A stretch of DNA of 64,000 bases from Chryseobacterium sp. StRB126 (GTDB lineage: Bacteria; Bacteroidota; Bacteroidia; Flavobacteriales; Weeksellaceae), in contig NZ_AP014624.1 in NCBI RefSeq assembly GCF_000829375.1, positions 3,596,001-3,660,000 on the forward strand, written 5' to 3'. Below, in pieces: positions 1-64,000 of the stretch (within the stretch, counting starts at the first letter, position 1; every line of letters begins with the position of its first letter). The notes under the pieces are model-generated. The model ran no database searches and had not been told where the DNA came from. It saw only the letters and a list, made by a program, of their open reading frames with translations. The translations under genes were made by a program, and so were the position numbers.

Positions 1-1190
1 TGTGCAGCAACATTTCTTGCGATATTACGGTTTTCCAGATTATACACTTCTTTGGCTGCTAATTTTGCATCACCATGTTTGTATGGATTATCGAAAAGAC
101 CTAAGTCATATTTTGCTTCCAGGATTCTTCTGGCTGCCATATCAATTTCAGCCTGTGTAACCTTACCTTCGGATAATGATTTTTTTAAAGTGGTTAAAAA
201 GCCCTCTCCTACCATATCCATATCAACACCTGCTTTTAAAGCTAATGCAGAAACCTGCTGAAGATCTCCCATTCCGTGATCCACCATTTCATTGATTCCT
301 GTGTAATCTGTCACTACAAACCCGTTGAACTTCCATTGGTTTCTCAATACTTCGGTCTGAAGCCATCTGTTTCCTGTTGCAGGAACTCCGTCCACCTCAT
401 TAAAAGAAGCCATTACTGAAGCTACTCCGGCATCTACAGCGGCTTTGTAAGGTGGAAAATATTCATTGAACATTCTTACATGGCTCATATCAACCGTGTT
501 ATAATCTCTTCCCGATTCCCCGGCTCCGTACAATGCAAAGTGCTTTACACAAGCTAATATATTGGTTCCATTAGCCAAGTCTTTTCCTTGGTAACCGTAC
601 ACCATATTTTTTGAAATCTCGCTTCCTAAATACGGATCTTCTCCGGAACCTTCGGAAACTCTTCCCCATCGTGGTTCACGGGAGATATCCACCATTGGCG
701 AAAATGTCCAGTTGATTCCATCGGCTGCGGCTTCTCTTGCAGCAACTTTTGCAGATTGCTGTACCAGATTCATATCCCAAGAAGCGGCTAATCCTAATGG
801 AATAGGGAAAGTAGTTTCATATCCGTGGATTACATCCATTCCGAAAATCATTGGAATTTTCAAACGGCTTTTTTCAACAGCTACTTTCTGAACGGCTTTA
901 ATTTTATCTGCTCCTTTTATATTGAATAATCCACCTACTAATCCCTGCTCTACCTTTTTTCCGATATCTGAGCTCTGCGCCATTCCGGTAGTAAAATCTC
1001 CGGAGGTAGGAAGGTTCATCTGACCGATTTTTTCATCTAAGGTCATTTTAGATAAAAGATTATCTACAAAGGCTTTTTTCTTGGCCTGATATTGAGCAGT
1101 CTGATAAGACTGCACAGGCTTGTCCACCATTTCCTGAGCGGAAAACACAGGTGAAAGCGCCAACGTTGCAAGTACAATTAACTTTTTCAT
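1..1190 (-). CDS. bglX: Glycoside hydrolase family 3 beta-glucosidase, C-terminus cut by window edge
   Basis: The frame opens at an ATG at 1190 with a Sec signal peptide ending near SAQ and runs off the window start, giving about 396 N-terminal residues. GH3 landmarks are visible in order: PMVDISREPRWGR, a KHFALYG motif, an SVMASFNEVDG segment and VVTDYTG, where the Asp is the expected catalytic nucleophile. The catalytic TIM barrel is therefore present; the alpha/beta sandwich and FnIII parts lie outside. The enzyme should remove glucosyl units from oligosaccharides in the periplasm. It is the last visible gene of the susC/susD operon, 69 bp after the esterase. Beside a GH144-like endoglucanase, sophoro-oligosaccharides are a reasonable substrate; that specificity is inferred from context, not from residues. 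Confidence 0.93.
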   Translation of the reverse strand, partial: MKKLIVLATLALSPVFSAQEMVDKPVQSYQTAQYQAKKKAFVDNLLSKMTLDEKIGQMNLPTSGDFTTGMAQSSDIGKKVEQGLVGGLFNIKGADKIKAVQKVAVEKSRLKIPMIFGMDVIHGYETTFPIPLGLAASWDMNLVQQSAKVAAREAAADGINWTFSPMVDISREPRWGRVSEGSGEDPYLGSEISKNMVYGYQGKDLANGTNILACVKHFALYGAGESGRDYNTVDMSHVRMFNEYFPPYKAAVDAGVASVMASFNEVDGVPATGNRWLQTEVLRNQWKFNGFVVTDYTGINEMVDHGMGDLQQVSALALKAGVDMDMVGEGFLTTLKKSLSEGKVTQAEIDMAARRILEAKYDLGLFDNPYKHGDAKLAAKEVYNLENRNIARNVAA

Positions 1191-1259
1191 AAATCTATCT
1201 TCTTATTATTATTGTTTTGATTTTTATGGATCTTCTTTCGCTTAACGAAATATGTATTC

Positions 1260-1961
1260 TTATTTTTCTTTCTTTTTAGACAGCATCCATTCATATAGCT
1301 GTGGATTTGAATAAGCTGAATCCCATGAATTGTGATTATCATTTGGAAAAATCACTAATTCTGCGTTCGGATTTACAGGGTGAAGCTTCTGATAAAATTT
1401 GAAGGCATTCTCCGGCAATACAATATCATCCATTCCTCCGTGAAATATTTTCATATTCAAATCTTTAAACTGCTGAATATTGGCGGTCATCACCTGATCT
1501 GTAGGTGCACAAACTGAAGCTACTGCTGCAAATATTTCAGGATGTTCCATAGCCAGTTTTAAGGTTCCCCAGCCTCCCATAGAAAGACCGGTAAGGTAAA
1601 TTCTGGAAGCATCAATTTTATATTTTTTCTGAATTTCTTTGATCAGATGATATACGGTAACTGTATCCCACCAGCTATCTGCAGGACATTGTGGCGCCAA
1701 AATAGCAATTGGTTCCTTAATCAGATTTTTATACGTGAACGGGCTGTGAGCTTTTACCAACTCAAGATTAGTTCCTCTTTCTCCTGAACCGTGAAGAAAC
1801 ACAATCAACGGAACATTTCCTTTTGCATTTTTAGGATAGTCCAAAATATAGGACATTTTCTCCTGACGTTTAATTTCTTTATTCAGCTCTGCTTTTATTT
1901 CCTGAGCATTAAGCTGTAGGGAAAGTGGGAGCAATAAAAGGGGAAGATGTTTTAGTTTCAT
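1260..1961 (-). CDS. Secreted alpha/beta-hydrolase esterase (S9/carboxylesterase-like)
   Basis: A 233-residue protein with a signal peptide ending near LNAQ. Alpha/beta-hydrolase features are an oxyanion HGSGERG segment, the nucleophile elbow GLSMGGWG (Ser), an Asp in GGMDDIVLPE and a His in NDNHNSW, so the triad is complete. Related Bacteroidota proteins are annotated as prolyl-oligopeptidase-like esterases or phospholipase/carboxylesterases and often occur in glycan loci. It lies between the GH144-like and GH3 genes on the same strand and is probably cotranscribed. Removal of acyl substituents from the imported glucan would fit the neighbourhood, but no residue here defines the substrate. 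Confidence 0.85.
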   Translation of the reverse strand: MKLKHLPLLLLPLSLQLNAQEIKAELNKEIKRQEKMSYILDYPKNAKGNVPLIVFLHGSGERGTNLELVKAHSPFTYKNLIKEPIAILAPQCPADSWWDTVTVYHLIKEIQKKYKIDASRIYLTGLSMGGWGTLKLAMEHPEIFAAVASVCAPTDQVMTANIQQFKDLNMKIFHGGMDDIVLPENAFKFYQKLHPVNPNAELVIFPNDNHNSWDSAYSNPQLYEWMLSKKKEK

Positions 1962-2008
1962 AGTGCTATTAGGTTTGGGCTAATACCTTGGATTTGGTTT
2001 TTATTTCT

Positions 2009-2087
2009 CTCGCAGCTTGTGCAGATAAAGCAGATTATTGTGTTTGAGTTCTATTCAAAATCTGCGTTATCAGATAAATCTGCAAGC
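2009..2087. repeat. Imperfect inverted repeat between GH144-like and esterase genes
   Basis: Left arm 2009-2036 and right arm 2059-2087 are imperfect reverse complements, built from the words CTCGCAG, TGCAGATAA and GCAGATT. The 178 bp gap is otherwise empty. The same words recur at 15812-15841, so this looks like a dispersed intergenic hairpin family. In the operon transcript it would fold between the two genes. Confidence 0.65.
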
Positions 2088-2139
2088 TTTATTTTTTTAT
2101 CATTGATTGAAATGGTCTTTGTAAGCCTCTTCCAATCAA

Positions 2140-3531
2140 TTATTTTATTCCATATTTTGTGGATTGAAAGCTTAGTTTTTTCAATCCCTGCTGAATTTCC
2201 GGAGCATTCATGAATAACTTCCAAAGAAAACCGGTTCTATAGTTTTCAATCATGGGTGCTATTGTTCCCTGATCTATGGCCAGATATCTTGGCGTAAACC
2301 AGTTGTTATAATTGATGGATGTTGCATCGTAAGGTCCCGCTGATCCGATAAATTCAGGCTTTTGAGTATAGATGAATCGTAAAAAATCCATGGATTCTTT
2401 TGGAGTGTATGGAAAACTGCTCAAGGCAGCTGTTGGGGTTATTACTCCATTGTCATTGCCAGGCATGTGAGCCGTATAGCCTGTGCTTCCATCTTCATTT
2501 CTTGTATAACCGGCTGTTAATCCCCAATAGTTTGGACTGTAGCCTTTCCATTGTTTCGGATTTTCAACGCAGTATTTATAATCAATAAGGGTTTGATTTT
2601 TATTAATATCAAAATAGTTTTTCACCAATTTATCAGATAATCCTGTAGGATCAAGTCCAACGTATGAATATTGAGCCCAGAAAAGTGGCCCGCCATATTC
2701 TTCGGCATAGTTGTGTTTTACATACAGAGGGAGCCCGTATTTTGTTTTGTCTGTAAGGTAGGTTCCGTTTCTGGCCCACCCTTTATAGTAGGTTTCAGCA
2801 TCTATGGAATACGTAGGTGAAGATGCGGCAAGGATATAAGTAATCAGACATTCATTATAGCCTTCTAATGGAAAATTCATTTCCCATTGGTATTCCGGTG
2901 ACCAGTGCCAGTATAGCACTTTTTCTCCGCCTTTGGTGTACCAGTTCCATTGAATTCCTTTCCAAAGTTCATCACATTTTTCGGCTAAAGCTTTTTCTTC
3001 TGCATTTCCGTTTTTAAAGTATTCACGAACCATCAATATCCCTGAAGTAAGGAATGCTGTTTCTACAAGATCTCCACCATTATCTTTTTTTCCAAAAGGA
3101 ACGGTTTTTCCGGTTTCTCCATTAATCCAATGTGACCAGGCACCTTTGTGACGGTCTGCTTTAGCCAGAAAATCCATCATATGGGTCAATCTTTTCACAG
3201 CTTCTTTTCTTGGAATAAATCCTCTCTCCACTCCTACCAGTAAGGTTGCCAATCCAAATCCTGAACCTCCTGTTGTGATAACATGTTTATCGTTATCCGG
3301 ATAGATATCATCTTCATGGTAACGTTCTCTTCCCAGCAGAGAATTGGGTTCTGCATAATCCCAGAAGTATTTTAAGGCGTCTTTCTGCACTTTGTCCATT
3401 AGTTGTTCATCCGTAATTGTACTTTTAACTGCATTATTTTTTACGATTTCAGATTGGGAAGTCTGAACATTTTTACAAGAATAAGTGAAGAGCAAAGAAG
3501 TTACGGCAATTGACAATAGGGTCCTTTTCAT
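2140..3531 (-). CDS. Glucoamylase-fold lipoprotein, GH144-like (putative endo-beta-1,2-glucanase)
   Basis: 463 residues with a lipoprotein signal (LLFTYSC, Cys19). The body matches the Pfam 'Glycoamylase' (alpha/alpha)6-barrel layout: DALKYFWDYAEPNS near the start, a TTGGSGFGLA loop, WSHWING, then YWHWSPEYQWEMNFPLEGYNECLITYILAASSPT and late GLTAGY and GPYDA segments. The closest characterised group I know is GH144, whose Chitinophaga member is an endo-beta-1,2-glucanase; Bacteroides also pairs such a gene with a GH3 sophorose-active beta-glucosidase. The Cys anchor suggests outer-membrane or periplasmic placement. It follows susD after a 68 bp gap that holds a hairpin. Glucan specificity is inferred from family and neighbours. 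Confidence 0.8.
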   Translation of the reverse strand: MKRTLLSIAVTSLLFTYSCKNVQTSQSEIVKNNAVKSTITDEQLMDKVQKDALKYFWDYAEPNSLLGRERYHEDDIYPDNDKHVITTGGSGFGLATLLVGVERGFIPRKEAVKRLTHMMDFLAKADRHKGAWSHWINGETGKTVPFGKKDNGGDLVETAFLTSGILMVREYFKNGNAEEKALAEKCDELWKGIQWNWYTKGGEKVLYWHWSPEYQWEMNFPLEGYNECLITYILAASSPTYSIDAETYYKGWARNGTYLTDKTKYGLPLYVKHNYAEEYGGPLFWAQYSYVGLDPTGLSDKLVKNYFDINKNQTLIDYKYCVENPKQWKGYSPNYWGLTAGYTRNEDGSTGYTAHMPGNDNGVITPTAALSSFPYTPKESMDFLRFIYTQKPEFIGSAGPYDATSINYNNWFTPRYLAIDQGTIAPMIENYRTGFLWKLFMNAPEIQQGLKKLSFQSTKYGIK

Positions 3532-3557
3532 TGGTATCGGGGTTAAGGGTTATAAAA

Positions 3558-3585
3558 TTAGAGGAGAATTTTCACTCTCCTCTAG
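3558..3585 (-). terminator. Hairpin between susD and the GH144-like gene (attenuator-like)
   Basis: TTAGAGGAGA (3558-3567) pairs with TCTCCTCTAG (3576-3585) over an 8 nt loop. Read on the minus strand it is followed by a short T-rich tract (CTAATTTTATA). Located after the susD stop, it could partly terminate or protect the susCD transcript, so that receptor genes are expressed above the enzymes. Confidence 0.6.
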
Positions 3586-3599
3586 TTTATGGTTATTGA

Positions 3600-5015
3600 T
3601 TAATATCCTGGGTTTTGTGTAAACACACCGGCACTTTCAGTAATGGCATCAAATGGAATTGGGAATAATTCATTTTTTCCTGACTTGAATCCATAAGGAG
3701 CAAGTACTGTAGCAGCCTGTCCTGTTCTTACAAGATCTACAAAACGATCTCCTTCCATTGCTAGTTCTACTCTACGTTCGTGCCAGATCGCATTTCTAAG
3801 ATCTAGCTGATTTGAAGCTGTAGTACCTGTAAGTTTAGCTCTTGTTCTCACTTTATTAAGACTTGTGATCGCTGCACCAGAATTTCCTAGTTCATTAGCG
3901 GCTTCAGCATTGATTAAAAGAATTTCTGCAAATCTTAAAATCCTGATATTCTGAATAGATCCATAACCGCAAGCACTCTTATTCAATGCTTTTGGCACAT
4001 ATACTTTTTGATTATAGGTAGTTACAGATTGTGCATCTCCCATAGCAATTAAATCGCCCTCCGGAGTTGTTTCCCCATTTCTAAGGATTGTAAGTTCTTT
4101 TCTGATATCACCAGGCTCAAAGGCATTTTCAAGAGCGCTGGAAGGAGTAAAGAAGCCCCAGCCAAACTGATCTCTTACTCCCTGCACTTCAGCATACTGA
4201 CTCCCTTTCAATGGAGGAATACAATCACAGTTCACTTCGAAAACAGATTCTTTTCCAAATTCTCCTGACGGTCTGAATACATGGTTGAAGTCCGGATCTA
4301 AATCATACCCCATCGCCATTACCTGATTAGAGGTATCATATGCTTTCTGCCAGTCTTTCTTATAAAGATATACTTTGGAAAGTAAGCCTAATGCAGCACC
4401 TTTTGTTACTCTTCCCAAATCTGAAGCAGGATAACTCTGAGGTAGAATTTCTGCTGCACTGGTAAGATCAGAGATAATAAAGTTATACACCTCCTCTACT
4501 GAATTTCTTGGAATTTTATAATTACTCTGAAGCCCATCAAAAATAGGAACTCCGCCATATATTCTTACTAAATTAAAATAAAGGTATGCTCTCAACATTT
4601 TTGCCTCCGCAACTAATCTTGTTTTTAATGCAGAATCCATATCAATCTTTGGAACATTGGTAATCACCTGATTACAGCTGTTTAAACCTTGCCATTGTCC
4701 AATCCAATACCCTCTTACACCTTCATTACTAACCGTATACGTAAAATTATCGTATTCATTAATAAAAGAACCATCTCCAGGATTAGATCCTTTAACAACA
4801 TCATCTGCTGGTACTCCAAATACAAACTGATATGGGAAAGCTGAATTATCCCAACTTCTCAGAAAGCTATAAATAGCACTTGTTGCCTGTATTGCATCCT
4901 CCTGAGTTTTGAAGAATGATTCTGCCTCCTTATACCCTTCCTGTTTTATATCTAAATAATCATTGCAACTGGCTGCAAGTGATAATAATGCGATTGATAA
5001 AAATATCTTTTTCAT
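3600..5015 (-). CDS. susD: SusD/RagB family outer-membrane glycan-binding lipoprotein
   Basis: 471 residues beginning with a lipobox signal (LSLAASC, Cys17) followed by NDYLDI, the usual mature start of SusD lipoproteins. N-terminal TPR-like segments (TQEDAIQATSAIYSFLR; MLRAYLYFNLVRIYGGVPIF) and the C-terminal RagB/SusD signature (ILRFAEILLINAEAANELG, WHERRVELAMEGDRFVDLVR, LFPIP) are all present, so it is full length. It acts at the cell surface as the lid of the SusC channel, holding oligosaccharide for import. It starts 12 bp after the SusC stop codon, so translation and complex formation are coupled. Ligand identity cannot be read from the sequence. Confidence 0.95.
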   Translation of the reverse strand: MKKIFLSIALLSLAASCNDYLDIKQEGYKEAESFFKTQEDAIQATSAIYSFLRSWDNSAFPYQFVFGVPADDVVKGSNPGDGSFINEYDNFTYTVSNEGVRGYWIGQWQGLNSCNQVITNVPKIDMDSALKTRLVAEAKMLRAYLYFNLVRIYGGVPIFDGLQSNYKIPRNSVEEVYNFIISDLTSAAEILPQSYPASDLGRVTKGAALGLLSKVYLYKKDWQKAYDTSNQVMAMGYDLDPDFNHVFRPSGEFGKESVFEVNCDCIPPLKGSQYAEVQGVRDQFGWGFFTPSSALENAFEPGDIRKELTILRNGETTPEGDLIAMGDAQSVTTYNQKVYVPKALNKSACGYGSIQNIRILRFAEILLINAEAANELGNSGAAITSLNKVRTRAKLTGTTASNQLDLRNAIWHERRVELAMEGDRFVDLVRTGQAATVLAPYGFKSGKNELFPIPFDAITESAGVFTQNPGY

Positions 5016-5027
5016 AATTCTTTCTTG

Positions 5028-7850
5028 TTAAAATGTTAAATTAAGACCCAAAGTATAGATTGCTGAAATTGGATAAATGTTATTATCCACACCCATTTGC
5101 ACTCTGTCAGTATTTAAGATTTCAGGTGAGAATCCATTATATTTAAAGCTCGTCCAAGGGTTTTGAGCACTTACATATAATCTTAATTTGGTAATCGACA
5201 TCGATTTTGCAAATGACGTAGGTAAATTATACCCCACCTGAATATTTCTGATTCTTATATAACTTCCATCTTCTACATAAAAACTGTTTGGTAAAATAAT
5301 AGCCTGATTATTGGTTGCCATTGGATAAGCATTAGATGTTCCTGCACCATGCCATCTGTTATTATAAAAATCTAAATCCCAACTTTCATTTCCATAGCGC
5401 TGTTCTCTATTGTAATTGTAAATTTTGTTGCCAAACACTCCCTGGAAATCAATAGCGAAATCAAAGTCATATACATTCAGATTCACACCAAATCCATAAG
5501 TTCCCTTAGGGATTGGGCTTCCTAAAAATGTTTTATCTCTAACATCTATTACACCATTTCCATCAAGATCTGCAAATTTAAATCCGCCAGCTTGTGCTCC
5601 ATTTTGAGTAGCAGCAGCATCTACTTCAGCCTGGTTCTGAAAAACTCCTACTACCTGATAGCCATAATACGAACCTACTGCTTGCCCTTCCTGCAGCCTT
5701 ATAATTGAATTACCAAATAAACTTGCTCCAGCATTAAAATAGGAATTATTAGCAACAGAAGTAATTCTGTTTTTAAGGGTAGTCATATTTCCATAGACAC
5801 CAAACTTTATATGATCATTGATCTTAGTATCATAACTGATGGAAAATTCAAGTCCTTTATTATTAAAAGAATAAGCATTCGTAACATAATCACTCCAGTT
5901 AGAAGCTCCAGAAACAGCCCCTTGAACAATACCATATACTACATCTTTGGTATCTTTATCAAAATAAGTAGCATCAATTTTCAGTTTATTATTGAACATA
6001 GCCATTTCCAATCCGAAATCTTTACCTATGGTTGTTTCCCAACCAATATTTGGATCTATCACCCTGTCAATGGTTTGTGCAGGGTAGCCGGAATTTCCAA
6101 AGTATGCACCAGCATCCAGGATTGTTGTATTCAGTGTGTAAGCTCTCTGTACATCCGGATTCCCTAGTTTACCCCAGCTTGCTCTTAATTTTAAAAGATT
6201 AACAACATTTTGCTCACTCATAAAGTTTTCTCTGGAAATTACCCATCCGGCACTTACAGCCGGAAATACGCGAGATCTGTCATTTGCAGAATACTTAGAA
6301 GTTCCATCTCTACGAACCGAAGCGTTCACTAAATATTTTCCATCATAATCATAATTAAGCCTTCCAAAAAAGGATTGAATTCTATCCTGATATGGAATAA
6401 CATCTCTTCCTCCTAACTCAAAATCTGTTCGATAAATATCTGTTCCTTGAGAAATATCCAGAGAAGCATTATTTCCGTTATAGTTTACGTTTAATGCTTC
6501 AGCATACGCCTGAGAGTAAGAGTTTCTTGTTCTTGAAAAACCTGCCAGCAATTCTATATTATGCTTTCCTAAATTTTTCTTCCAGCTTAATGTATTATCC
6601 CAGATATAATTTCGGGTTCTCGAATCTCTTGTTATTAATTTATTTGGTTTTTGGTCCGCAACAGGAACATAGCCAAATGTTGGAGTATATTCATACTTAT
6701 TTGAATTGATATTATCTGTGCTATAACTGATTCGTAGCGTAAAATCTTTTAAAAATTTATATTCTCCCCAGATATTGTTCAGCAATCTTTCTTCTCTGGT
6801 TTGAGATCTGAAAAGATCCATTTTTGCTCTGGGGTTAGGTACTTTAGCCAATGTGAAATATTGGTAATCTCCTGTATCAGGGTTAATAGGTGCATAAACA
6901 GGAGGAGATGAATAAGCATCCAGCAAAGTATTATTTACATGGTCTGTACGCATTTTTGAAAAAGTGAAATTATTACCGATTGTAATATTATCGTTAATTT
7001 TATAACTCAAATTCACTTTGGTATTGAATCTGTTAAAACCGCTTCCGGAATTAATTCCTTGCCCAGCCGCCAGATTTCCTTCATCCTGAAGGTTTCCAAC
7101 ACTTACATAATAATTCAATTTTCCAAGGTTACCTGATGCTGAAATATCATTGGAATTAATTATAGCCGTTCTAAAAATCTCCTTGAACCAATCTGTATCA
7201 TTAGGATAGGATGATTTGTTTAAAAATACAGGATCTTTTGCCTGATCATTGATTAATTTCTCGTTATACAGCTGTAAATATTGATCTGAATTAACCATTT
7301 TAGGAACGTTCGTTACTGTTTTAATCCCCAAATATGAGTTAAAATTGAAAACAGGTTTTTTACCTCTCCCTGTTTTGGTTTTAATGATCACAGCACCGTT
7401 GGATGCTCTTGCCCCATAAATTGCCAAACTTGAAGGGTCTTTCAGGATACTCATAGATTCAATATCCTGAGGACTTAAGAAAGAAATATCATCGGTAATC
7501 ATTCCATCCACAATAAAAACAGTCTTACCTGCCAATGAACCAACCCCTCTAATGTCTACTCTCGGAGAACCTCCCGGCGCTCCAGAGTTTAAAATCTGTA
7601 CACCTGCTACTTTTCCCTGTATAGAACTAAGTGGGTTAGCATTAGGTTTATTCGCTAAATCTTTAGCAGAAACGACTCCGATACTACCGGTTACGTTCTC
7701 TTTTTTCTGAGACCCATATCCAATCAGAACCACCTCTTCAATCTTCTGCTCTTTAGCAGCGGTATCCTTAGGTTGTGTCTGAGCATTGACATTCATACCG
7801 AAGTATAAAACAGCAATGAGACATGAATATTTCAAATTACTTTGTTTCAT
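5028..7850 (-). CDS. susC: SusC/RagA family TonB-dependent outer-membrane importer
   Basis: 940 residues: a signal peptide ending near VNAQ, a short linker, then a plug starting IEEVVLIGYGSQKKENVTGS with SIQGKVAGVQI, VDIRGVGSL, VFIVDGM and SILKDPSSLAIYGARASNGAVIIKTK, followed by a long 22-strand type barrel ending in LNLTF. The carboxypeptidase-regulatory-like domain that many SusC proteins carry before the plug is absent, as is common in shorter flavobacterial members. It is the first gene of the locus and is preceded by a candidate promoter. No regulator gene (sigma/anti-sigma, HTCS or SusR type) lies within the window next to the locus. Confidence 0.96.
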   Translation of the reverse strand: MKQSNLKYSCLIAVLYFGMNVNAQTQPKDTAAKEQKIEEVVLIGYGSQKKENVTGSIGVVSAKDLANKPNANPLSSIQGKVAGVQILNSGAPGGSPRVDIRGVGSLAGKTVFIVDGMITDDISFLSPQDIESMSILKDPSSLAIYGARASNGAVIIKTKTGRGKKPVFNFNSYLGIKTVTNVPKMVNSDQYLQLYNEKLINDQAKDPVFLNKSSYPNDTDWFKEIFRTAIINSNDISASGNLGKLNYYVSVGNLQDEGNLAAGQGINSGSGFNRFNTKVNLSYKINDNITIGNNFTFSKMRTDHVNNTLLDAYSSPPVYAPINPDTGDYQYFTLAKVPNPRAKMDLFRSQTREERLLNNIWGEYKFLKDFTLRISYSTDNINSNKYEYTPTFGYVPVADQKPNKLITRDSRTRNYIWDNTLSWKKNLGKHNIELLAGFSRTRNSYSQAYAEALNVNYNGNNASLDISQGTDIYRTDFELGGRDVIPYQDRIQSFFGRLNYDYDGKYLVNASVRRDGTSKYSANDRSRVFPAVSAGWVISRENFMSEQNVVNLLKLRASWGKLGNPDVQRAYTLNTTILDAGAYFGNSGYPAQTIDRVIDPNIGWETTIGKDFGLEMAMFNNKLKIDATYFDKDTKDVVYGIVQGAVSGASNWSDYVTNAYSFNNKGLEFSISYDTKINDHIKFGVYGNMTTLKNRITSVANNSYFNAGASLFGNSIIRLQEGQAVGSYYGYQVVGVFQNQAEVDAAATQNGAQAGGFKFADLDGNGVIDVRDKTFLGSPIPKGTYGFGVNLNVYDFDFAIDFQGVFGNKIYNYNREQRYGNESWDLDFYNNRWHGAGTSNAYPMATNNQAIILPNSFYVEDGSYIRIRNIQVGYNLPTSFAKSMSITKLRLYVSAQNPWTSFKYNGFSPEILNTDRVQMGVDNNIYPISAIYTLGLNLTF

Positions 7851-7933
7851 ATAGTTTCAATTTTATTCGTACAATCAGATTTTCAACATTGTCTCATTTT
7901 GAAGCAATTAATTTCTCAAATGAAGACATTAGC

Positions 7934-7964
7934 CAAAAATAGAAAAAAAACCGAAACATGTTAA
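7934..7964 (-). promoter_or_regulatory. Candidate promoter for the susC operon
   Basis: On the minus strand the -7 element TATTTTTG (7934-7941) matches TAnnTTTG exactly. A TTA at 7962-7964, 20 bp upstream, is a near match to the -33 TTG. Predicted start near 7927 leaves a leader of about 77 nt before the SusC ATG. The remainder of 7851-8135 is A/T-rich without a gene. Confidence 0.6.
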
Positions 7965-8135
7965 CATATTTTAAAAATTCAAAAACTATTGCTTTTTTTT
8001 ACACAAAAAAGGCCAATAAAATCAAATTAACAAAATTAAAACCAAAATATTCATTAATAAATTACTATATCACTAATGATGAAATCCCGTTTTCAACAAA
8101 AAAAATCACCAAATAATTCACTAATCATTAATATT

Positions 8136-8165
8136 TTGTTAAATAGATAATAGTATTTACCTTTG
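8136..8165 (+). promoter_or_regulatory. Consensus Bacteroidota promoter for the DUF4197 lipoprotein gene
   Basis: TTG at 8136-8138, exactly 19 bp, then TACCTTTG at 8158-8165: both elements match TTG-N19-21-TAnnTTTG. The start would be near 8171, giving a leader of about 30 nt before the ATG at 8201. Confidence 0.8.
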
Positions 8166-8200
8166 GTGCAGTTTTTGAAAAAAGCAATAAAAAAAGATCA

Positions 8201-8872
8201 ATGAAAAAATATATCATTGCAGCGGCTCTTATAGTGGGGACCGGTGCCGTTATTACCACCACTGTACAATCCTGTACAACGCTTGCCACTTCGGACATGG
8301 GGCTTTCCATTATTAAGAGAATGTTACTGAATGGTATTGATAAAGGAATGGGTGTTTACACCAATAAAGAAGCCTTTTTACAGAATAATATGGTAGATAA
8401 GGCTCTTCCGAAACAGCTTAGGGAAATTAACTCTATGCTGGAAAAAATTGCCCCTTCATTGGTTGCTAAGGAAAGAGATTATATTGCTCAGGCAGCTGCT
8501 TACACTGTAAATACTTCGAGACCTATCCTACAGGGCGCAGTAAACAGTTTAAATGCTCAGGATGTAACCAGAATTATTGAAGGAACTACCGCTACGCAGA
8601 TTCTAAAAGAGAAAACATCCCAACAGCTTATTGCGGCTATCGCTCCGAAAGTGGATGAAAAACTGAACGAATACGGTATTGTGAAAACCATCAACACAGC
8701 TTTGGCCGGAAGTAATTTCCTGGGCAGTCTTTTGGGTGGTAATCAAAATACAGTAAACGCAGGCGGATTAAGCCAGCTTGCTTCTGAACAACTGGTAGCC
8801 GGGCTCTTCAATATCATCGAAGATTACGAGCATCAAAACTCCAAATCCCTTTTAGGGCCATTTGGAAAATAG
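8201..8872 (+). CDS. DUF4197 domain-containing lipoprotein
   Basis: 223 residues with a lipobox-type signal (TTTVQSC) and a mature helical protein. The pattern matches DUF4197: FLQNNMVDKALPKQLREI, an AAAYTVNTSRPILQGAVNSLNAQDVTRIIEGTTATQIL core and QLIAAIAPKVDEKLNEYG. Function of the family is unknown; the Cys suggests an envelope anchor. It has its own consensus promoter and is followed 44 bp later by a small DUF493 gene on the same strand, probably in one transcript that ends at the hairpin at 9231. Confidence 0.8.
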   Translation: MKKYIIAAALIVGTGAVITTTVQSCTTLATSDMGLSIIKRMLLNGIDKGMGVYTNKEAFLQNNMVDKALPKQLREINSMLEKIAPSLVAKERDYIAQAAAYTVNTSRPILQGAVNSLNAQDVTRIIEGTTATQILKEKTSQQLIAAIAPKVDEKLNEYGIVKTINTALAGSNFLGSLLGGNQNTVNAGGLSQLASEQLVAGLFNIIEDYEHQNSKSLLGPFGK

Positions 8873-8916
8873 AAAAAAATTCGTTATATTTATTATATAT
8901 TATATTAGAATTGCAG

Positions 8917-9222
8917 ATGGATATACTACAAGGAAATCAACACGCAAGTCCTGAAGATTTTTACAAGTCTTTAAAGGATAAACTGGAAGGTCATCATGAT
9001 TTTCCGGAAGATTATTTATTTAAATTTATTATTCCTACAGATCAGTCAAAACTTACTGAAATTTACAAAGTTTTTGATGGTATTAAATTTACGTTGGGAA
9101 ACCGGGAAAGCAAAAATGGAAAATACACAGCCTGCAACATTAATGCATTTGTATTAGACGCGAACCAGGTAGTGAATATTTATCAAGAAGTAGCAAAAAT
9201 AGAAGGCGTTATTCTATTGTAA
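8917..9222 (+). CDS. DUF493 (YbeD-like) small cytosolic protein
   Basis: 101 residues from the ATG at 8917 (a TTG two codons earlier could extend it to MQM). The sequence has the ferredoxin-like DUF493 layout: SPEDFYKSLKDKLEGHHDFPEDYLFKFIIP, a central KFTLGNRESKNGKYTACNINAFVLDANQVVNIYQEVAKIEGVILL tail. No signal peptide. E. coli YbeD has this fold without a firmly assigned role. It shares direction and probably transcript with the upstream DUF4197 lipoprotein gene. Confidence 0.85.
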   Translation: MDILQGNQHASPEDFYKSLKDKLEGHHDFPEDYLFKFIIPTDQSKLTEIYKVFDGIKFTLGNRESKNGKYTACNINAFVLDANQVVNIYQEVAKIEGVILL

Positions 9223-9230
9223 AAATAAAA

Positions 9231-9260
9231 GGCAGTCATTTTTCTGACTGTCTTTTTATT
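9231..9260 (+). terminator. Rho-independent terminator after the DUF493 gene
   Basis: GGCAGTCA (9231-9238) pairs with TGACTGTC (9245-9252), one G-U pair, with a short T-rich loop, followed by TTTTT. Confidence 0.85.
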
Positions 9261-9304
9261 GGAATACTGAACGAAAATTAGATCTCCTTTTATTTAAAAA
9301 CAAA

Positions 9305-9340
9305 GTAGCGGCTGTTTCTTCGAAACAGCCGCTACTTTTA
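9305..9340. terminator. Strong bidirectional terminator between convergent genes
   Basis: A perfect 14 bp stem, 9305-9318 with 9322-9335, closed by a 3 nt TTC loop, with a T-tract on the plus side and A-tract on the other. It lies between the convergent DUF493 and ArsC-like genes and mainly serves the minus-strand gene that ends at 9351. Confidence 0.85.
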
Positions 9341-9350
9341 TATATATTTA

Positions 9351-9701
9351 TTATTTCTCAATAAAGAACTTTACATTTTCAATAGGTCTTCCCAGCATGG
9401 CTACTGAGCCTTTTACCAGAATAGGTCTTTGGATTAGGGAAGGATTTTCAGAGAGAATCTTAATCCATTCTTCTTCAGAATAATTTTTGTCTGCATAGTT
9501 TTCAACATACAGCTTATCTGTCTTCCGAATGATATGAAAAACGCTCTGATTAAGCTTTTTCAATACGGTTTTAATCTCCAGAATACTTAGTGGATCTTCA
9601 ATTATATTAATGATCTCAAAACCCACCCCGTTTTCATCAAGATACTCTAATACAGCATTTGACTTTGAACAGCTTCCATTATGTAAAACCTTCACTAACA
9701 T
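9351..9701 (-). CDS. ArsC/Spx-family thioredoxin-fold protein (arsenate reductase-like)
   Basis: 116 residues. The N-terminal HNGSCSKS motif places a single Cys (Cys11) where ArsC has its catalytic cysteine, and the C-terminal QRPILVKGSVAMLGRPIENV segment matches the ArsC RPIL...GRP arsenate-site region, with further Arg in IIRKTDK. The glutaredoxin-coupled ArsC family reduces arsenate to arsenite, but many chromosomal members of this size (YffB-like) have no demonstrated arsenate activity, and no ars operon genes are nearby. It lies 88 bp downstream of the deoxynucleoside kinase gene on the same strand. Confidence 0.85.
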   Translation of the reverse strand: MLVKVLHNGSCSKSNAVLEYLDENGVGFEIINIIEDPLSILEIKTVLKKLNQSVFHIIRKTDKLYVENYADKNYSEEEWIKILSENPSLIQRPILVKGSVAMLGRPIENVKFFIEK

Positions 9702-9789
9702 TTCTAATTATTTTTAAAAATTAAACTTGTCTATCACAAATTTAACAAGAATTCAATGGACGTTGTCTTAATGTTCTGATAAAAGTTTG

Positions 9790-10404
9790 TTAAAACAATC
9801 CGTGTAATTCTGTTTCAATTTTTTCCAGAATCAATCCAAAATCTTCCGGTTTTTCAACGAAATCTAAATCGTCTACTTCAATAATCAACAGCTTTCCTTC
9901 TGTGTAATTGGAAATCCATTTTTCATATTTCTGATTTAGTTTTGAAAGGTATTCAATGCTGATGGATGCTTCATATTCTCGTCCTCTTTTGTAAATTTTC
10001 TTTACCAGATTCGGAACGTCTGATTTCAGATAGATTAAAAGATCCGGAGCAGAAACAAATGATTTCATCAGATCAAAAACAGATGAATAATTACTGAAAT
10101 CCCTGTCTGAAAGAAGATTCATATCATTCAGGTTTTCTGCAAAGATGTGTGCATCTTCATAAATGGTACGATCCTGAATAATGTTTTTACCGCTTTCTCT
10201 GATCTCTTTTACCTGACGGAATCTGCTTCCCAGAAAATATACCTGCAGTGCAAAGCTCCATTTGCTCATATCCGAATAAAAATCCTCCAGATAAGGATTG
10301 TGGTCTACGTCTTCAAATTGTGCATCCCATCCGTAATGCTTAGAAAGCATTGTGGTTAAAGTTGTTTTTCCTGCTCCAATGTTTCCTGTAACTGCAATAT
10401 GCAT
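9790..10404 (-). CDS. Deoxynucleoside kinase
   Basis: 204 residues of the dCK/dGK family. The P-loop GNIGAGKTT is at residues 7-15, then FEDVDHNPYLEDFY (substrate-binding Glu/Asp), QVYFLGSRFRQ, the DR motif in QDRTIYEDAHIF and the Arg-rich lid KKIYKRGREYE. It phosphorylates deoxynucleosides in salvage; whether adenosine, guanosine or pyrimidine is preferred cannot be told here. It starts 20 bp after the upstream secreted propeller-like gene and is probably in its transcript. Confidence 0.92.
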   Translation of the reverse strand: MHIAVTGNIGAGKTTLTTMLSKHYGWDAQFEDVDHNPYLEDFYSDMSKWSFALQVYFLGSRFRQVKEIRESGKNIIQDRTIYEDAHIFAENLNDMNLLSDRDFSNYSSVFDLMKSFVSAPDLLIYLKSDVPNLVKKIYKRGREYEASISIEYLSKLNQKYEKWISNYTEGKLLIIEVDDLDFVEKPEDFGLILEKIETELHGLF

Positions 10405-10424
10405 AATATTCTTTTTCCTTGTAT

Positions 10425-11396
10425 TTACTGATTAATGATAAGCTTTTCTAAGCCTGCTGATTGAACTTCGGCAGTTTCTTCAACCAACTTTTCTAATATA
10501 TTATCAGAGGACTTCTTTTCTTTCTCTCCTCCATTGGGCTTCTCTTCAACATTTTCTACGGGTTTCTCTGTAGACTGCTCTATGGTCTGAAGCTCAATTT
10601 CCTGTTGTTTCTGCTGTCTGGCTTTCTTTACGTTTTCAAGGCTGTAAAGATAAAGCTTGTTCCCCTTGATTTCAAAATAAGAAAGGATGTTTTTATCCAC
10701 AATTTGCGCGTCGGGGTCCTCAAAAACAACACTCATCCCTTTCTCAGGAACATATTTTAAAATTGAATTATTGGCGACAACTAAAATATTATCATTCTCT
10801 CTTCTGAATCGCTTTCCGTTATCTACGGGGGCTTCAAATAGTTTTTCGAACTTCAGATTATAAATTCTGATATGTTTTTTGGTGAGAACGTATACTTTAG
10901 TTTCATATACCAGCAAATCCATCAGATCCTCGAAACTGATATCAAAAGGAAATGAATTGATGGTGGTATCATTTCTGAAATTATATTGTATCAAACGCTT
11001 TGTACTGTCATCCAGTAGCCATAACTGCTGCAAATCTTCAGCATAAGCCATTCTGATAAATCCAAATTTCTGTTTAAAATCAATTCGCTGGATTTCATTC
11101 ATATTCTGATCCACAAATTTCATTTCCTGGGCATTTTCAGAAAATAAAGGTACATTCAGAGGATTTTGTACGGTTTGCACTTTATAAGGAACCGTAAGCA
11201 TCATTTTCCCGATCTGTTTCCCTAAAGAATCATATTTGGTAAAGCTAAAGTCCTTATTTTTATAGATGTACAGGTTGCCGTAGTCGTCAGCCAGCATATC
11301 TTTGGCTTCCTTCAACTTTAAAGTATCTAAAGGAATAACGTTCTGTGCCGCAGAGGAACAGAAAATGAAAATGGATATCAGATAGATTAATCTCAA
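10425..11396 (-). CDS. Secreted protein of unknown function, repeated beta-strand (propeller-like) with acidic C-terminal tail
   Basis: 323 residues. Only a TTG is available as start (11396), preceded on the minus strand by AAAAGA; it is accepted because it alone provides the signal peptide (IYLISIFIFCSSAAQ). The body has repeating strand-turn units (YGNLYIYKN, QQLWLLDDSTKRLIQYNF, TKVYVLTKKHIRIYNL, NKLYLYSLENV) suggestive of a beta-propeller. The last ~70 residues are a charged Glu/Lys-rich low-complexity tail. I recognise no family. It precedes the deoxynucleoside kinase gene by 20 bp. Confidence 0.75.
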   Translation of the reverse strand: MRLIYLISIFIFCSSAAQNVIPLDTLKLKEAKDMLADDYGNLYIYKNKDFSFTKYDSLGKQIGKMMLTVPYKVQTVQNPLNVPLFSENAQEMKFVDQNMNEIQRIDFKQKFGFIRMAYAEDLQQLWLLDDSTKRLIQYNFRNDTTINSFPFDISFEDLMDLLVYETKVYVLTKKHIRIYNLKFEKLFEAPVDNGKRFRRENDNILVVANNSILKYVPEKGMSVVFEDPDAQIVDKNILSYFEIKGNKLYLYSLENVKKARQQKQQEIELQTIEQSTEKPVENVEEKPNGGEKEKKSSDNILEKLVEETAEVQSAGLEKLIINQ

Positions 11397-11485
11397 AATT
11401 CTTTTTACTAAGATAGCGCTCCTTACGGAACGCTACCAATTTACATCTTTATTTTATTCGAATAGAAATTGTTATGAAACTTTTC

Positions 11486-12508
11486 TTATTTAATAACAAC
11501 TTCATAAATCTTCGGCCAGTTCTTCCCTGTTACCAACATATTTTCTCCTTTGAAAGCAATTCCGTTCAGAACATCATCAGTTCCTTTGGTATTTTGTTTT
11601 GCAATTTCTGTGAAATCGAATGTCCCTACCACTTCTCCGGTTGCAGGATTAATTTTCAAGATGATTGGTTTTTGCCATACGTTAGCATAAAGGAATCCGT
11701 TGTGGTATTCCAGCTCGTTCAGTTGATCATATGCCTGTGTGCTTCCTGCTACTGCAATATATTTAATCAATTTTGAAGGATCATTAGCATCCAGGAAATA
11801 TAAAAGTTTACTTCCGTCTGATGCGATCAGGTTTTTTCCGTCGTACGTTAGTCCCCAACCTTCACCCAATACATTTGGATAAGCAAATTCTGAAAGCAGT
11901 TTCAGGGAACTTTTATCATAAATATATCCTTTTTTACTTTGCCATGTCAACTGGTATACCTTGTCACCAACAATAGTACTCCCTTCAGAAAAATCCTCTG
12001 GAGCCTGTTTTGTGGAGGCAAGTGGTGTAGTTGTTCCCAATGTATATTTCAGGATTTGTGAAGATCCGTTCTGACCATCGCTTTCATAAATGGTATTTCC
12101 CTCTGCCTGAAATCCCTGTACAAAGTTTTTCGGATCGTGAGGGTATTCTGCTACAATCTGATATGCAATATTTTTTTCAGGATTTTTTGCAAAAACATTA
12201 ATGGTTGCATCCTGATTCAGCACTTCTCCACCTTTTGTTTTGATATTGAAAGTAACCGCGTTATCACCTAAAGTAAAAAACTTAGGATCAATAGTAAGGT
12301 CTGTAGTTTCTTTATCCCCAAAGCTGACGGTTACGCTTTCTGCATTTTCCGTTACTTCTTTCGGAAGCTGAAGTTTATCACCAAAATGATATCCTTTTGC
12401 TTCCATTGAATGATTATAGGTGTTTAATGTATCAAGAATCTCCTTATCTTTATTACAAGATGCCAGTAATAGAATTGCTGCGAAACCCGCTATTATATTT
12501 TTTTTCAT
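11486..12508 (-). CDS. Glutaminyl-peptide cyclotransferase (plant/papaya-type propeller), lipoprotein
   Basis: 340 residues with a lipobox (LLLASC, Cys18). Residues about 30-110 form an Ig-like strand-rich domain. The rest matches the five-bladed propeller glutaminyl cyclase family: YPHDPKNFVQGFQAEGNTIYESDGQNGSSQI, ED(F)SEGSTIVGDKVYQLTWQ, GEGWGLTYDGKNLIASDGS, QLNELEYHNGFLYANVWQ and DDVLNGIAF. The enzyme converts N-terminal Gln of peptides to pyroglutamate; here it should act in the periplasm or at the outer membrane. That could protect T9SS or SusD-type exported proteins, many of which start with Gln; this link is inference. Confidence 0.9.
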   Translation of the reverse strand: MKKNIIAGFAAILLLASCNKDKEILDTLNTYNHSMEAKGYHFGDKLQLPKEVTENAESVTVSFGDKETTDLTIDPKFFTLGDNAVTFNIKTKGGEVLNQDATINVFAKNPEKNIAYQIVAEYPHDPKNFVQGFQAEGNTIYESDGQNGSSQILKYTLGTTTPLASTKQAPEDFSEGSTIVGDKVYQLTWQSKKGYIYDKSSLKLLSEFAYPNVLGEGWGLTYDGKNLIASDGSKLLYFLDANDPSKLIKYIAVAGSTQAYDQLNELEYHNGFLYANVWQKPIILKINPATGEVVGTFDFTEIAKQNTKGTDDVLNGIAFKGENMLVTGKNWPKIYEVVIK

Positions 12509-12543
12509 TGACTTTCTAAATATTTCCCCAAAAATAGCAAATT

Positions 12544-12927
12544 TTATTCCGTCTTGCCAATATTATCCATAGGTTCACTAAATTGTAGGATATATCCATT
12601 GTTATCATATACCGCAAATTCTCTCATTCTCCATTCAAAAGTTTCAATTTCATAGCAGATTTTGGCCTTTGTTTTAAGATCTTCCCATAATTCATCCACT
12701 TTATCTACATTAAAATAAAATGATCCTGAGAAGCCTACAGCAACATTATTTTCATGCTCATTAGGTAAAGCAAGCATGATGTAAACATTATCTTTTCGAA
12801 GTGAAGCCCAATGCCATTCATCATTTCTGTTTAACAATTCAAAACCGAGAATATGAACATAAAATCCTATGGTTTCATCCAGATTTTCAGTCCAAAGTAT
12901 GGGTCTAAGCCCCGTAAATCTGCTCAT
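12544..12927 (-). CDS. VOC family (glyoxalase/bleomycin-resistance fold) protein
   Basis: 127 residues with two beta-alpha-beta-beta-beta modules: RPILWTENLDETIGFYVHILGFELLNRNDEWHWASL and a second half starting FYFNVDKVDELWEDLKTKAK and ending REFAVYDNNGYILQFSEP. The conserved metal-ligand Glu near the end (QFSEP) is present, while the first ligand position is not clearly His. Substrate unknown. It starts 5 bp after the acetyltransferase stop, the last gene of a tight three-gene operon. Confidence 0.85.
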   Translation of the reverse strand: MSRFTGLRPILWTENLDETIGFYVHILGFELLNRNDEWHWASLRKDNVYIMLALPNEHENNVAVGFSGSFYFNVDKVDELWEDLKTKAKICYEIETFEWRMREFAVYDNNGYILQFSEPMDNIGKTE

Positions 12928-12932
12928 GATTT

Positions 12933-13433
12933 CTATAGTTCAAAGGTGTCTCTGTGAATTTTCATATTGATTGAAACCCAGTTTTCATCATCAATTTTCA
13001 CTTCATTCTTTACCTCCGGATCAATAGCAAAGCCTACTTTCTTATAGCATTCAATAGCTCCGATATTCCAATCGTATACATTCAGTTCTGCCCATTCTTT
13101 GTTGAAATGATAAAATCCATATTTCAGGAGTTCCTGCATTACTTTTTTCCCGTAGCCTTTTCCACGGTTGTTTTCATCCCAGATCAGAATTCTTCCCAAC
13201 AGAAAAGTTTTCTCTTTTAATAATATCTGGGCGTGTCCTATTGTATTTTGGTTCTCTGCATCAACTATTTTGAACAGGGTTCTGTTTTCATCAGATAAAT
13301 CTCCGTCAAGCTGATCTTTCGTTAAAGGAAAACTGTACATCGGACCGGCAAACTGAAGGAGTGCTCTTTGATCTTTTATGTTTGAAATTAATTCCGACGC
13401 GTCTTGAATATGAAAAGACTGTAATACTACCAT
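12933..13433 (-). CDS. GNAT family N-acetyltransferase (RimJ/RimL type)
   Basis: 166 residues. The acetyl-CoA loop is ENNRGKGYGKKVMQELLKYGF (RGKGYGK = Q/RxxGxG/A), followed by AELNVYDWNIGAIECYKKVGF, the usual N-x-x-A-x-x-x-Y-x-K-x-GF motif. Such enzymes acetylate amino groups on proteins or small molecules; the substrate cannot be deduced. It begins 4 bp after the SRPBCC gene, so the two are translationally linked. Confidence 0.88.
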   Translation of the reverse strand: MVVLQSFHIQDASELISNIKDQRALLQFAGPMYSFPLTKDQLDGDLSDENRTLFKIVDAENQNTIGHAQILLKEKTFLLGRILIWDENNRGKGYGKKVMQELLKYGFYHFNKEWAELNVYDWNIGAIECYKKVGFAIDPEVKNEVKIDDENWVSINMKIHRDTFEL

Positions 13434-13437
13434 TTTT

Positions 13438-13863
13438 TTATTTTTCTAAATATTCTTTTAGACTCTGCCCTAGAATTGAATTCCAGCCACCTGTAAAATT
13501 TTCTTTTGAAAAGCCTTCTCCCAAATCTTTGAAATTTTCAATATCTTCATGGGTTAGCATCACTAAAGTTCCATCACCTTCGGATTGCAGTTCCCATGTA
13601 ACGGTTGTTTTTTGGTCTGAAAAATCAGGATAATACCAGCTATATTTCAATGTTTGATTGGGAATAATTTCAAGAATTTCACCTTGGTGATGGTATTTAT
13701 TTTCTCCTCCCGGTTCGTAGAAATTAAATACCTTTCCTACTGCCAGTTCAAAATCCTGAATATCGAAATACCAAGACTTCATTTCACTTTTATCCGTTAA
13801 TACTTTCCAAACTTTTTCAGCTGGAACATTTATCTTGTATTGAATGGTGATTGGTGTATTCAT
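13438..13863 (-). CDS. SRPBCC/AHSA1 domain protein
   Basis: 141 residues with the START-like AHSA1 pattern: ITIQYKINVPAEKVWKVLTDKSEMKSWYFDIQDF, GKVFNFYEPGGENKYHHQGEILEIIPNQTLKYSWYYPDF, TVTWELQSEGDGTLVMLTHE and a C-terminal helix WNSILGQSLKEYLEK. The fold has a deep hydrophobic pocket; family members include Aha1-like cochaperones and stress or lipid-binding proteins, none specifically indicated here. It is the first gene of a tight operon with the GNAT and VOC genes. Upstream lies the inverted-repeat element at 13899. Confidence 0.88.
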   Translation of the reverse strand: MNTPITIQYKINVPAEKVWKVLTDKSEMKSWYFDIQDFELAVGKVFNFYEPGGENKYHHQGEILEIIPNQTLKYSWYYPDFSDQKTTVTWELQSEGDGTLVMLTHEDIENFKDLGEGFSKENFTGGWNSILGQSLKEYLEK

Positions 13864-13898
13864 ATTATTAAGTTTAAATGAATTGTTACATCATCTTT

Positions 13899-14070
13899 AA
13901 CCACAAAAGTCACAAAAGAATCTGAACACTTGAGTTATTTTAAAGTTAATATTCTTATTATTGAGAAGAGCACTTAAGTTTGAAAATCTGTAGATTTTCC
14001 CCTGGTGAATCTTATGCAAGTTAACTTTAATTTTAGACTTAGCTTAAATCCTTTTGTGACTTTTGTGGTT
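13899..14070. repeat. Intergenic inverted-repeat element with perfect 20 bp ends
   Basis: AACCACAAAAGTCACAAAAG (13899-13918) is repeated as its exact reverse complement at 14051-14070. The ~130 bp interior also contains paired words (TTTAAAGTTAA / TTAACTTTAA) and the palindrome AAAATCT-gt-AGATTTT. It fills the whole gap between the SRPBCC and antiporter genes and has no coding potential. The layout is that of a MITE-like or large hairpin repeat. Confidence 0.75.
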
Positions 14071-14103
14071 TACTATTTACTTTATTGTAAAAATTAAATA
14101 GCA

Positions 14104-15714
14104 TCAGTGAGAGAATCCTGTAATTTTTGCTTCATCAAAATCCAGCTGCATTTCAATGGTTCTCATCACATGATCGTCAAATATTTTCTCTTTTTTCATT
14201 CTATGTAATTCATTTCTCTGTGCCTGAATGATCTGACGCAACACATCTTTATTCTGATTAATTGCCGTTACATAATCTCCGGTAGAGGCCATGCATTGGG
14301 CTTTATCTGCCATCAGCATCATTTCGTTTTCCAGTTTATGTTTTTGGTGACGAACAAGGCTGTTAGACACCGCCAATTCAGAAAAATCATTATCCAATTT
14401 ATGCAAAGCTGTTTCTTTAAGTTTGCGCATTAGGATAACTTCCTGTTTTTCTTCCGGCAATTCGCTTCCTGCATCCTGGATATTCAATAGTTTCAGAATC
14501 GGACTAAGTAACAATCCCTGTCCAACTAAGGTAATCAGGATAATAACAAAAGTTACGAATAAAATGATATTTCGGTGCGGAAATGCATCTCCATTCGGTA
14601 AAAAGGCAGGAATTGACAATGCTGCAGCCAGTGAAACTACCCCCCTCATTGCGGCAAAACTGATGATAAACGGTTCACGCCAGTCCGGCTTCGGGACTTT
14701 TAACCTCAATTCTTTGGAGCAAACCCTTGGAAAATACATCAAGGCATAACTGTACATTATTCTTGTTCCAATAATGGCCCCACCAATAACTACACTATAG
14801 AAAATTCCTTCCGAAATGGTATAATCCGTAAGACCTTCCACTACAATTGGTAATTCAAGACCGATCAGGATAAAAATGATAGTATTCATTAGAAATATCA
14901 AAACACTCCACACGTTTCCGGACTGAATTCTTGAGGTATGACTCAGGTAGCAATGGGAATTGTAAGACATCAGCAATCCACCGGCAACCACTGCCAACAC
15001 TCCTGAAAAATGGAAATGTTCTGCTCCCACATACATAATGTAAGGAACAATCAGGGTAATGACCGTATCTATATTGGAGTTTGTTGGGATAATTCTAAGT
15101 AACGCCCCAAATAAAAAACCTACAGCTACCCCCATTGCAATTCCGCCAATGGCCATGGTAAAGAAATCCTGAATGGCGTCTCTCCAGATAAACTGCCCTG
15201 AAATAACGGCTGCCAGAGCAAATTTAAAGACAATTAAACTGGATGCATCATTAATCAAACTTTCTCCTTCCAGAATACTGGTGATCTTTTTAGGGATTTT
15301 CATATGTTTCAATACTGAAGTAGCGGCTACAGCATCGGGTGGTGAGTTTACTCCACCCAACAGGAACCCCATTGCTACAGTAAGTCCCGGAATAATGGAA
15401 GACGAAAGATAAGCTACGACAATTGATGTTAAAAACACCAATCCAAAAGCCATGGAAAAGATCTGTTTTCTCCATTTATGAAAATCCTGCCACGAAGTAA
15501 ACCATGCGGCTTCAAACAAGATAGGAGGCAGGAAAATAAGGAAAACAAGATCGGGCTCTATCTCTACACGTGGCATTCCCGGAATGAAGCTTATCAGTAA
15601 TCCTGCAATCACCAGGAAAATAGGATAAGCCACCTTCAGCTTCTGCCCAATCATTACTAATATCATTACAGACAGTAAGACTACAATGGATATTATAACA
15701 TAACTGTGAATCAT
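14104..15714 (-). CDS. CPA1-family Na+/H+ antiporter
   Basis: 536 residues with about 12 hydrophobic segments from MIHSYVIISIVVLLSVMILVMIGQ to LLLSPILKLL, then a cytosolic helical C-terminal region of about 110 residues. CPA1 hallmarks: FLPPILFEAAW (amiloride-site FFxxLLPPI-like), GGVNSPPDAVAA, LEGESLINDASSLIVFK (the ND pair that carries cations) and FAAMRGVVSLAAALS. It exchanges cytoplasmic Na+ or K+ for protons at the inner membrane, for pH and salt homeostasis. It stands alone on the minus strand, 162 bp below the bestrophin gene. Confidence 0.93.
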   Translation of the reverse strand: MIHSYVIISIVVLLSVMILVMIGQKLKVAYPIFLVIAGLLISFIPGMPRVEIEPDLVFLIFLPPILFEAAWFTSWQDFHKWRKQIFSMAFGLVFLTSIVVAYLSSSIIPGLTVAMGFLLGGVNSPPDAVAATSVLKHMKIPKKITSILEGESLINDASSLIVFKFALAAVISGQFIWRDAIQDFFTMAIGGIAMGVAVGFLFGALLRIIPTNSNIDTVITLIVPYIMYVGAEHFHFSGVLAVVAGGLLMSYNSHCYLSHTSRIQSGNVWSVLIFLMNTIIFILIGLELPIVVEGLTDYTISEGIFYSVVIGGAIIGTRIMYSYALMYFPRVCSKELRLKVPKPDWREPFIISFAAMRGVVSLAAALSIPAFLPNGDAFPHRNIILFVTFVIILITLVGQGLLLSPILKLLNIQDAGSELPEEKQEVILMRKLKETALHKLDNDFSELAVSNSLVRHQKHKLENEMMLMADKAQCMASTGDYVTAINQNKDVLRQIIQAQRNELHRMKKEKIFDDHVMRTIEMQLDFDEAKITGFSH

Positions 15715-15811
15715 TTCGATTTAGTTTTTTTAAGTATTATTTTTTGCTATTTATGACTAGAAAATCTAACTGATGTGGATGGCTGTTTATCTAAATCTAC
15801 AAGTTTTTTTA

Positions 15812-15841
15812 TCTCACGCAGATTTTGCAGATAACGCAGAT
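15812..15841. repeat. Single arm of the GCAGAT hairpin repeat family
   Basis: TCTCACGCAGATTTTGCAG followed by ATAACGCAGAT closely resembles the right arm (as reverse complement) of the element at 2009-2087. It sits between bestrophin and antiporter genes. Only one arm is clear. Confidence 0.5.
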
Positions 15842-15876
15842 CTAAATCTAACTCCAGCGATTTCTTAATCTTTAAT

Positions 15877-16881
15877 TTAAAGTACAATATTATTTTTTGG
15901 AGTGATGGCCGGTGGAAGATCGGTTTCATCCAGCATATCTCTCATATCAATTTCAATGGTACGGCTGATCTGGGTAATAGGAACATCATTGGCACTTCCT
16001 TCAAAAGGGTTTACCGAAGCCTCTCCTACACTGTCCAGTGTATGGAAACACCAAGTCACCAATAATGAGAAAGGAATATTGAACCAAATTGTCCATCCTT
16101 CCACCATGGAGCCCTCTCCCAGCTTATCAAATTCTTTCAACATTCCGAAAGGAACAAATACAATAAACAACAACAAAAGGTAAGTTGTAATGGATGAAAA
16201 ATTCCTTGGATAAGGGAAGTTTTTAATTCTTTCTGCTTTTCCCTGACTGTCGGTAAATTTTACCAGCTGCTGATTGATCTGAGTCCATTGAAAATCATTG
16301 ATTTCTCCTTTTTCATACGCTTCAGACAATTCTTTACTCTGACTGGCCATCAATTGTGTAGCCCTGTTCTTTTTGCCAAGAATATACTGAAGTTCTGCTT
16401 CTGAAAGATATTTCTTCAGTTCATCATCCAGCTTTGAAAGCCTTTCCGGAATATCATATTTTTTGGAGTATTCATCAAACTGGGCTGTTCCCATATTTTC
16501 CCAGGCTCTTGGTTCTCTGAGCTGAAACCTAAGTGCCGTAAGCCATGCATAATGACGAAGGAACATTTCTTTTACTTTACCTGCATCTTTCACTCCAAGA
16601 GAATCTCGTAAAATATATCCGAAGCTACGACTGTCATTGATAATAGCTCCATAAATCTGTCTCGCTTCCCAGAGCCTGCTGTAGCTGGCATTATTCTTAA
16701 ATCCTACGATAAAAGCAACTGCCGTTCCCATGATAGCGATAGGCTGCCAGGGTACGGAAAGGAATTTCCAACCTAGGAAATATAAAACGGTAGGGATGGC
16801 TGCCAATACAAGTAAGGCATAAATACTGCGGCGTGTCCATTTGATAAATTCACGGGCACCAAATCTTTTTCCTGAATGCAT
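15877..16881 (-). CDS. Bestrophin family (UPF0187/YneE) membrane channel protein
   Basis: 334 residues starting MHSGKRFGAREFIKWTRRSIYALLVLAAIPTVLYF, then IAIMGTAVAFIVGFKNNASYSRLWEARQIYGAIINDSRSFG, the strongly conserved bacterial bestrophin core, followed by a long helical region and a second TM pair (SSITTYLLLLFIVFVPFGML; GWTIWFNIPFSLLVTWCFHTLDSVGEASVNPFEGSANDVPI). The family forms pentameric anion or cation channels; a Klebsiella member conducts Na+. Its physiological role in flavobacteria is unknown. The Na+/H+ antiporter follows it on the same strand. Confidence 0.9.
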   Translation of the reverse strand: MHSGKRFGAREFIKWTRRSIYALLVLAAIPTVLYFLGWKFLSVPWQPIAIMGTAVAFIVGFKNNASYSRLWEARQIYGAIINDSRSFGYILRDSLGVKDAGKVKEMFLRHYAWLTALRFQLREPRAWENMGTAQFDEYSKKYDIPERLSKLDDELKKYLSEAELQYILGKKNRATQLMASQSKELSEAYEKGEINDFQWTQINQQLVKFTDSQGKAERIKNFPYPRNFSSITTYLLLLFIVFVPFGMLKEFDKLGEGSMVEGWTIWFNIPFSLLVTWCFHTLDSVGEASVNPFEGSANDVPITQISRTIEIDMRDMLDETDLPPAITPKNNIVL

Positions 16882-16969
16882 TATGTGTTCGTTTTTTGTG
16901 TTAATTTTTTATCAATATCTTTTAAATAAAAGTTTTTTCCATCAGCGCATTCATGAGAAACAATCAACA

Positions 16970-17647
16970 TTAGTTTTTGGTAAACGGTATGTTGTTATAA
17001 AAACCAATCTGAATTTGTCCTCTGTTTCTGTTTTCCTGAATCTGATTCATATATCCGGCTTCAATTCTCATGTTTTTGTTAATTACATAGCCTAAAGCAC
17101 CGTAGACTCTGTTTCTATCAAAAGTAGGGCTATTGAAATGCAGGAAAATCTCATTATATACAGATGCATACAAAGTTTTCGGCAACATTTCCTTTTGAGT
17201 GATCGGAATATTCAATCCTAACATATAACGGAATCTCATTCTAAAATCGTCTTCCAGGAAACGTTCTTCCAAACGATAGCGATGCTGAAGATTGAAACGT
17301 CCGAACTTCTGCTTGGTAATATACTGCTGGAAAATTCTGTGTTCTATATTTTCTTTTTTATCTCCGTTTACATAAGGCTGGCTTAGGATAAAACCATATC
17401 CCAACAACACATTATTATTATTTTCGGTCAGATCATATCCAATTCCGGTACGGATCAGTAGCTGTTCCAGATCTCCAATAGCATCAAAATTTCTGTACTG
17501 AACTTCATTGTGCCAGTTCAGTTTTTTACTGATCTTATTGTTTCCAAAATACATATACCAGGCACCCAGATCATTTTTTTGTGCCCATGTTAAAACCGAC
17601 CCTAAGCTCAATACAGTGAATGCCAACTTCGTAAAAACCTTTCTCAT
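16970..17647 (-). CDS. DUF2490 outer-membrane beta-barrel-like protein
   Basis: 225 residues from the ATG at 17647 (a TTG three codons earlier is a less likely start). Signal peptide ends near LTWAQ. The mature protein is made of alternating amphipathic strands typical of DUF2490: GAWYMYFGNNKISKKLNWHNEVQYRNF, LLIRTGIGYDL, VLLGYGFILSQPYV, HRIFQQYITKQKFGRFNLQHRYRLEERF, MRFRYMLGLNIPI and a closing IEAGYMNQI...IQIGFYNN. Probably a small outer-membrane barrel; no substrate known. It lies 88 bp upstream of the bestrophin gene on the same strand. Confidence 0.85.
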   Translation of the reverse strand: MRKVFTKLAFTVLSLGSVLTWAQKNDLGAWYMYFGNNKISKKLNWHNEVQYRNFDAIGDLEQLLIRTGIGYDLTENNNNVLLGYGFILSQPYVNGDKKENIEHRIFQQYITKQKFGRFNLQHRYRLEERFLEDDFRMRFRYMLGLNIPITQKEMLPKTLYASVYNEIFLHFNSPTFDRNRVYGALGYVINKNMRIEAGYMNQIQENRNRGQIQIGFYNNIPFTKN

Positions 17648-17790
17648 GTTTATCAATTACTATTATCTATCGTTTTAACAAAATTAATAATTTAAATCAA
17701 TAATAGCAAACGGTATTTTTATGATTGATCTGATCTAGGCTTTATTTTAAGCAACTTTAAATCTGACTCTTTCCTTAAATCCCAGTTATC

Positions 17791-18183
17791 TTAGGCTGGA
17801 ATCTGTTCTACCAGGACTTCTTCTTTTTCTTTATCAAAGTAAGTACAGGTCATTGCTTCCAGATTCATTACCCAGCCTTCAATTCCGTTTTCTGCGCAAT
17901 CATTACAGAAGGTATAGTAATCTGTACCTCCCTGCTGATGAAGTTTTAATCTGGTTTTAAAATGGTCGAGATTGGTTTTTTCAGAAATGATAAGGATACC
18001 ATATTTACTTCCGGTATGAACCGATTGATGATCTCTGTTGAAATAGGCTGTATTTCCGTCAGAAACATAAGTTGTATAATGAGCAACGCCCAGACTTTTT
18101 ATAGTCTGAATATATTGAGGGAAATCTACCCCGCTCTTTACTTTTTGATGTGCTGTTGTAATATCTTCGATTGTAAATTCCAT
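17791..18183 (-). CDS. DUF1398 (YbcV-like) protein
   Basis: 130 residues: FTIEDITTAHQKVKSGVDFPQYIQTIKSLGVAHYTTYVSDGNTAYF in the first half and LDHFKTRLKLHQQGGTDYYTFCNDCAENGIEGWVMNLEAMTCTYFDK in the second. This is the DUF1398 pattern, sometimes labelled 'phage envelope protein' because of homology to an entry in the T4 literature. There is no other phage gene close by. Cytosolic, function unknown, single-gene unit. Confidence 0.8.
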   Translation of the reverse strand: MEFTIEDITTAHQKVKSGVDFPQYIQTIKSLGVAHYTTYVSDGNTAYFNRDHQSVHTGSKYGILIISEKTNLDHFKTRLKLHQQGGTDYYTFCNDCAENGIEGWVMNLEAMTCTYFDKEKEEVLVEQIPA

Positions 18184-18256
18184 CTTTTCTATTTTCTGTC
18201 GGTTAGTTTTTTATTTCAAAATACAAACTAATTTAATCAGAAAATATCAATAAAAT

Positions 18257-18946
18257 TTAATCGAATCTGTCTTTTAGATAATTTGTGTCTACCATTTTAC
18301 TTTCTATGGCATAGACTACCAAACCAGCTGTATTTTTAGACCCTGTCTTCAGAAGGAGGCTATTACGGTGTCCTTCTACGGTTCTTGAACTTATAAAGAG
18401 CTGATCTGCAATTTCAGGAGTGCTGTACTGTTGGCAGATCAACTCCAGTACTTCTTTCTCTCTTTTAGAAATGTGATTGGCATCAAAGATACTGGAAACC
18501 TTCTTCTTGGGCTCAGTCAGGTTCTGATGTAAAGCTTCCATTACTTCCATATTATAATAGAATCCTTTTTGATGTACTTCTCTAATGGCATTAACCAATT
18601 CTGAGGGACTTGAATTTTTTTTCAAAAAAGAACATGCCCCAGACTGGATCATATTGACAATAAAAGCTTTTGTATTATAGCTGGTGAGGGCTATAATTTT
18701 GATCTGAGGGTATTTGATATGGACCTGTTTGGTGGCTTCCACTCCGTTAATTTCCGGCATATTGAGATCCATCAATATAATCTCCGGTAACTCTTCAAGG
18801 GTAACAAATGCATCAAGCAATTCTCTTCCATTGCTGAAATCACGCACCAGCACAATATCTTTTTCTCTCTGTATCAACAATGAAATTCCCTGACGAAATA
18901 GTGCTTCATCATCTACGATCATCAGGCGAATGGTATCTTTTTCCAT
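18257..18946 (-). CDS. NarL/LuxR-family response regulator
   Basis: 229 residues from the ATG at 18946 (an in-frame TTG at 18958 would overlap the kinase gene's end more closely). The receiver shows the acidic pair VDDE, the phospho-acceptor in LMDLNMP, a switch Thr in ALTSYN and Lys in FLKKNSS. A LuxR-type HTH follows: ISKREKEVLELICQQYSTPEIADQLFISSRTVEGHRNSLLLKTG. It begins 12 bp after the kinase stop and must be its partner. Target genes are not evident. Confidence 0.95.
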   Translation of the reverse strand: MEKDTIRLMIVDDEALFRQGISLLIQREKDIVLVRDFSNGRELLDAFVTLEELPEIILMDLNMPEINGVEATKQVHIKYPQIKIIALTSYNTKAFIVNMIQSGACSFLKKNSSPSELVNAIREVHQKGFYYNMEVMEALHQNLTEPKKKVSSIFDANHISKREKEVLELICQQYSTPEIADQLFISSRTVEGHRNSLLLKTGSKNTAGLVVYAIESKMVDTNYLKDRFD

Positions 18947-18958
18947 CTTATTAATCAA

Positions 18959-19735
18959 TTAAAATGTAAATTCTACGGTAATTCCTTTGCTGTTTTCACT
19001 TTCTATCTTCAATGTACCATTGATAAGCTCTACCCTACTTCTTATATTCCGTAATCCTAATCCTCCTTTCAGAACGTCTTCATTGGGGTTAAATCCTTTA
19101 CCATTATCCTTATAGATACATGTATTTTTTCCATCCTTTCCTTTAAATACGATATTAATATGAGTACTTTCCCCGTGTTTTATAGAATTATTAATCAATT
19201 CCTGAAGTATCCTAAAGATATGCAAATTTTTTTCGTCCTCAGCTTTTGCAAAATAAAGATTATTGGCATAAGAAATCTGTACGGTTTTAGACATGTTGAT
19301 CTCTGAGCACAATGCATCTATGGCGGCATGCAATCCAAATTTTTCGAGAATCGGAGGAAGAAGGTCATGAGAGATCTGCCTGGCACTTTCTGCGGTGGTA
19401 TTTAGCAGATTGATGATTTTATTTTTCATTTCATTATATTCCTCTCTCGTTAAATTTTCAAAGTCCAGCAGATGGATATTCAAAGAGACTACACTTAATT
19501 TTGAACTGATATCATCATGCAGGTCCTGAGCAATCCGTAATCGTTCTTTTTCCTGAGAGCTTATAATGGCATGGGTAAGGTCTTTCTCATACCTGAGTTC
19601 CAACTCTTTCTTTTGAAGAAGATTTTTTGTTATTTTTTTATTTGAAAAATAGTAAAATATGACCAGCGTAACCGCCAGCAGAGTAAAAGCCAAAAAGGTA
19701 TATACTATAGTGGAAATAATTGTATTTTCATTCAT
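18959..19735 (-). CDS. NarX-type sensor histidine kinase without extracellular sensor domain
   Basis: 258 residues: one N-terminal TM helix (TIISTIVYTFLAFTLLAVTLVIFYYF), a coiled linker, a HisKA_3 dimerisation helix EKERLRIAQDLHDDISSKLS with the phospho-His in DLHDD, and an HATPase domain (ELINNSIKHGE, DNGKGFNP, GGLGLRNIRSRVELINGTLKIES). No periplasmic, PAS or TPR input domain is present, so the signal probably comes from another protein. The multi-TM protein encoded 21 bp upstream is the obvious candidate. Confidence 0.93.
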   Translation of the reverse strand: MNENTIISTIVYTFLAFTLLAVTLVIFYYFSNKKITKNLLQKKELELRYEKDLTHAIISSQEKERLRIAQDLHDDISSKLSVVSLNIHLLDFENLTREEYNEMKNKIINLLNTTAESARQISHDLLPPILEKFGLHAAIDALCSEINMSKTVQISYANNLYFAKAEDEKNLHIFRILQELINNSIKHGESTHINIVFKGKDGKNTCIYKDNGKGFNPNEDVLKGGLGLRNIRSRVELINGTLKIESENSKGITVEFTF

Positions 19736-19756
19736 GTTGTAAGATCATAACAGTAA

Positions 19757-20389
19757 TTACACATTTTTTCTGCGGGAAAAGAAATACTCGGCAAAAATAA
19801 AAACCTGATAAACGATAAACATCACCACATTGAAAACCCAGATTTCTCTGTGCAGAGTGGTATTCATTACCGTATACAGATTTCCGGACAGGAATATTAC
19901 AGTACTGCTTATCAGATACAGCAGAAGCCCAAGGCTTATATAGTTGTATTTCTTTTCAGTATCCAGTATATTGTATAAATGAAACAATGCCAGAATAATA
20001 AGGGAATAGGAAGTGACAAATATTTCAAATAAGTTGAATACATAATATTTCTCCGGATCTATGATATACTGCACGATCAGAACCGAAGGGATCATAACTA
20101 AAAGGAATCGTGCTATATTTTTTTGATATTTTTCAGTTAAAATTTCATGAAAAAAAAGTCCCAGCAACAAAAACTGAATAATCAGATAATAATGAGAAAA
20201 AAAGAGATTATTGATCCTCTGATAATTTAACACATAAAATACTATTTCACAGATTAATATCCATGCCAGATAGCTTATAAAAAACGTATAGGCTCTTCCT
20301 GAATGGAAAAAGCCTATACAGTATACTGCCAGATTAATCAGCAGAATGCCTTTTCCAATTAACGACAATATTTCAATCCAATGATCCAA
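19757..20389 (-). CDS. Six-helix integral membrane protein, candidate sensor partner of the kinase
   Basis: 210 residues with a TTG start at 20389 (the upstream in-frame codons reach a stop without an ATG). About six to seven hydrophobic segments: ILSLIGKGILLINLAVYCIGFF, FFISYLAWILICEIVFYVL, HYYLIIQFLLLGLFFHEIL, FLLVMIPSVLIVQYII, FEIFVTSYSLIILALFHLY, YISLGLLLYLISSTVIFLSG and VFNVVMFIVYQVFIFAEYFF. It ends with a basic FSRRKN tail. I recognise no named family. Position in an operon with the HK and RR genes suggests signal sensing or regulation of the kinase. Confidence 0.75.
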   Translation of the reverse strand: MDHWIEILSLIGKGILLINLAVYCIGFFHSGRAYTFFISYLAWILICEIVFYVLNYQRINNLFFSHYYLIIQFLLLGLFFHEILTEKYQKNIARFLLVMIPSVLIVQYIIDPEKYYVFNLFEIFVTSYSLIILALFHLYNILDTEKKYNYISLGLLLYLISSTVIFLSGNLYTVMNTTLHREIWVFNVVMFIVYQVFIFAEYFFSRRKNV

Positions 20390-20406
20390 TGATCTTCAGT
20401 TTTAGA

Positions 20407-20733
20407 TTACTGGTCCCACCATATTACCGTTGAGCATACGCTTGGGCATGGCGTCGTCATATCATAAACATAATATCCATTATCATAATCTACAATATCA
20501 TTCCCTTTAGCATCTACTCCAACCATTAAAAATTTATATACTCCGTCATCGCTAATAGCATTGTAGCCACGAAGATGTTCAACGTTTAGATCTTTGCTGA
20601 AAATATCTTGTACATCTTTTTTAGGGATCATGTGCGCTTTTATTTCAAGCCCTGAAGTTAATTCTTTTAACTGCCATCTCTTAATCCATTTTATGGCTTC
20701 TTCCAATAGTACTGCATGTTTAGGTAATTCCAT
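20407..20733 (-). CDS. Hypothetical 108-residue protein, first gene of the two-component operon
   Basis: The ATG at 20733 opens a charged helical N-terminal half (LLEEAIKWIKRWQLKELTSG) and a strand-rich second half ending YDNGYYVYDMTTPCPSVCSTVIWWDQ, with two Cys in the tail (CPSVC). No signal peptide or TM helix. I do not recognise a family. It ends 17 bp before the TTG start of the membrane protein and is likely cotranscribed with it, the kinase and the regulator. A role as a ligand or modulator of that system is possible but unsupported. Confidence 0.6.
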   Translation of the reverse strand: MELPKHAVLLEEAIKWIKRWQLKELTSGLEIKAHMIPKKDVQDIFSKDLNVEHLRGYNAISDDGVYKFLMVGVDAKGNDIVDYDNGYYVYDMTTPCPSVCSTVIWWDQ

Positions 20734-21056
20734 AGTTATTTGTTTTAAATGTTATAGGTTTTGTACAAAATGAAGTTATGAAAAAAACAAATTATATACT
20801 CAAAATAAATTTATTTTATTTTCAACAGTATCAATCTCTTCTATTTTCTTCAAAAATAAAACAATATGAATAACCAGAAACACGTATTTATACCTGTTTT
20901 ACAATTCGGAATGTAATACGCTGTTTTCACCTGTTATTTCGCCGTTACTTTGGGATATTATTTAAAGTGATACTGCACAGAGCGATCAACAACACACCTG
21001 ACATCCTGATATATTCTGTAACTATTTTAAAAACACTAACCATAAAAATCTACATC
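20734..21056. other. Divergent intergenic region, no gene seen
   Basis: A/T-rich stretch between the minus-strand operon starting at 20733 and the plus-strand T9SS cargo gene at 21057. It must hold both promoters. A near-consensus -7 box (TTACTTTG, 20945-20952) is the best plus-strand candidate, without a clear -33. No RNA gene or repeat recognised. Confidence 0.4.
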
Positions 21057-21899
21057 ATGAAAAAAATTATCCTTTTTACAATTCTTATCTTTCTCAGTAA
21101 GATGGCAAACATCCATGCACAAACGAGCACTATGACTTTTGAAAATGCGGTGAATGGCAGCACAACCTTTACCGATAATAGCTATACTTTTAACATTGTT
21201 TCCCAAGCCGGTACTTTTAGGGTTCAGAAAAATTACCCCAATACAGGCTGGAACGGAACTGCCAATGATAATGCTTATATTGATAATACAGGAACTACGA
21301 ATATCAATGCTCCATCTTTCAGTGTCAAAAGCAGTTCTTCATTTAAGGTTTCCAGGTTTTGGGTATTCTTAAGCAATACCGCATTAAACCAATCTACCTC
21401 ATCGGGAACATTAATCATTACAGGAAAATTAAACGGAGTCATCAAGTTTTCCACTACCAAAACCTCCGGTTTTAATACAACATTCAACGCTACAATAGGA
21501 ACAACAGGAAACTACAATGGGTTTACACTGATTGATCTTACAAACCTTAATAATCAAAACTACAGTAATATAATCATTGACGAGATCCAGCTGCAATCAA
21601 CCGGTGGTTATGTATATATGTGCCTGGATGCATTTACGTGGTCAAAAACTCCAACATTAGGAGCTGCTGAAATTCAATTTCAAAAGAAAGCGAGTCTATA
21701 CCCGAACCCTTCTTCCGGAATTTTCCACATAACCCAGGAGAAAAACAGTACAATCATTTTATATGACCAATCCGGAAAACTTGTGAAAACAACAGAAGCT
21801 GCCAAAGGGGACAACAAGATTGATATTACCGAACTTCCTGATGGAATTTACCTCATGAGATCCGAATCAGAAAGCTATAAAATTATTAAAAAGAACTAA
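21057..21899 (+). CDS. Secreted protein with type A T9SS sorting domain
   Basis: 280 residues from the ATG at 21057; the frame is open to 20967 but the signal peptide (KKIILFTILIFLSKMANIHAQ) fixes the start. Residues 22-205 are a strand-rich domain with DUF4465-like or cell-surface jelly-roll character (SFKVSRFWVFLSN, LIITGKLNGV, YVYMCLDAFTW). The last ~75 residues are a T9SS type A C-terminal domain: ASLYPNPSSGIFHITQE, IILYDQSGKLV, IDITELPDGIYLMRS and a basic KIIKKN end. The product is exported across the outer membrane by the PorU-type machinery. Function of the passenger is unknown. Confidence 0.88.
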   Translation: MKKIILFTILIFLSKMANIHAQTSTMTFENAVNGSTTFTDNSYTFNIVSQAGTFRVQKNYPNTGWNGTANDNAYIDNTGTTNINAPSFSVKSSSSFKVSRFWVFLSNTALNQSTSSGTLIITGKLNGVIKFSTTKTSGFNTTFNATIGTTGNYNGFTLIDLTNLNNQNYSNIIIDEIQLQSTGGYVYMCLDAFTWSKTPTLGAAEIQFQKKASLYPNPSSGIFHITQEKNSTIILYDQSGKLVKTTEAAKGDNKIDITELPDGIYLMRSESESYKIIKKN

Positions 21900-21939
21900 T
21901 CTTATTCAATAAAAACAATTTACGATAGGTACTAAAAAG

Positions 21940-22069
21940 AGGCTGTCTCAAAAGTGTCATTCTGAATAAAATGCAATGTAATGAAGAATCTCAAACAACT
22001 GACCAACAATGAGATTCTTCCTTCTTCAGAATGACAAAAGCCAAATTATTTGACTTTTGAGACAGCCCC
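21940..22069. repeat. 130 bp inverted-repeat element (GGCTGTCTCAAAAGT ends)
   Basis: The left end AGGCTGTCTCAAAAGTGTCA (from 21940) pairs with TGACTTTTGAGACAGCC ending near 22067. Inside, TCATTCTGAA pairs with TTCAGAATGA and GAAGAATCTCA with TGAGATTCTTC, so nearly the whole element folds into one hairpin. It separates the T9SS cargo gene from the convergent VOC gene and could also act as a terminator. No ORF. This is MITE-like. Confidence 0.8.
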
Positions 22070-22100
22070 TTCTTTATTATTTTTTGGACTAAAATCAGTT

Positions 22101-22550
22101 TTATGGATGCTGCTGCATTTTTGCAGGATCGTCATAATTAACCATCCAATTGATCCCGAATTTATCGGTAAACATCCCAAAATAGGCACCCCAGAAAGTG
22201 TCTGCCAATGGCATTGTTACCTGTCCGCCTGCAGAAAGACCATTGAATAATTTCTCTGCTTCTTCTTTAGATTCTGCATTGATAGAGATTGAGAAGTTAT
22301 TTCCTTCTTTAAAGTTAGAAGCCCATTCTCCACCTGTATCGCTTCCCATTAGTACAGTTTCTTTGGAAATAGGAAGGGTAACGTGCATAATTTTGTTCTT
22401 ATCTTCTTCCGGAAGTTCTTTTCCTTCCATCGGAGGCATTTCTCCAAAAGTTCCGATATAAGGATATTCTCCTCCAAAAACCGACTTATAGAAATCGAAT
22501 GCTTCTCTACAATTCCCATTGAATGTTAAATAAACGTTTACTGATGCCAT
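22101..22550 (-). CDS. PhnB-like VOC family protein
   Basis: 149 residues starting ASVNVYLTFNGNCREAFDFYKSVFGGEYPYIGTFGEMPP, then KIMHVTLPISKETVLMGSDTGG, FSISINAESKEEAEKLFNGLSAGGQVTMPLADTFWGAYFGMFTDKFGINWMVNYD. This is the PhnB / '3-demethylubiquinone methyltransferase-like' branch of the VOC superfamily, with the usual FWG...DKFGxxWMVN ending. These are small cytosolic proteins of unsettled function. It heads the last position of a four-gene minus-strand cluster of small proteins (23929 to 22101). Confidence 0.88.
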   Translation of the reverse strand: MASVNVYLTFNGNCREAFDFYKSVFGGEYPYIGTFGEMPPMEGKELPEEDKNKIMHVTLPISKETVLMGSDTGGEWASNFKEGNNFSISINAESKEEAEKLFNGLSAGGQVTMPLADTFWGAYFGMFTDKFGINWMVNYDDPAKMQQHP

Positions 22551-22591
22551 GATTGTTTTTTTAGTTAAGTTTTAATTGTTTTGAATTCTGT

Positions 22592-22963
22592 TTATCTGTG
22601 TTGATCTATCAGGATCATATTTCCATCCGGATCTTTCAGGTAGATATGTTCAGGTCCTGAAGTAGTTTCATCAGCTTCTTTATCAAGCTCTACTCCACCT
22701 TCCTTTAAACGCTTCTGGATTTCGCGTACATCTTCAAATGATTCAAGATTTTGGGCGTTTTCATCCCATCCCGGATTGAAAGTCAGCATATTTCCATCAA
22801 ACATAGCCTGAAACAGACCTATTAAAGTAGATCCGTTTTTCATAATCAGATAGTTTTGCGCTGTAGCTCCGGCCATGATTGTAAATCCTAGCTTTTCATA
22901 AAAATCTTTGGATTTCTGAAGGTCTTTTACACTTAAGCTGATTGAAAATGCCCCTAGTTTCAT
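22592..22963 (-). CDS. VOC family (glyoxalase-like) protein
   Basis: 123 residues: AFSISLSVKDLQKSKDFYEKLGFTIMAGATAQNYLIMKNGSTLIGLFQ in the first module and EIQKRLKEGGVELDKEADETTSGPEHIYLKDPDGNMILIDQHR in the second. The DPDGNxIxxDQH ending is typical of the glyoxalase/dioxygenase superfamily. Metal ligands are only partly obvious. It lies 41 bp upstream of the PhnB-like gene in the same direction. Confidence 0.88.
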   Translation of the reverse strand: MKLGAFSISLSVKDLQKSKDFYEKLGFTIMAGATAQNYLIMKNGSTLIGLFQAMFDGNMLTFNPGWDENAQNLESFEDVREIQKRLKEGGVELDKEADETTSGPEHIYLKDPDGNMILIDQHR

Positions 22964-22993
22964 ATTTTTTAATATTGAGAAATTGTTTTAGAA

Positions 22994-23464
22994 TTACTGG
23001 TTTTTCAGATGGGTCTTAAAGATAAGGGTTCCGTCATAGCTTTTCCAGTCACCGATAAGTTCAATATACTGCCCTTCCACTTTTTCAGTTTTCCTGTTCC
23101 ATTTAAAATTATAAACGAACCGCCCTTTAAAAACTCCGGAATGTTTTCCTTTATTCTCTTCAGCCAGTTCATATTCTCCAAATACAGTTCCCTGTTTTTT
23201 AGAATCTTTATATTTTGAAATGGTGATGGTTCCTTCAAATTTGGCATAATGGGTATCCACAAGAGAATATCCTGAAACAAAATACTCTTGATCATTCTTT
23301 TTATTCTGTTCAGAAATATTAATCTTAAGCTTCAGTTGCTGCCCCTTATTTCCAATCGTTCCAGTATAAGGCTTGCTGTTATTCAGCCATGTATTTGAAA
23401 TATCCGGCATCTGCGCCAGCACAAATTGGGTTGCCAGAATGAAGAGCAATAAAAGTTTTTTCAT
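22994..23464 (-). CDS. Secreted hypothetical protein, 156 residues
   Basis: A signal peptide (KKLLLLFILATQFVLAQ) precedes a compact strand-rich protein: KPYTGTIGNKGQQLKLKINISEQN, YFVSGYSLVDTHYAKFEGTITISKYK, GTVFGEYELAEENKGKHSGVFKGRFVYNF and GQYIELIGDWKSYDGTLIFKTHLKNQ. The pattern suggests a small beta-barrel like those of periplasmic lipid or glycan binding proteins, but I recognise no family. It starts 9 bp after the DUF1569 gene. Confidence 0.7.
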   Translation of the reverse strand: MKKLLLLFILATQFVLAQMPDISNTWLNNSKPYTGTIGNKGQQLKLKINISEQNKKNDQEYFVSGYSLVDTHYAKFEGTITISKYKDSKKQGTVFGEYELAEENKGKHSGVFKGRFVYNFKWNRKTEKVEGQYIELIGDWKSYDGTLIFKTHLKNQ

Positions 23465-23473
23465 ATTGTGATT

Positions 23474-23929
23474 TTAAACTCCGAATTGGGCCAGGTGATG
23501 ATTTAAATGTTTTGCAAACATATTGTTCCATTCCTGAGCTTTTAATTTTCCGAAAGAGAAAGATTCTTTACCATCAAAAGCATCTGCTCCTAGTTGTTGG
23601 GTCTTTTGAATAAAACCAACCAGTCTTCTCTTTTCTTCTTCAAAGTTTTTTCTACCTGATATTAAGAACTGTGGAGCTGTAGGAGAATCTCTTGGATAAG
23701 CTTTCTCACCCACGACTTTAGATTTCACAAAAGTCTTTAAAATAAATTTCGCAATAGATCCCGGTTTTTTATGTTTTTCCGGTTCATACACCATTTCATA
23801 AGCAATACAACAGTGCGCCAACATCTGATCCACTGTCATTTTCCCCCACAATCCATGTGTATCTTCTACCAGTCTGTTTATTCTATCAATATAGTTTTGA
23901 GCGTCTTTTGCGTCAAATACATTTTCCAT
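23474..23929 (-). CDS. DUF1569 (DinB-like four-helix) protein
   Basis: 151 residues matching DUF1569: NYIDRINRLVEDTHGLWGKMTVDQMLAHCCIAYEMVYEPEK near the start, FILKTFVKSKVVGEKAYPRDSPTAPQFLISGRKNFEEEKRRL in the middle and WNNMFAKHLNHHLAQFGV at the end. His residues in MLAHC and HLNHHLAQF sit where DinB-superfamily proteins bind a metal. A possible metal-dependent thiol transferase or hydrolase; activity unknown. First gene of the small-protein cluster. Confidence 0.85.
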   Translation of the reverse strand: MENVFDAKDAQNYIDRINRLVEDTHGLWGKMTVDQMLAHCCIAYEMVYEPEKHKKPGSIAKFILKTFVKSKVVGEKAYPRDSPTAPQFLISGRKNFEEEKRRLVGFIQKTQQLGADAFDGKESFSFGKLKAQEWNNMFAKHLNHHLAQFGV

Positions 23930-24159
23930 ATACGATCTGTTTTTACTACAGACAAATATATCAGTTTTTTTGTTTGATTTTTATGGTGGAAGATTTTTTT
24001 GTTGCAAGGTTTGGGTTTGGGAGTTTGAGGGTTTTAGAGCATGAAAGTATTGGTGTCAGTTTTATCTTTTTCACAGCTATTCTATCTCGACTACCACTTG
24101 ATGTGTAACCATTCCCCTCCTCCGGAGCGAGGTGGTTTTAAAGTTTGAGAGTATAAATG

Positions 24160-24199
24160 CAAATACCGAATGAAAACCATTGTCATCATTCGGTATTTG
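24160..24199. terminator. Hairpin downstream of the ABC export operon
   Basis: CAAATACCGAATGA (24160-24173) and TCATTCGGTATTTG (24186-24199) form a perfect 14 bp stem. A T-tract follows on the plus side, only a weak one on the minus side, where the export operon ends at 24222. A second, GC-rich hairpin word (CCTCCTCCGGAG...) lies at 24115-24134. The rest of 23930-24221 contains nothing I recognise. Confidence 0.6.
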
Positions 24200-24221
24200 T
24201 ACTTTTTCAAACTAATATAAT

Positions 24222-25430
24222 TTATTCAGTTTCCTCTTCAGAGGCTCCTTCCATAGCAATTTCCTGTGGAGCCGCTTTTTTGAAAATAAACCAAAGTTTA
24301 ATCTTTAAAGCAATCCATCCTATGATGGCATAAACCACTAAAAGAATACTTAAATGTTTCAGATATGGGAAAGTCAATTCTACAGATCCTTTCTGAATCA
24401 AGAGGATTTTAAAAGCCTGTAAAAACGGAGTTAATGGGATGATATTCGCGATAAACTGTACAAATGCCGGCATTGCGCTTAATGGCCATGTAAAACCACT
24501 GATGATAAAAGCGGGAGAGGCAATTACCATAAGAATCTGTGTTGCCTTTAAAGCATCCGGAATCAATATACTGATGAATACTCCCAAGAAAGATACCGAG
24601 CCTACAAAAACAGCTGTCAGAAGGATAAAATTAAGTATTCCCTCCGGCATCGGAACCCTGAAGATCATGTGCATAAAGTAGTAAATACCTACGATCAGTA
24701 TGGAAGATATCCAAATAGGAATTACTTTAATCAGCATAGTTGGGAATGCCCACTTCTTCATTTTCACATATTCTTTTACAAAAGATCCTCGTTGGAATTC
24801 TGCCGCAAAACTTACCGCCATTGCCAGCAGAATAACCTGTTGCAATACTACCGCCAACATCGCCGGCCACATAAAGATCAGATAATTTCCGGTAGTATTG
24901 AAAAGAGTAATATAATTGGCTTTGAAAGGCTCATATTGTGTCGCAGCCTTTACTGCAGGCATTCCGGCTTTTTGTAGCGCTTTAATGGATGCTCCGGCAG
25001 AAAATGTTCCTATGGTAAGCTGAAGTGCTTTGGAAGCAAAGTTAGCCGTTAAAACATTTCCTGTGTTGATATAAACGTTCAGCTCAGGGTATTTTTTCTG
25101 AAGCATATCACCTTCAAAACGGGATGGTATAATCACCACTGCAGCTGCTTCATGCCGAATAACCTCATTCTTTATACTCAAAGGTTCCTGAATATACTTG
25201 ATGATCTTAATGCTCTTATTATCATCCAACATTTCCGTTAATTGATTGGACAAAGGGGTATTATCTCTATCTACAACTAATACAGGCGTGTTTTCAACTT
25301 TTCCGCTTTGGTAGACAAACCCCAGCAAGGTGGCATAAAAGATCGGTGCCACAAAGAACACTGTTCTTAAGGTTGAATTGCTGAAAAAAAGCTTGAACTC
25401 TCGTTTTAAAAGACGGAAAAATTCTTTCAT
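24222..25430 (-). CDS. ABC-2 type transporter permease (YhhJ/YbhS-like)
   Basis: 402 residues: an N-terminal TM helix (LRTVFFVAPIFYATLLGFVYQSG), a large periplasmic domain of about 150 residues (VENTPVLVVDRDNTPLSNQL...PELNVYINTGNVLTANFASKALQ), then five TM helices and the ABC-2 signature region (SPAFIISGFTWPLSAMPAFVQFIANIIPLTPFLQAFK). It ends in an acidic tail. It should form the inner-membrane part of a tripartite exporter with the HlyD and TolC proteins encoded just upstream. No ATP-binding subunit gene lies in the operon. Confidence 0.9.
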   Translation of the reverse strand: MKEFFRLLKREFKLFFSNSTLRTVFFVAPIFYATLLGFVYQSGKVENTPVLVVDRDNTPLSNQLTEMLDDNKSIKIIKYIQEPLSIKNEVIRHEAAAVVIIPSRFEGDMLQKKYPELNVYINTGNVLTANFASKALQLTIGTFSAGASIKALQKAGMPAVKAATQYEPFKANYITLFNTTGNYLIFMWPAMLAVVLQQVILLAMAVSFAAEFQRGSFVKEYVKMKKWAFPTMLIKVIPIWISSILIVGIYYFMHMIFRVPMPEGILNFILLTAVFVGSVSFLGVFISILIPDALKATQILMVIASPAFIISGFTWPLSAMPAFVQFIANIIPLTPFLQAFKILLIQKGSVELTFPYLKHLSILLVVYAIIGWIALKIKLWFIFKKAAPQEIAMEGASEEETE

Positions 25431-25506
25431 CTGTATATTTTAATGTTTTAAATAATCAGACAGAGCCTTCCATGTACTGAGCCTGCCATCTTATTTCGTT
25501 TCATAA

Positions 25507-26466
25507 TTATTTTAGGATAACGTTCGCATTTACCAAAAGGCTTTTGGCTTTATTCATATCCGTTGGTTTTACTTTAATCTCGTAAATGGCATCCTGTAAC
25601 TGGTAATCAGGATAAGCTGTAGTAATATCGGCATATCTTGTCAATTGCTTGATATAAACAACTGTTCCCTGTAGGCTTTCTTTGTTGTAAACGATCTGCA
25701 TATTCACATTCTGGCCTTTTTTATATTTTGAAATGGCACTTTCAGGAACGGTAAATCTGAAATAAGTACTTTCGGGAATATATCCGTTGAATAAAGCAAA
25801 TCCTGCGGTTGCCAGTTCTCCTGTATTCAAACTGATGGTTTCAATTTCCATATCATTGGTTGCAATGATATATCTCTCTGAGTAAGCCACATTCGCTTCC
25901 TGTAATGCTCCTTTTGCCTGAGAAGCCTGCCCCGCTGCCATTTCCACTTTTTCAAAACGGGTTCCTCTGTTCACATCATCCAGCTCTGCCACTACAGCAT
26001 CATATTGTGCTTTTGCGCCCTGAAGTTTGGCGTATACTTCATCATGTGCCTGTGGTGACATTAGGCTGTCTCGGAACATATTATTGGCTCTTCTGTAAGA
26101 CTTCTGTGCAAAGTCATATTGCTCTTTCAGTCCTTTATATTTTGCCTGAAGCTGTCTCAGCTGATCCGGTGTGGCTCCGTTTTTAGCCATTTGTTCCTGA
26201 GCCGTTGCAGCACTTACGGCTCCCTGAGCCTGGGCAATTTTTGCAGACACTTCCGGTACATCAAGCTGTGCAAGAGTATCTCCCTTTTTTACAGTCTGGC
26301 CTTCAGAAACATATATTTTTAAAATCCTTCCGGTTACCTTTGGAGCAAAAGAGATCACATCCTTTTTTGTTTTCCCCTCAGGTTCTTTAATTTTTTCGTT
26401 TTTCTTATCACAACTTCCCAGTAAAAACAGAGAAGCAAAGACTATAGCTATATTTTTATGCATCAT
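25507..26466 (-). CDS. HlyD/EmrA-type membrane-fusion (periplasmic adaptor) lipoprotein
   Basis: 319 residues with a lipobox (LFLLGSC, Cys19). The lipoyl-like half ITGRILKIYVSEGQTVKKGDTLAQLDVPEVSAKIAQAQGAV is followed by a long alpha-hairpin (residues ~75-190) and the returning ETISLNTGELATAGFALFNGY half, then a beta-barrel domain (YFRFTVPESAISKYKKGQNVNMQIVY). It links the ABC-2 permease to the TolC channel in the periplasm. It begins 8 bp after the TolC gene stop; the permease gene follows after 76 bp. Confidence 0.93.
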   Translation of the reverse strand: MMHKNIAIVFASLFLLGSCDKKNEKIKEPEGKTKKDVISFAPKVTGRILKIYVSEGQTVKKGDTLAQLDVPEVSAKIAQAQGAVSAATAQEQMAKNGATPDQLRQLQAKYKGLKEQYDFAQKSYRRANNMFRDSLMSPQAHDEVYAKLQGAKAQYDAVVAELDDVNRGTRFEKVEMAAGQASQAKGALQEANVAYSERYIIATNDMEIETISLNTGELATAGFALFNGYIPESTYFRFTVPESAISKYKKGQNVNMQIVYNKESLQGTVVYIKQLTRYADITTAYPDYQLQDAIYEIKVKPTDMNKAKSLLVNANVILK

Positions 26467-26474
26467 TTAAATTT

Positions 26475-27887
26475 TTATGGGATTAAATAAAATTTGGTAA
26501 TATCCAGTTCCTGAGTAGCCCTCATCAGTTCTATTCCGGCTCTTCTCTGGTTGAAAATGGCATTCTGATATTCCAGTTCCGAAGCTTCAAGATCGTTTTC
26601 TGCATCAATAAGCTGGGATGATTTGCTCATTCCGTATCTGAATTCTTTTTCAGCCTGTACCAATGCATTTTTAGCCAGTTCTTTTTCTTTAGCTTTTAAA
26701 GTGATCTGTGCGGTAGCAATATCATAATTGGTTTGGTTATTCGCCAGATTTAATGATAATTTTTTCAATGCATCTTCTTTCTGGTTCTGTAGTACTTCCT
26801 TCCCTACTTTAGCTGTTTCTTCAGCATGTTTCCCTTCTTTTCCATCAAAAATCTCCCACTTAAACCCAACTCCGGCTGTGATTAAAGGAAAAATATTAAC
26901 ATTATTAGGGCTCCAATCCAACTTTTTCCCTTCATATCCAAGAATCGGAATGGCAGGAACTATATTTTCAGAACTTTTGATGTGATTGCCATACAATCCG
27001 ATATAGTACGCGGAAGCCATCAGCTGAACTTTTGGAATCATCCATGTTCTTTCTGCCTTTATTTTATAATCTGCAGCAGCAATCCCATGTTCAAGAGCAC
27101 GTACTTCAGCTCTCTGCTCTATTCCTTTTTCTGCCGTAAGAAGTTCTACAGGAGACAATACCGGATCTATCATTCTCAAACGCTCCCTGCTGATTCCCGT
27201 TAAAATATAAAGTTGGGTAAGAAGTAATTCTTTTTTCCCTTCATATTCTATGACTTTCGCATTTAAAGTAGCCTGAGCCAGTTCAATTTTCTTATGGTCG
27301 TAAGGAGTAATCAGACCATAGCCTAATGCTTTATCTGCTGTTTTCTTGTTGATGTCCCGCCTTTTTTTGCTTTCATCCAATACCTTTTTAGACTGATGGA
27401 TCAGTGCCAGCTGGTCATAAGCTCTGGAAATACCCGCCACGACTTCATCCCTGGATTTTTCTAACAGAATATCTTCAGATTTCTTCTTTTCCTCAACGGC
27501 TTTTTTCAGATATTTCACCTTTCCTCCGGAATATACAAGCATCTTGGCTTCTGCTTTGGCTACTCCTGAAAATCCGGATACATTGAAATTATTGTTGAAA
27601 GCACCTTCAGCGATATTAATAAAAGGAGCCAGATTAATTTCGGGGGACGTAAGTCTTGCTGTTCCGTTAAGATAACCGGCCTTACCACTTAGTTCCAGAG
27701 TAGGAAGAAAGATATCTTTTAACTTGTGTTCATCAAGATCGGTAAATTTGTTTTGGGTAATCTGCATCTTCAGGTTCGAGTCCCGAACCATTGCACTATC
27801 CAGAAGTTCTTTAAAATCCGGCGCAGACTGTGCCCAAGCAGGAAAAGCAAAAAAACTAAACGTAAAAATCAATAAATTGTTTTTCAT
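26475..27887 (-). CDS. TolC-family outer-membrane efflux protein
   Basis: 470 residues with a signal peptide ending FPAWAQS. The two OEP repeats are visible: DFKELLDSAMVRDSNLKMQITQNKFTDLDEHKLKDIFLPTLELSGKAGY in the first, and AEVRALEHGIAAADYKIKAERTWMIPKVQLMASAYYIGLYG with the closing FRYGMSKSSQLIDAENDLEASELEYQNAIFNQRRAGIELMRATQELDI. It forms the trimeric outer-membrane exit duct. First gene of the TolC-HlyD-permease operon. A TAnnTTTG box lies just upstream. The likely cargo (drug or metabolite) is unknown; no TetR-type regulator is adjacent. Confidence 0.93.
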   Translation of the reverse strand: MKNNLLIFTFSFFAFPAWAQSAPDFKELLDSAMVRDSNLKMQITQNKFTDLDEHKLKDIFLPTLELSGKAGYLNGTARLTSPEINLAPFINIAEGAFNNNFNVSGFSGVAKAEAKMLVYSGGKVKYLKKAVEEKKKSEDILLEKSRDEVVAGISRAYDQLALIHQSKKVLDESKKRRDINKKTADKALGYGLITPYDHKKIELAQATLNAKVIEYEGKKELLLTQLYILTGISRERLRMIDPVLSPVELLTAEKGIEQRAEVRALEHGIAAADYKIKAERTWMIPKVQLMASAYYIGLYGNHIKSSENIVPAIPILGYEGKKLDWSPNNVNIFPLITAGVGFKWEIFDGKEGKHAEETAKVGKEVLQNQKEDALKKLSLNLANNQTNYDIATAQITLKAKEKELAKNALVQAEKEFRYGMSKSSQLIDAENDLEASELEYQNAIFNQRRAGIELMRATQELDITKFYLIP

Positions 27888-27902
27888 GGTTTATGTTTAT
27901 AA

Positions 27903-27935
27903 CAAATATAATGCAAAAAATGTTAAAATACTCAA
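27903..27935 (-). promoter_or_regulatory. Candidate promoter for the TolC export operon
   Basis: On the minus strand TATATTTG (27903-27910) fits the -7 consensus; a TTG (27933-27935) lies 22 bp upstream, one more than usual. The leader would be only about 10 nt. Confidence 0.4.
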
Positions 27936-28145
27936 AGATAATTTAACAAAACCATGTATTTAAAATAAGTTTAAAATGTGTTTAAGTATAAAAGTCTTTA
28001 CAATAATGTCTTATCAAAACCGTTTAAAAGTTAATTAAAAACTAAAAATCTTTGAAAAAAATTTTAACTCCACTTTTATCTTTCTCCTCTTAAGGTCATT
28101 TTTTGTAGAAAACAAAGGCATTTAAAGCCTCCGAACTGGAATATC

Positions 28146-29622
28146 CAAAAGAAAGCATAGAGTAAATACTATGATTAATCTGAGTTCAGGTTAATGAAAT
28201 TCTGATTCTTTTAACGCTAAGATCGCAAAAGGGTTTAATCTATATTGAAAATAACTTCGTGCGCAAAGGCATTCCATTCAGCTAAGATATTTACTGCCTC
28301 ATTGCTGAGTGAAACGCCTTGGCGGTCTTAAAAAAAATGAAGATTGCAGAAAAAACTTTGCGACCATTGCGTTATGAAAGAGACTTCCTAGGTAAGAATC
28401 AAAAGATAATATGAGTAAATATTATTAACCTGAGTTTGGATTATGAAGCTCTGGTTCTTTTAACGCGGAGGTCACAAAAGTTTTTTAACAGAATAGAAAA
28501 TATTTTCGTGCGCAAAGGCATTTCATTCAGCTAAGATATTTACTGCCTCATTGCTGGGTGAAACGCCTTGGCGGTCTTGAAAAAATGAAGATTGCAGAAA
28601 AAACTTTGCGAGCATTGCGTTATGGAAAAGACTTCCTAGGTAAGAATCAAAAGATAATATGAGTAAATATTATTAACCTGAGTTTAGCTTATGAAGCTCT
28701 GGTTCTTTTAACGCGGAGGTCACAAAAGTTTTTTAACAGAATAGAAAATATTTTCGTGCGCAAAGGCATTTCATTCAGCTAAGATATTTACTGCCTCATT
28801 GCTGAGTGAAACGCCTTGGCGGTCTTAAAAAAAAATGAAGATTGCAGAAAAAACTTTGCGAGCATTGCGCTATGAAAGAGACTTCCTAGGTAAGAATCAA
28901 GAGATAATATGAGTAAATATTATTAACCTGAGTTTGGATTATGAAGCTCTGGTTCTTTTAACGCGGAGCTCACAAAAGTTTTTTAACAGAATAGAAAATA
29001 ACTTCGTGCGCAAAGGCATTTCATTCAGCTAAGATATTTACTGCCTCATTGCTGGGTGAAACGCCTTGGCGGTCTTAAAAAAATGAAGATTGCATAAAAA
29101 ACTTTGCGACCATTGCGTTATGAAAGAGACTTCCTAGGTAAGAATCAAGAGATAATATGAGTAAATATTATTAACCTGAGTTTGGATTATGAAGCTCTGG
29201 TTCTTTTAACGCGGAGGTCACAAAAGTTTTTTAACAGAATAGAAAATATTTTCGTGCGCAAAGGCATTTCATTCAGCTAAGATATTTACTGCCTCATTGC
29301 TGAGTGAAACGCCTTGGCGGTCTTAAAAAAAAATGAAGATTGCAGAAAAAACTTTGCGAGCATTGCGTTATGAAAGAGACTTCCTAGGTAAGAATCAAAA
29401 GATAATATGAGTAAATATTATTAACCTGAGTTTAGCTTATGAAGCTCTGGTTCTTTTAACGCGGAGGTCACAAAAGTTTTTTAACAGAATAGAAAATATT
29501 TTCGTGCGCAAAGGCATTTCATTCAGCTAAGATATTTACTGCCTCATTGCTGAGTGAAACGCCTTTGTGATCTTAAAAAAGGATGGAGATCTTCAAAAAA
29601 CCTTTCGATCTATTGCGTAGAA
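28146..29622. repeat. Tandem array 1: six ~249 bp units
   Basis: The anchor GCGCAAAGGCATT recurs at 28261, 28510, 28758, 29008, 29256 and 29506, spacings 249, 248, 250, 248 and 250. Units are about 90-95% alike; differences include the poly-A length after GGTCTT (6 to 9 A), GCTGAGTG versus GCTGGGTG, and TTTGGATT versus TTTAGCTT. Each unit starts with TTTTAACGC, holds an imperfect 21 bp-arm hairpin (CGCAAAGGC...GCTGAGTGAAACGCC) and ends with ACTTTGCGAGCATTGCG. The first and last units are more diverged. No ORF spans the array. 27888-28145 before it is A/T-rich with no gene. Confidence 0.93.
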
Positions 29623-29698
29623 TGTCATAAAACATATAAAAGCGAAAACTCCCCACATTGCTGCGAGGAGTTTTCTGTTTATAATAAGCTTGCAAATT

Positions 29699-30187
29699 TT
29701 ACTTCTGAACTGCTTTCTTCATCCCGTTATCAGGTCTTAACACTCTGTAACGAACTTCAATATCTTTTGGTACATAGAATACCAATGGCAGTTTACTGTT
29801 GTATCTTACGATTTCCGGTTTAAGGGTAACAAACTTTTTAGACAGTTTTTTATCAAGACAAGCCATTAATGTGCCTGCTGCTTCTCCTTTTGATTCTACT
29901 TCATAATAGTTGTATCCCCATCCCTGAAGATCCTGACTTTTCATTTCTCCCATTAAAGAGTAGTTGTTGCAGTCTAACATTTTTTCAGCCCCTACAAAAA
30001 CTTCCACTTTTAAGTCGTTTTCATTTTTTGCAACCGGAAGCTGAATATATACTTGTTTGTATCCTTCTTTAGCTTTTGGGAACATTTCAATCTGTAGTTT
30101 TTCAAACTTTTCAGCTTTCTTTTGAGCGAAAGCACTTACTCCAGCCATCAATACCAATCCAGTAATTAAAGTTTTTGAAAATTTCAT
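29699..30187 (-). CDS. eco: Ecotin-family periplasmic serine protease inhibitor
   Basis: 162 residues with a signal peptide ending SAFAQ. It aligns along its length with E. coli ecotin: KLQIEMFPKAKEGYKQVYIQLP, LKVEVFVGAEKMLDCNNYSL, LQGWGYNYYEVES, TLMACLDKK, KKFVTL and VRYNSKLPLVFYVPKDIEVRYRV. Cys73 and Cys110 have the same spacing as the Cys50-Cys87 disulfide. The reactive-site P1 residue, Met84 in E. coli (in TMMAC), is Leu107 here (TLMAC). Ecotin dimers inhibit trypsin-, chymotrypsin- and elastase-type proteases. The gene lies 43 bp downstream of the alpha-2-macroglobulin gene, so both probably share a transcript. A flanking hairpin (ACTCCCC...GGGAGTT-like) lies near 29650. Confidence 0.92.
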   Translation of the reverse strand: MKFSKTLITGLVLMAGVSAFAQKKAEKFEKLQIEMFPKAKEGYKQVYIQLPVAKNENDLKVEVFVGAEKMLDCNNYSLMGEMKSQDLQGWGYNYYEVESKGEAAGTLMACLDKKLSKKFVTLKPEIVRYNSKLPLVFYVPKDIEVRYRVLRPDNGMKKAVQK

Positions 30188-30230
30188 TTTATTTGGTTTT
30201 AAATTTTACGTATTTCTTAATAGCCAAAAA

Positions 30231-33200
30231 TCATTCCAAAATCTGAATTCCTGTTCCTTTTGTATGGGCATTCATCTGTGGAGCATAGTAATTCTGCATT
30301 GTAGTAATGCCGTTTGAGAACTTTCCGGACGCATTAGCAACGACATCATATTCAAACACATATTTACCTTTTGGCATATATTGAATATAGAAATTAGTGG
30401 ACGCATCTTTAGAAGATTGATAATATCCCAAATTATTTTTCCACTGGTATCCTGACAACGCATCAAGAGGTTCAAATCCTGCTGCACGCATATCTTTAAT
30501 ATGAATAAATTCCATTGCTCTGTCTGTGTTCAGGATCATTCTTACCGTTACTTTATCTCCTACTTTCAATGGTGTTTCCGGTGAAATTTTCTGAAGTTCT
30601 TCTCCGTTTACTGTCTTCACTTTTTTGTACAGTTCTTTGGTTACGGAAATATAATTTTCGGATGATTTAATTTTATCCAGATCTTCATAATACTGCCAGA
30701 ATAATCCTCCCTGAACAATTCCAGGCCCAGGTTTGGTAATTGTAACCGTTCCAAGGTTTTTATCTATAGCATCCGTTTTCACGGTTGATTTTACATATCC
30801 TGTTGCCTGAGTCTGAGGAACAATTTCTTTTCCACCCCAAACGATAGTTGCTTTATCACTTTCAGCACCTGTCCACGATTTTCCTGAATTTAAGATAGTA
30901 AAGATTACTTCAGCCGTTCCTCTTGAGCTTCCCCATGAGTTCACTTCTTTCTGGGTTACCAGCCAGATCTTCGCATCTTCTATAAAGTTTGTGTCATTTG
31001 CTTTTAATGTATTGAAAGCCTCTAATGCCCCAGCATGATTTACTACTTTAGAGCTGAACCAACCCCAATCGTTTAAGTTCTGCTTCCAATATACTCCTTG
31101 AGTTTTAGTATCTGTTGAAGTTTCTTTAAGGTAAGTCATCAATTTATCAGATACGTCTTTCACTCCATAATCATTCATCAATAAAGCTGCACGGTGAAGT
31201 CCGAAGAAGGTAAAGTCGGTAATTTTTGCTGTTTTTGCTTTTTGTTTTACCAACGTTTTCAAGGCAGCTCCTTTTCCTTTTAAAGGATATTGTTTTTCCC
31301 AGTAGTTTCTGGTATCCAAATAATCAAGAACCCAATTGCTCCAGACATTTTCTTTCTTAGTATCTGCATATTTGCTGATCTCGTTATCTACATACTGGAT
31401 CAATTTTGATACTAAAGCATTCTGCCCTGCACTCTGATATTCTTTTGCATTATCTTTTAGCCATAGATTAATCTTTCCAAGGTTTTTAAGAATGTATAAT
31501 GAAGTACTATAAGAGCTTGGATATCCTGCATACCATGAGAATCCACCATCAGGATTTTGAAGTTTGCTGAAATCATCCCAATTCTGATTAATTGAATTTC
31601 TCATCGTGTTCACATCAAACAGAAGAGCCAGTTTTTGCATCTGTTCAGCCTCATTTTTACTTTCCAGCACCCATGGAGTCTCATCCAATAGCAGCTGTTT
31701 AAGTTCCTGATTTTTTTCAAGATTTGAATTTAATAATCCTTTGCCCTGATACTCATCAAACACTGTTTTCATTTTAGGATTAGCTTTGAAGATTTCAGAA
31801 GCCAATACATCCGCAAACCATTTGTTGAAAATAACATCTGCTGAATTATTCTGGTCATTTTTCAGACTTGGAAGGGCAAACATAATTTCCCAGATCGGGT
31901 TGGTGGTTAATTCCAGTGTATTGGAAACATTTGATGCGGTTGTAGAAGTGTTATTTTTAAGGTTATCCAATACAAAAGTCTTTGTTTCACCTTCTTTCAC
32001 AAAAACAGGTGCTGCATCAGTCACCAACATTCTGTTTGGTAATACGGCCACTGCCTGTTGTTCTCCGTCAGAATAAGCTCCTGCTTTCGCTACTACTTTT
32101 AAAATGATAGAGGATACATTGTTTGGAACTTTTAGTTTCCAGGTTAATGCCCCGTTTCCGTTTTCATTTAAGTCAAAATTCTGTGTTCCTGAAGTGATTC
32201 CGAATTTTGAAGAAATGTTTTCATTGGTGAAGGCATCTAAAATCTGTAATTCTGCAGAACCATTCATTTTTTTATTGGTAAGGTTGGAAAGTTTTGACTG
32301 TAAATTCAATTCATCGCCTTCTCTTAAGAATCTCGGATAGTTTGGCGTTACTGAGAATTCTTTCTGGGTTACCACTTCTTTCTCCAAGGTAGCTGCTCTT
32401 GCATCTTTTGTATGAGCCAGGAACATCAATTTCCATTTTGTTAATGCTTCCGGAGAAGTGAATTCAAAGTTAACATTTCCTTCTGCATCGGTTTTCAGAT
32501 CCGGATAGAAGAATGCCGTTTCATTTAGGTTTTGACGTACAGGAACTTTTTCCAGTGATTCTTTGAATTCTGCCTGATCTGCTTCTGCTGCATCTGCAAC
32601 CTGAACACCTGCCACTTTACCAGCTATAGCCGATTCTTTTTGTCCATATCCTTTCATTACCACTTCTTCAGCCATTACTGAATTTCTAGCAATAGGAGCT
32701 GTCGGCATTGCACCTGGCGCACCTTTCCGACGTAATTTAGGAGATATTCCTCCATTTCCTCCCAGGCTATAAAACAAGCTACCATCAAACCAATTAAAGT
32801 TCGGAACTGCTACGTAATTTCCATTGAAATATTTCAATCGTTTCTGATAGCTTTTCTGCAACAGATATTCTCTCACATCATAAGAAGTAATAATGTTGAA
32901 TGGGGTGTATAATTTATCCCAGCCATAGGTATTCACAGCAAACTGGTCTAAAGACATGTCATACATATTGGCCAATACTTCCGCATTCACCTTTTCTTTA
33001 TCGTTTCCGGTAACTTTTACCGTCCATTTTTCTTTTGAATTTGGCTCTAACTTATCTCTGAAAGTAACCGTTTCAATTTTTAAAGGCTTCTCGGTATCCT
33101 TGATCTTCAGTGCAACTGTTTCTGTCTGTACATCATTAAATGCAACCAACTGGAACTGAAGATTCAGTTCAGAAACACTTCTATCTTTTGGAATATCAGC

Positions 33201-36140
33201 CGTGTATTCAAGAATGCCCTTTTTCAGCTGATGCGTTTCTGTAATCGTTTTACCGGATCCATCCTGAACAAAGACATTCACTAATGCATCAGGAATTGCT
33301 GAGTACACAAATACTTTTGCTGTTTCACCTCTTACTGTTTCATTCTTTGGTGCAATCACCGTTAAGAAGGTTTTCTGAATCGGTTTCAGAGGGTTTTTAT
33401 CCCAAACACTGAAATATTGAGCCGATTTGATCGTGTCTTTTCCTTCAATATTGAACAGCTCCAATTGATAATCTCCTGCCTCCAGTTTTCCTAAATCCAA
33501 ATCAGAAGACTGAGTATCGGAAGATGATTGCTGTTGTCTTTCTATAACTACTTTTTCAGTTTTCCAGTTTTTGATTTCATCATTCTTATCAAACAAATCG
33601 TGTGGGAACTTGCTGATAAATTCTGTTTTTGAATAAGTTGGAAGATTCTGAACTTCAGCTTTGAAATTATCTCTGAAAATTCTATCCGGAGCAGCCAGTT
33701 TTAACAGCTTAACCTGATAGGCTTTTTTAAGAACCTGTTCGTTATAATTTTTGGTTTCTACCTTTAATTTTACATTTTCATCACTGAATATATTTTTGAT
33801 TTCATCAGCTTTGATGTAATGAGAAACTGAAGCTACCTTCAGATCTGTATTCGCTGATTGAGTTTCTCCATTGATATCAGTAACGGAAGCATTGATCTGA
33901 TAGTTATCAATCTGAATTCCCTCTAATTTTTCATCTTTCTTAAGATCTAAACGAATGACAAACTCTCCTTTTTCATTGGTTTTAGCTTCTCCCAAAATTG
34001 AATTTTCATTATCATTTCCTCTCGGATACCACCAGAAATATCTCCAACGGATATTTTGCTTTTTAATCTCGTAATTTACTGTTGTATTGCTTAAAGCTAC
34101 TCCGGAGAACATCATGGCTTTCCCTTTCAGTTCTATGGTCTGACCGTATTTGTATTCATCTTTTATGGGTTCAAAAGTAACTTCAAACTTTGGTCTTTTG
34201 TATTCTTCTACTCTAATGTCTTTGTATCCCTGGCCATCTCCGTCCGTATTCAGGAAAAATGTACCGTTCAGTTTTCCTTTTGGCAACATAAAACTACCAT
34301 GATAGGAACCAAATTCATTGGTGGTAAAACTTTGGGAAGAAACTTCCTGATTATTGGCATCCATCAGGGTAATTTTCTGCTTCAATCCTGAAGTTACAGA
34401 TTCCGTCTCATTATTTAAACGGGTATTCACTACTTTGAAATATACCATTTGTCCAGGTCTGTAGATCGCTCTGTCTGTAAAGATCTGAGCTTTGGAACGG
34501 GCTTCTTTGTTAGGGTTATAGTCTTCACGTCCATTATTTCCATATACTTGCATGATCTGAAAATCATTGGTTTTAGGCTGCTGAATCAGATATGTTCTGT
34601 AGTATTCTTTATTAGTCGTAGCAGGGAATTTAAAAACTCCTTTCTCATTGGTTTTCCCTTCAATTTTATTGATTGAATTGTTATTGACAAATTCATAAAA
34701 ACTGATGTTTTCATTGGCTACCGGTTTTCCATTTTCACTGTTAACCAACTTCAGATCGTCTGCCAATGAATTCCTGGAAGATCTGGACTGATAAATAATC
34801 TTGTTTCCTGAAACCAGAAAATAGAAATTCTTTTCCGGATTGTTCTCCTTTGTATCTGCCCCTGCCACTGAATATTCTGCAACATATACTCCTGAAGGAA
34901 GCGGCTTAATTTCCAGTGAAGTTTTATGAAGCTGATAATCCTTCGGATCTGAAAGCTGATAAGATTCTTTTCTCACCAGATTCTTTTTTACTTTACTGAA
35001 ATAGTTATCAGCATAAGGATTCTGCACATATTTTATCAGGGATAAAAAGTCTTCTTTTACCTCATAAATATTGATTGAAAACTCTGAAACATTCTTAGAC
35101 TCCGCAATCAAATGAATTGGCAGGTTATTCTGGGTCTGCTTTTCATATTTGATGCTCAATACCGGATTGATAATCTGGTTTTCCTTGTTTTTAATATTTT
35201 CGATGAAAGGAGATTTCGGATACTCACTTTTGGCCTGAGCCGCTACAGCAATAGCCTCTTTTGCTTTATTTTTCATCACCAGCTCATCCATGATATCTTC
35301 CATGATGACCACTTTATAATCTCCCTGCACATCAGATTTAGCTAACTTCTGAAGTTGCTCAAGCTTATCTTTGCATTGATTGAAATTACAGTTATCCACC
35401 AGCTTTTCCTTCATGAAGTACAGCTTTGGATTACCATTATTCTGTGCAATCAATTCATCAAAAATAGGATTGATAGATTTTCTGTTCTCTGTGAGTTCAT
35501 TTTTTGTAAAAATATTATTCTCCGATAAAAAAGCAATCTTTTTAAGAGAGGACCAATCATACAGACTTGGGAAATAAGCGATATCTTTTGTGTCTGAAAA
35601 CAGGTCTTTATATTTTTCCAAAGAAACTTTCTTCAGTTCCTGTTTCTGAAGATCCAGTTCCTGATAGGTTTTCGTTAAATAATTTTTGAAATCAAGTTTT
35701 GTCCAGGTCTCAATCTGTGCAGGATTCTGCGTATTGATATTGGTTCTTCCATTGATCTTCCAGTAATTTTGATTAAAATAATCCTGGAAAAAACCATTCA
35801 ACAGGACTTTATATACCAATTTCTCTTCTCCTTTCAGCTTTCCTTCTGCCTCCTGAAGTTTTTTAAAGAATTTTGAGGCGGCATCATTTTGATCGTCATC
35901 CACGGTTTGGTTTACAATACTGAACTCTGCTTTCAGAGACCGGATCAGCTGAATGGTGTTATTTTCTTTCATAGCTTGGTTTTCTAGGTCTAAAATAATG
36001 GGTAGATTAGATTTATAAGCTCCTTTCTGACTGTTTTCCGCTATTTTCTTCCACTGGTCGTCATAATATTTCTGTGCGAAAACCGGTGAAAAGCCCAATG
36101 ATAGCAACGAAAGCATAAATATCTTGGAAAATCTTTTCAT
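30231..36140 (-). CDS. Alpha-2-macroglobulin family protein (bacterial, no thioester) with TonB-plug-like insert
   Basis: 1969 residues from the ATG at 36140; the frame extends 21 codons further, but the signal peptide (KRFSKIFMLSLLSLGFSPVFAQ) fixes the start. An N-terminal ~350-residue helical region precedes MG domains. The MG2 region is FTDRAIYRPGQMVYFKVVNTRLNNE, followed by DANNQEV...GSYHGSFMLPKGKLNG. The A2M domain is ETAFFYPDLKTDAEGNVNFEFTSPEALTKWKLMFLAHT. The alpha-toroid comprises about 1450-1750 (WYAGYPSSYSTSLYILKNLG). The CxEQ thioester motif is absent. At residues 1158-1181 lies EEVVMKGYGQKE...GKVAGVQV, like the TonB plug start of SusC. It probably traps or senses proteases in the envelope. 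Followed by ecotin. Confidence 0.9.
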   Translation of the reverse strand: MKRFSKIFMLSLLSLGFSPVFAQKYYDDQWKKIAENSQKGAYKSNLPIILDLENQAMKENNTIQLIRSLKAEFSIVNQTVDDDQNDAASKFFKKLQEAEGKLKGEEKLVYKVLLNGFFQDYFNQNYWKINGRTNINTQNPAQIETWTKLDFKNYLTKTYQELDLQKQELKKVSLEKYKDLFSDTKDIAYFPSLYDWSSLKKIAFLSENNIFTKNELTENRKSINPIFDELIAQNNGNPKLYFMKEKLVDNCNFNQCKDKLEQLQKLAKSDVQGDYKVVIMEDIMDELVMKNKAKEAIAVAAQAKSEYPKSPFIENIKNKENQIINPVLSIKYEKQTQNNLPIHLIAESKNVSEFSINIYEVKEDFLSLIKYVQNPYADNYFSKVKKNLVRKESYQLSDPKDYQLHKTSLEIKPLPSGVYVAEYSVAGADTKENNPEKNFYFLVSGNKIIYQSRSSRNSLADDLKLVNSENGKPVANENISFYEFVNNNSINKIEGKTNEKGVFKFPATTNKEYYRTYLIQQPKTNDFQIMQVYGNNGREDYNPNKEARSKAQIFTDRAIYRPGQMVYFKVVNTRLNNETESVTSGLKQKITLMDANNQEVSSQSFTTNEFGSYHGSFMLPKGKLNGTFFLNTDGDGQGYKDIRVEEYKRPKFEVTFEPIKDEYKYGQTIELKGKAMMFSGVALSNTTVNYEIKKQNIRWRYFWWYPRGNDNENSILGEAKTNEKGEFVIRLDLKKDEKLEGIQIDNYQINASVTDINGETQSANTDLKVASVSHYIKADEIKNIFSDENVKLKVETKNYNEQVLKKAYQVKLLKLAAPDRIFRDNFKAEVQNLPTYSKTEFISKFPHDLFDKNDEIKNWKTEKVVIERQQQSSSDTQSSDLDLGKLEAGDYQLELFNIEGKDTIKSAQYFSVWDKNPLKPIQKTFLTVIAPKNETVRGETAKVFVYSAIPDALVNVFVQDGSGKTITETHQLKKGILEYTADIPKDRSVSELNLQFQLVAFNDVQTETVALKIKDTEKPLKIETVTFRDKLEPNSKEKWTVKVTGNDKEKVNAEVLANMYDMSLDQFAVNTYGWDKLYTPFNIITSYDVREYLLQKSYQKRLKYFNGNYVAVPNFNWFDGSLFYSLGGNGGISPKLRRKGAPGAMPTAPIARNSVMAEEVVMKGYGQKESAIAGKVAGVQVADAAEADQAEFKESLEKVPVRQNLNETAFFYPDLKTDAEGNVNFEFTSPEALTKWKLMFLAHTKDARAATLEKEVVTQKEFSVTPNYPRFLREGDELNLQSKLSNLTNKKMNGSAELQILDAFTNENISSKFGITSGTQNFDLNENGNGALTWKLKVPNNVSSIILKVVAKAGAYSDGEQQAVAVLPNRMLVTDAAPVFVKEGETKTFVLDNLKNNTSTTASNVSNTLELTTNPIWEIMFALPSLKNDQNNSADVIFNKWFADVLASEIFKANPKMKTVFDEYQGKGLLNSNLEKNQELKQLLLDETPWVLESKNEAEQMQKLALLFDVNTMRNSINQNWDDFSKLQNPDGGFSWYAGYPSSYSTSLYILKNLGKINLWLKDNAKEYQSAGQNALVSKLIQYVDNEISKYADTKKENVWSNWVLDYLDTRNYWEKQYPLKGKGAALKTLVKQKAKTAKITDFTFFGLHRAALLMNDYGVKDVSDKLMTYLKETSTDTKTQGVYWKQNLNDWGWFSSKVVNHAGALEAFNTLKANDTNFIEDAKIWLVTQKEVNSWGSSRGTAEVIFTILNSGKSWTGAESDKATIVWGGKEIVPQTQATGYVKSTVKTDAIDKNLGTVTITKPGPGIVQGGLFWQYYEDLDKIKSSENYISVTKELYKKVKTVNGEELQKISPETPLKVGDKVTVRMILNTDRAMEFIHIKDMRAAGFEPLDALSGYQWKNNLGYYQSSKDASTNFYIQYMPKGKYVFEYDVVANASGKFSNGITTMQNYYAPQMNAHTKGTGIQILE

Positions 36141-36154
36141 ATATATTAATTTTG
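36124..36154 (+). promoter_or_regulatory. Consensus promoter for the UbiA-like/recF genes, inside the start of the macroglobulin gene
   Basis: TTG at 36124-36126, 20 bp, TAATTTTG at 36147-36154: full match to the Bacteroidota consensus. The predicted start (about 36158-36161) falls on the UbiA-like ATG at 36159, implying a leaderless or nearly leaderless mRNA. The -33 element lies in signal-peptide codons of the divergent gene. Confidence 0.7.
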
Positions 36155-36158
36155 ATAA

Positions 36159-36914
36159 ATGAACATTATAAAAATACTGAAAAAAACCATCATAGACAGC
36201 CAAATTTATGTCTCCTTAATGGGAACTCTTTTTGCAGTATTTTTCATGAAAGAGCAAAACACATTCCGTTTCCCTACTATTCTGTTGATTTTCATCACGT
36301 ATTTCAGTGGGTATATTTACACTAAGTATCAATACACTCAATATTTTTTCAGAATATTGGTTCTAAATGCTGTTGCCGGTGTTGTCTGCGCATTTTTAAT
36401 CATCCATAATCACAATGAGGTAAGATTACTGAAATGGTTTATTATTGTTGTTTTGGGGCTGCTGTACAACAGTTTTTTTCTGGATGTGTATATCCGGAAA
36501 ATCCCTTTGCTGAAAGTATTTTATGTAGGATTGGTATGGGCATTGGTCAACTGCTGGCTCACACTTCCTGAATTCAGTCTGCCTATTTTCCTGATCAGCT
36601 TCTTTTATATTACGGCTTTGGTGCTTCCGTTTGACATCCGGGATATGAATAGTGATACGGTAAAGACTTTCCCTATGCTGATTGGGGTTCAGAATACAAA
36701 ATATATTGCATATGGGTTGGTCTTCATCAGCAGCCTTATTGGAGTTTTTTATCTGAAACCACTATACGCTGTCGCATTTTTTCTGTCCAGTATTATCACC
36801 TATATTTTTATTTATTTCTCTGAAAATAAAAGAGATGACACTTATTTTTCATTCGGAGTAGAAACTTGTTCGGCACTTCCTTTTTTATTTTTACTAATAA
36901 TGGAGTATTTTTGA
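36159..36914 (+). CDS. UbiA-like integral membrane protein lacking the first Asp-rich motif
   Basis: 251 residues with about eight TM helices. A UbiA-type second motif is present: PFDIRDMNSDTVKTFPMLIGVQNTK (DxxDxxxD followed by TxPxxIG). The first motif, NDxxDxxxD in active prenyltransferases, is replaced by YFSGYIYTKYQYTQ at the expected place, so prenyl-diphosphate binding would be impaired. The start is constrained by a promoter whose transcript would begin at this ATG. recF begins 3 bp after its stop. Role unknown; possibly a degenerate or re-purposed prenyltransferase. Confidence 0.75.
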   Translation: MNIIKILKKTIIDSQIYVSLMGTLFAVFFMKEQNTFRFPTILLIFITYFSGYIYTKYQYTQYFFRILVLNAVAGVVCAFLIIHNHNEVRLLKWFIIVVLGLLYNSFFLDVYIRKIPLLKVFYVGLVWALVNCWLTLPEFSLPIFLISFFYITALVLPFDIRDMNSDTVKTFPMLIGVQNTKYIAYGLVFISSLIGVFYLKPLYAVAFFLSSIITYIFIYFSENKRDDTYFSFGVETCSALPFLFLLIMEYF

Positions 36915-36917
36915 CGA

Positions 36918-37997
36918 ATGATTATCAAGAAGCTTTCCCTATATAATTTCAAAAACCATTCTGAGAAAAAATTCGAATTTTCCCCGCAGATCAATTGTTT
37001 TGTGGGCAATAATGGTGCAGGCAAGACCAATATCCTGGATGCACTGCATTATTTATCAGTAGGTAAAAGCTTTTTGGGAAATACAGATCTGAACAACATT
37101 AAAAAAGAAGAAGATTTCTTCACCATTGATGCAGAGATACAGAATGAAGACGGCGAAGACAATATCAGAATTACCCAGCCTAAAGAAGCCAAGAAGGTGA
37201 TTAAAAAAAATGATAAAAGCTACGACAGGCTTGCAGATCATATCGGATATCTTCCAAGTGTAATGATTTCGCCTTACGATTCAAACCTTATTTCAGATTC
37301 CGGGGAAAGCCGAAGAAAGTTTCTGGATGCTATGATCTCTCAAACGGATTCTGAATATCTTTTTGATTTGATCCAATACCAGAAAACCATACAACAGAGA
37401 AATGCTTTACTGAAATATTTTGCTAAAAACAGAACCTGGGATAAAGATTCTCTGGAAATTTATGATGACCCAATTACCAGATTCGGAACCAAAATTTTCA
37501 ATAAAAGAAAGGTCTTTGTAGAGCAATTAAATCCTATTGTTCAAAATTTCTATCAAATTATTTCGGGTGGAAAAGAAACGGTTTCCGTTATCTATGAATC
37601 TCACCTGTTGGAAAATACTTTTGCAGAACTTTTAAAAGAAAGTATTGAAAAAGACCGTATGCTAACTTATACTTCAAAAGGAATTCATAAGGATGATCTT
37701 CTTTTTGAAATGGATCATATTCTGATCAAAAAAACAGGTTCCCAGGGACAGCAGAAGTCTTTCCTGATCTCTTTAAAACTAGCTCAGATGAGTCTTGTTA
37801 AAGAGCTCACCAAAAAGACTCCTATCCTTTTATTGGATGATATTTTTGATAAGCTTGATGATACGAGGGTGGCCCAATTGATTGAGTTGGTTAACCGTGA
37901 AAGTTTCGGACAGATTTTTATTACTGATACGCATAGAGAAAGAACTGAAAGTGTAGTAAAGAAAATTAATGAGGAAAGTGTCATTTTTGATATCTAA
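36918..37997 (+). CDS. recF: RecF, DNA replication and repair ATPase
   Basis: 359 residues, the normal length. MIIKKLSLYNFKNHSEKKFEFSPQINCFVGNNGAGKTNILDALHYLSVGKSFLG contains Walker A (GNNGAGKTN). The ABC signature region is SQGQQKSFLISLKLAQ and Walker B is PILLLDDIFDKLDDTRVAQL, with a D-loop following. RecF binds gapped DNA and, with RecO and RecR, loads RecA at stalled forks. Translation is coupled to the UbiA-like gene upstream. The downstream dciA gene belongs to the same replication-linked neighbourhood, interrupted by the four-helix-bundle gene. Confidence 0.97.
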   Translation: MIIKKLSLYNFKNHSEKKFEFSPQINCFVGNNGAGKTNILDALHYLSVGKSFLGNTDLNNIKKEEDFFTIDAEIQNEDGEDNIRITQPKEAKKVIKKNDKSYDRLADHIGYLPSVMISPYDSNLISDSGESRRKFLDAMISQTDSEYLFDLIQYQKTIQQRNALLKYFAKNRTWDKDSLEIYDDPITRFGTKIFNKRKVFVEQLNPIVQNFYQIISGGKETVSVIYESHLLENTFAELLKESIEKDRMLTYTSKGIHKDDLLFEMDHILIKKTGSQGQQKSFLISLKLAQMSLVKELTKKTPILLLDDIFDKLDDTRVAQLIELVNRESFGQIFITDTHRERTESVVKKINEESVIFDI

Positions 37998-37999
37998 CC

Positions 38000-38652
38000 G
38001 GGATGCGGGTTTCGGGGTGCGAGTTATGGAGCACTAATATAGATAGTATTTCTTGCAAGATATGAAATGGAATTATGGTGTATAGAAATTATAGATTAGG
38101 AATATAATTTATAAATAGTTTATTTTTCTTTATCTTTCTTTTCATAAACACACAAATAATATGATTTACAGAAATTTAGATATTTACAAAGTGGCTTTTG
38201 AGTCGTTTTTAAAAACACATAAAGCATCCTTTCTTCTTCCCAAATACGAATTATTTGAACTAGGAAGTCAATTGAGAAGATCTTCTGATTCAATAATTAC
38301 TAATATTGTTGAAGGGTATGGCAGATCAATCTATAAAAATGATTACATTCGCTTTCTCGTATACTGCCACGCCAGTAATGACGAAACAATTAATCATCTC
38401 GAAAAGCTCATCATCCTATATCCGGATATTTCTAATGAATTTGAAACCTTAAGAAATAAATACAATATACTAGGTGGAAAAATCAATGTATATAAAAAAT
38501 GGGTAAAAGAAAACTGGAATGAAAATAAACAATAGAGGATTAAAATATTTCTTATAAAGTTACTCTATATCGTATCTTCCATCCCATAAACGCAAATCCC
38601 GAACCACGTAACACGCATCACTTAACACGTATCTCGAACCACGCAACCCGAC
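38000..38652. repeat. GC-rich, inverted repeat-word tracts flanking the four-helix-bundle gene
   Basis: 38000-38027 carries CCGGGATGCGGGTTTCGGGG, and 38579-38652 carries words such as AATCCCGAACCACG, AACACGCATCAC and CGAACCACGCAACCCG. The left tract read in reverse (AACTCGCACCCCGAAACCCG) resembles the right tract, so the gene at 38161-38535 is bracketed by inverted, degenerate copies. They differ in base composition from the surroundings. Confidence 0.5.
38161..38535 (+). CDS. Four-helix-bundle protein (23S rRNA intervening-sequence protein family)
   Basis: 124 residues: YRNLDIYKVAFESFLKTHKASFLLPKYELFELGSQLRRSSDSIITNIVEGYGRSIYKNDYIRFLVYCHASNDETINHLEKLIIL. The LRRSSxSIxxNIVEGYGR signature identifies the S23/IVP family first found inside intervening sequences of 23S rRNA genes. 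Free-standing genomic copies are common in Bacteroidota and their role is unknown. No rRNA is nearby. It splits the recF-dciA pair and lies between GC-rich repeat tracts, which suggests it arrived as an insertion. Confidence 0.9.
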   Translation: MIYRNLDIYKVAFESFLKTHKASFLLPKYELFELGSQLRRSSDSIITNIVEGYGRSIYKNDYIRFLVYCHASNDETINHLEKLIILYPDISNEFETLRNKYNILGGKINVYKKWVKENWNENKQ

Positions 38653-38653
38653 T

Positions 38654-38947
38654 ATGAAAAAGAAAAAACGCGAATACCAGTCCTCTGAACTTGTAAAATC
38701 TTTTGCAAGAATTTATGGTTTTGAAGACAAGCTTGTTGCTTTTGATATTAAAGACTTTCTTGAAGATTATCTTGACCAGAGCCTTTTCAATGAAATCAGA
38801 AGCGTAAATATTGAAAAGAAATGCATCATCATTAAAATAGATTCTCCCCTGCTTAAAAATGATTTTAAAATGCGTAAAACTTTCTATCTGAAGAAGTTTC
38901 AGGATAAGTTTGGCGAGGATAAGTTTGATGATCTGCAGATATTATAA
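38654..38947 (+). CDS. DciA-like protein (DUF721)
   Basis: 97 residues, highly basic at the N-terminus (MKKKKREYQSSELVKSFARIYGFEDKLVAFDIKDFLEDYLDQSL) with a small alpha/beta KH-like part (NEIRSVNIEKKCIIIKIDSPLLKNDFKMRKTFYLKKFQDKFGED). This is the DUF721/DciA family; DciA proteins help load the replicative helicase DnaB in bacteria lacking DnaC. Proximity to recF is conserved in many genomes. Short size is normal for Bacteroidota members. Confidence 0.85.
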   Translation: MKKKKREYQSSELVKSFARIYGFEDKLVAFDIKDFLEDYLDQSLFNEIRSVNIEKKCIIIKIDSPLLKNDFKMRKTFYLKKFQDKFGEDKFDDLQIL

Positions 38948-39053
38948 TGTACTCCTGAATCGGGGATCTGATTAGAAAAGACAGTATAGAACAGATCTCT
39001 ATCAATTTTATTTTAATATTTTTGTATCATTCTGTTCACCAAACACATTCCTA

Positions 39054-39635
39054 ATGATCGAAGCCCTTCATCTCAATATTTCTCGTCATATTTCAAGCTC
39101 GCAAACGGATATTACGGAGTTCTGTAATTTATTCACTTCAAAAACCATCAAAAAAAAGGAGTTTTTACTACGGGAAGGTGAAGTATGCAGGTTTGAAGCT
39201 TTCATTACCAAAGGGCTTTTCAAGGTATATCATATAGATGCGAAAGGAACAGAACAGATTCTCTATTTTGGAATGGAAGACTGGTGGCTTACAGATATTG
39301 ACAGTTTTGCCAATCAAAGCCCTTCACAGCTTTTCATTGAAGCCATTGAAGACAGTGAGGTACTCATTATTTCAAAAAAGGACAAAGATTTTGCGTATGA
39401 AAACTTCCCTTTTGTAGAGAAGCTTTTCCGAATTATGACCCAAAAGACTCACAGTGCTTTGCAGCGCAGAATGATTGATAACCTCAGTAAAACTGCTGAC
39501 CAGCGTTATCTGGATTTCATTGAAAAATACCCATCCCTTAATCAAAGACTTACGAATTTGCAGGTGGCCGCTTATCTTGGGATCAGTCATGAGTTTTTAA
39601 GTAAAATCAGGAGAAAAACAACTAAAGGAAAGTAA
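39054..39635 (+). CDS. Crp/Fnr-family transcriptional regulator
   Basis: 193 residues: a cyclic-nucleotide-binding-like barrel (KEFLLREGEVCRFEAFITKGLFKVYHIDAKGTEQILYFGMEDWWLTDIDSF) and a C-terminal winged HTH (YPSLNQRLTNLQVAAYLGISHEFLSKIRRKTTK). The cAMP-contact Arg/Ser pair of CRP is not evident and there is no Fnr Cys cluster, so the effector is unknown. A -7-like box (TATTTTTG, 39017-39024) lies upstream. Two palindromes of Fnr-box geometry lie just downstream, ahead of the MBL gene, and are probable binding sites. Confidence 0.92.
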   Translation: MIEALHLNISRHISSSQTDITEFCNLFTSKTIKKKEFLLREGEVCRFEAFITKGLFKVYHIDAKGTEQILYFGMEDWWLTDIDSFANQSPSQLFIEAIEDSEVLIISKKDKDFAYENFPFVEKLFRIMTQKTHSALQRRMIDNLSKTADQRYLDFIEKYPSLNQRLTNLQVAAYLGISHEFLSKIRRKTTKGK

Positions 39636-39758
39636 TAATACTTCTGTTTTTCATGTTTTTTCAAAGACAACTCAATATAAATAGGAACTTCCTACCTCTT
39701 TCTTCAGGCTTCTAACCTATTACCCTGCTCCACAACTCAAACTCCACTATTTTCATTT

Positions 39759-39842
39759 ATTGAACTTGTTCAATACTTAAGCCAATAAGTATTGAGAACT
39801 TTGCCTTATCAATCAGAAAGATATTTATTGAACTTGTTCAAT
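39759..39842. promoter_or_regulatory. Two identical palindromic operators upstream of the MBL-fold gene
   Basis: ATTGAACTTGTTCAAT occurs at 39759-39774 and again at 39827-39842, 68 bp apart. Each is a 7+7 bp perfect inverted repeat with a 2 bp centre, giving TTGA-N6-TCAA, the half-site geometry of Crp/Fnr boxes. A further inverted repeat, CAATACTT...AAGTATTG (39771-39794), overlaps the first. The second site ends about 21 bp before the -7 box at 39864, in place of the -33 element, as expected for an activator. The rest of 39636-39880 contains no gene. Confidence 0.75.
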
Positions 39843-39863
39843 GTGGACCAGAATCAACGGCCG

Positions 39864-39871
39864 TAATTTTG
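39864..39871 (+). promoter_or_regulatory. -7 element of the MBL-fold gene promoter
   Basis: TAATTTTG matches TAnnTTTG exactly. No TTG lies at -33; that position is taken by the palindrome at 39827-39842. The transcript would start near 39877, which favours the ATG at 39894 over that at 39882. Confidence 0.6.
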
Positions 39872-39893
39872 TATCCATACAATGAACAGAACA

Positions 39894-40781
39894 ATGAAAT
39901 CATTATTAAAAACAACAGTATTAACATTCATAACATTATTTAATATGTCACAAGCACAAAATTTCAAAACATTAGAAGCAGGAAAATTTACACTAGATGT
40001 TTATAACGCTTCAGAAAATAGTTTCGGTGTAGCTTCTGTTATTGTTTCCGGACAAATGGATGCCATTTTGGTAGATGCTCAGTTTACTTTAGCAGATGCG
40101 GAAAACGTAGCTCAAAAAATTAAAGATTCCGGGAAAAATTTAAAAGCTATCTATGTCTCCCATAATGATCCTGATTTTTATTTCGGACTGGAAGTTTTCA
40201 AAAAACATTTTCCGGGAGTTACCGCTTATGCAACGCCTAAAGTGGTAGAAGAAATTGCCAGAACAGCACAGAAGAAACTTGATGTTTGGGGTGGCCAATT
40301 AGGATCAGCAGTAACCAGCAATGTTGTATTGCCACAGGTATTAAAAGGAAATAGCATTGAATTGGAAGGTGAAAAGCTGGAAGTGATAGGTTTAGAGGAA
40401 TTCCCTGCAAGAACATTTGTATATATTCCTTCCGCAAAAGCAGTGGTAGGTGGTATCAATGTATTCGGAAACACCTTCAACCTTTGGATGGCTGATGCAC
40501 AAACAGATGAATCCCGCGCTCAATGGATTAAAGTATTGGATAAAATGGCATCCCTACACCCTTCCATTGTGATTCCTGCTCACGGAAAATCAACTGATGC
40601 TGCAGATCTAACCTCTGTGAAACATACTAAAGACTATATTCAGTTTTACGAAGAAGCTTTGAAAACCAATACAACATCGGAAGCTTTGGTAAAGGCTATT
40701 AAAGCTCAATATCCAAATCTGACTTTTGAGACAGCCCTTCAGCTTGGAGCGAAGGTGAATACCGGAGAAATGAAGTGGTAA
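39894..40781 (+). CDS. Secreted MBL-fold (metallo-beta-lactamase-like) protein with altered metal motif
   Basis: 295 residues from the ATG at 39894 (an ATG four codons earlier is also possible); signal peptide ends NMSQAQ. MBL features: NSFGVASVIVSGQMDAILVDAQFTLADAENVAQKI, the motif-2 region YVSHNDPDFYFGLEVFKKHFPG, and PAHGKSTDAADL. The usual HxHxDH is HNDPDF here, keeping the first His and the Asp but lacking the other two His. A single-metal or non-catalytic role is possible; related annotated proteins share this form. The gene is preceded by paired operators and followed after 10 bp by the NTF2-like gene. Confidence 0.82.
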   Translation: MKSLLKTTVLTFITLFNMSQAQNFKTLEAGKFTLDVYNASENSFGVASVIVSGQMDAILVDAQFTLADAENVAQKIKDSGKNLKAIYVSHNDPDFYFGLEVFKKHFPGVTAYATPKVVEEIARTAQKKLDVWGGQLGSAVTSNVVLPQVLKGNSIELEGEKLEVIGLEEFPARTFVYIPSAKAVVGGINVFGNTFNLWMADAQTDESRAQWIKVLDKMASLHPSIVIPAHGKSTDAADLTSVKHTKDYIQFYEEALKTNTTSEALVKAIKAQYPNLTFETALQLGAKVNTGEMKW

Positions 40782-40791
40782 TCTGAACCGT

Positions 40792-41253
40792 ATGAAATCA
40801 ATCTTTTACAGTCTGATGGCCGTTCTTCTGCTGTCAGGCTGTTCAATAAAAAACAACACAACAATGACCAATTTAGAAATTGTAAAAAGTACATACGAAG
40901 GAAAAACATCTGAGGAAAACGGAAAAGCATTAGCAAGCCACGTTGCAGAGGATGTTCAATGGACCGAAGCCAAAGGGTTTCCTTATGCAGGAACTTATGT
41001 TGGCCTGGAAGAAATTACCAAAAACGTTTTCAGCCGTTTGGGAAGTGAATGGGTTGATTATAAGTTCACCCCGGAAAATTATATTGCCGATGGAGATAAA
41101 GTAGTTGCTTTTGGAACGTATACCGGAACCTATAAAATAACTATGAAGCCATTCTCTGCCCGCGTTGCCCATATCTGGCACTTGAAAGACGGTAAAATTA
41201 TACAATTTGAACAATTCGTAGACAGCAAAACAGTAGTGGATGCTATGAAGTAA
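40792..41253 (+). CDS. NTF2-like (SnoaL/DUF4440-type) lipoprotein
   Basis: 153 residues with a lipobox (LLLSGC, Cys17). The mature part has the cone-shaped NTF2 fold: NLEIVKSTYEGKTSEENGKALASHVAEDVQWTEAKGFPYAGTYVGLEEITKNVFSRLG and KVVAFGTYTGTYKITMKPFSARVAHIWHLKDGKIIQFEQFVDSKTVVDAMK. Such proteins often are isomerases, dehydratases or binding proteins of unknown ligand. It follows the MBL gene by 10 bp and probably depends on the same promoter. The last ~66 bp of the gene is the first copy of the coding part of a 255 bp tandem repeat. Confidence 0.88.
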   Translation: MKSIFYSLMAVLLLSGCSIKNNTTMTNLEIVKSTYEGKTSEENGKALASHVAEDVQWTEAKGFPYAGTYVGLEEITKNVFSRLGSEWVDYKFTPENYIADGDKVVAFGTYTGTYKITMKPFSARVAHIWHLKDGKIIQFEQFVDSKTVVDAMK

Positions 41254-42450
41254 AATCTTAAGATTTTTAACGCTGAGATCGCAAGGTATTTTTAATTAAG
41301 CTTGAAAAAATCGTTCGCAAAGGCATTTCATTTAGCGAAGATATTCTCAGCTCCATTGCTGAGTGAAACGCCTTTGCGATCTTAAAAACATAAGAATCTA
41401 AAAAAAGCTTTGTGAACATTGCGTTATAACAATATGACTTAAGACGGTAAAATTGTGAAATTTGAACAATTCGTAGACGGCAAAACAGTAGTGGATGCGA
41501 TGAAATAGAATTAAAAGATTTTTAACGCTGAGATCGCAAGGTATTTTTAATTAAGCTTGAAAAAATCGTTCGCAAAGGCATTTCATTTAGCGAAGATATT
41601 CTCAGCTCCATTGCTGAGTGAAACGGCTTTGCGATCTTAAAAACATAAGAATCTAAAAAAAGCTTTGCAAACATTGCGTTATAACAATATGACTTAAGAC
41701 GGTAAAATTGTGAAATTTGAACAATTCGTAGACGGCAAAACAGTAGTGGATGCGATGAAATAGAATTAAAAGAATTTTAACGCCAGGATCGCAAGAGTTT
41801 TTTAATCAAAGTTGAAAAAATCGTTCGCAAAGGCATTTCATTTAGCAAAGATATTCTCAGCTCCATTGCTGAGTGAAACGCCTTTGCGATCTTAAAAACA
41901 TAAGAATCTAAAAAAAGCTTTGCGAACATTGCGTTATAACAATATGACTTAAGACGGTAAAATTGTGAAATTTGAACAATTCGTAGACAGTAAAACAGTA
42001 GTGGATGCTATGAAGTAAAATCTTAAGGTTTTTAACGCTGAGATCGCAAGGTATTTTTAATTAAGCTTGAAAAAATCGTTCGCAAAGGCATTTCATTTAG
42101 CGAAGATATTCTCAGCTCCATTGCTGAGTGAAACGCCTTTGCGATCTTAAAAACATAAGAATCTAAAAAAAGCTTTGCGAACATTGCGTTATAACAATAT
42201 GACTTAAGACGGTAAAATTGTGAAATTTGAACAATTCGTAGACAGTAAAACAGTAGTGGATGCTATGAAGTAAAATCTTAAGGTTTTTAACGCTGAGATC
42301 GCAAGGTATTTTTAATTAAGCTTGAAAAAATCGTTCGCAAAGGCATTTCATTTCGCAAAGGCATTCACTGTTCCATCGCTGAATGAAACGCCTTTGCGAT
42401 CTTAAAAACATAAGAATCTAAAAAAGCTTTGCGAACATTGCGTTATAATA
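41186..42450. repeat. Tandem array 2: five 255 bp units that include the 3' end of the NTF2-like gene
   Basis: GACGGTAAAATT recurs at 41188, 41443, 41698, 41953 and 42208, an exact 255 bp period. Each unit has the last ~66 bp of the NTF2-like coding sequence (DGKIxxFEQFVDxKTVVDAMK, stop) plus ~185 bp with the hairpin CGCAAAGGC...GCTGAGTGAAACGCC (41316-41378 in the first unit) and TTTGCGAACATTGCG. Later coding copies lie behind an in-frame TAA and cannot be translated from the gene. The fifth unit is shortened and diverged. The non-coding part belongs to the same repeat family as array 1. No other gene lies in 41254-42497. Confidence 0.95.
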
Positions 42451-42497
42451 ATATCCATCATTTAAACTTAGTTATATCAACTTCTGAAAACAAAAAA

Positions 42498-43124
42498 ATG
42501 AAAATTATATATATTATGGATCCCCTTTGCGGATGGTGCTATGGGAATTCTGACAACATGTTAAAACTATACAACCAATACAAAAACGATTTAGATTTTG
42601 AACTCCTTTCCGGTGGGATGTGGACTGGCTCCAATGTTCGAAAACAATCACCACAAATGGTTAATTTCTTTCTTAAGCATGATGGCACTGTAGCAGAACG
42701 TACAGGAATAACATTCGGTGAGGGCTATTTTGAGTTGCTGAAACAGGAAATTGTATTGGATAGTGAAATTCCATCCAGAGCAATGGTTTCAGTGAAAAAA
42801 ATTGCTCCTGAACAAGCTGTCCCTTTCATGGTTGCCGTTCAGAAAGCAAGATATTATTGGGGAAAAGACCTCAATCTGGATGCTACTTACCTTAAAATTT
42901 GTGAAAGTTTAGGCATTTATTCACAACAATTTTTAAAGGCTTTTCATTCTGAAGAAATGAAACAGGCTACTCTACACAATTTTAATGAAGCAGCACAATA
43001 TGCCCAGTCTTTTCCAACGATGTTGGTTGAAAAAGAAGGGAAATATACCATTATTGAGCAAGGTTATGCCTCTTTTTCTGAATTGGAAAACCGTATTGAG
43101 CTCCTAAAAAATAAAGTTGTTTGA
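42498..43124 (+). CDS. DsbA-family thioredoxin-fold protein with CGWC motif
   Basis: 208 residues from the ATG at 42498 (a longer TTG-initiated frame reaches into the repeat array and is not credible). IIYIMDPLCGWCYGNSDNMLKLY gives a CxxC redox site at Cys11-Cys14, followed by the DsbA helical insert (SRAMVSVKKIAPEQAVPFMVAVQKARYYWGKDLNLDATYLKICESLG) and the cis-Pro strand QSFPTMLVEKEGKY. No signal peptide, so it is probably cytosolic, resembling FrnE or SpxH-like proteins. A Cys-rich peptide gene lies 140 bp downstream on the same strand, but a terminator separates them. Confidence 0.88.
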   Translation: MKIIYIMDPLCGWCYGNSDNMLKLYNQYKNDLDFELLSGGMWTGSNVRKQSPQMVNFFLKHDGTVAERTGITFGEGYFELLKQEIVLDSEIPSRAMVSVKKIAPEQAVPFMVAVQKARYYWGKDLNLDATYLKICESLGIYSQQFLKAFHSEEMKQATLHNFNEAAQYAQSFPTMLVEKEGKYTIIEQGYASFSELENRIELLKNKVV

Positions 43125-43151
43125 CCTGAAAATTTCCGGTCAGGTTTTTAT
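43124..43151 (+). terminator. Rho-independent terminator after the DsbA-like gene
   Basis: ACCTGA (43124-43129) pairs with TCAGGT (43140-43145), followed by TTTTTATT. The stem begins at the last base of the stop codon. Confidence 0.75.
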
Positions 43152-43264
43152 TCCAAATACGTATAGAAAAAGATAAGCTTAATGACTTTCAGATAGTATA
43201 AAAAAATAGAATATTTCAAGGATAATTGATATATTTAACACTTTATAAATAAAATCAAATTACC

Positions 43265-43429
43265 ATGAAAAAAGTACTTACACAAAAGAAAGTATCAAGA
43301 GAAAATTTAAAAAAAATTCAAGGAGCGGGACAAATGGTATGTTGTGCTTTATCCTGTGCAGATCTTACAACATGCGCTTTTTGGGAGCAATTACCAGCAG
43401 AATGCCCAGATTTACCTTACTGTATATAA
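43265..43429 (+). CDS. Small Cys-rich peptide with bacteriocin-type (double-glycine-like) leader
   Basis: 54 residues. The leader MKKVLTQKKVSRENLKKIQG has the K-x-x-S-x-x-x-L-K-x-I-x-G pattern of bacteriocin-type signal sequences and ends GAG, close to the GG/GA cleavage site of peptidase-containing ABC exporters. The ~32-residue core has six Cys (26, 27, 31, 37, 47, 53), a Trp and several Pro. Its own terminator follows at 43447. No exporter, peptidase, immunity or maturation gene is adjacent. Such short peptides are widespread in Chryseobacterium as 'bacteriocin-like proteins'; activity is unproven. Confidence 0.8.
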   Translation: MKKVLTQKKVSRENLKKIQGAGQMVCCALSCADLTTCAFWEQLPAECPDLPYCI

Positions 43430-43446
43430 TCAAAGTACATAGTATA

Positions 43447-43480
43447 GAAAATGCTACCATTTTGGCAGCATTTTTATTTT
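43447..43480. terminator. Bidirectional terminator between the peptide and recombinase-like genes
   Basis: ATGCT.CC (43451-43458) pairs with GG.AGCAT (43464-43471) with one A-C mismatch; T-tract on the plus side and A-tract on the minus side. It serves both convergent genes. Confidence 0.8.
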
Positions 43481-43482
43481 TA

Positions 43483-45513
43483 TCAATGTTCATCTGATTT
43501 ATTAGAAATCGTACTGCTCATCAGATCATCAGCTTTTTTATCCAATCCTGAGCTTAGTGGCAGGAAGAATTTCAGTGGATGCTTTATAAAATATCTGAAA
43601 ATTTCTTTATAGATTTCACTTACCTGTCCGAAGTTCATCTTTCTTGACCTGAATGCCAGGAACATGGATAAGCTGAAACTTACCAGGAAGTTGAAGAACC
43701 CAATTAAGAAAACCGTTACAAAGGAGATCCAGAATGTATAGGAATCTACAGAAAAATCTTTTCCATAAAGGCCTAATGCAAAGTTTCCGGCAGCAAAGGT
43801 AATGTGTCTAATATCAAGATCAAGCCCGAAGAACATCCCTACAGGTGCCGTTGCACCAAGGAAAACCCCGAACCAGAAATTCGATACGATTCCCGGCCAG
43901 TTTTTAGCATAATATTTTGACAGTCCTTTTGCGAATTTCTTTCCAAAAAAACTTCTGATAGAGAGGTTTTTGGCAATTCTTTCCGGAATCTGATAGAATA
44001 CGGAGTTGTTTCCGATATTTCCAGAGATAATTCCTGAAATGAAAAGATAGAAACCAGCAATACTGGCATGAAGAATTGCTTTGGATTTGAAAGGGTCAAG
44101 GTCTTTCAGCAGTTTATCTGATCTGTCTACAGCAAGATTTTGCGAGAAAAATACATCCAGTCCATAAATAATGGCAAGTGCTACCGGGAATGCCAATAAA
44201 ACGTTTCCTACGAAGGCAATAAACTGGCTTCGGAAAAGTTTGGAGACAAGGTGAGCAAATTCCGTATTATTTCTTTTACTGTTTCCTTCTTCAGACAATA
44301 CTTTAGTCATTGTAGCAGCAGTCATTGCCGGCTGTTTTGTGGCCAATGTGAACCCCATCAGATAGATCATTACAAATCCCATCGCATAGTTCATGGAATA
44401 TAGAAACGCGTGTGAAAAGTCACTTCCGGGAATATATCCGTACAACATTTTCAGGACGCAGAGTGCTCCTACGATAATTCCACCACCACTCGCTTTGTAG
44501 AACATGGTCATATATTCCTTTCTGGTGGAAGTAATATAATGAGTTCCCGCTTCTGCAGTGTGATTGGTGATAAGGTGAGAAATTAGCCTTGTACTGTCGT
44601 TAATAAGATCAGCAATATTATTTTTGTGCGATTTATAGCTCAGAATATTAAAGATCAACTGTTTCGACCTTACCAGAATATCTTCTTCACTATCAATAAT
44701 CAGCAGCTGTACAATTTCATAAATTCTTTCGGTCTGTTGACGGATCTTCAGCAATGATTGGTTAATTTTCCCTGAAATTCCATATTTAGCTGAATTTTTA
44801 AAGGCTATATTCACGAATTCCAGACACTGCTCAGAATAAATTTTAATCTGCTTATATCTACTGTCTTTAGAATGCAATTGTAGCTCAGGATCCTTAATAA
44901 GATCATCTGCCAATGCTTCCAATTCGTTCTGAAGAGCCAAAAATGGATTGGAAAGATTCCTGTACTGAGGCGCCATTCTTACTACTTCCACTTCCATCGC
45001 CATTCCTGTTACCCTCCATGAAAGGATATTCATTGAGAAAATAAGTTCCTTCTTTACATTTGGCTTAATGATAAAATCTGCAGCTCCAATGAGTGCCAGG
45101 AACTCATTAACCTCATTTTCCGGAAGATTGTGAAGATATTTTAAGTCTGTATTAGGTCTTAGACTTACATTATCAATCATGTACCACACTGTTTTTTCAT
45201 TTTCAACAGGTGGCAGCACCTTATTCAGGATTCTTTTTTTAAGTTCCGGAAAAAAGGCATTTTCAGAAAGAATATTGGCTTCAGTGAGTGACAGGTTGAA
45301 GGGTCTTCCTTTAAAAATATTATGGATGTAATACTTGAAGTTTTCCGCAAAATTGGGATTGCTTCTGAGAAAGTTAAGCACATCTGTAAAGTCTGCCCTT
45401 TTTACACTCTCTAACAACTCTGCAAAGGGTTCCAAAGAAAGGGTTTCGTTCTTAAAAGAAAAGTATTTTTTAAGAACTGACTCAAAATTTGTGCTGGAAT
45501 TAAAGAATTTCAT
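43483..45513 (-). CDS. SpecificRecomb-family ('site-specific recombinase', Gcr-like) membrane protein
   Basis: 676 residues. The first ~330 are soluble and helical (FLRSNPNFAENFKYYIHNIF, FFPELKKRILNKVLPP, ALADDLIKD). The rest has about six TM helices (KASGGGIIVGALCVLKMLYG, YAMGFVMIYLMGFTLATKQPAMTAATM, FIAFVGNVLLAFPVALAIIYGLD, ASIAGFYLFISGIISGNIGN, FGVFLGATAPVGMFFGLDLD, WISFVTVFLIGFFNFLVSF). This is the family named from a Neisseria gene; it has no known recombinase catalytic motif and is clearly a membrane protein, so the name is doubtful. It starts 13 bp after the mtgA stop. Confidence 0.85.
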   Translation of the reverse strand: MKFFNSSTNFESVLKKYFSFKNETLSLEPFAELLESVKRADFTDVLNFLRSNPNFAENFKYYIHNIFKGRPFNLSLTEANILSENAFFPELKKRILNKVLPPVENEKTVWYMIDNVSLRPNTDLKYLHNLPENEVNEFLALIGAADFIIKPNVKKELIFSMNILSWRVTGMAMEVEVVRMAPQYRNLSNPFLALQNELEALADDLIKDPELQLHSKDSRYKQIKIYSEQCLEFVNIAFKNSAKYGISGKINQSLLKIRQQTERIYEIVQLLIIDSEEDILVRSKQLIFNILSYKSHKNNIADLINDSTRLISHLITNHTAEAGTHYITSTRKEYMTMFYKASGGGIIVGALCVLKMLYGYIPGSDFSHAFLYSMNYAMGFVMIYLMGFTLATKQPAMTAATMTKVLSEEGNSKRNNTEFAHLVSKLFRSQFIAFVGNVLLAFPVALAIIYGLDVFFSQNLAVDRSDKLLKDLDPFKSKAILHASIAGFYLFISGIISGNIGNNSVFYQIPERIAKNLSIRSFFGKKFAKGLSKYYAKNWPGIVSNFWFGVFLGATAPVGMFFGLDLDIRHITFAAGNFALGLYGKDFSVDSYTFWISFVTVFLIGFFNFLVSFSLSMFLAFRSRKMNFGQVSEIYKEIFRYFIKHPLKFFLPLSSGLDKKADDLMSSTISNKSDEH

Positions 45514-45526
45514 TAGTACAAAGATA

Positions 45527-46171
45527 CTATTTCAAACTCACATTCCTCATCTGTCTCATGATCCAATTGTGTTTCTTTCTTAAATAAGGGGATGGATTTT
45601 TTGGATCATACTTCTTTGGATTCGGCAGTACAGCAGCAATCCAGGCTGCATCTGATGTACTCAGGTCCTTAGATGATTTACCGAAATAATATTGTGCTGC
45701 TGCTTCTACCCCAAATACTCCCTGCCCCATCTCAATGGAATTCAGGTATCTTTCAAGGATAATGTCCTTGCTCCATGTTTTTTCAATAATAAAAGTATAG
45801 ACTGCTTCCAACCCTTTTCTTACCCAGCTTCTGCCCTGCCAAAGAAAGACATTTTTTGCAGTTTGCTGAGAAATAGTACTTCCGCCTCTTATTTTTTTGC
45901 CTTTTTCATTATACTTCATTGCTTTTTCGATGGCTGTATAATCGAAGCCGTTATGGTCAAAGAATTTCTGGTCTTCTGAGGCAATGACTGCTTTTTTTAC
46001 ATTATCCCCCATTTCATCATAGGAGATATAGTCTCGGTGTAATTTGCCATACTCAAAAAGGCCTCCTATCTGAGTAAGGGTAATGGGTGGATTAAAAAAT
46101 CTTCCCCAAATGATAAAAACTACGTTCAGAACAAGAACGATGAAAATAAACTGTTTAATTCTTTTCCACAT
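45527..46171 (-). CDS. mtgA: Monofunctional peptidoglycan glycosyltransferase MtgA (GT51)
   Basis: 214 residues from the ATG at 46171 (MWKRIKQ; an upstream TTG is rejected). One N-terminal TM anchor (FIFIVLVLNVVFIIWG) and a GT51 domain: VIASEDQKFFDHNGFD (catalytic Glu), RGGSTISQQTAKNVFLW, RKGLEAVYTFIIEKTWSKDIILERYLNSIEMGQGVFGVEAAAQYYFGK and AAWIAAVLPNPKKYDP. It polymerises lipid II into glycan chains at the inner membrane without a transpeptidase domain. It lies 10 bp downstream of the substrate-binding lipoprotein gene as counted from its frame, on the same strand. Confidence 0.95.
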   Translation of the reverse strand: MWKRIKQFIFIVLVLNVVFIIWGRFFNPPITLTQIGGLFEYGKLHRDYISYDEMGDNVKKAVIASEDQKFFDHNGFDYTAIEKAMKYNEKGKKIRGGSTISQQTAKNVFLWQGRSWVRKGLEAVYTFIIEKTWSKDIILERYLNSIEMGQGVFGVEAAAQYYFGKSSKDLSTSDAAWIAAVLPNPKKYDPKNPSPYLRKKHNWIMRQMRNVSLK

Positions 46172-46214
46172 AACTTTATAAAAAGGAAAGGCAAAAATAA
46201 GCAAATACTCCGAT

Positions 46215-47261
46215 TTACTGCAATTCTTTCATATAAGTAAGCTGATAATCCGGTAAAAGTTCAGGATGGAAGATTTTAATATAATCTTTAAGAATTAAAT
46301 CTGCTCTTACTCCTCCACTTTCAAAGAAGTCGTTAGCCATTTGCCTTTCTTTTCCACCTATTGTATATAGCTTTCCTTTGTTGAATACATCCAGCTTTCC
46401 GTAGAAATTATTCATCTTCAACATTTCTTTTCTTGAAGTATGGTTCCCTGCATTTACCCAGTACTGAACACCATTGGTCTTCGCAAATACTTCTTCAAAG
46501 CTCATCGTTAAAGCTTTTTCGTCCTTATTATCTTTCATGATATAAGTAGCATTGGCATCAGCAATATAATGAGCTACGGAAGTGTTTCCACCCGGAATAT
46601 ACCAAATATCCCCATACATTTCATTGGCCAGCACAACAGGTTTATCTTTTGCTCTTAATGCTAGTTGCTTCAGTTCATTATAGTTTTTCTCCACTTCCTG
46701 ATATTTGGCTTCTGCTTCTTTTTCCTTTCCGAAAAACTCTCCAAATAGCTTTATATAAGCTGCTTTTTGCAATGGCTGCTGCTCCATGTATTCATCCAGG
46801 AATATAATCTGGATCCCATTGTTCTTCAATAACTGATAAGCATTGTCAAAACTTGCTATATAATTGGTAAAAATAGCATCTGGTTTCATGGAAATGATTT
46901 TCTCCACATTATACTTCTGATCGCTTCCTACATTCTGAATTTTTCCTTCTTTAATCAGATCCTGAATCTTTTCTGAATAAATATACTCCGGACTTGATAC
47001 TCCAATGATTAAATTTTCGGCTCCAAGCTCTGAAATATACCCCGCCATACTAGCATTAAGTAGGATAATTTTCTTGAAAGGTGTTTGATTTTGCTTAAAA
47101 TTATAGGTGAAATTTCCCGATTTCAGTTCGAAGCTTCCATCCTGTTCCTTGTATTGAGTGCGATTTGAAATCTTTGTCCAATCTGAGGACGAAATTTTTT
47201 GTTCTCTTTTACAAGCAATTAGCGAAAATACCGTGAATAAAAGTAAAATTTTCTGTTTCAT
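46215..47261 (-). CDS. TroA/BtuF-type ABC substrate-binding lipoprotein (metallophore or cobalamin type)
   Basis: 348 residues with a lipobox (VFSLIAC, Cys17). The helical-backbone binding fold is shown by KKIILLNASMAGYISELGAENLIIGVSSPEYIYS, VEKIISMKPDAIFTNYI, NGIQIIFLDEYMEQQPLQKAAYIKLFGEFFGKEKEAEAKYQEVEKNY and AHYIADANATY. This class binds haem, ferric siderophores or cobalamin for an ABC importer. No permease or ATPase gene is adjacent, so it may feed a distant transporter. Its start lies 60 bp from the tRNA-Arg gene, which is transcribed the other way. Confidence 0.88.
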   Translation of the reverse strand: MKQKILLLFTVFSLIACKREQKISSSDWTKISNRTQYKEQDGSFELKSGNFTYNFKQNQTPFKKIILLNASMAGYISELGAENLIIGVSSPEYIYSEKIQDLIKEGKIQNVGSDQKYNVEKIISMKPDAIFTNYIASFDNAYQLLKNNGIQIIFLDEYMEQQPLQKAAYIKLFGEFFGKEKEAEAKYQEVEKNYNELKQLALRAKDKPVVLANEMYGDIWYIPGGNTSVAHYIADANATYIMKDNKDEKALTMSFEEVFAKTNGVQYWVNAGNHTSRKEMLKMNNFYGKLDVFNKGKLYTIGGKERQMANDFFESGGVRADLILKDYIKIFHPELLPDYQLTYMKELQ

Positions 47262-47285
47262 GTTTCAAAGAACGGAAAAAAGTGG

Positions 47286-47293
47286 TATATTTG
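47286..47293 (+). promoter_or_regulatory. Promoter -7 element of tRNA-Arg
   Basis: TATATTTG matches TAnnTTTG; a TTC lies 19 bp upstream (47264-47266) as a weak -33. The start would be near 47299, about 20 nt before the mature tRNA. Confidence 0.6.
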
Positions 47294-47320
47294 CAACCGT
47301 TAAACAACAACATAACACAA

Positions 47321-47394
47321 GGCCTCGTGGCGCAACTGAATAGCGCATCTGATTACGGCTCAGAAGGTTACAGGTTTGAATCCTGTCGAGGTCA
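47321..47394 (+). tRNA. tRNA-Arg (anticodon ACG)
   Basis: Cloverleaf: acceptor GGCCTCG with CGAGGTC (one G-U), D arm GCGC/GCGC, anticodon arm TCTGA-TTACGGC-TCAGA with ACG at the anticodon, T arm ACAGG-TTTGAAT-CCTGT, discriminator A at 47394. CCA is not encoded. The 3' end is directly joined to the 3' end of a serine recombinase remnant, marking it as an integration site. A terminator hairpin follows. Confidence 0.95.
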
Positions 47395-47490
47395 CAAGAC
47401 CGACATTTGAAGATTTCACTCTTCGATGTCGGTTTTTTTTATTTCCTAATCCATTGTTATACTGGTAGATACACTGAGCAACAATATTCA
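47388..47490. repeat. Candidate attL: tRNA-Arg 3' end joined to a serine-recombinase 3' end
   Basis: From GGTCAC at the tRNA 3' end to CAATATTCA this ~103 bp is nearly identical to 60268-60369. In the copy at 60.3 kb the same bases encode the last residues of a serine recombinase (NIVAQCIYQYNN...). Here the frame keeps NIVAQCIYQYNN but a one-base change in an A-run abolishes the normal end, and homology stops at 47490 at the transposase fragment. It looks like a truncated left end of an integrated element. Confidence 0.75.
47399..47440 (+). terminator. Terminator after tRNA-Arg
   Basis: ACCGACAT (47399-47406) pairs with ATGTCGGT (47426-47433), with an inner TGAAGA/TCTTCG stem, followed by eight T. 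The copy at 60277-60319 has TTTTTT. Confidence 0.85.
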
Positions 47491-47513
47491 GGATCAGTCT
47501 CAAAAGTTGGGGA

Positions 47514-47900
47514 CTACGCAAAAAGTTTAGCTAATCTGAAGAGAAAAAACGATTTGTCCCTTACACCTCGCAGTCGTAATCTGAAGTTTTTTATTTTGGC
47601 ATTGAATGATTCAGCTGAAGCGCTAGTACTTCTTTGATTAAAATAATTGAGAATAATGATTTGCAATTGTTTTAATCAGCAATGAGAGTGATTTGAACCC
47701 TAATTCTTCTACATTTTTGAACGAATGCGCTAATTTGAGCATGGCTCCCAATTTGTCAATGTTTTGATTATAAACTCTCCTCAAACCATCCAATAAATTA
47801 CAGGTCTTTTCTAAATCTGGATATTTCGAGAATAAAATCTCTGCTCTCTACTTTTGGGATAGCGTCCAATTTTCTTTAGTTTTTTATTTTTCTCCCCAAG
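47514..47900 (-). pseudogene. C-terminal remnant of a DDE transposase (ISL3-like)
   Basis: Read on the minus strand: NWTLSQK, an in-frame TAG, RAEILFSKYPDLEKTCNLLDGLRRVYNQ, then GFKSLSLLIKTIANHYSQLF, a frameshift in a T-run near 47640, then STSASAESFNAKIKNFRLRLRGVRDKSFFLFRLAKLFA and the stop at 47514-47516. The SAESFNAKIK...RGVRDxxFFLFRLAKLFA ending is the C-terminus of ISL3-type transposases, including the catalytic Glu. The N-terminal two thirds are missing and no terminal repeats are seen. Dead element. Confidence 0.85.
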
Positions 47901-47914
47901 TTTTACGCTTGATC

Positions 47915-48142
47915 CTAATCTTCTCCATCTCCATTATTTATGATACTTCGATTAATATCAACTCCGGGATATTGTGAAATAAAATCTGCCATTCCATGAA
48001 TGTCTTCTGTTCTATACACAGGTTTATCGGTGTGACGCGGTTCTCCCCCACTTGCTCCCTGATAAGATGCATCTGTAGCAATTGTAATATAGCCAGCTTC
48101 TGCTAAACGTTGTGCGTAAGGACCAGACTTTGTTCTAAGCAA
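47915..48142 (-). pseudogene. Internal fragment of a DLH-like alpha/beta hydrolase
   Basis: About 70 residues: SGPYAQRLAEAGYITIATDASYQGASGGEPRHTDKPVYRTEDIHGMADFISQYPGVDINRS. It matches the middle of the intact hydrolase at 48841-49896 (SGLYANQMAERGFAVIAFDPSYTGESGGEPRD...NTEDF), at clearly lower than gene-duplicate identity. N-terminus, nucleophile elbow and C-terminus are all missing. The frame ends in unrelated sequence at the transposase remnant. Confidence 0.8.
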
Positions 48143-48199
48143 TCAAATGTTGATTGGATTATTTTCTTCTTAAACTCCGATTGCTGTTTTTTACATATT

Positions 48200-48766
48200 T
48201 TATGATTCAATTGTTTTTATAGTTTTTGAAGGAATCCCTCCCACCACAGCATTATCTGGAACATCTTTGGACACCACCGCCCCGGCTGCAACAACAGCAT
48301 TTTCGCCAATTGTAACTCCCGGAAGAATGGTTGCATTGGCTCCAATCCACGCATTTTTTTTGATAAGAATAGATTTTCCTATCAACCCTTTTCTATATTG
48401 AGGTTCTAAAGGATGATTTTCAGTTATCAAACTTACTTTCGGACCGATTAAAACGTCGTCTTCAATCGTAATTCCGCCTAATGTCAAAAAAGTACAATCA
48501 AAGTTAATGAATACATTTTTACCGATATTGAGATTCTTTCCGTAGTTGATATAAATGGGTGTAAACACAACTACATTCTCAAGTCTTTCACCCACAATCT
48601 CACTTAATATTTTTAAAAATTCATCTGGTTCTGTCGAATTATTTAACTGAATCAATTGCTTCTTAACCTGATAAGAAGCTTCTAATAATTTGTGAATTTC
48701 CGGGTCGTCGGGCATTATTGTCACACCATTTTTTAGTCTTGTGAAAATATCTTCGTTAAAGCTCAT
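48200..48766 (-). CDS. Maltose/galactoside-type O-acetyltransferase (left-handed beta-helix)
   Basis: 188 residues. A helical N-terminus (DIFTRLKNGVTIMPDDPEIHKLLEASYQVKKQLIQLNN) precedes hexapeptide repeats: NLNIGKNVFINFDCTFLTLGGITIEDDVLIGPKVSLITENHPLEPQYRKGLIGKSILIKKNAWIGANATILPGVTIGENAVVAAGAVVSKDVPDNAVVGGIPSK. The catalytic His is in ENHPL. The enzyme transfers acetyl from acetyl-CoA to a sugar hydroxyl; acceptor unknown. It lies 74 bp downstream of the alpha/beta hydrolase gene in the tRNA-Arg accessory zone. Confidence 0.92.
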   Translation of the reverse strand: MSFNEDIFTRLKNGVTIMPDDPEIHKLLEASYQVKKQLIQLNNSTEPDEFLKILSEIVGERLENVVVFTPIYINYGKNLNIGKNVFINFDCTFLTLGGITIEDDVLIGPKVSLITENHPLEPQYRKGLIGKSILIKKNAWIGANATILPGVTIGENAVVAAGAVVSKDVPDNAVVGGIPSKTIKTIES

Positions 48767-48840
48767 TTTTAAATATTTAGAGAAAAAAAGACGCTAAATC
48801 CGCCATTTCAATAAGCGGATTCAGCTATTGCAATGTTCAA

Positions 48841-49896
48841 TTATTTCAAATTCGTTCTGAAGAAATTATCCAGTTTTTCAAAAGGAATCACATCCACTTT
48901 GTCATATAAATCGACGTGAACCGCATTTGGAATAATTATCAATTCTTTCGGTTCTGCAGCCACTTTGTAAATGTCTTCGCTCATATATTTGGAATGTGCA
49001 TTTTCCCCAGCAATCAGAAGCATAGGTCTTGGCGAAATTTCTTTGATATAACTCAACATCACCGAATTGGCAAAAGACATCGGATTGGTTTTCGTCCAGC
49101 CTTTATTGGAGTTTAAAGAACGTTTATGATATCCTCTGGACGTTTTGTAATAATCAAAATAATCCTTTACAAACTGAGGTTCATCACCGTTTAATTTTTC
49201 AGGTAAATGGGTTGTCGGATATTCAGGCTTTCCGTTTTCAGCATCAACCCAACGTTGCAGACTCATTGTTTCAAAAGCTTTCGTGCGTTCTTCGGGAGTC
49301 ATTTTATCATAATATCCTTTGGCGCTAACTCTTGAAATATCATAAGCACTTGTTGTCGCTACTGCTTTCACTCGTTTGTCGGCAATGGTGGCATTCAACG
49401 CAAAAGTTGCAAAGCCACAGATTCCGATAATTCCGATTTTGTTTCGGTCTACATTGTTCTGAAGTCCAAGAAAATCAAGTGCCGCACTGAAATCTTCGGT
49501 ATTAATGTCTGGGGAAGCAATATCTCTCGGCTCACCTCCACTTTCGCCGGTATAAGAAGGGTCAAAAGCAATAACAGCAAAACCTCTTTCCGCCATTTGG
49601 TTGGCATATAAACCGGAAGACTGTTCTTTTACCGCACCAAACGGTCCGCTGATTGCCAAAGCTGCAAATTTTTCGTTCCCTGCATTTTTGGGAAGGTATA
49701 AATCTCCGGAAAGCGTTATTCCGTAACGGTTTTTGAAGGTAACGGATTTTCGGGTTACTTTATTGCTTAGTTTAAATGTATAATGTTCGTTTTGTTCTGC
49801 TGCATTCATTGTCTTTTGATTTGATTTTTTATTCTGCGCAAATGCCTGTCCGATGAAAAGAAATGACAAAGCCATCACTGTTGTTGCTATTTTCAT
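48841..49896 (-). CDS. Secreted alpha/beta hydrolase, DLH-like with Cys nucleophile
   Basis: 351 residues with a signal peptide ending AFAQ. After KSVTFKNRYGITLSGDLYLPKN comes the oxyanion region ISGPFGAVKEQSSGLYANQMAERGF and IAFDPSYTGESGGEPRD. The nucleophile elbow is GIIGICGFATFALNA, with Cys instead of Ser, as in dienelactone-hydrolase relatives. The C-terminal half has PRPMLLIAGENAHSKYMSEDIY (Asp/Glu region) and IPNAVHVDLYD (His). Substrate unknown. The divergent-acting AraC regulator lies upstream on the same strand 90 bp away and may control it. Confidence 0.88.
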   Translation of the reverse strand: MKIATTVMALSFLFIGQAFAQNKKSNQKTMNAAEQNEHYTFKLSNKVTRKSVTFKNRYGITLSGDLYLPKNAGNEKFAALAISGPFGAVKEQSSGLYANQMAERGFAVIAFDPSYTGESGGEPRDIASPDINTEDFSAALDFLGLQNNVDRNKIGIIGICGFATFALNATIADKRVKAVATTSAYDISRVSAKGYYDKMTPEERTKAFETMSLQRWVDAENGKPEYPTTHLPEKLNGDEPQFVKDYFDYYKTSRGYHKRSLNSNKGWTKTNPMSFANSVMLSYIKEISPRPMLLIAGENAHSKYMSEDIYKVAAEPKELIIIPNAVHVDLYDKVDVIPFEKLDNFFRTNLK

Positions 49897-49986
49897 ATCT
49901 GAATTTTGAATTAAAAATTATTTGCACAAAATTAGAAACAGCGAAATGCTAACAGTTAATGATAATCAAACCAAAAAATAAGAATT

Positions 49987-50866
49987 TCAAACTTCGGTCA
50001 AACGAAATGCTTTTGGATTGGTTCCGGTTTGTTTTTTAAAGAAATTATTAAAATACGTCGGATAATCAAATCCGAGTGCAAAAGCAATTTCTGAGATATT
50101 CCAGTCAGTGTGTTGCAGCAATGCTTTTGCTTCTGTGAGAATACGTTCTGTAATATGAACCGTTGTAGATTTTCCGGTAACTTCTTTTACGGCACGATTG
50201 AGATAATTGACGTGAACATTCAAGTTTTTTGCAAAATCCTGTGCTGATTTCAGTTGCAGAGATTGGTCTGTAGTTTCAATAGGAAATTGTCTTTCCAACA
50301 TTTCCAGAAAAACGGAGGATAATCTTGATGCCGCATTCTTATTTTGGTCAAAATTTTCTACAGGTTCCAGCTTCAAAGATTCGTGAATGATAAGACTTAT
50401 GTAGTTGCGTATCAGCTCATCCTTATAAACATAATCGCTTTCCTGTTCTGCAATCATCTTTTGGAAAATAGTATTAAGAAATTGTCTTTGTTCTTCAGTA
50501 ATTTTCAGAACGGGAGTTCCGCCGATTTTAAAGAAAGAAGACTGCTGTAAACTTTCGGAGCGTTCAGAATTCTTAAAAAATTCCTCAGAAAAAAGAATGG
50601 TATAGCCTTTATAAGTAGTTGAAATTGTCTCCCAGGAATACGGAATATGTGGGTTTCCGAAAAAAAAGTACCGTTCCTTCCTGCTCGAAACTTTTATCGG
50701 AATAATGAATCTTACTTTTCCCGGTTGTAAGGCAAATTTTATAGAATTCTTTTCTGCTATACACAAGGGTTTCGTTTCCGTCCTGCTCAATCTGAAACGC
50801 ACGAAAACCTTTTAGTTTTAACTCAGTATTAAATCCTGAAACAACTCTTTTTACCTTTTCTTTCAT
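49987..50866 (-). pseudogene. AraC-family transcriptional regulator, frameshifted in an 8-base homopolymer
   Basis: The N-terminal frame starts MKEKVKRVVSGFNTELKLKGFRAFQIEQDG and runs to EQEGTVLFF; the continuation GNPHIPYSWETISTTYKGYTILFSEEFF is in the next frame. Removing one base from the A-run at 50660-50667 restores one ORF of about 292 residues. The C-terminal HTH pair is intact: SAQDFAKNLNVHVNYLNRAVKEVTGKSTTVHITERILTEAKALLQHTDWNISEIAFALGFDYPTYFNNFFKKQTGTNPKAFRLTE. This is an AraC regulator with a cupin-like sensor half. A true mutation, phase-variable run or sequencing error are all possible. Confidence 0.85.
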
Positions 50867-51027
50867 TTTTCAAAGTTAAGAAAATCAAAACCATAAGTAT
50901 AAGCACTAAAAATGTAGGTTACTATAACTTTATTATTCTTAAGAATGTCAATCTCCATTTTTTAAAATACTTAAATTACATTGAAAGTCGTTTAAAGTGT
51001 ATGAAAATTACCCAATAAAAATGAGTT

Positions 51028-51108
51028 TTATAATTCTTGTTTAATTTGGCTTAATCGAACCAAATCATCTATAAAAGTGTTTGAAGATAATCCCGTCTTG
51101 ATCACACA
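51028..51108 (-). repeat. Candidate attR: element right end with 3' coding remnant
   Basis: 51034-51108 matches 60204-60278 without gaps over 75 bp (about 80% identity). On the minus strand both copies are open and end alike: SSNTFIDDLVRLSQI..EL, with a TAA at 51028-51030. The sequence ends at CGTCTTGATCACAC, resembling the tRNA-Arg 3' end GAGGTCAC. Immediately beyond lies a strong terminator unrelated to the 60 kb copy. It fits the right boundary of an element that entered at tRNA-Arg. Confidence 0.6.
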
Positions 51109-51118
51109 CAAAGCCAAA

Positions 51119-51154
51119 TGGCACCAACTAAAGACAGTTGGTGCCATTTTTTTT
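51119..51154. terminator. Strong terminator at the candidate right element boundary
   Basis: TGGCACCAACT (51119-51129) pairs perfectly with AGTTGGTGCCA (51136-51146), extended by AAA/TTT, followed by eight T. It has no gene of its own just upstream and could be the original terminator of tRNA-Arg displaced by the insertion. Confidence 0.8.
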
Positions 51155-51360
51155 AATAAATTTCCGGATCTTACCATACCAAAATTATATGATCTAAACC
51201 CCTATTGAAAATACCTGACTAGCATACTCATAATGTTAGCAACTCCAATTGTTTACTTACTACGTTCTTGAAACCTTAGGTCACAAGTAATGATTCAGTA
51301 ATCAGGTTCTAACAAAAAAATACTTTCAGATTCCATTTAACATTTAAATTCTATACATAA

Positions 51361-51391
51361 AAATCCGAGAAGCTACTATCTTCTCGGATTT
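51361..51391. terminator. Terminator of the RHS operon
   Basis: AAATCCGAGAAG (51361-51372) and CTTCTCGGATTT (51380-51391) form a perfect 12 bp stem, followed on the minus strand by TTATGTATAG after a run of T. It lies 116 bp beyond the last gene of the minus-strand RHS operon. Confidence 0.75.
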
Positions 51392-51506
51392 ATTTATCGA
51401 CATTGTTAATCTTGTTCTAGATACGGGTATTCCGCTCACGCTAGGATAGAAAAGTAATTTAATAAGATCCTATATGAAGGGATTCTTATTGCAGCAGGTT
51501 TATTCA

Positions 51507-52031
51507 TTATCTTTTTTTTTTATCTTCTCCATAGATTTTTTTTAGTTTTTCAATTTGCTGAGCTTTCTGTAAAGAATCTATTCTTTTTTCTTTTGCAATA
51601 AATTCTGGAGTATAGCGAATAGAAAACTTTTTTTGGGAATAATGGATAGATGCAAAAAAATTAATAATTATAAATAAAACTATTGACCAAACAATTATGC
51701 CGCCTATTAGATTCTTTCTTTTAGGCAGATTGTCAAATTCCAAATTATATTTTTTCCAAACATTATTATTATGATCAAGTGTTATATAATTGAATATTAT
51801 TATAATAACACCTACAATATACAATGATAAATCTGAAATGGATTTTGGATTTATATTATTGATTATATAATAATAATTTTGGATAGAAAATGCAATCCAG
51901 AATTCAAGAACTATCATTACCAAGCCCGCTCTAAACCCGTTCAAAAAATTTCTAAATGGAAATGATGTCCATATCATTGCCTTATACATTTTATAGAAAA
52001 AGTAATAATATGCTCTTTTTATTTTGTTCAT
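51507..52031 (-). CDS. Membrane protein of unknown family, candidate immunity protein for the RHS toxin
   Basis: 174 residues with about three to four TM helices: FRAGLVMIVLEFWIAFSIQ, LSLYIVGVIIIIFNYITL and GGIIVWSIVLFIIINFFASI, a basic N-terminus and a charged Lys/Glu C-terminal tail (IDSLQKAQQIEKLKKIYGEDKKKR). Codon use is very A/T-rich. I recognise no family. It starts 9 bp after the RHS gene stop and is the last gene of that operon, the position where polymorphic-toxin immunity genes stand. A membrane-embedded immunity protein would suit a membrane-acting toxin. This role is inference. Confidence 0.7.
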   Translation of the reverse strand: MNKIKRAYYYFFYKMYKAMIWTSFPFRNFLNGFRAGLVMIVLEFWIAFSIQNYYYIINNINPKSISDLSLYIVGVIIIIFNYITLDHNNNVWKKYNLEFDNLPKRKNLIGGIIVWSIVLFIIINFFASIHYSQKKFSIRYTPEFIAKEKRIDSLQKAQQIEKLKKIYGEDKKKR

Positions 52032-52040
52032 AGAATTTGT

Positions 52041-55000
52041 TTATTGTTTCATTGCTCCTGGCCAAATTTGCCAATATGGATTAAAACTATTTTCCTGATT
52101 CAATCGGGATTGATCATTAAATGCTCCCGGATGTTCTGCATTACCTGTCCAACCTCCCGGATAAAAAGCGTCTACACCAAAATACAATATGGATGGAACA
52201 GCTCCTACAGCGGTTAACCCATAAAGTCCCACTCCTGAATTGAAATAAAATTTACCTTCAGAAATTTCTCCTTTTTGGAGTGCTCTATAATCTAACACAA
52301 TACCAATTCCAACGCTTACTTTTCCAGCAATTCCTCCCCATTTTGCTAAAGAAGAAGTTGGAAAAGATGCTTTTGTAGGTGCCATGCTTCCAAATTGGCT
52401 CAGATTTCTTCCTGTTAATTGATAATTGGCAGTTATGCCTCTTCTGATTCCCTGTCCATACATTCTTTCAGCATTCAAACCTCCTTTTATTACTGATAAA
52501 GCAGCTGCTGCTCCAAAAAACCAATTTCCCCTACTCCCCCAGGTATACGTATCCTGGAAACTAGGCATATTCCTTGTGCGCAACCATGCAAGCGGATCTT
52601 CCCCTGGTGCATTTGTAATGTTATATACAGGTCCCACGCTGTTGGATCCTCCGCTATAATCGCCATAGCCATAGCCTCCCCAAGGATAATAATAAAAGCC
52701 GGCAGGCAAATAACCTCCGCCAGGATTATTACCTACTACCACCTCTTCGATAAGGCGTGGATTATTGGCACCGCCCGGAGAATTAGGAGGAATTGAACAA
52801 TCCGGAGGACAGTTTGCACTTTCTCCAAACAGCCCTGTGGGATCTTTAATAGCTATAGGATTATTAAAAGCATATCCATAAGCATCTAATGACAGAGAAC
52901 TTAAAGGATCATGCTGTACGAATCTTCCCAGATCAGGCATATAAGAACGGGCATTCATATCATACATTCCTGTTTCCTGCAATTCATTCTCCAGATAGCC
53001 GTATTTATAATTAGGATTACCTAATCCTATATTATTATATCCTTCATGCTTTAATCCAAAAGGATAATAGTTGTTTTCTTCAATGATCTCTGCTGCTCCA
53101 CTGGTTCCTTTAAGGTAACTTACCCTTACATTTCCAAGGTGATCTGTATAGTTGTAAATATACTTACTTTTTGTAAAATCATAATATCCTTCACTTGTTG
53201 GTACAAATTGAAGCCCTGATGGTGTAATTGGAGTTAACAAACCTGCATAAGAAGAATATTGAAATCCATCAATATACTCTGTGGTAGTTATTGAGTTTAA
53301 AGTACCTGTATATGTTTTAGCAACCTTAGTACCATCTGCTCTATAAATATATTGAATAGTTCCCTGTTTTTTTGTTCCAGGATTTACACTTATGTTATTA
53401 GGAAGATTTAGGAAATTATAATTTATTGTATTTATTCCTTTATCTAAATGATTTTTCATATTCCCACTGTCATCATAAGTAATTGTATTTTCTCCAATGG
53501 GATAGCCTGCTCCATTACTAGAGGTATCTTTTACTTTTACAAGCCTGTTGCTGTTATTATCATAGGTATAGCTTAATCCATCAGCATACTCAGCAAATGT
53601 ACTGTTTTGCGACTTTCTAAATCTGGATAGATACAATATGTTCCCATTGCTATCGTATTCAGCACTTTCGTTGAAGTAATAAACATTTGGATTTGTGGCA
53701 TTAGGTTCTATGTAAAGTCCGCCTGATAGTCGGTTAACTCCATCATAGCTATAATCGTATCTTCTCAATATGCCATCACTTTGAGTGGCCCAGTCGATCT
53801 CTGCGATATTTCCGCTATAGATTGCATTATTGCTTTGAGGATTCGTGTATTTAAGTTCATATCCGAAAAGCTTATTATTTAAACTGTTAGGATCATTAAT
53901 ATGAGTTAAAGCCCCACGTGTATTGTACCGGTAAGCCAGTGACTGTATACCATTACCTACATTTTTATTCTGAAGCTGTCCCAACTCATTGTAAATATAT
54001 TCAGCGAGAGTTTCTTCTGCTCCACCATTTATTTGATGAGTATGTTTTATTAATCTGTCTTGATGATCATAAGTGAAAGACTCACTGATTGTTACTTCCT
54101 GACTGTTTGCATCTTTTTTATGATGCGTCAAAATATTTGAAGGCACTCCGGAAAAGGTAAGCGTAGATTCTTTTTTGGTATAACCATTCAAATGGTTGAT
54201 CGAATGGTCTGCTATTGCTCTTCCTTTCTCATCATAATATATGTAGTTTTTTGTCCAGCTATTGTTCTCTATATTTTTTACAAAGGAAGCCAAAAGATAA
54301 GATTGGGTAACCACTCCTGAACTGTTTGAAGGACTTCCCGGAGGATACGTATCATAATAGTTAACACTTAAAACCGTCATATTACTTTGTGGATAAGTAT
54401 TCCCGTTAGTGTAATAAATCGTGGAACCTTCTAAATCAGTAAAGCCACTGCTACTCCTCGTTTCACCAGGATTTGTATTGATTGCAGCCTGTTGAGCCTG
54501 CCTGTCGCCTGAGCTATTGAGAAGCCCCGTATAAGCAATACGACCCAAAGCATCATATTTTGTAAAGAGCCATTTTCCCTGAGAACGGAGATTAATATCC
54601 TGCGACATGACTAATCTATCCATCTGATCATACACCATATATTTCCAGTCTACTCCTGGAGTTTTACTTTCTGTCAAACGGTTCCAGCCATCATATCTGT
54701 ATTGGTAAATTAAGCCTGCAAGAATATCTGGGGTAACACCATTAGCTGCTGCAATCTTCTGGCTTGCTAAGGGAGGTATAACAAAAGCTAATTGATTATA
54801 TTCGTTATAAACATAATAAGTACTAAGGTAAGAAAAACCTTGCTTTTTACGTGTCAATAAGGTTTGTCCCTGTTCATTTTTAAATTCTGTAACCTCATGT
54901 CCATCTTCATCGTTAATAACGGTTTTATATAACGCGCCTTCAGGATAATTTATGAGTTGAGAATTCAAAACAGACGAAATGACTCCGTTATTCAATGTTG

Positions 55001-55547
55001 AGGTGGTAGTAAATTTGTAGACTTCTGCGTCATTATTAGTATAATAATTATAAATAGACTGCTTACCAGACCAGTCAGTTCCTGGACCTGCATAAGACCG
55101 CAAACGATCTAAAGGAGAATTTTCTAAATTCTTTTTGCCATATATCAGTGCATCCACACTGCCGGAAGAGGTTTTATAATATCCTGAAGTGGAAGGTGGA
55201 ACCTGGATATTACCATTTTGACTGCTCATTGGTACAGGAAGCCAATCTTCAGCCTGTCTTCCGAAATTATCATAAGGAATATGAGTAACCAGATCATTAC
55301 CTGTGGGAGAAGCATGAATTGTTACATTTTGATTCGGTTTTCCTAATCCGTCAAAAAAAAGGATATTCTGAATCTGTTTCGCTTTAGGATTACTAACACT
55401 TGTTGGCTCCAGATAGTTACGAACATAGATGTAATTCTCATTAACTCCTGAAAGATCTGAATTTTGTCCATTATATATTGGAGGAACAGTCTGGGCGTAA
55501 TGCAAAAGCCCAACCAATATCAGTATACTAGAATATGTTTTTTTCAT
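52041..55547 (-). CDS. RHS-repeat protein with variable C-terminal domain (candidate polymorphic toxin)
   Basis: 1168 residues with a signal peptide (TYSSILILVGLLHYAQ). A DUF6443-like N-terminus (NYIYVRNYLEPTSVSNPKAKQIQNILFFDGLGKPNQNV) is followed by YD repeats (YVYNEYNQLAFVIPP, YRYDGWNRLTESKTPGVDWKYMVYDQMDRLVMSQD, YDHQDRLIKHTHQ) and the RHS core end (NYTDHLGNVRVSYLKG...NYYPFGLKHEGYN...YDMNARSYMPDLGRFVQHDPL...YGYAFNNPIAIKDPTGL). About 265 residues follow: a Gly/Tyr/Pro-rich linker and a Gly/Ala-rich hydrophobic end (KWGGIAGKVSVGIGIVLDYRALQKGEISEGKFYFNSGVGLYGLTAVGAVPSILYFGVDAFYPGGW). The tail has no recognisable nuclease motif. Confidence 0.88.
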   Translation of the reverse strand: MKKTYSSILILVGLLHYAQTVPPIYNGQNSDLSGVNENYIYVRNYLEPTSVSNPKAKQIQNILFFDGLGKPNQNVTIHASPTGNDLVTHIPYDNFGRQAEDWLPVPMSSQNGNIQVPPSTSGYYKTSSGSVDALIYGKKNLENSPLDRLRSYAGPGTDWSGKQSIYNYYTNNDAEVYKFTTTSTLNNGVISSVLNSQLINYPEGALYKTVINDEDGHEVTEFKNEQGQTLLTRKKQGFSYLSTYYVYNEYNQLAFVIPPLASQKIAAANGVTPDILAGLIYQYRYDGWNRLTESKTPGVDWKYMVYDQMDRLVMSQDINLRSQGKWLFTKYDALGRIAYTGLLNSSGDRQAQQAAINTNPGETRSSSGFTDLEGSTIYYTNGNTYPQSNMTVLSVNYYDTYPPGSPSNSSGVVTQSYLLASFVKNIENNSWTKNYIYYDEKGRAIADHSINHLNGYTKKESTLTFSGVPSNILTHHKKDANSQEVTISESFTYDHQDRLIKHTHQINGGAEETLAEYIYNELGQLQNKNVGNGIQSLAYRYNTRGALTHINDPNSLNNKLFGYELKYTNPQSNNAIYSGNIAEIDWATQSDGILRRYDYSYDGVNRLSGGLYIEPNATNPNVYYFNESAEYDSNGNILYLSRFRKSQNSTFAEYADGLSYTYDNNSNRLVKVKDTSSNGAGYPIGENTITYDDSGNMKNHLDKGINTINYNFLNLPNNISVNPGTKKQGTIQYIYRADGTKVAKTYTGTLNSITTTEYIDGFQYSSYAGLLTPITPSGLQFVPTSEGYYDFTKSKYIYNYTDHLGNVRVSYLKGTSGAAEIIEENNYYPFGLKHEGYNNIGLGNPNYKYGYLENELQETGMYDMNARSYMPDLGRFVQHDPLSSLSLDAYGYAFNNPIAIKDPTGLFGESANCPPDCSIPPNSPGGANNPRLIEEVVVGNNPGGGYLPAGFYYYPWGGYGYGDYSGGSNSVGPVYNITNAPGEDPLAWLRTRNMPSFQDTYTWGSRGNWFFGAAAALSVIKGGLNAERMYGQGIRRGITANYQLTGRNLSQFGSMAPTKASFPTSSLAKWGGIAGKVSVGIGIVLDYRALQKGEISEGKFYFNSGVGLYGLTAVGAVPSILYFGVDAFYPGGWTGNAEHPGAFNDQSRLNQENSFNPYWQIWPGAMKQ

Positions 55548-55550
55548 AGT

Positions 55551-57941
55551 TTAATCTTTATAGTTTTTATATCTGTATTGATAATCCTCCAGGATATATC
55601 CGTTTTTATCTTTAATAAATTGTAGTCTGCCCGCATTGTCATACATATAATATTGTTTCACTCCGGATGGAAGTGTTGTGCTTCTCACTCCAACTAGCGG
55701 GTCATGTGTATAAGTAGTAATCTGATATTGTGATAAAGCAGGATTATTTCTGAAAGTATTTAGTGCTGAGAGCAATGCATCTTCTGATGCCTGAGTTCCT
55801 GTACTATTATCCACGTCTGAAGCAGCAATGATAGCTTGTGCCAAATTCTGAACCTGATTATAAGTGGCTCCTTCAATTTTAGCGATTAAAGAAGATTGGT
55901 TATACCCATATATCATGGCAGTTGGTACTCCTGAAACATTGGAAAACTGTAGAAGGTTGTCCTTGTTGTCATACAGATTCATATTTACACTTTCTTTTGT
56001 GCTCTCATCTACGATATTGGTAGTAAGAATAGAAGTGGGTAACAAAGAACCATTATTAAATAATACTTTTGATCTTGAGAGCAGTTTTCCATTTTCCTTT
56101 TCTTCGGTAATTACTGGAATTCCTTTCATATTTGCATTTTCCAAATGAGAATAACCCGGTAAATTAATAGGATATGCAATGAATTTTTCTTTTATATTTC
56201 CGTTAACAATCGATTTTAAATAACCAGGCTTGAGATTCATGGCATTGATACTAACCTCTGATTCTTTAGTTATACTTTTATTAAAAGGATCAAATACCTT
56301 CTCTGTTTGGTTTGTTTTCAGAATGTAAGCGATCTTACTGGAAATATGTTCTGAAATAAATACTGAATATTCCGGTGTAATTTTGAAATCATACTGGCTG
56401 TCCTGATATTGATCGAAGAAATATTTATATTCTTTTTGAGAAAGCAATGCACTCTCTTCATTATATATTTCTTCTTTAGACAGTAACCCCCATCTTGTAA
56501 TATTATAATTGGGCCAGAAATAGTAATAATTGACATATAACTGTGAAGTCAGGTATTTCGGATAATCATTAGGAGTAATAAATGTTTTTTGTATATATCC
56601 TTTACCTTCTTCCCATATCTTAACATTTTTATAAAGAATATAAGCAACATTTTTCTGGTCAGAATAATCATCCAGTTCACCAAAATATTTATATCCTGAT
56701 GAAGATGTGGTGCCAAAGAAATTATAATTATAATTTATCGTTCTTTCAGGAGTAGTATCAATACTATTTTTGTAATAGTTGATGTTTTTAATTCTTTTCG
56801 CCAGATTTGCAACGGGAGAAATATGATTAGGATACACATGATCTTCATAATTATACTCCACAACTCCTCCGGCAGGTAATGTTACCTTCTTTAAAATGCC
56901 CTCCTGCTGCCCAGACTGTGCGCTATTTTCATAATCAAAAACGGTTTGTTCTATTTTCAGATCAATTTTATCATTTTTTCTTATAAAATTGAGTATACGT
57001 TTTCTTTTCATCTGATCATTGGAAGGAAAAGAGGAAATATATGTGTTAATTAAAAAGGAATATAAGACTTCTCCTGCAGGATTTTTAAGACTTATTTTAT
57101 TCAGTCGCAGAGGGTCATTTACAGTATTTACTAAACCATCATCATAAGCAAAATCAAAGTTAACTTCTCCTTTTGAAGTCTTTATTGATTTTATCTTGCA
57201 ATATTTTTTGATTTCTAGGTTCTGCAAAGTCTTACTTTGTAACTGATAATCAAGGTTTGCGATTTCAACATTAGATGGGCTCACAATTTTGGTAAGATAA
57301 TAGGAAGATGTTATTCCACTAGTGATTGGATAATCATATGCGTAACATCTAAATTGGTAAGTATCAATTTTAGTAAAGTTATACTTATAACCATTATCAG
57401 TGATAATGGTAAAGTCGATAGGAGTAAATAATCCCGGGATCGCATTAGAATTATTAACTTCTATTTTAATGTTGTTAGTAGGTGTTAGATTGACCACTTT
57501 ATAAACACCGGCTGTCTTTTTGATGGCAAGTTTTCCAGATAAGTCAAGCACATTATAATAATAAGTATCTTCCTGGGAAACAGAAGGATAATTCACCCTA
57601 TCACATTCTCCTACATTTCCCCGCTCTTCCCTGTAAATAACACTTGTTCCGAATAATGACCATCCCTGGCCTACATCACTAACATTGAATGTATTTTCAG
57701 AATTTCTGACATTATATCTTAAACTGATAGGATAATCTACACTATGATCCGGCATAGGAACATTTAAAATAGGAATACTAATACTAGGAAGTCCCGTAGC
57801 TTCATTAACAGGGGCATCTATATAACTGGATAACGAGGCAATGGATTTTTCTAATGCCATACCACTCTGTGCATATCCTTGCCTTAATCCCAATAGTAAA
57901 AAGAACAGCAGGATAAAAAAGTTTTTATATATCTTTTTCAT
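55551..57941 (-). CDS. RHS-companion secreted protein with a C-terminal YD repeat
   Basis: 796 residues with a signal peptide (FFILLFFLLLGLRQGYAQ). The long strand-rich body begins ALEKSIASLSSYIDAPVNEATGLPSISIPILNVP, then YPISLRYNVRNSENTFNVSDVGQGWSLFGTSVIYREERG, reminiscent of the SpvB/TcaC-like N-terminal region of RHS-type shells. The end has a single YD unit: TYTHDPLVGVRSTTLPSGVKQYYMYDNAGRLQFIKDKNGYILEDYQYRY. The RHS gene starts 3 bp after it, so the two are produced together and may assemble, like a split TcB/TcC. No toxic domain is seen. Confidence 0.8.
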   Translation of the reverse strand: MKKIYKNFFILLFFLLLGLRQGYAQSGMALEKSIASLSSYIDAPVNEATGLPSISIPILNVPMPDHSVDYPISLRYNVRNSENTFNVSDVGQGWSLFGTSVIYREERGNVGECDRVNYPSVSQEDTYYYNVLDLSGKLAIKKTAGVYKVVNLTPTNNIKIEVNNSNAIPGLFTPIDFTIITDNGYKYNFTKIDTYQFRCYAYDYPITSGITSSYYLTKIVSPSNVEIANLDYQLQSKTLQNLEIKKYCKIKSIKTSKGEVNFDFAYDDGLVNTVNDPLRLNKISLKNPAGEVLYSFLINTYISSFPSNDQMKRKRILNFIRKNDKIDLKIEQTVFDYENSAQSGQQEGILKKVTLPAGGVVEYNYEDHVYPNHISPVANLAKRIKNINYYKNSIDTTPERTINYNYNFFGTTSSSGYKYFGELDDYSDQKNVAYILYKNVKIWEEGKGYIQKTFITPNDYPKYLTSQLYVNYYYFWPNYNITRWGLLSKEEIYNEESALLSQKEYKYFFDQYQDSQYDFKITPEYSVFISEHISSKIAYILKTNQTEKVFDPFNKSITKESEVSINAMNLKPGYLKSIVNGNIKEKFIAYPINLPGYSHLENANMKGIPVITEEKENGKLLSRSKVLFNNGSLLPTSILTTNIVDESTKESVNMNLYDNKDNLLQFSNVSGVPTAMIYGYNQSSLIAKIEGATYNQVQNLAQAIIAASDVDNSTGTQASEDALLSALNTFRNNPALSQYQITTYTHDPLVGVRSTTLPSGVKQYYMYDNAGRLQFIKDKNGYILEDYQYRYKNYKD

Positions 57942-57946
57942 TATAT

Positions 57947-59572
57947 TTATTGTTTAATGAGTTTAGCAGATGTCGTTTTACCTTCATTTGTTTTTACAGA
58001 AACCAGATAAGCGCCCTTTATAAGTGATTGGGTATTAAGCTTGGTCACTCTGTTCTTAGTTTTTATACTTTGAAGCTGTCTTCCGGACATATCATACAGA
58101 AGAATATCAGCATCCTTAAAGTCAAAGCCAATTTCCACGTAAGCGTAATCTGAGACTGGGTTTGGATAAATTTTGATGTCGTATTTTTCAATTAACTGAT
58201 CAACCTGTTTGTCTCCAAGCTTTACAATCTTCCAGTTCTCTTTTCCTAATTCTTCCGCGCTGGTTCCGGCTAAGACAATAGAGCCGTCTCTGTTGAGTTT
58301 TAAATCAGAAAGCCTTTCTTCTTTTTGTCTGGATTCTCCTTTGACGTGCTTTCTCCATTGTTCATTTCCATTTTGATCAAGATAGAGCATCCAGAACGTT
58401 TCATCATCCGTTTGAATTCTTCCTTCAGCCTGAGTATAACCTCCCAGCAGAATGCCTTTAGACTTCTCCCTTCCATCTTCCATCTTCCCGCTTACAACGC
58501 TCATTCCCATTAAAATGTCTCTGTTTTTGAAATTGTAAGATTTTTGCCATTGTTCATCTCCTCTTTCGTTTAAAGAAATCAGCCAAAGGTCTGTGCCTTC
58601 TTCAATGCCTACAGTTTTGTTCCCTGATCTTTCCGATCTTGATTCGCCACCAATGATAAATCCATTTGAAGTTAACGCCAGAGTTCTGATATGATCATCT
58701 CCTTTACCACCAAAATTCTTTTCCCATTCTACTTTTCCGTTTTTATCAAGTTTAACGATCCAATAGTCGCCTTCACCGAAATTGCTGCTGCCTTTGGGCA
58801 CCTGGCTAATGGCTGTTGAGATTGCAGATCGTTGGTTGTTGGCTTGAGTGCTTCCAGATCCCGAAACACGAACCTCTGAGCTTCTGGAATATATTCCCAG
58901 CAGGACACCGCCGTCTCCTGTTGGAATCATTTTCTCAACTTCATCCAGACCTTTTCCGCCTACAATTAATTGGGAGAGTTCTTTTCCGTCTTTATCAAGT
59001 CTGGTAATTAGAACATCTTTGGAACCGTAACCTTTTGCAGCATTCTGGACATTACCCGCAACAAAGAACCCTAAATCTGTAGTCTGAATGACAGCTCTTG
59101 CTTCTTCATCTGAAGAACTTCCCAATGTTTTCTGCCACAATTCATCCCCAAATTCATTGATTCTGATCAGCCATATGTCTGATCCACCTTTCGAATCGTC
59201 TTTTTTATCCAGTCCTTTTCCTGAATAAGAAGTTCCGGCTAAAAGGAATCCACCATCCTGCGTAGCCACTGTTGCTGATAAATAATCATGATTTTGTCCA
59301 TAGAAGTATTTTTCCCAGACTTCTTCTCCCTGCTGGTTCAATTTGACCAGATGGAAATCGTAACCGTTGTTCTGCTTACTTCCAGCCTCCGTCTTCCCGC
59401 TTCCTGCCTTGATAGAACTCCCGGTGATCAGATATTGTTGGTCAATGGTTGTCGTGATTTGGCTTAGAAAATCCTGGCTATCGGATTTAATATTCTTTTC
59501 CCAGACTATATTTTGTGCTGAGAGACTCAAGCCTATGCATAAGGTAAATGCACTCATGTAGAGGTTTTTCAT
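57947..59572 (-). CDS. Secreted propeller-like protein with type A T9SS sorting domain
   Basis: 541 residues with a signal peptide ending LSLSAQ. Seven or so repeats share the pattern DGGFLLAGTSYSG...DIWLIRINEFGDELWQKTLGSSSDEEARAV (also DGGVLLGIYSRSS, NGFIIGGESRSE, DGSIVLAGTSAEE), typical of flavobacterial 'GGTW'-type beta-propellers. The C-terminal ~75 residues are a T9SS type A domain (IKIYPNPVSDYAYVEIGFDFKDADILLYDMSGRQLQSIK, LIKGAYLVSVKTNEG, KLIKQ). It should be displayed or released through T9SS. It is the first gene of the RHS operon, 5 bp before the companion gene. Confidence 0.88.
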   Translation of the reverse strand: MKNLYMSAFTLCIGLSLSAQNIVWEKNIKSDSQDFLSQITTTIDQQYLITGSSIKAGSGKTEAGSKQNNGYDFHLVKLNQQGEEVWEKYFYGQNHDYLSATVATQDGGFLLAGTSYSGKGLDKKDDSKGGSDIWLIRINEFGDELWQKTLGSSSDEEARAVIQTTDLGFFVAGNVQNAAKGYGSKDVLITRLDKDGKELSQLIVGGKGLDEVEKMIPTGDGGVLLGIYSRSSEVRVSGSGSTQANNQRSAISTAISQVPKGSSNFGEGDYWIVKLDKNGKVEWEKNFGGKGDDHIRTLALTSNGFIIGGESRSERSGNKTVGIEEGTDLWLISLNERGDEQWQKSYNFKNRDILMGMSVVSGKMEDGREKSKGILLGGYTQAEGRIQTDDETFWMLYLDQNGNEQWRKHVKGESRQKEERLSDLKLNRDGSIVLAGTSAEELGKENWKIVKLGDKQVDQLIEKYDIKIYPNPVSDYAYVEIGFDFKDADILLYDMSGRQLQSIKTKNRVTKLNTQSLIKGAYLVSVKTNEGKTTSAKLIKQ

Positions 59573-59753
59573 GTTGTATATAGTTTTATTGATCTTGAAT
59601 GTAAGATCGTACGAATTTAAAACTATTTAGTAGCGGTAATTTTCACATTAATTAGATTTAATATTAATTTTTATTAACCACTTCTCATTTATTTCTCTTC
59701 ATTTAAACATATCACATAATTGAGATATAATATATTCTGATATTTTAGTACAT

Positions 59754-59933
59754 TATAGTAGAGAGGATGCCTACCGCTTTTTTAAGCTGGAAAGCCAAAT
59801 AACATCATCAAATACATGGATAAAATTTGAAAGACAACTGGGAATACCAGTCACTTATCTTGAAAACGATGTAGATTTCAAAGAAAAATTCAGTTTGAAA
59901 GATAAAAATGGTGCCGTTAAGGAAATATTTTAA
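59754..59933 (+). pseudogene. 3' fragment of an unrecognised gene
   Basis: An open frame without a start encodes about 59 residues, YSREDAYRFFKLESQITSSN...KFERQLGIPVTYLENDVDFKEKFSLKDKNGAVKEIF, ending at TAA 59931-59933. Composition is that of a real cytosolic protein. Upstream is AT-rich non-coding DNA, so the 5' part was lost. I do not recognise the family. 59573-59753 and 59934-60197 hold nothing else I can identify. Confidence 0.6.
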
Positions 59934-60197
59934 TTTACGCTTTGCAATTATCAAAGGTATGCACCATCTCAGGAATTTGGCGTTGCATAATTGTGCTCTA
60001 ACAAAGTGAGCAAATCCTTTATACAAATCCTATTACCTAAATATAAATTAAATGTAATTCATAAAATCTTTATAAAAAGGCAGACGCCAATCGAAGTAAA
60101 ATAAAGTCAAACGATTCCAACTTCTATTGGTTCAAATATTTAAAACTATATTGCAAAAACCTTACAACTACCATAAAGTTAATGCCAGATTTGGGAT

Positions 60198-60369
60198 AAC
60201 CAATTCTTTTTCAATCTGGCTCAAACGAACTAAATCATCTATAAAAGTGTTTGAAGATACGTTCGTCTTGGTCACAACACCGACATTTCAAGATTTCACT
60301 CTTCGATGTCGTTTTTTCTATTTTCTAATCTGTTGTTATACTGGTAGATACACTGAGCAACAATATTCA
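60198..60369. repeat. Joined element ends (attP-like or tandem-element junction)
   Basis: 60204-60278 matches the candidate right end at 51034-51108, and 60268-60369 matches the candidate left end at 47388-47490; the two meet at CGTCTTGGTCACAACACCGAC. Right end joined to left end is what a circular intermediate or two tandem elements would show. On the minus strand the right-end part encodes VTKTNVSSNTFIDDLVRLSQIEKEL. Confidence 0.65.
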
Positions 60370-61366
60370 TTTTAGGTGTTTGAAAATTTTTTCCGTCAAA
60401 TTCGACTTTTGGGGGAAATATCAAACACCCGCTTGTTCTCTTTGTTTGTAAATCGCCATGCTGATAAAGGTTTACAAGATCTTCCATCCCGTCAGGTGCA
60501 TTTTCTATTTTTGTTCTAATGTCAAGCTCTTTGCTATCCGAAACCATTTGCTGAAGCTCCTGTTCCAATTGTTCAATTTGTGATTTTGTAATCCTTTTGA
60601 TCTCTTTATAATCCTCCTCATCTAATTTATCGACAAGATATTTATCTCTTGCATTAGCAACCTTTTCATTAAGTAAATTGATCTCTTTTGAAATTGACTT
60701 TCTTTTAGCTTCTATATCATAAGTGAATTGCTTATAATTGTCTAAAAGTATCTCCTTCATAAGTTCTTTGATGATCGGATTGTATTCCAGTTTAGAAATT
60801 TCAAGATCAAAGAGTTTATTTAATTTATCAGAGTCAAATCTGAATCCGCATTTACAGTGGCAATGATAGTAATAATAGGTTTTAGACTTTCCTTTTGCTT
60901 CACTGGTCGTAAGATTTTTTTTATCACTTTGTACGTCAAAAAATCTATTATGATTCAACCCTAGAATAAAAGCGCTGTCAGATGGTTCCCTGTACAAGGA
61001 TGAAACTATTTTGGAATGAGCAGCTTTCACTGTGGTAAGCTTAAACTTCTTTTCATTCGATGGCTTTGTTTCTTCTTTTTCCGTTGGTACAGTCTCTTCT
61101 TTCGAAGCCGAAGGAAGGTATTTAGCTTCCATCTGGTAGGATTTTCCCACCAGTTCCAACTGATCGTTGATTCCGAGGCCTGCAGGAACAGAATTATTCT
61201 GTATTGCATCTTTCTTTAATCTGGAAATTTCCTTTCTTAAATCATTGACTTCCTGATTATCCTGCTGATAGAAAGAGCCTAAGGTTTGTTGCGCATTTCG
61301 ATAACTGTTTACCGCATTCTGGTATGGACGTGATAAATCACTTGATTTATTGGCAGATAAAGACAT
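60296..61366 (-). pseudogene. Chimera of conjugative-transposon TraM middle part and serine recombinase C-terminus
   Basis: A 356-residue open frame. Residues 1 to ~145 resemble the central part of Bacteroidetes TraM: YQNAVNSYRNAQQTLGSFYQQDNQEVNDLRKEISRLKKD, LVGKSYQMEAKYLPSA, KAAHSKIVSSLYREPSDSAFI. From ~165 on it is the C-terminus of a large serine recombinase: YYYYHCHCKCGFRFDSDKLNKLFDLEISKLE (zinc-ribbon remnant), a coiled coil ISKEINLLNEKVANARDKYLVDKLDEEDYKEIKRITKSQIEQLEQELQQM, then ENAPDGMEDLVNLYQHGDLQTKRTSGCLIFPPKVEFDGKN. Catalytic Ser domain and TraM membrane anchor are absent. Deletion fusion; not functional as an integrase. Confidence 0.82.
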
Positions 61367-61393
61367 TAAATTTCAGTAGTAATTTTCTTTACA

Positions 61394-61673
61394 CCACAGA
61401 TCCAGCCCTCGCTGATATTACTACAAAAAACGAAGATCATATTGACGGATATGGAAACAAGGTTTATTTTTTTCTGACCATTACATTAAACATCCTGATA
61501 TTATTGATTATTTGGAACTTCAAACCCCTCAAAAGCTTAATTTCCCCATTGAAATTAATAATAAAAACAGAGAACATGTTCTCCAAAACATCCAAATATT
61601 TCTGGCTCTGCTTGCTATCGTCATCACTTCAATATTCTATATTCCATTCAAAGATTTGGATTTCAATTTTTAG
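61394..61673 (+). pseudogene. Frameshifted fragment of a small membrane protein (DUF1648-like)
   Basis: One frame gives DPALADITTKNEDHIDGYGNKVYFF; after a shift in the T-run at 61467-61473 the next gives HYIKHPDIIDYLELQTPQKLNFPIEINNKNREHVLQNIQIFLALLAIVITSIFYIPFKDLDFNF and a stop at 61671-61673. GYGNK, then NFP..I...N..., then a TM helix, resembles DUF1648 proteins. The 5' end is missing. Weak family call. Confidence 0.5.
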
Positions 61674-61882
61674 AAGTCAAAAACTACCTATATCAATTTA
61701 TCCTAGCAGTCATTAATTTAAACTATATACTAAAAACCTTCCCGTGCATATATAGGTCAGGTTATAATCGTTTCAAATGTAAGATTTGATAAATTGACGG
61801 TCATCTAATTTTTCTTGATCATCCTATAATTTTAAGATTTCTTTAAGTACCACATCTTATGAAAAAGCCTTTTTAAGGTATT

Positions 61883-62089
61883 AAAGCCTGGGCTGAGAAA
61901 GAATGGGGAAAAGAATATCCTGTCGATATGACCTTGGATCAGGCGCAGGCCTCAGATTATGATGCTTTGGTATTACCGGGAGGTGTTATCAATCCTGATC
62001 AATTGCAAACCAATGATCAGTCCATTTCCTTCGTAAAAGATTTCTTTAAATACCAACAATATCTTTTTCATAATAAAAAACATCTGTAA
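61883..62089 (+). pseudogene. Fragment of a PfpI/DJ-1 family protein
   Basis: About 68 residues: KAWAEKEWGKEYPVDMTLDQAQASDYDALVLPGGVINPDQLQTNDQSISFVKDFF followed by an unrelated tail (KYQQYLFHNKKHL) and a stop. The DYDALVLPGGxxNPDxLRxN segment is typical of PfpI-type DJ-1 proteins. The N-terminal strand and the nucleophile Cys half (AICHG) are missing. Confidence 0.8.
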
Positions 62090-62565
62090 GGTATCTCCAG
62101 TTTTTTTATAGCTTTAAGGTCTTTATTATTGATATCCATGAATATGTACTTTAGACATAACAATTCATAAAGTCAAATGATTTTTTTACAAAAAAAATAT
62201 TTTTATAATTAGGTTTCCTAATAGCGAATCAACTACAGAATAATAAGCCATAATCCTAACTACTCCTCTACTATATTATTTATAATATTTAGTAATGCCT
62301 TATTTTTTAACAGTTTACTATATTTGCAACAATTAATAACTTATACATTCATTTCTAGAGTTTCCCACTATTCTATTGAGATAAAGGTAAAGAATCGTAT
62401 TTCATTGTAAAGAATATTTATATGATAAAAATTTCAGACATCATAGTAATAATTCTAGTCTTACATCGTAATAATCCTGGTTGTATATAGTAATAATCTT
62501 ATCTGTAAATTATTGTAATAAAAACGGTAAAATATAGCTTTGCATTACAATAAATTGATAAATAA
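62090..62565. other. AT-rich intergenic region before the collar-like genes
   Basis: About 475 bp with no gene. The final 55 bp contain the consensus promoter at 62513-62542. Short repeated words (TAGTAATAAT / CGTAATAATCC, 62443-62500) occur three times. No RNA gene recognised. Confidence 0.5.
62513..62542 (+). promoter_or_regulatory. Consensus Bacteroidota promoter for the collar-like genes
   Basis: TTG (62513-62515), exactly 19 bp, TAGCTTTG (62535-62542). Predicted start near 62548, giving a leader of about 18 nt before the ATG at 62566. Confidence 0.8.
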
Positions 62566-63426
62566 ATGAAAAAGTTAATTTTGTTATCAAGTGTATTTTT
62601 GGGAGAAATGGTATTCGCCCAAGTTGGAATTAATACATCAAATCCGAAAGCAACATTAGACATTGTGGCAAGAAATGCAACAGGTGCAATAACAGATACT
62701 GATGGAATCATTATTCCGCACCTTGACAGGCAGCGTGCACAGAATATGGCTACAGTAGAAACTTCTACCATGATATATGTGGATAATATATCAACAGGAG
62801 CAAACTTCGGAAAAGCTATTCATATTGATGAAATGGGCTTTTATTATTTTGATGGCGATATTTGGCAAAAACTTAATCTTAATAATAATTCTTATTCTTT
62901 GGGAGACATCCAGTATTCTGCCAGAACAACAGATCATAGCGGTTGGTATCTTTTAAACGGTAGATCCATTACAAGCCTTCCCATAAATGCTAAACTGGCA
63001 GCTGAAAGCCTGGGGCTAACAGCTAGTTTATTTGATGCAACCGATAAAACACTTAAAACAAAAAACATAACCGAAAATATTGGTACCGTTGGAGGAAGTG
63101 CATTTGTCACAATCTTACAAAACAACTTACCCAATATAACATTAACAGGAACTGCAAATATAACTATAAATTCGGCAGGAAGCCACACTCATGGTTCTGA
63201 TAAGGGGACAGGCTTTTTAGTTACCGGATTACCAGGAGGAGGATACGGAGGAGGGAGTGCCAGCTCTTGGGGAGGAACTGGTGCAGCTAATACTACAGCA
63301 AGCACAGGGCAGCACATGCATACTTTATCCCAAACTTTAGTTGTTCCATTGGGAGGATCCAATCAACCAGTAGATAACAGATCCGCCTATCTGGCTTTAA
63401 ACACTTTTATCTATTTAGGAGAATAA
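62566..63426 (+). CDS. Secreted protein with phage tail-collar-like domain
   Basis: 286 residues with a signal peptide (KKLILLSSVFLGEMVFAQ). The N-terminal part VGINTSNPKATLDIVARNATG...DGIIIPHLDRQRAQNM is a module common at the start of flavobacterial surface proteins. From ~105 on, DIQYSARTTDHSGWYLLNGRSITSLP...AAESLGLTASLFDATDKTLKTKN resembles the collar domain of tail fibres (GWxxLNGR...LPD), with paired His motifs GSHTHG and GQHMHTL near the end, as in metal-binding tail tips. Gly/Ser-rich loop GGYGGGSASSWGG. Function unknown; probably a trimeric surface adhesin-like protein. No phage genes are adjacent. Confidence 0.75.
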   Translation: MKKLILLSSVFLGEMVFAQVGINTSNPKATLDIVARNATGAITDTDGIIIPHLDRQRAQNMATVETSTMIYVDNISTGANFGKAIHIDEMGFYYFDGDIWQKLNLNNNSYSLGDIQYSARTTDHSGWYLLNGRSITSLPINAKLAAESLGLTASLFDATDKTLKTKNITENIGTVGGSAFVTILQNNLPNITLTGTANITINSAGSHTHGSDKGTGFLVTGLPGGGYGGGSASSWGGTGAANTTASTGQHMHTLSQTLVVPLGGSNQPVDNRSAYLALNTFIYLGE

Positions 63427-63476
63427 AATTATCACAGCTAATAATTATCAGTATAATCAAAAACTTATTAAACACC

Positions 63477-64000
63477 GTGAAAAAAAAGATAAATTTATCG
63501 TCAGTTGCGTTTCTTACAATTGTGAATATAACATATGGGCAGGTAGGAGTCAATAATTCAGCTCCTCAATCAACATTAGACATCAAAGCCATAAATCCTA
63601 CAGGTACAGTATCCAATACAGATGGAATTTTAGTTCCCCGCATTGATCGTCAGAGGGCACAGAATATGACTTCTATTGAAACATCTACTATCATTTATAT
63701 AAATAATTTTGCTACAGGAAGCCCAACAGGAAAAGCTCAGAAAATTGATAATACAGGATTTTATTATTTCAATGGCAGTTTATGGGAAAAACTATTTTAT
63801 ATTGATAAAAGTTCTCTTACAGGAACTTTAAAATATTCAGTGAAAACAAATGATCATAACGGATGGTATTTATTAGATGGAAGAGCTATTACTACTTTTT
63901 CGGCCTCAGTTCAAGTCAGAGCGCAGGCTTTAGGCTTTACTGTCAGTATTCCCAATGCGTCTGATAGAGTTTTAAAAACAAGAACTGCAGCAGAAACTCC
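63477..64000 (+). CDS. Paralogue of the collar-like secreted protein, C-terminus beyond the window
   Basis: Starts at GTG (63477) with a signal-like N-terminus (INLSSVAFLTIVNITYGQ) and VGVNNSAPQSTLDIKAINPTG...DGILVPRIDRQRAQNM, then NGWYLLDGRAITTFSASVQVRAQALGFTVSIPNASDRVLKTRT. The order and motifs are those of the preceding gene, which ends 50 bp upstream, so this is a tandem duplicate that has diverged (about half of the residues identical by eye). It runs off the window end after ~174 residues. Presumably cotranscribed with its neighbour. Confidence 0.8.
   Translation, partial: MKKKINLSSVAFLTIVNITYGQVGVNNSAPQSTLDIKAINPTGTVSNTDGILVPRIDRQRAQNMTSIETSTIIYINNFATGSPTGKAQKIDNTGFYYFNGSLWEKLFYIDKSSLTGTLKYSVKTNDHNGWYLLDGRAITTFSASVQVRAQALGFTVSIPNASDRVLKTRTAAET

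Follow-up and report, generated by a model that had tools for sequence, protein, structure and literature searches.

Background

The tandem REPIN clusters of Pseudomonas fluorescens appear to be the closest precedent for the locus described here. In strain SBW25, 16 such clusters are reported, composed of f1-REPIN-f2 units that include flanking sequence, and a second mechanism of cluster formation is inferred in the same account (PMC3116915). The BIME-2 and REP arrays of enterobacteria are likewise described as extragenic palindromes in tandem composite units (PMC2817692), and REPs are given as 20-40 bp in length, with super-families that carry a GTAG or CGTC tag at one end (PMC3733652). MITEs share with the element reported here its short length, non-coding nature, dispersal, and inverted ends; unlike for MITEs, our searches revealed neither a parent transposon nor a clear target-site duplication. 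Variable-number tandem repeats that lie between genes and can overlap a gene end are also known from the MIRU-VNTR loci of mycobacteria, whose units are shorter than those reported here; we know of no MIRU-VNTR locus that combines a dispersed palindrome with local flanking sequence.

Here we analyze a tandem array (array A) in a 64,000-nucleotide stretch of the Chryseobacterium sp. StRB126 genome (hereafter the window, to which coordinates without prefix refer). As in the SBW25 clusters described in PMC3116915, an intergenic palindrome is repeated in tandem together with its flank. Unlike in those clusters, the element has another sequence, no RAYT lies beside it, copies number up to 8, the unit includes a coding gene end, and orthologous sites are compared between species. 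The enterobacterial BIME-2 and REP arrays differ from ours in element sequence and length, the latter being ~162 bp here. Judging from sequence comparison, array A is probably an instance of tandem amplification that recurs at a dispersed, intergenic, REPIN/BIME-like palindrome of ~162 bp. We found no publication that describes the element or arrays of it for Chryseobacterium or Flavobacterium, which does not prove that none exists.

Results and discussion

Anatomy of array A and its gene

Array A spans positions 41186..42454 of the forward strand, as delimited by unit alignment and Tandem Repeats Finder (period 255, 5.0 copies, 94% matches, score 2221). On its left stands a 153-aa SnoaL/NTF2-like gene (40792..41253, + strand; Pfam SnoaL_2, E 8.5e-17), and its right border is a DsbA-like (Thioredoxin_5) gene (42498..43124, + strand). 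Each of the five head-to-tail 255-bp units comprises the last 66 coding bases of the SnoaL-like gene, a few further bases, the palindromic element, and a short junction. The last 66 bp of the gene (21 codons and the stop), which form the first tail of the array at 41188-41253, are found again at +255, +510, +765, and +1020 (41443..41508, 41698..41763, 41953..42018, and 42208..42273, all + strand). The corresponding elements, also on the + strand, lie at 41265..41426 (profile match of 126.8 bits), 41520..41681 (120.8 bits), 41775..41936 (126.0 bits), 42030..42191 (129.5 bits), and 42285..42445 (121.0 bits), the fifth unit being one homopolymer A short and continuing into the true right flank. 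A previous sequence-only reading of the window had reported five copies of the gene tail, each with its stop codon and followed by a hairpin, at an exact 255-bp period; this holds, with the refinement that the five comprise the gene's own tail and four extra ones. It had also stated that the tails agree in pairs and depart from the gene by a few bases, and across 68 aligned columns tails 2 and 3 are indeed identical, as are tails 4 and 5, with 7 and 4 differences from tail 1, respectively.

When the SnoaL-like gene was used as a query against its own genome (G000), five matches were obtained, all at array A; the tails are therefore not chance resemblances, and by this search the coding tail is confined to the array. 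An in-frame TAA precedes each of the four extra tails, which therefore cannot be reached by read-through from upstream, and the second tail, for instance, with its own stop codon, would remain untranslated. In silico, all 268 of 268 crossovers placed inside the tail yielded an intact 153-codon gene, in line with the earlier proposal that unequal crossing over would always restore it. That an intact gene end recurs with each unit would also suit cassette integration at a gene 3' end serving as attachment site. Such integration, however, expects n+1 gene ends for n elements, and the counts of 5 and 5 here, and of 1 and 1 in single-copy relatives, rule it out, leaving it a practically negligible probability.

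The junction between units shows no clean microhomology join; by eye, it resembles a piece of the right flank in strain PMSZPI. A promoter scan returned 10 promoter-like sites where 5.7 +/- 2.4 were expected, the majority repeating with the unit, and a terminator scan returned 1 terminator-like site where 1.5 were expected; neither count enters the interpretation below. Within 40700-42700, Rfam gave nine matches with E up to 1; every one was to a microRNA family and fell short of its gathering score, and they were rejected as chance matches to a long hairpin. Downstream, at 43265-43429, a small ORF of ~54 codons has, by eye, a bacteriocin-like look: its start resembles a leader that closes with a GAG motif, and its end is rich in Cys.

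A dispersed palindromic element

The hairpin noted in the sequence-only reading is present in every unit, but it is better described as a dispersed element of the genus, with array A one of several arrays. Over both strands of the StRB126 genome, a covariance model found 85 matches (E up to 0.01), which merged into at least 46 intergenic positions at no fewer than 27 places, these being lower bounds as 150 of 6326 first-look candidates were scored. A profile built from one array A unit recovered the same palindrome elsewhere, usually matched on both strands at each place. Alignment of 23 copies revealed inverted ends (TTTTAACGC...CGCAAAG and CTTTGCG...TTGCGTTA) and inverted inner modules (TTCGCAAAGGC..TTTCA..CAGC and GCTGAGTGAAACGCCTTTGCGA); half-length relatives of ~80 bp are present too. 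Searching the same genome with a 22-base inner-module pattern at up to 3 mismatches gave 37 forward and 35 reverse matches, compared with 0 for the pattern read backward as a control. Folded as single-strand DNA, the unit 4 element with a few flanking bases reached -30.5 kcal/mol (z -3.95, 200 shuffles).

Beyond StRB126, a query of gene plus array had a match in each of the 23 further genomes of the genus that were searched and in none of 15 genomes from other genera of the order, the query containing the gene, which in single genomes (e.g. G012) gave the best match in place of the element. In 21 stretches around scattered places (20 plus L037), 20 of which contained element matches, all 24 matches fell between ORFs as called by a simple ORF caller, with 17 in co-directional, 5 in convergent, and 2 in divergent settings.

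Arrays form at the element

The 27 places in the StRB126 genome comprise 22 single elements, one place with two half-elements 129 bp apart, and four arrays (3, 8, 6, and 5 copies), which together hold 22 of the 46 element positions and whose spacer differs from array to array. Elsewhere, at L039, a pair of half-elements makes up a 245-bp duplication. Within the window, array B (28170..29618, no strand assigned) consists of six ~249-bp units in which the same element family is combined with a different spacer; its neighbours are an outer-membrane efflux (OEP) gene and an ecotin-like gene. By comparison, 400 kb of element-free background from the same genome (20 evenly spaced 20-kb stretches, 7% of the genome, 0 element-profile matches) contained 0 arrays of at least 3 copies and a single tandem-repeat row whose period was at least 60 (132 bp, 1.9 copies, located on the edge of a stretch). 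As this sample contains no elements, the comparison does not separate the hairpin from the element sequence as the cause.

Arrays in other species, selected because their hits clustered, have periods of 164 to ~325 bp and their own spacers. A sizeable coding end (judged against ORFs of at least 90 codons) was captured in array A and in no other of 14 arrays, which were chosen for clustered matches and not at random; L019 and the pair at L037, not being tandem, are excluded from the 14. This bears on the possibility that array A is a selected store of C-terminal cassettes, in which spare tails are kept for swapping the protein end. All tails are open and stop-terminated, and they encode three different C-termini (KIIQ/KIVK, S/G), which favours such a store. 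The changes are few, however, tail capture is limited to that one array, and at three positions the gene itself departs in its tail from all four spares, so that we consider a cassette store very unlikely.

Two further repeats were encountered. One is a different dispersed repeat with regular spacing, ~273 bp in G005 (L006 query part 1040-1193; G005:C1:677584-678792; G006:C19:360856-362105), which suggests that tandem arrays may extend beyond this element family. The other, GATTGCTTCGTCGCTCCGCTC..CGCAATGAC, occurs in the spacers of L041, and its apparent translation is found behind a Y1_Tnp-type gene split by a stop codon (L052, ~1408-2119); it is possibly a separate, transposase-linked repeat.

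Copy number at orthologous sites

Among 173 genomes of the genus, the SnoaL-like gene had a match in 21, and in 6 of these (StRB126 included) at 90% identity or higher. Where StRB126 carries five units at this site (site A), C. jejuense DSM 19299, CH25, PMSZPI, and CC143 each carry one element and c4a carries none. Comparison of the orthologous locus, which the sequence-only reading had proposed as a check, thus reveals a difference in copy number (5 here versus 1, 1, 1, 1, and 0). Its companion claim, that copy number can change without damage, stands as an in-silico expectation for the gene, with the changes themselves seen as counts between species.

At site B (28170-29618), the six copies of StRB126 correspond to three in G047, which have the same spacer and a 250-bp step, to one element each in C. 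jejuense, CH25, and PMSZPI, and to a partial element in CC143; none was found in c4a. Site C (G000:2433358-2435242; L034 5307-7251) holds eight copies with a ~242-bp period in StRB126, and in G047 (L267 2139-3271) six copies with a 194-bp period and a different 31-bp spacer. C. jejuense has one element there, c4a a partial one, PMSZPI a weak 45-bp remnant (11.9 bits), and CC143 and CH25 have 0. The differing periods and spacers indicate that site C was amplified twice independently. At site D (G000:1595927), three copies in StRB126 compare with one in c4a, a weak match (42 bits) in G047, and 0 in C. jejuense and CC143, with CH25 and PMSZPI uncounted as the downstream gene was not within 1.5 kb. 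The number of elements at a site is labile across species.

Such arrays might also be made directly, either by a Y1/RAYT-type transposase or when a DNA circle that bears the element integrates. The genome does contain four Y1_Tnp matches, and the inner spacer of array B, which is absent from single-copy relatives, is what circle integration would leave. Against this, the 3.2-3.3 kb around each of the four Y1_Tnp matches contained no element match even at E 10, and unit lengths and breakpoints vary between arrays. No clear target-site duplication was seen at the compared sites, where the intergenic DNA is diverged or replaced by other sequence and no clean empty site was available; at L005, for example, ~85 bp of other sequence replaces the element in three relatives without clear duplication. 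We therefore regard direct formation by a transposase or circle as improbable.

The flanks of site B also differ in their affinities. In the left flank (26475-27887), identity to CC143 is 94% and to C. jejuense 89%, and in the right flank (29699-31500) both are at ~95%; the closest relative thus differs by flank, as interspecies recombination would give. Trees of the left and right flanks disagree, with several nodes weakly supported.

Units of array A are mosaics

Between any two units of array A there are 6 to 34 base differences (2 to 13%), which approximates species-level divergence, and the variation is blockwise. Assembly artefact, which the sequence-only reading had named as a possible refutation, is very unlikely given that these differences lie in ordered blocks, that the genome is one 5.5-Mb contig, and that other sites and other assemblies contain comparable arrays. 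PMSZPI-like bases predominate in tails 2 and 3, in the left arm of unit 3 (within 41775..41936), and in the loops of units 1-4; C. jejuense-like bases predominate in tails 1, 4, and 5 and in the unit 5 loop. Columns 15, 17, and 18 of unit 1 have the bases of CC143. At 23 of 35 variable ungapped columns (7 of 13 within the first 80), both variants are present among the five orthologues, compared with a mean of 6.2 and a maximum of 17 in 5000 draws of a null that places transition-biased random changes at random columns and ignores rate differences between sites. Run tests on the C. jejuense/PMSZPI site strings of the individual units gave p values of 0.14, 0.06, 0.21, 0.05, and 1.0, none significant. 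Where relatives have AGCAAAGACATT, the loop of unit 5 (42285-42445) shows, by eye, a second copy of the adjacent module TTCGCAAAGGCATT, such as a local slip of the template would produce.

On this comparison, then, much of the variation among units does not consist of fresh mutations, and the units appear as mosaics of lineages. This modifies the earlier proposal of stepwise amplification and exchange, of which tandem amplification that captured the 3' end of a gene is retained. As the tail variants are shared with relatives and the tail is found at a single locus in the genome, donors within the genome cannot explain them. The source of the mosaic would be either an old array that collapsed elsewhere or exchange with relatives.

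The former, an array older than the species split that was collapsed in relatives to one hybrid element by crossover between outer copies, would have the shared variants inherited instead of exchanged, and differs from recurrent amplification in timing, not in machinery. Array B provides arguments for it: G047 has array B with the same spacer at the orthologous site, and the single element of relatives is matched by copy 1 in its left half and by copy 6 in its right half. The inner copies belong to a different haplotype and carry a spacer that those relatives lack. This pattern is what crossing-over of non-identical elements in their conserved core would leave, or the reverse process, and the disagreeing, weakly supported flank trees at site B do not polarize its direction. 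The spread of 2 to 13% among array A units, close to species divergence, would also suit an old array. At site A, however, collapse would have to have happened separately in each of the four single-copy relatives, and c4a is without an element. Sharing of array B with G047 favours age at B, and change-counting favours a recent gain at A; we consider an old origin of array A a real possibility, though the less probable course.

A signature of recombination within the element, scored with outermost segments with 40 bp of flank left uncounted, was clear in 3 of 10 arrays of at least 3 copies (both ends of array B and of L048, one end of L044). In L040, L041, and L043 an end copy was odd in a manner other than predicted, and the signature was weak in array A and L038 and absent from L034 and L045.

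Proposed mechanism and classification

Recurrent amplification at the element would account for array A as follows. A single element would have stood directly behind the SnoaL-like gene. Duplication with breakpoints ~66 bp inside the gene and just past the right end of the element, positions that can be read from the units themselves, would then have created the unit of tail and element, and homologous recombination between units, whether by crossing-over or conversion, would have raised the number to five and shuffled the blocks now visible as a mosaic. The palindrome would promote the first duplication through replication stalling or repeat-to-repeat homology; we infer such stimulation by the hairpin from the occurrence of arrays at elements and from the one orthologous site amplified twice with different units. 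The gene tail would be a bystander caught by chance, which keeps its stop codon, and recombination therefore leaves the gene whole. A selected function is not required, and presumably there is none. As array B is common to StRB126 and G047, arrays need not be young.

With REPINs the element has in common two inverted palindromic modules (23 aligned copies), extragenic location (24 of 24 matches), dispersal (46 positions), and tandem clusters with units that include flank. A RAYT link was absent around the four Y1_Tnp matches, and the GTAG or CGTC tag was absent from the consensus of the 23 copies, which starts with TTTTAACGC and ends with GCGTTA. With MITEs it shares terminal inverted repeats (AACGC...CGCAAAG and CTTTGCG...GCGTT). 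Given that no copy was found beside the four Y1_Tnp matches and that no target-site duplication is clear, we do not file the element as REPIN or MITE, although its behaviour is REPIN-like. The arrays are of the same kind as the SBW25 clusters, with a different element in a different phylum and, in addition, a captured gene end and one site that was amplified repeatedly.

Conclusions

Array A can be viewed as a form of genome instability that is readily understood and that has a known counterpart in Pseudomonas. More speculatively, and with considerable doubt, the same Chryseobacterium sites may act as accordion loci that repeatedly and independently grow with different units and collapse to one hybrid through recombination in the conserved core; such cycles, and not transposition alone, would mix and homogenize the family, and spare C-termini would be incidental. 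The captured gene end illustrates how an array may extend into a gene and still leave it intact, and element array loci could be used as strain-typing markers. One element family, followed at orthologous sites in seven genomes, ranges from 0 to 8 copies, with one site amplified twice with different units, and this makes the formation of REP/REPIN-type tandem clusters testable by comparison and with simple constructs.
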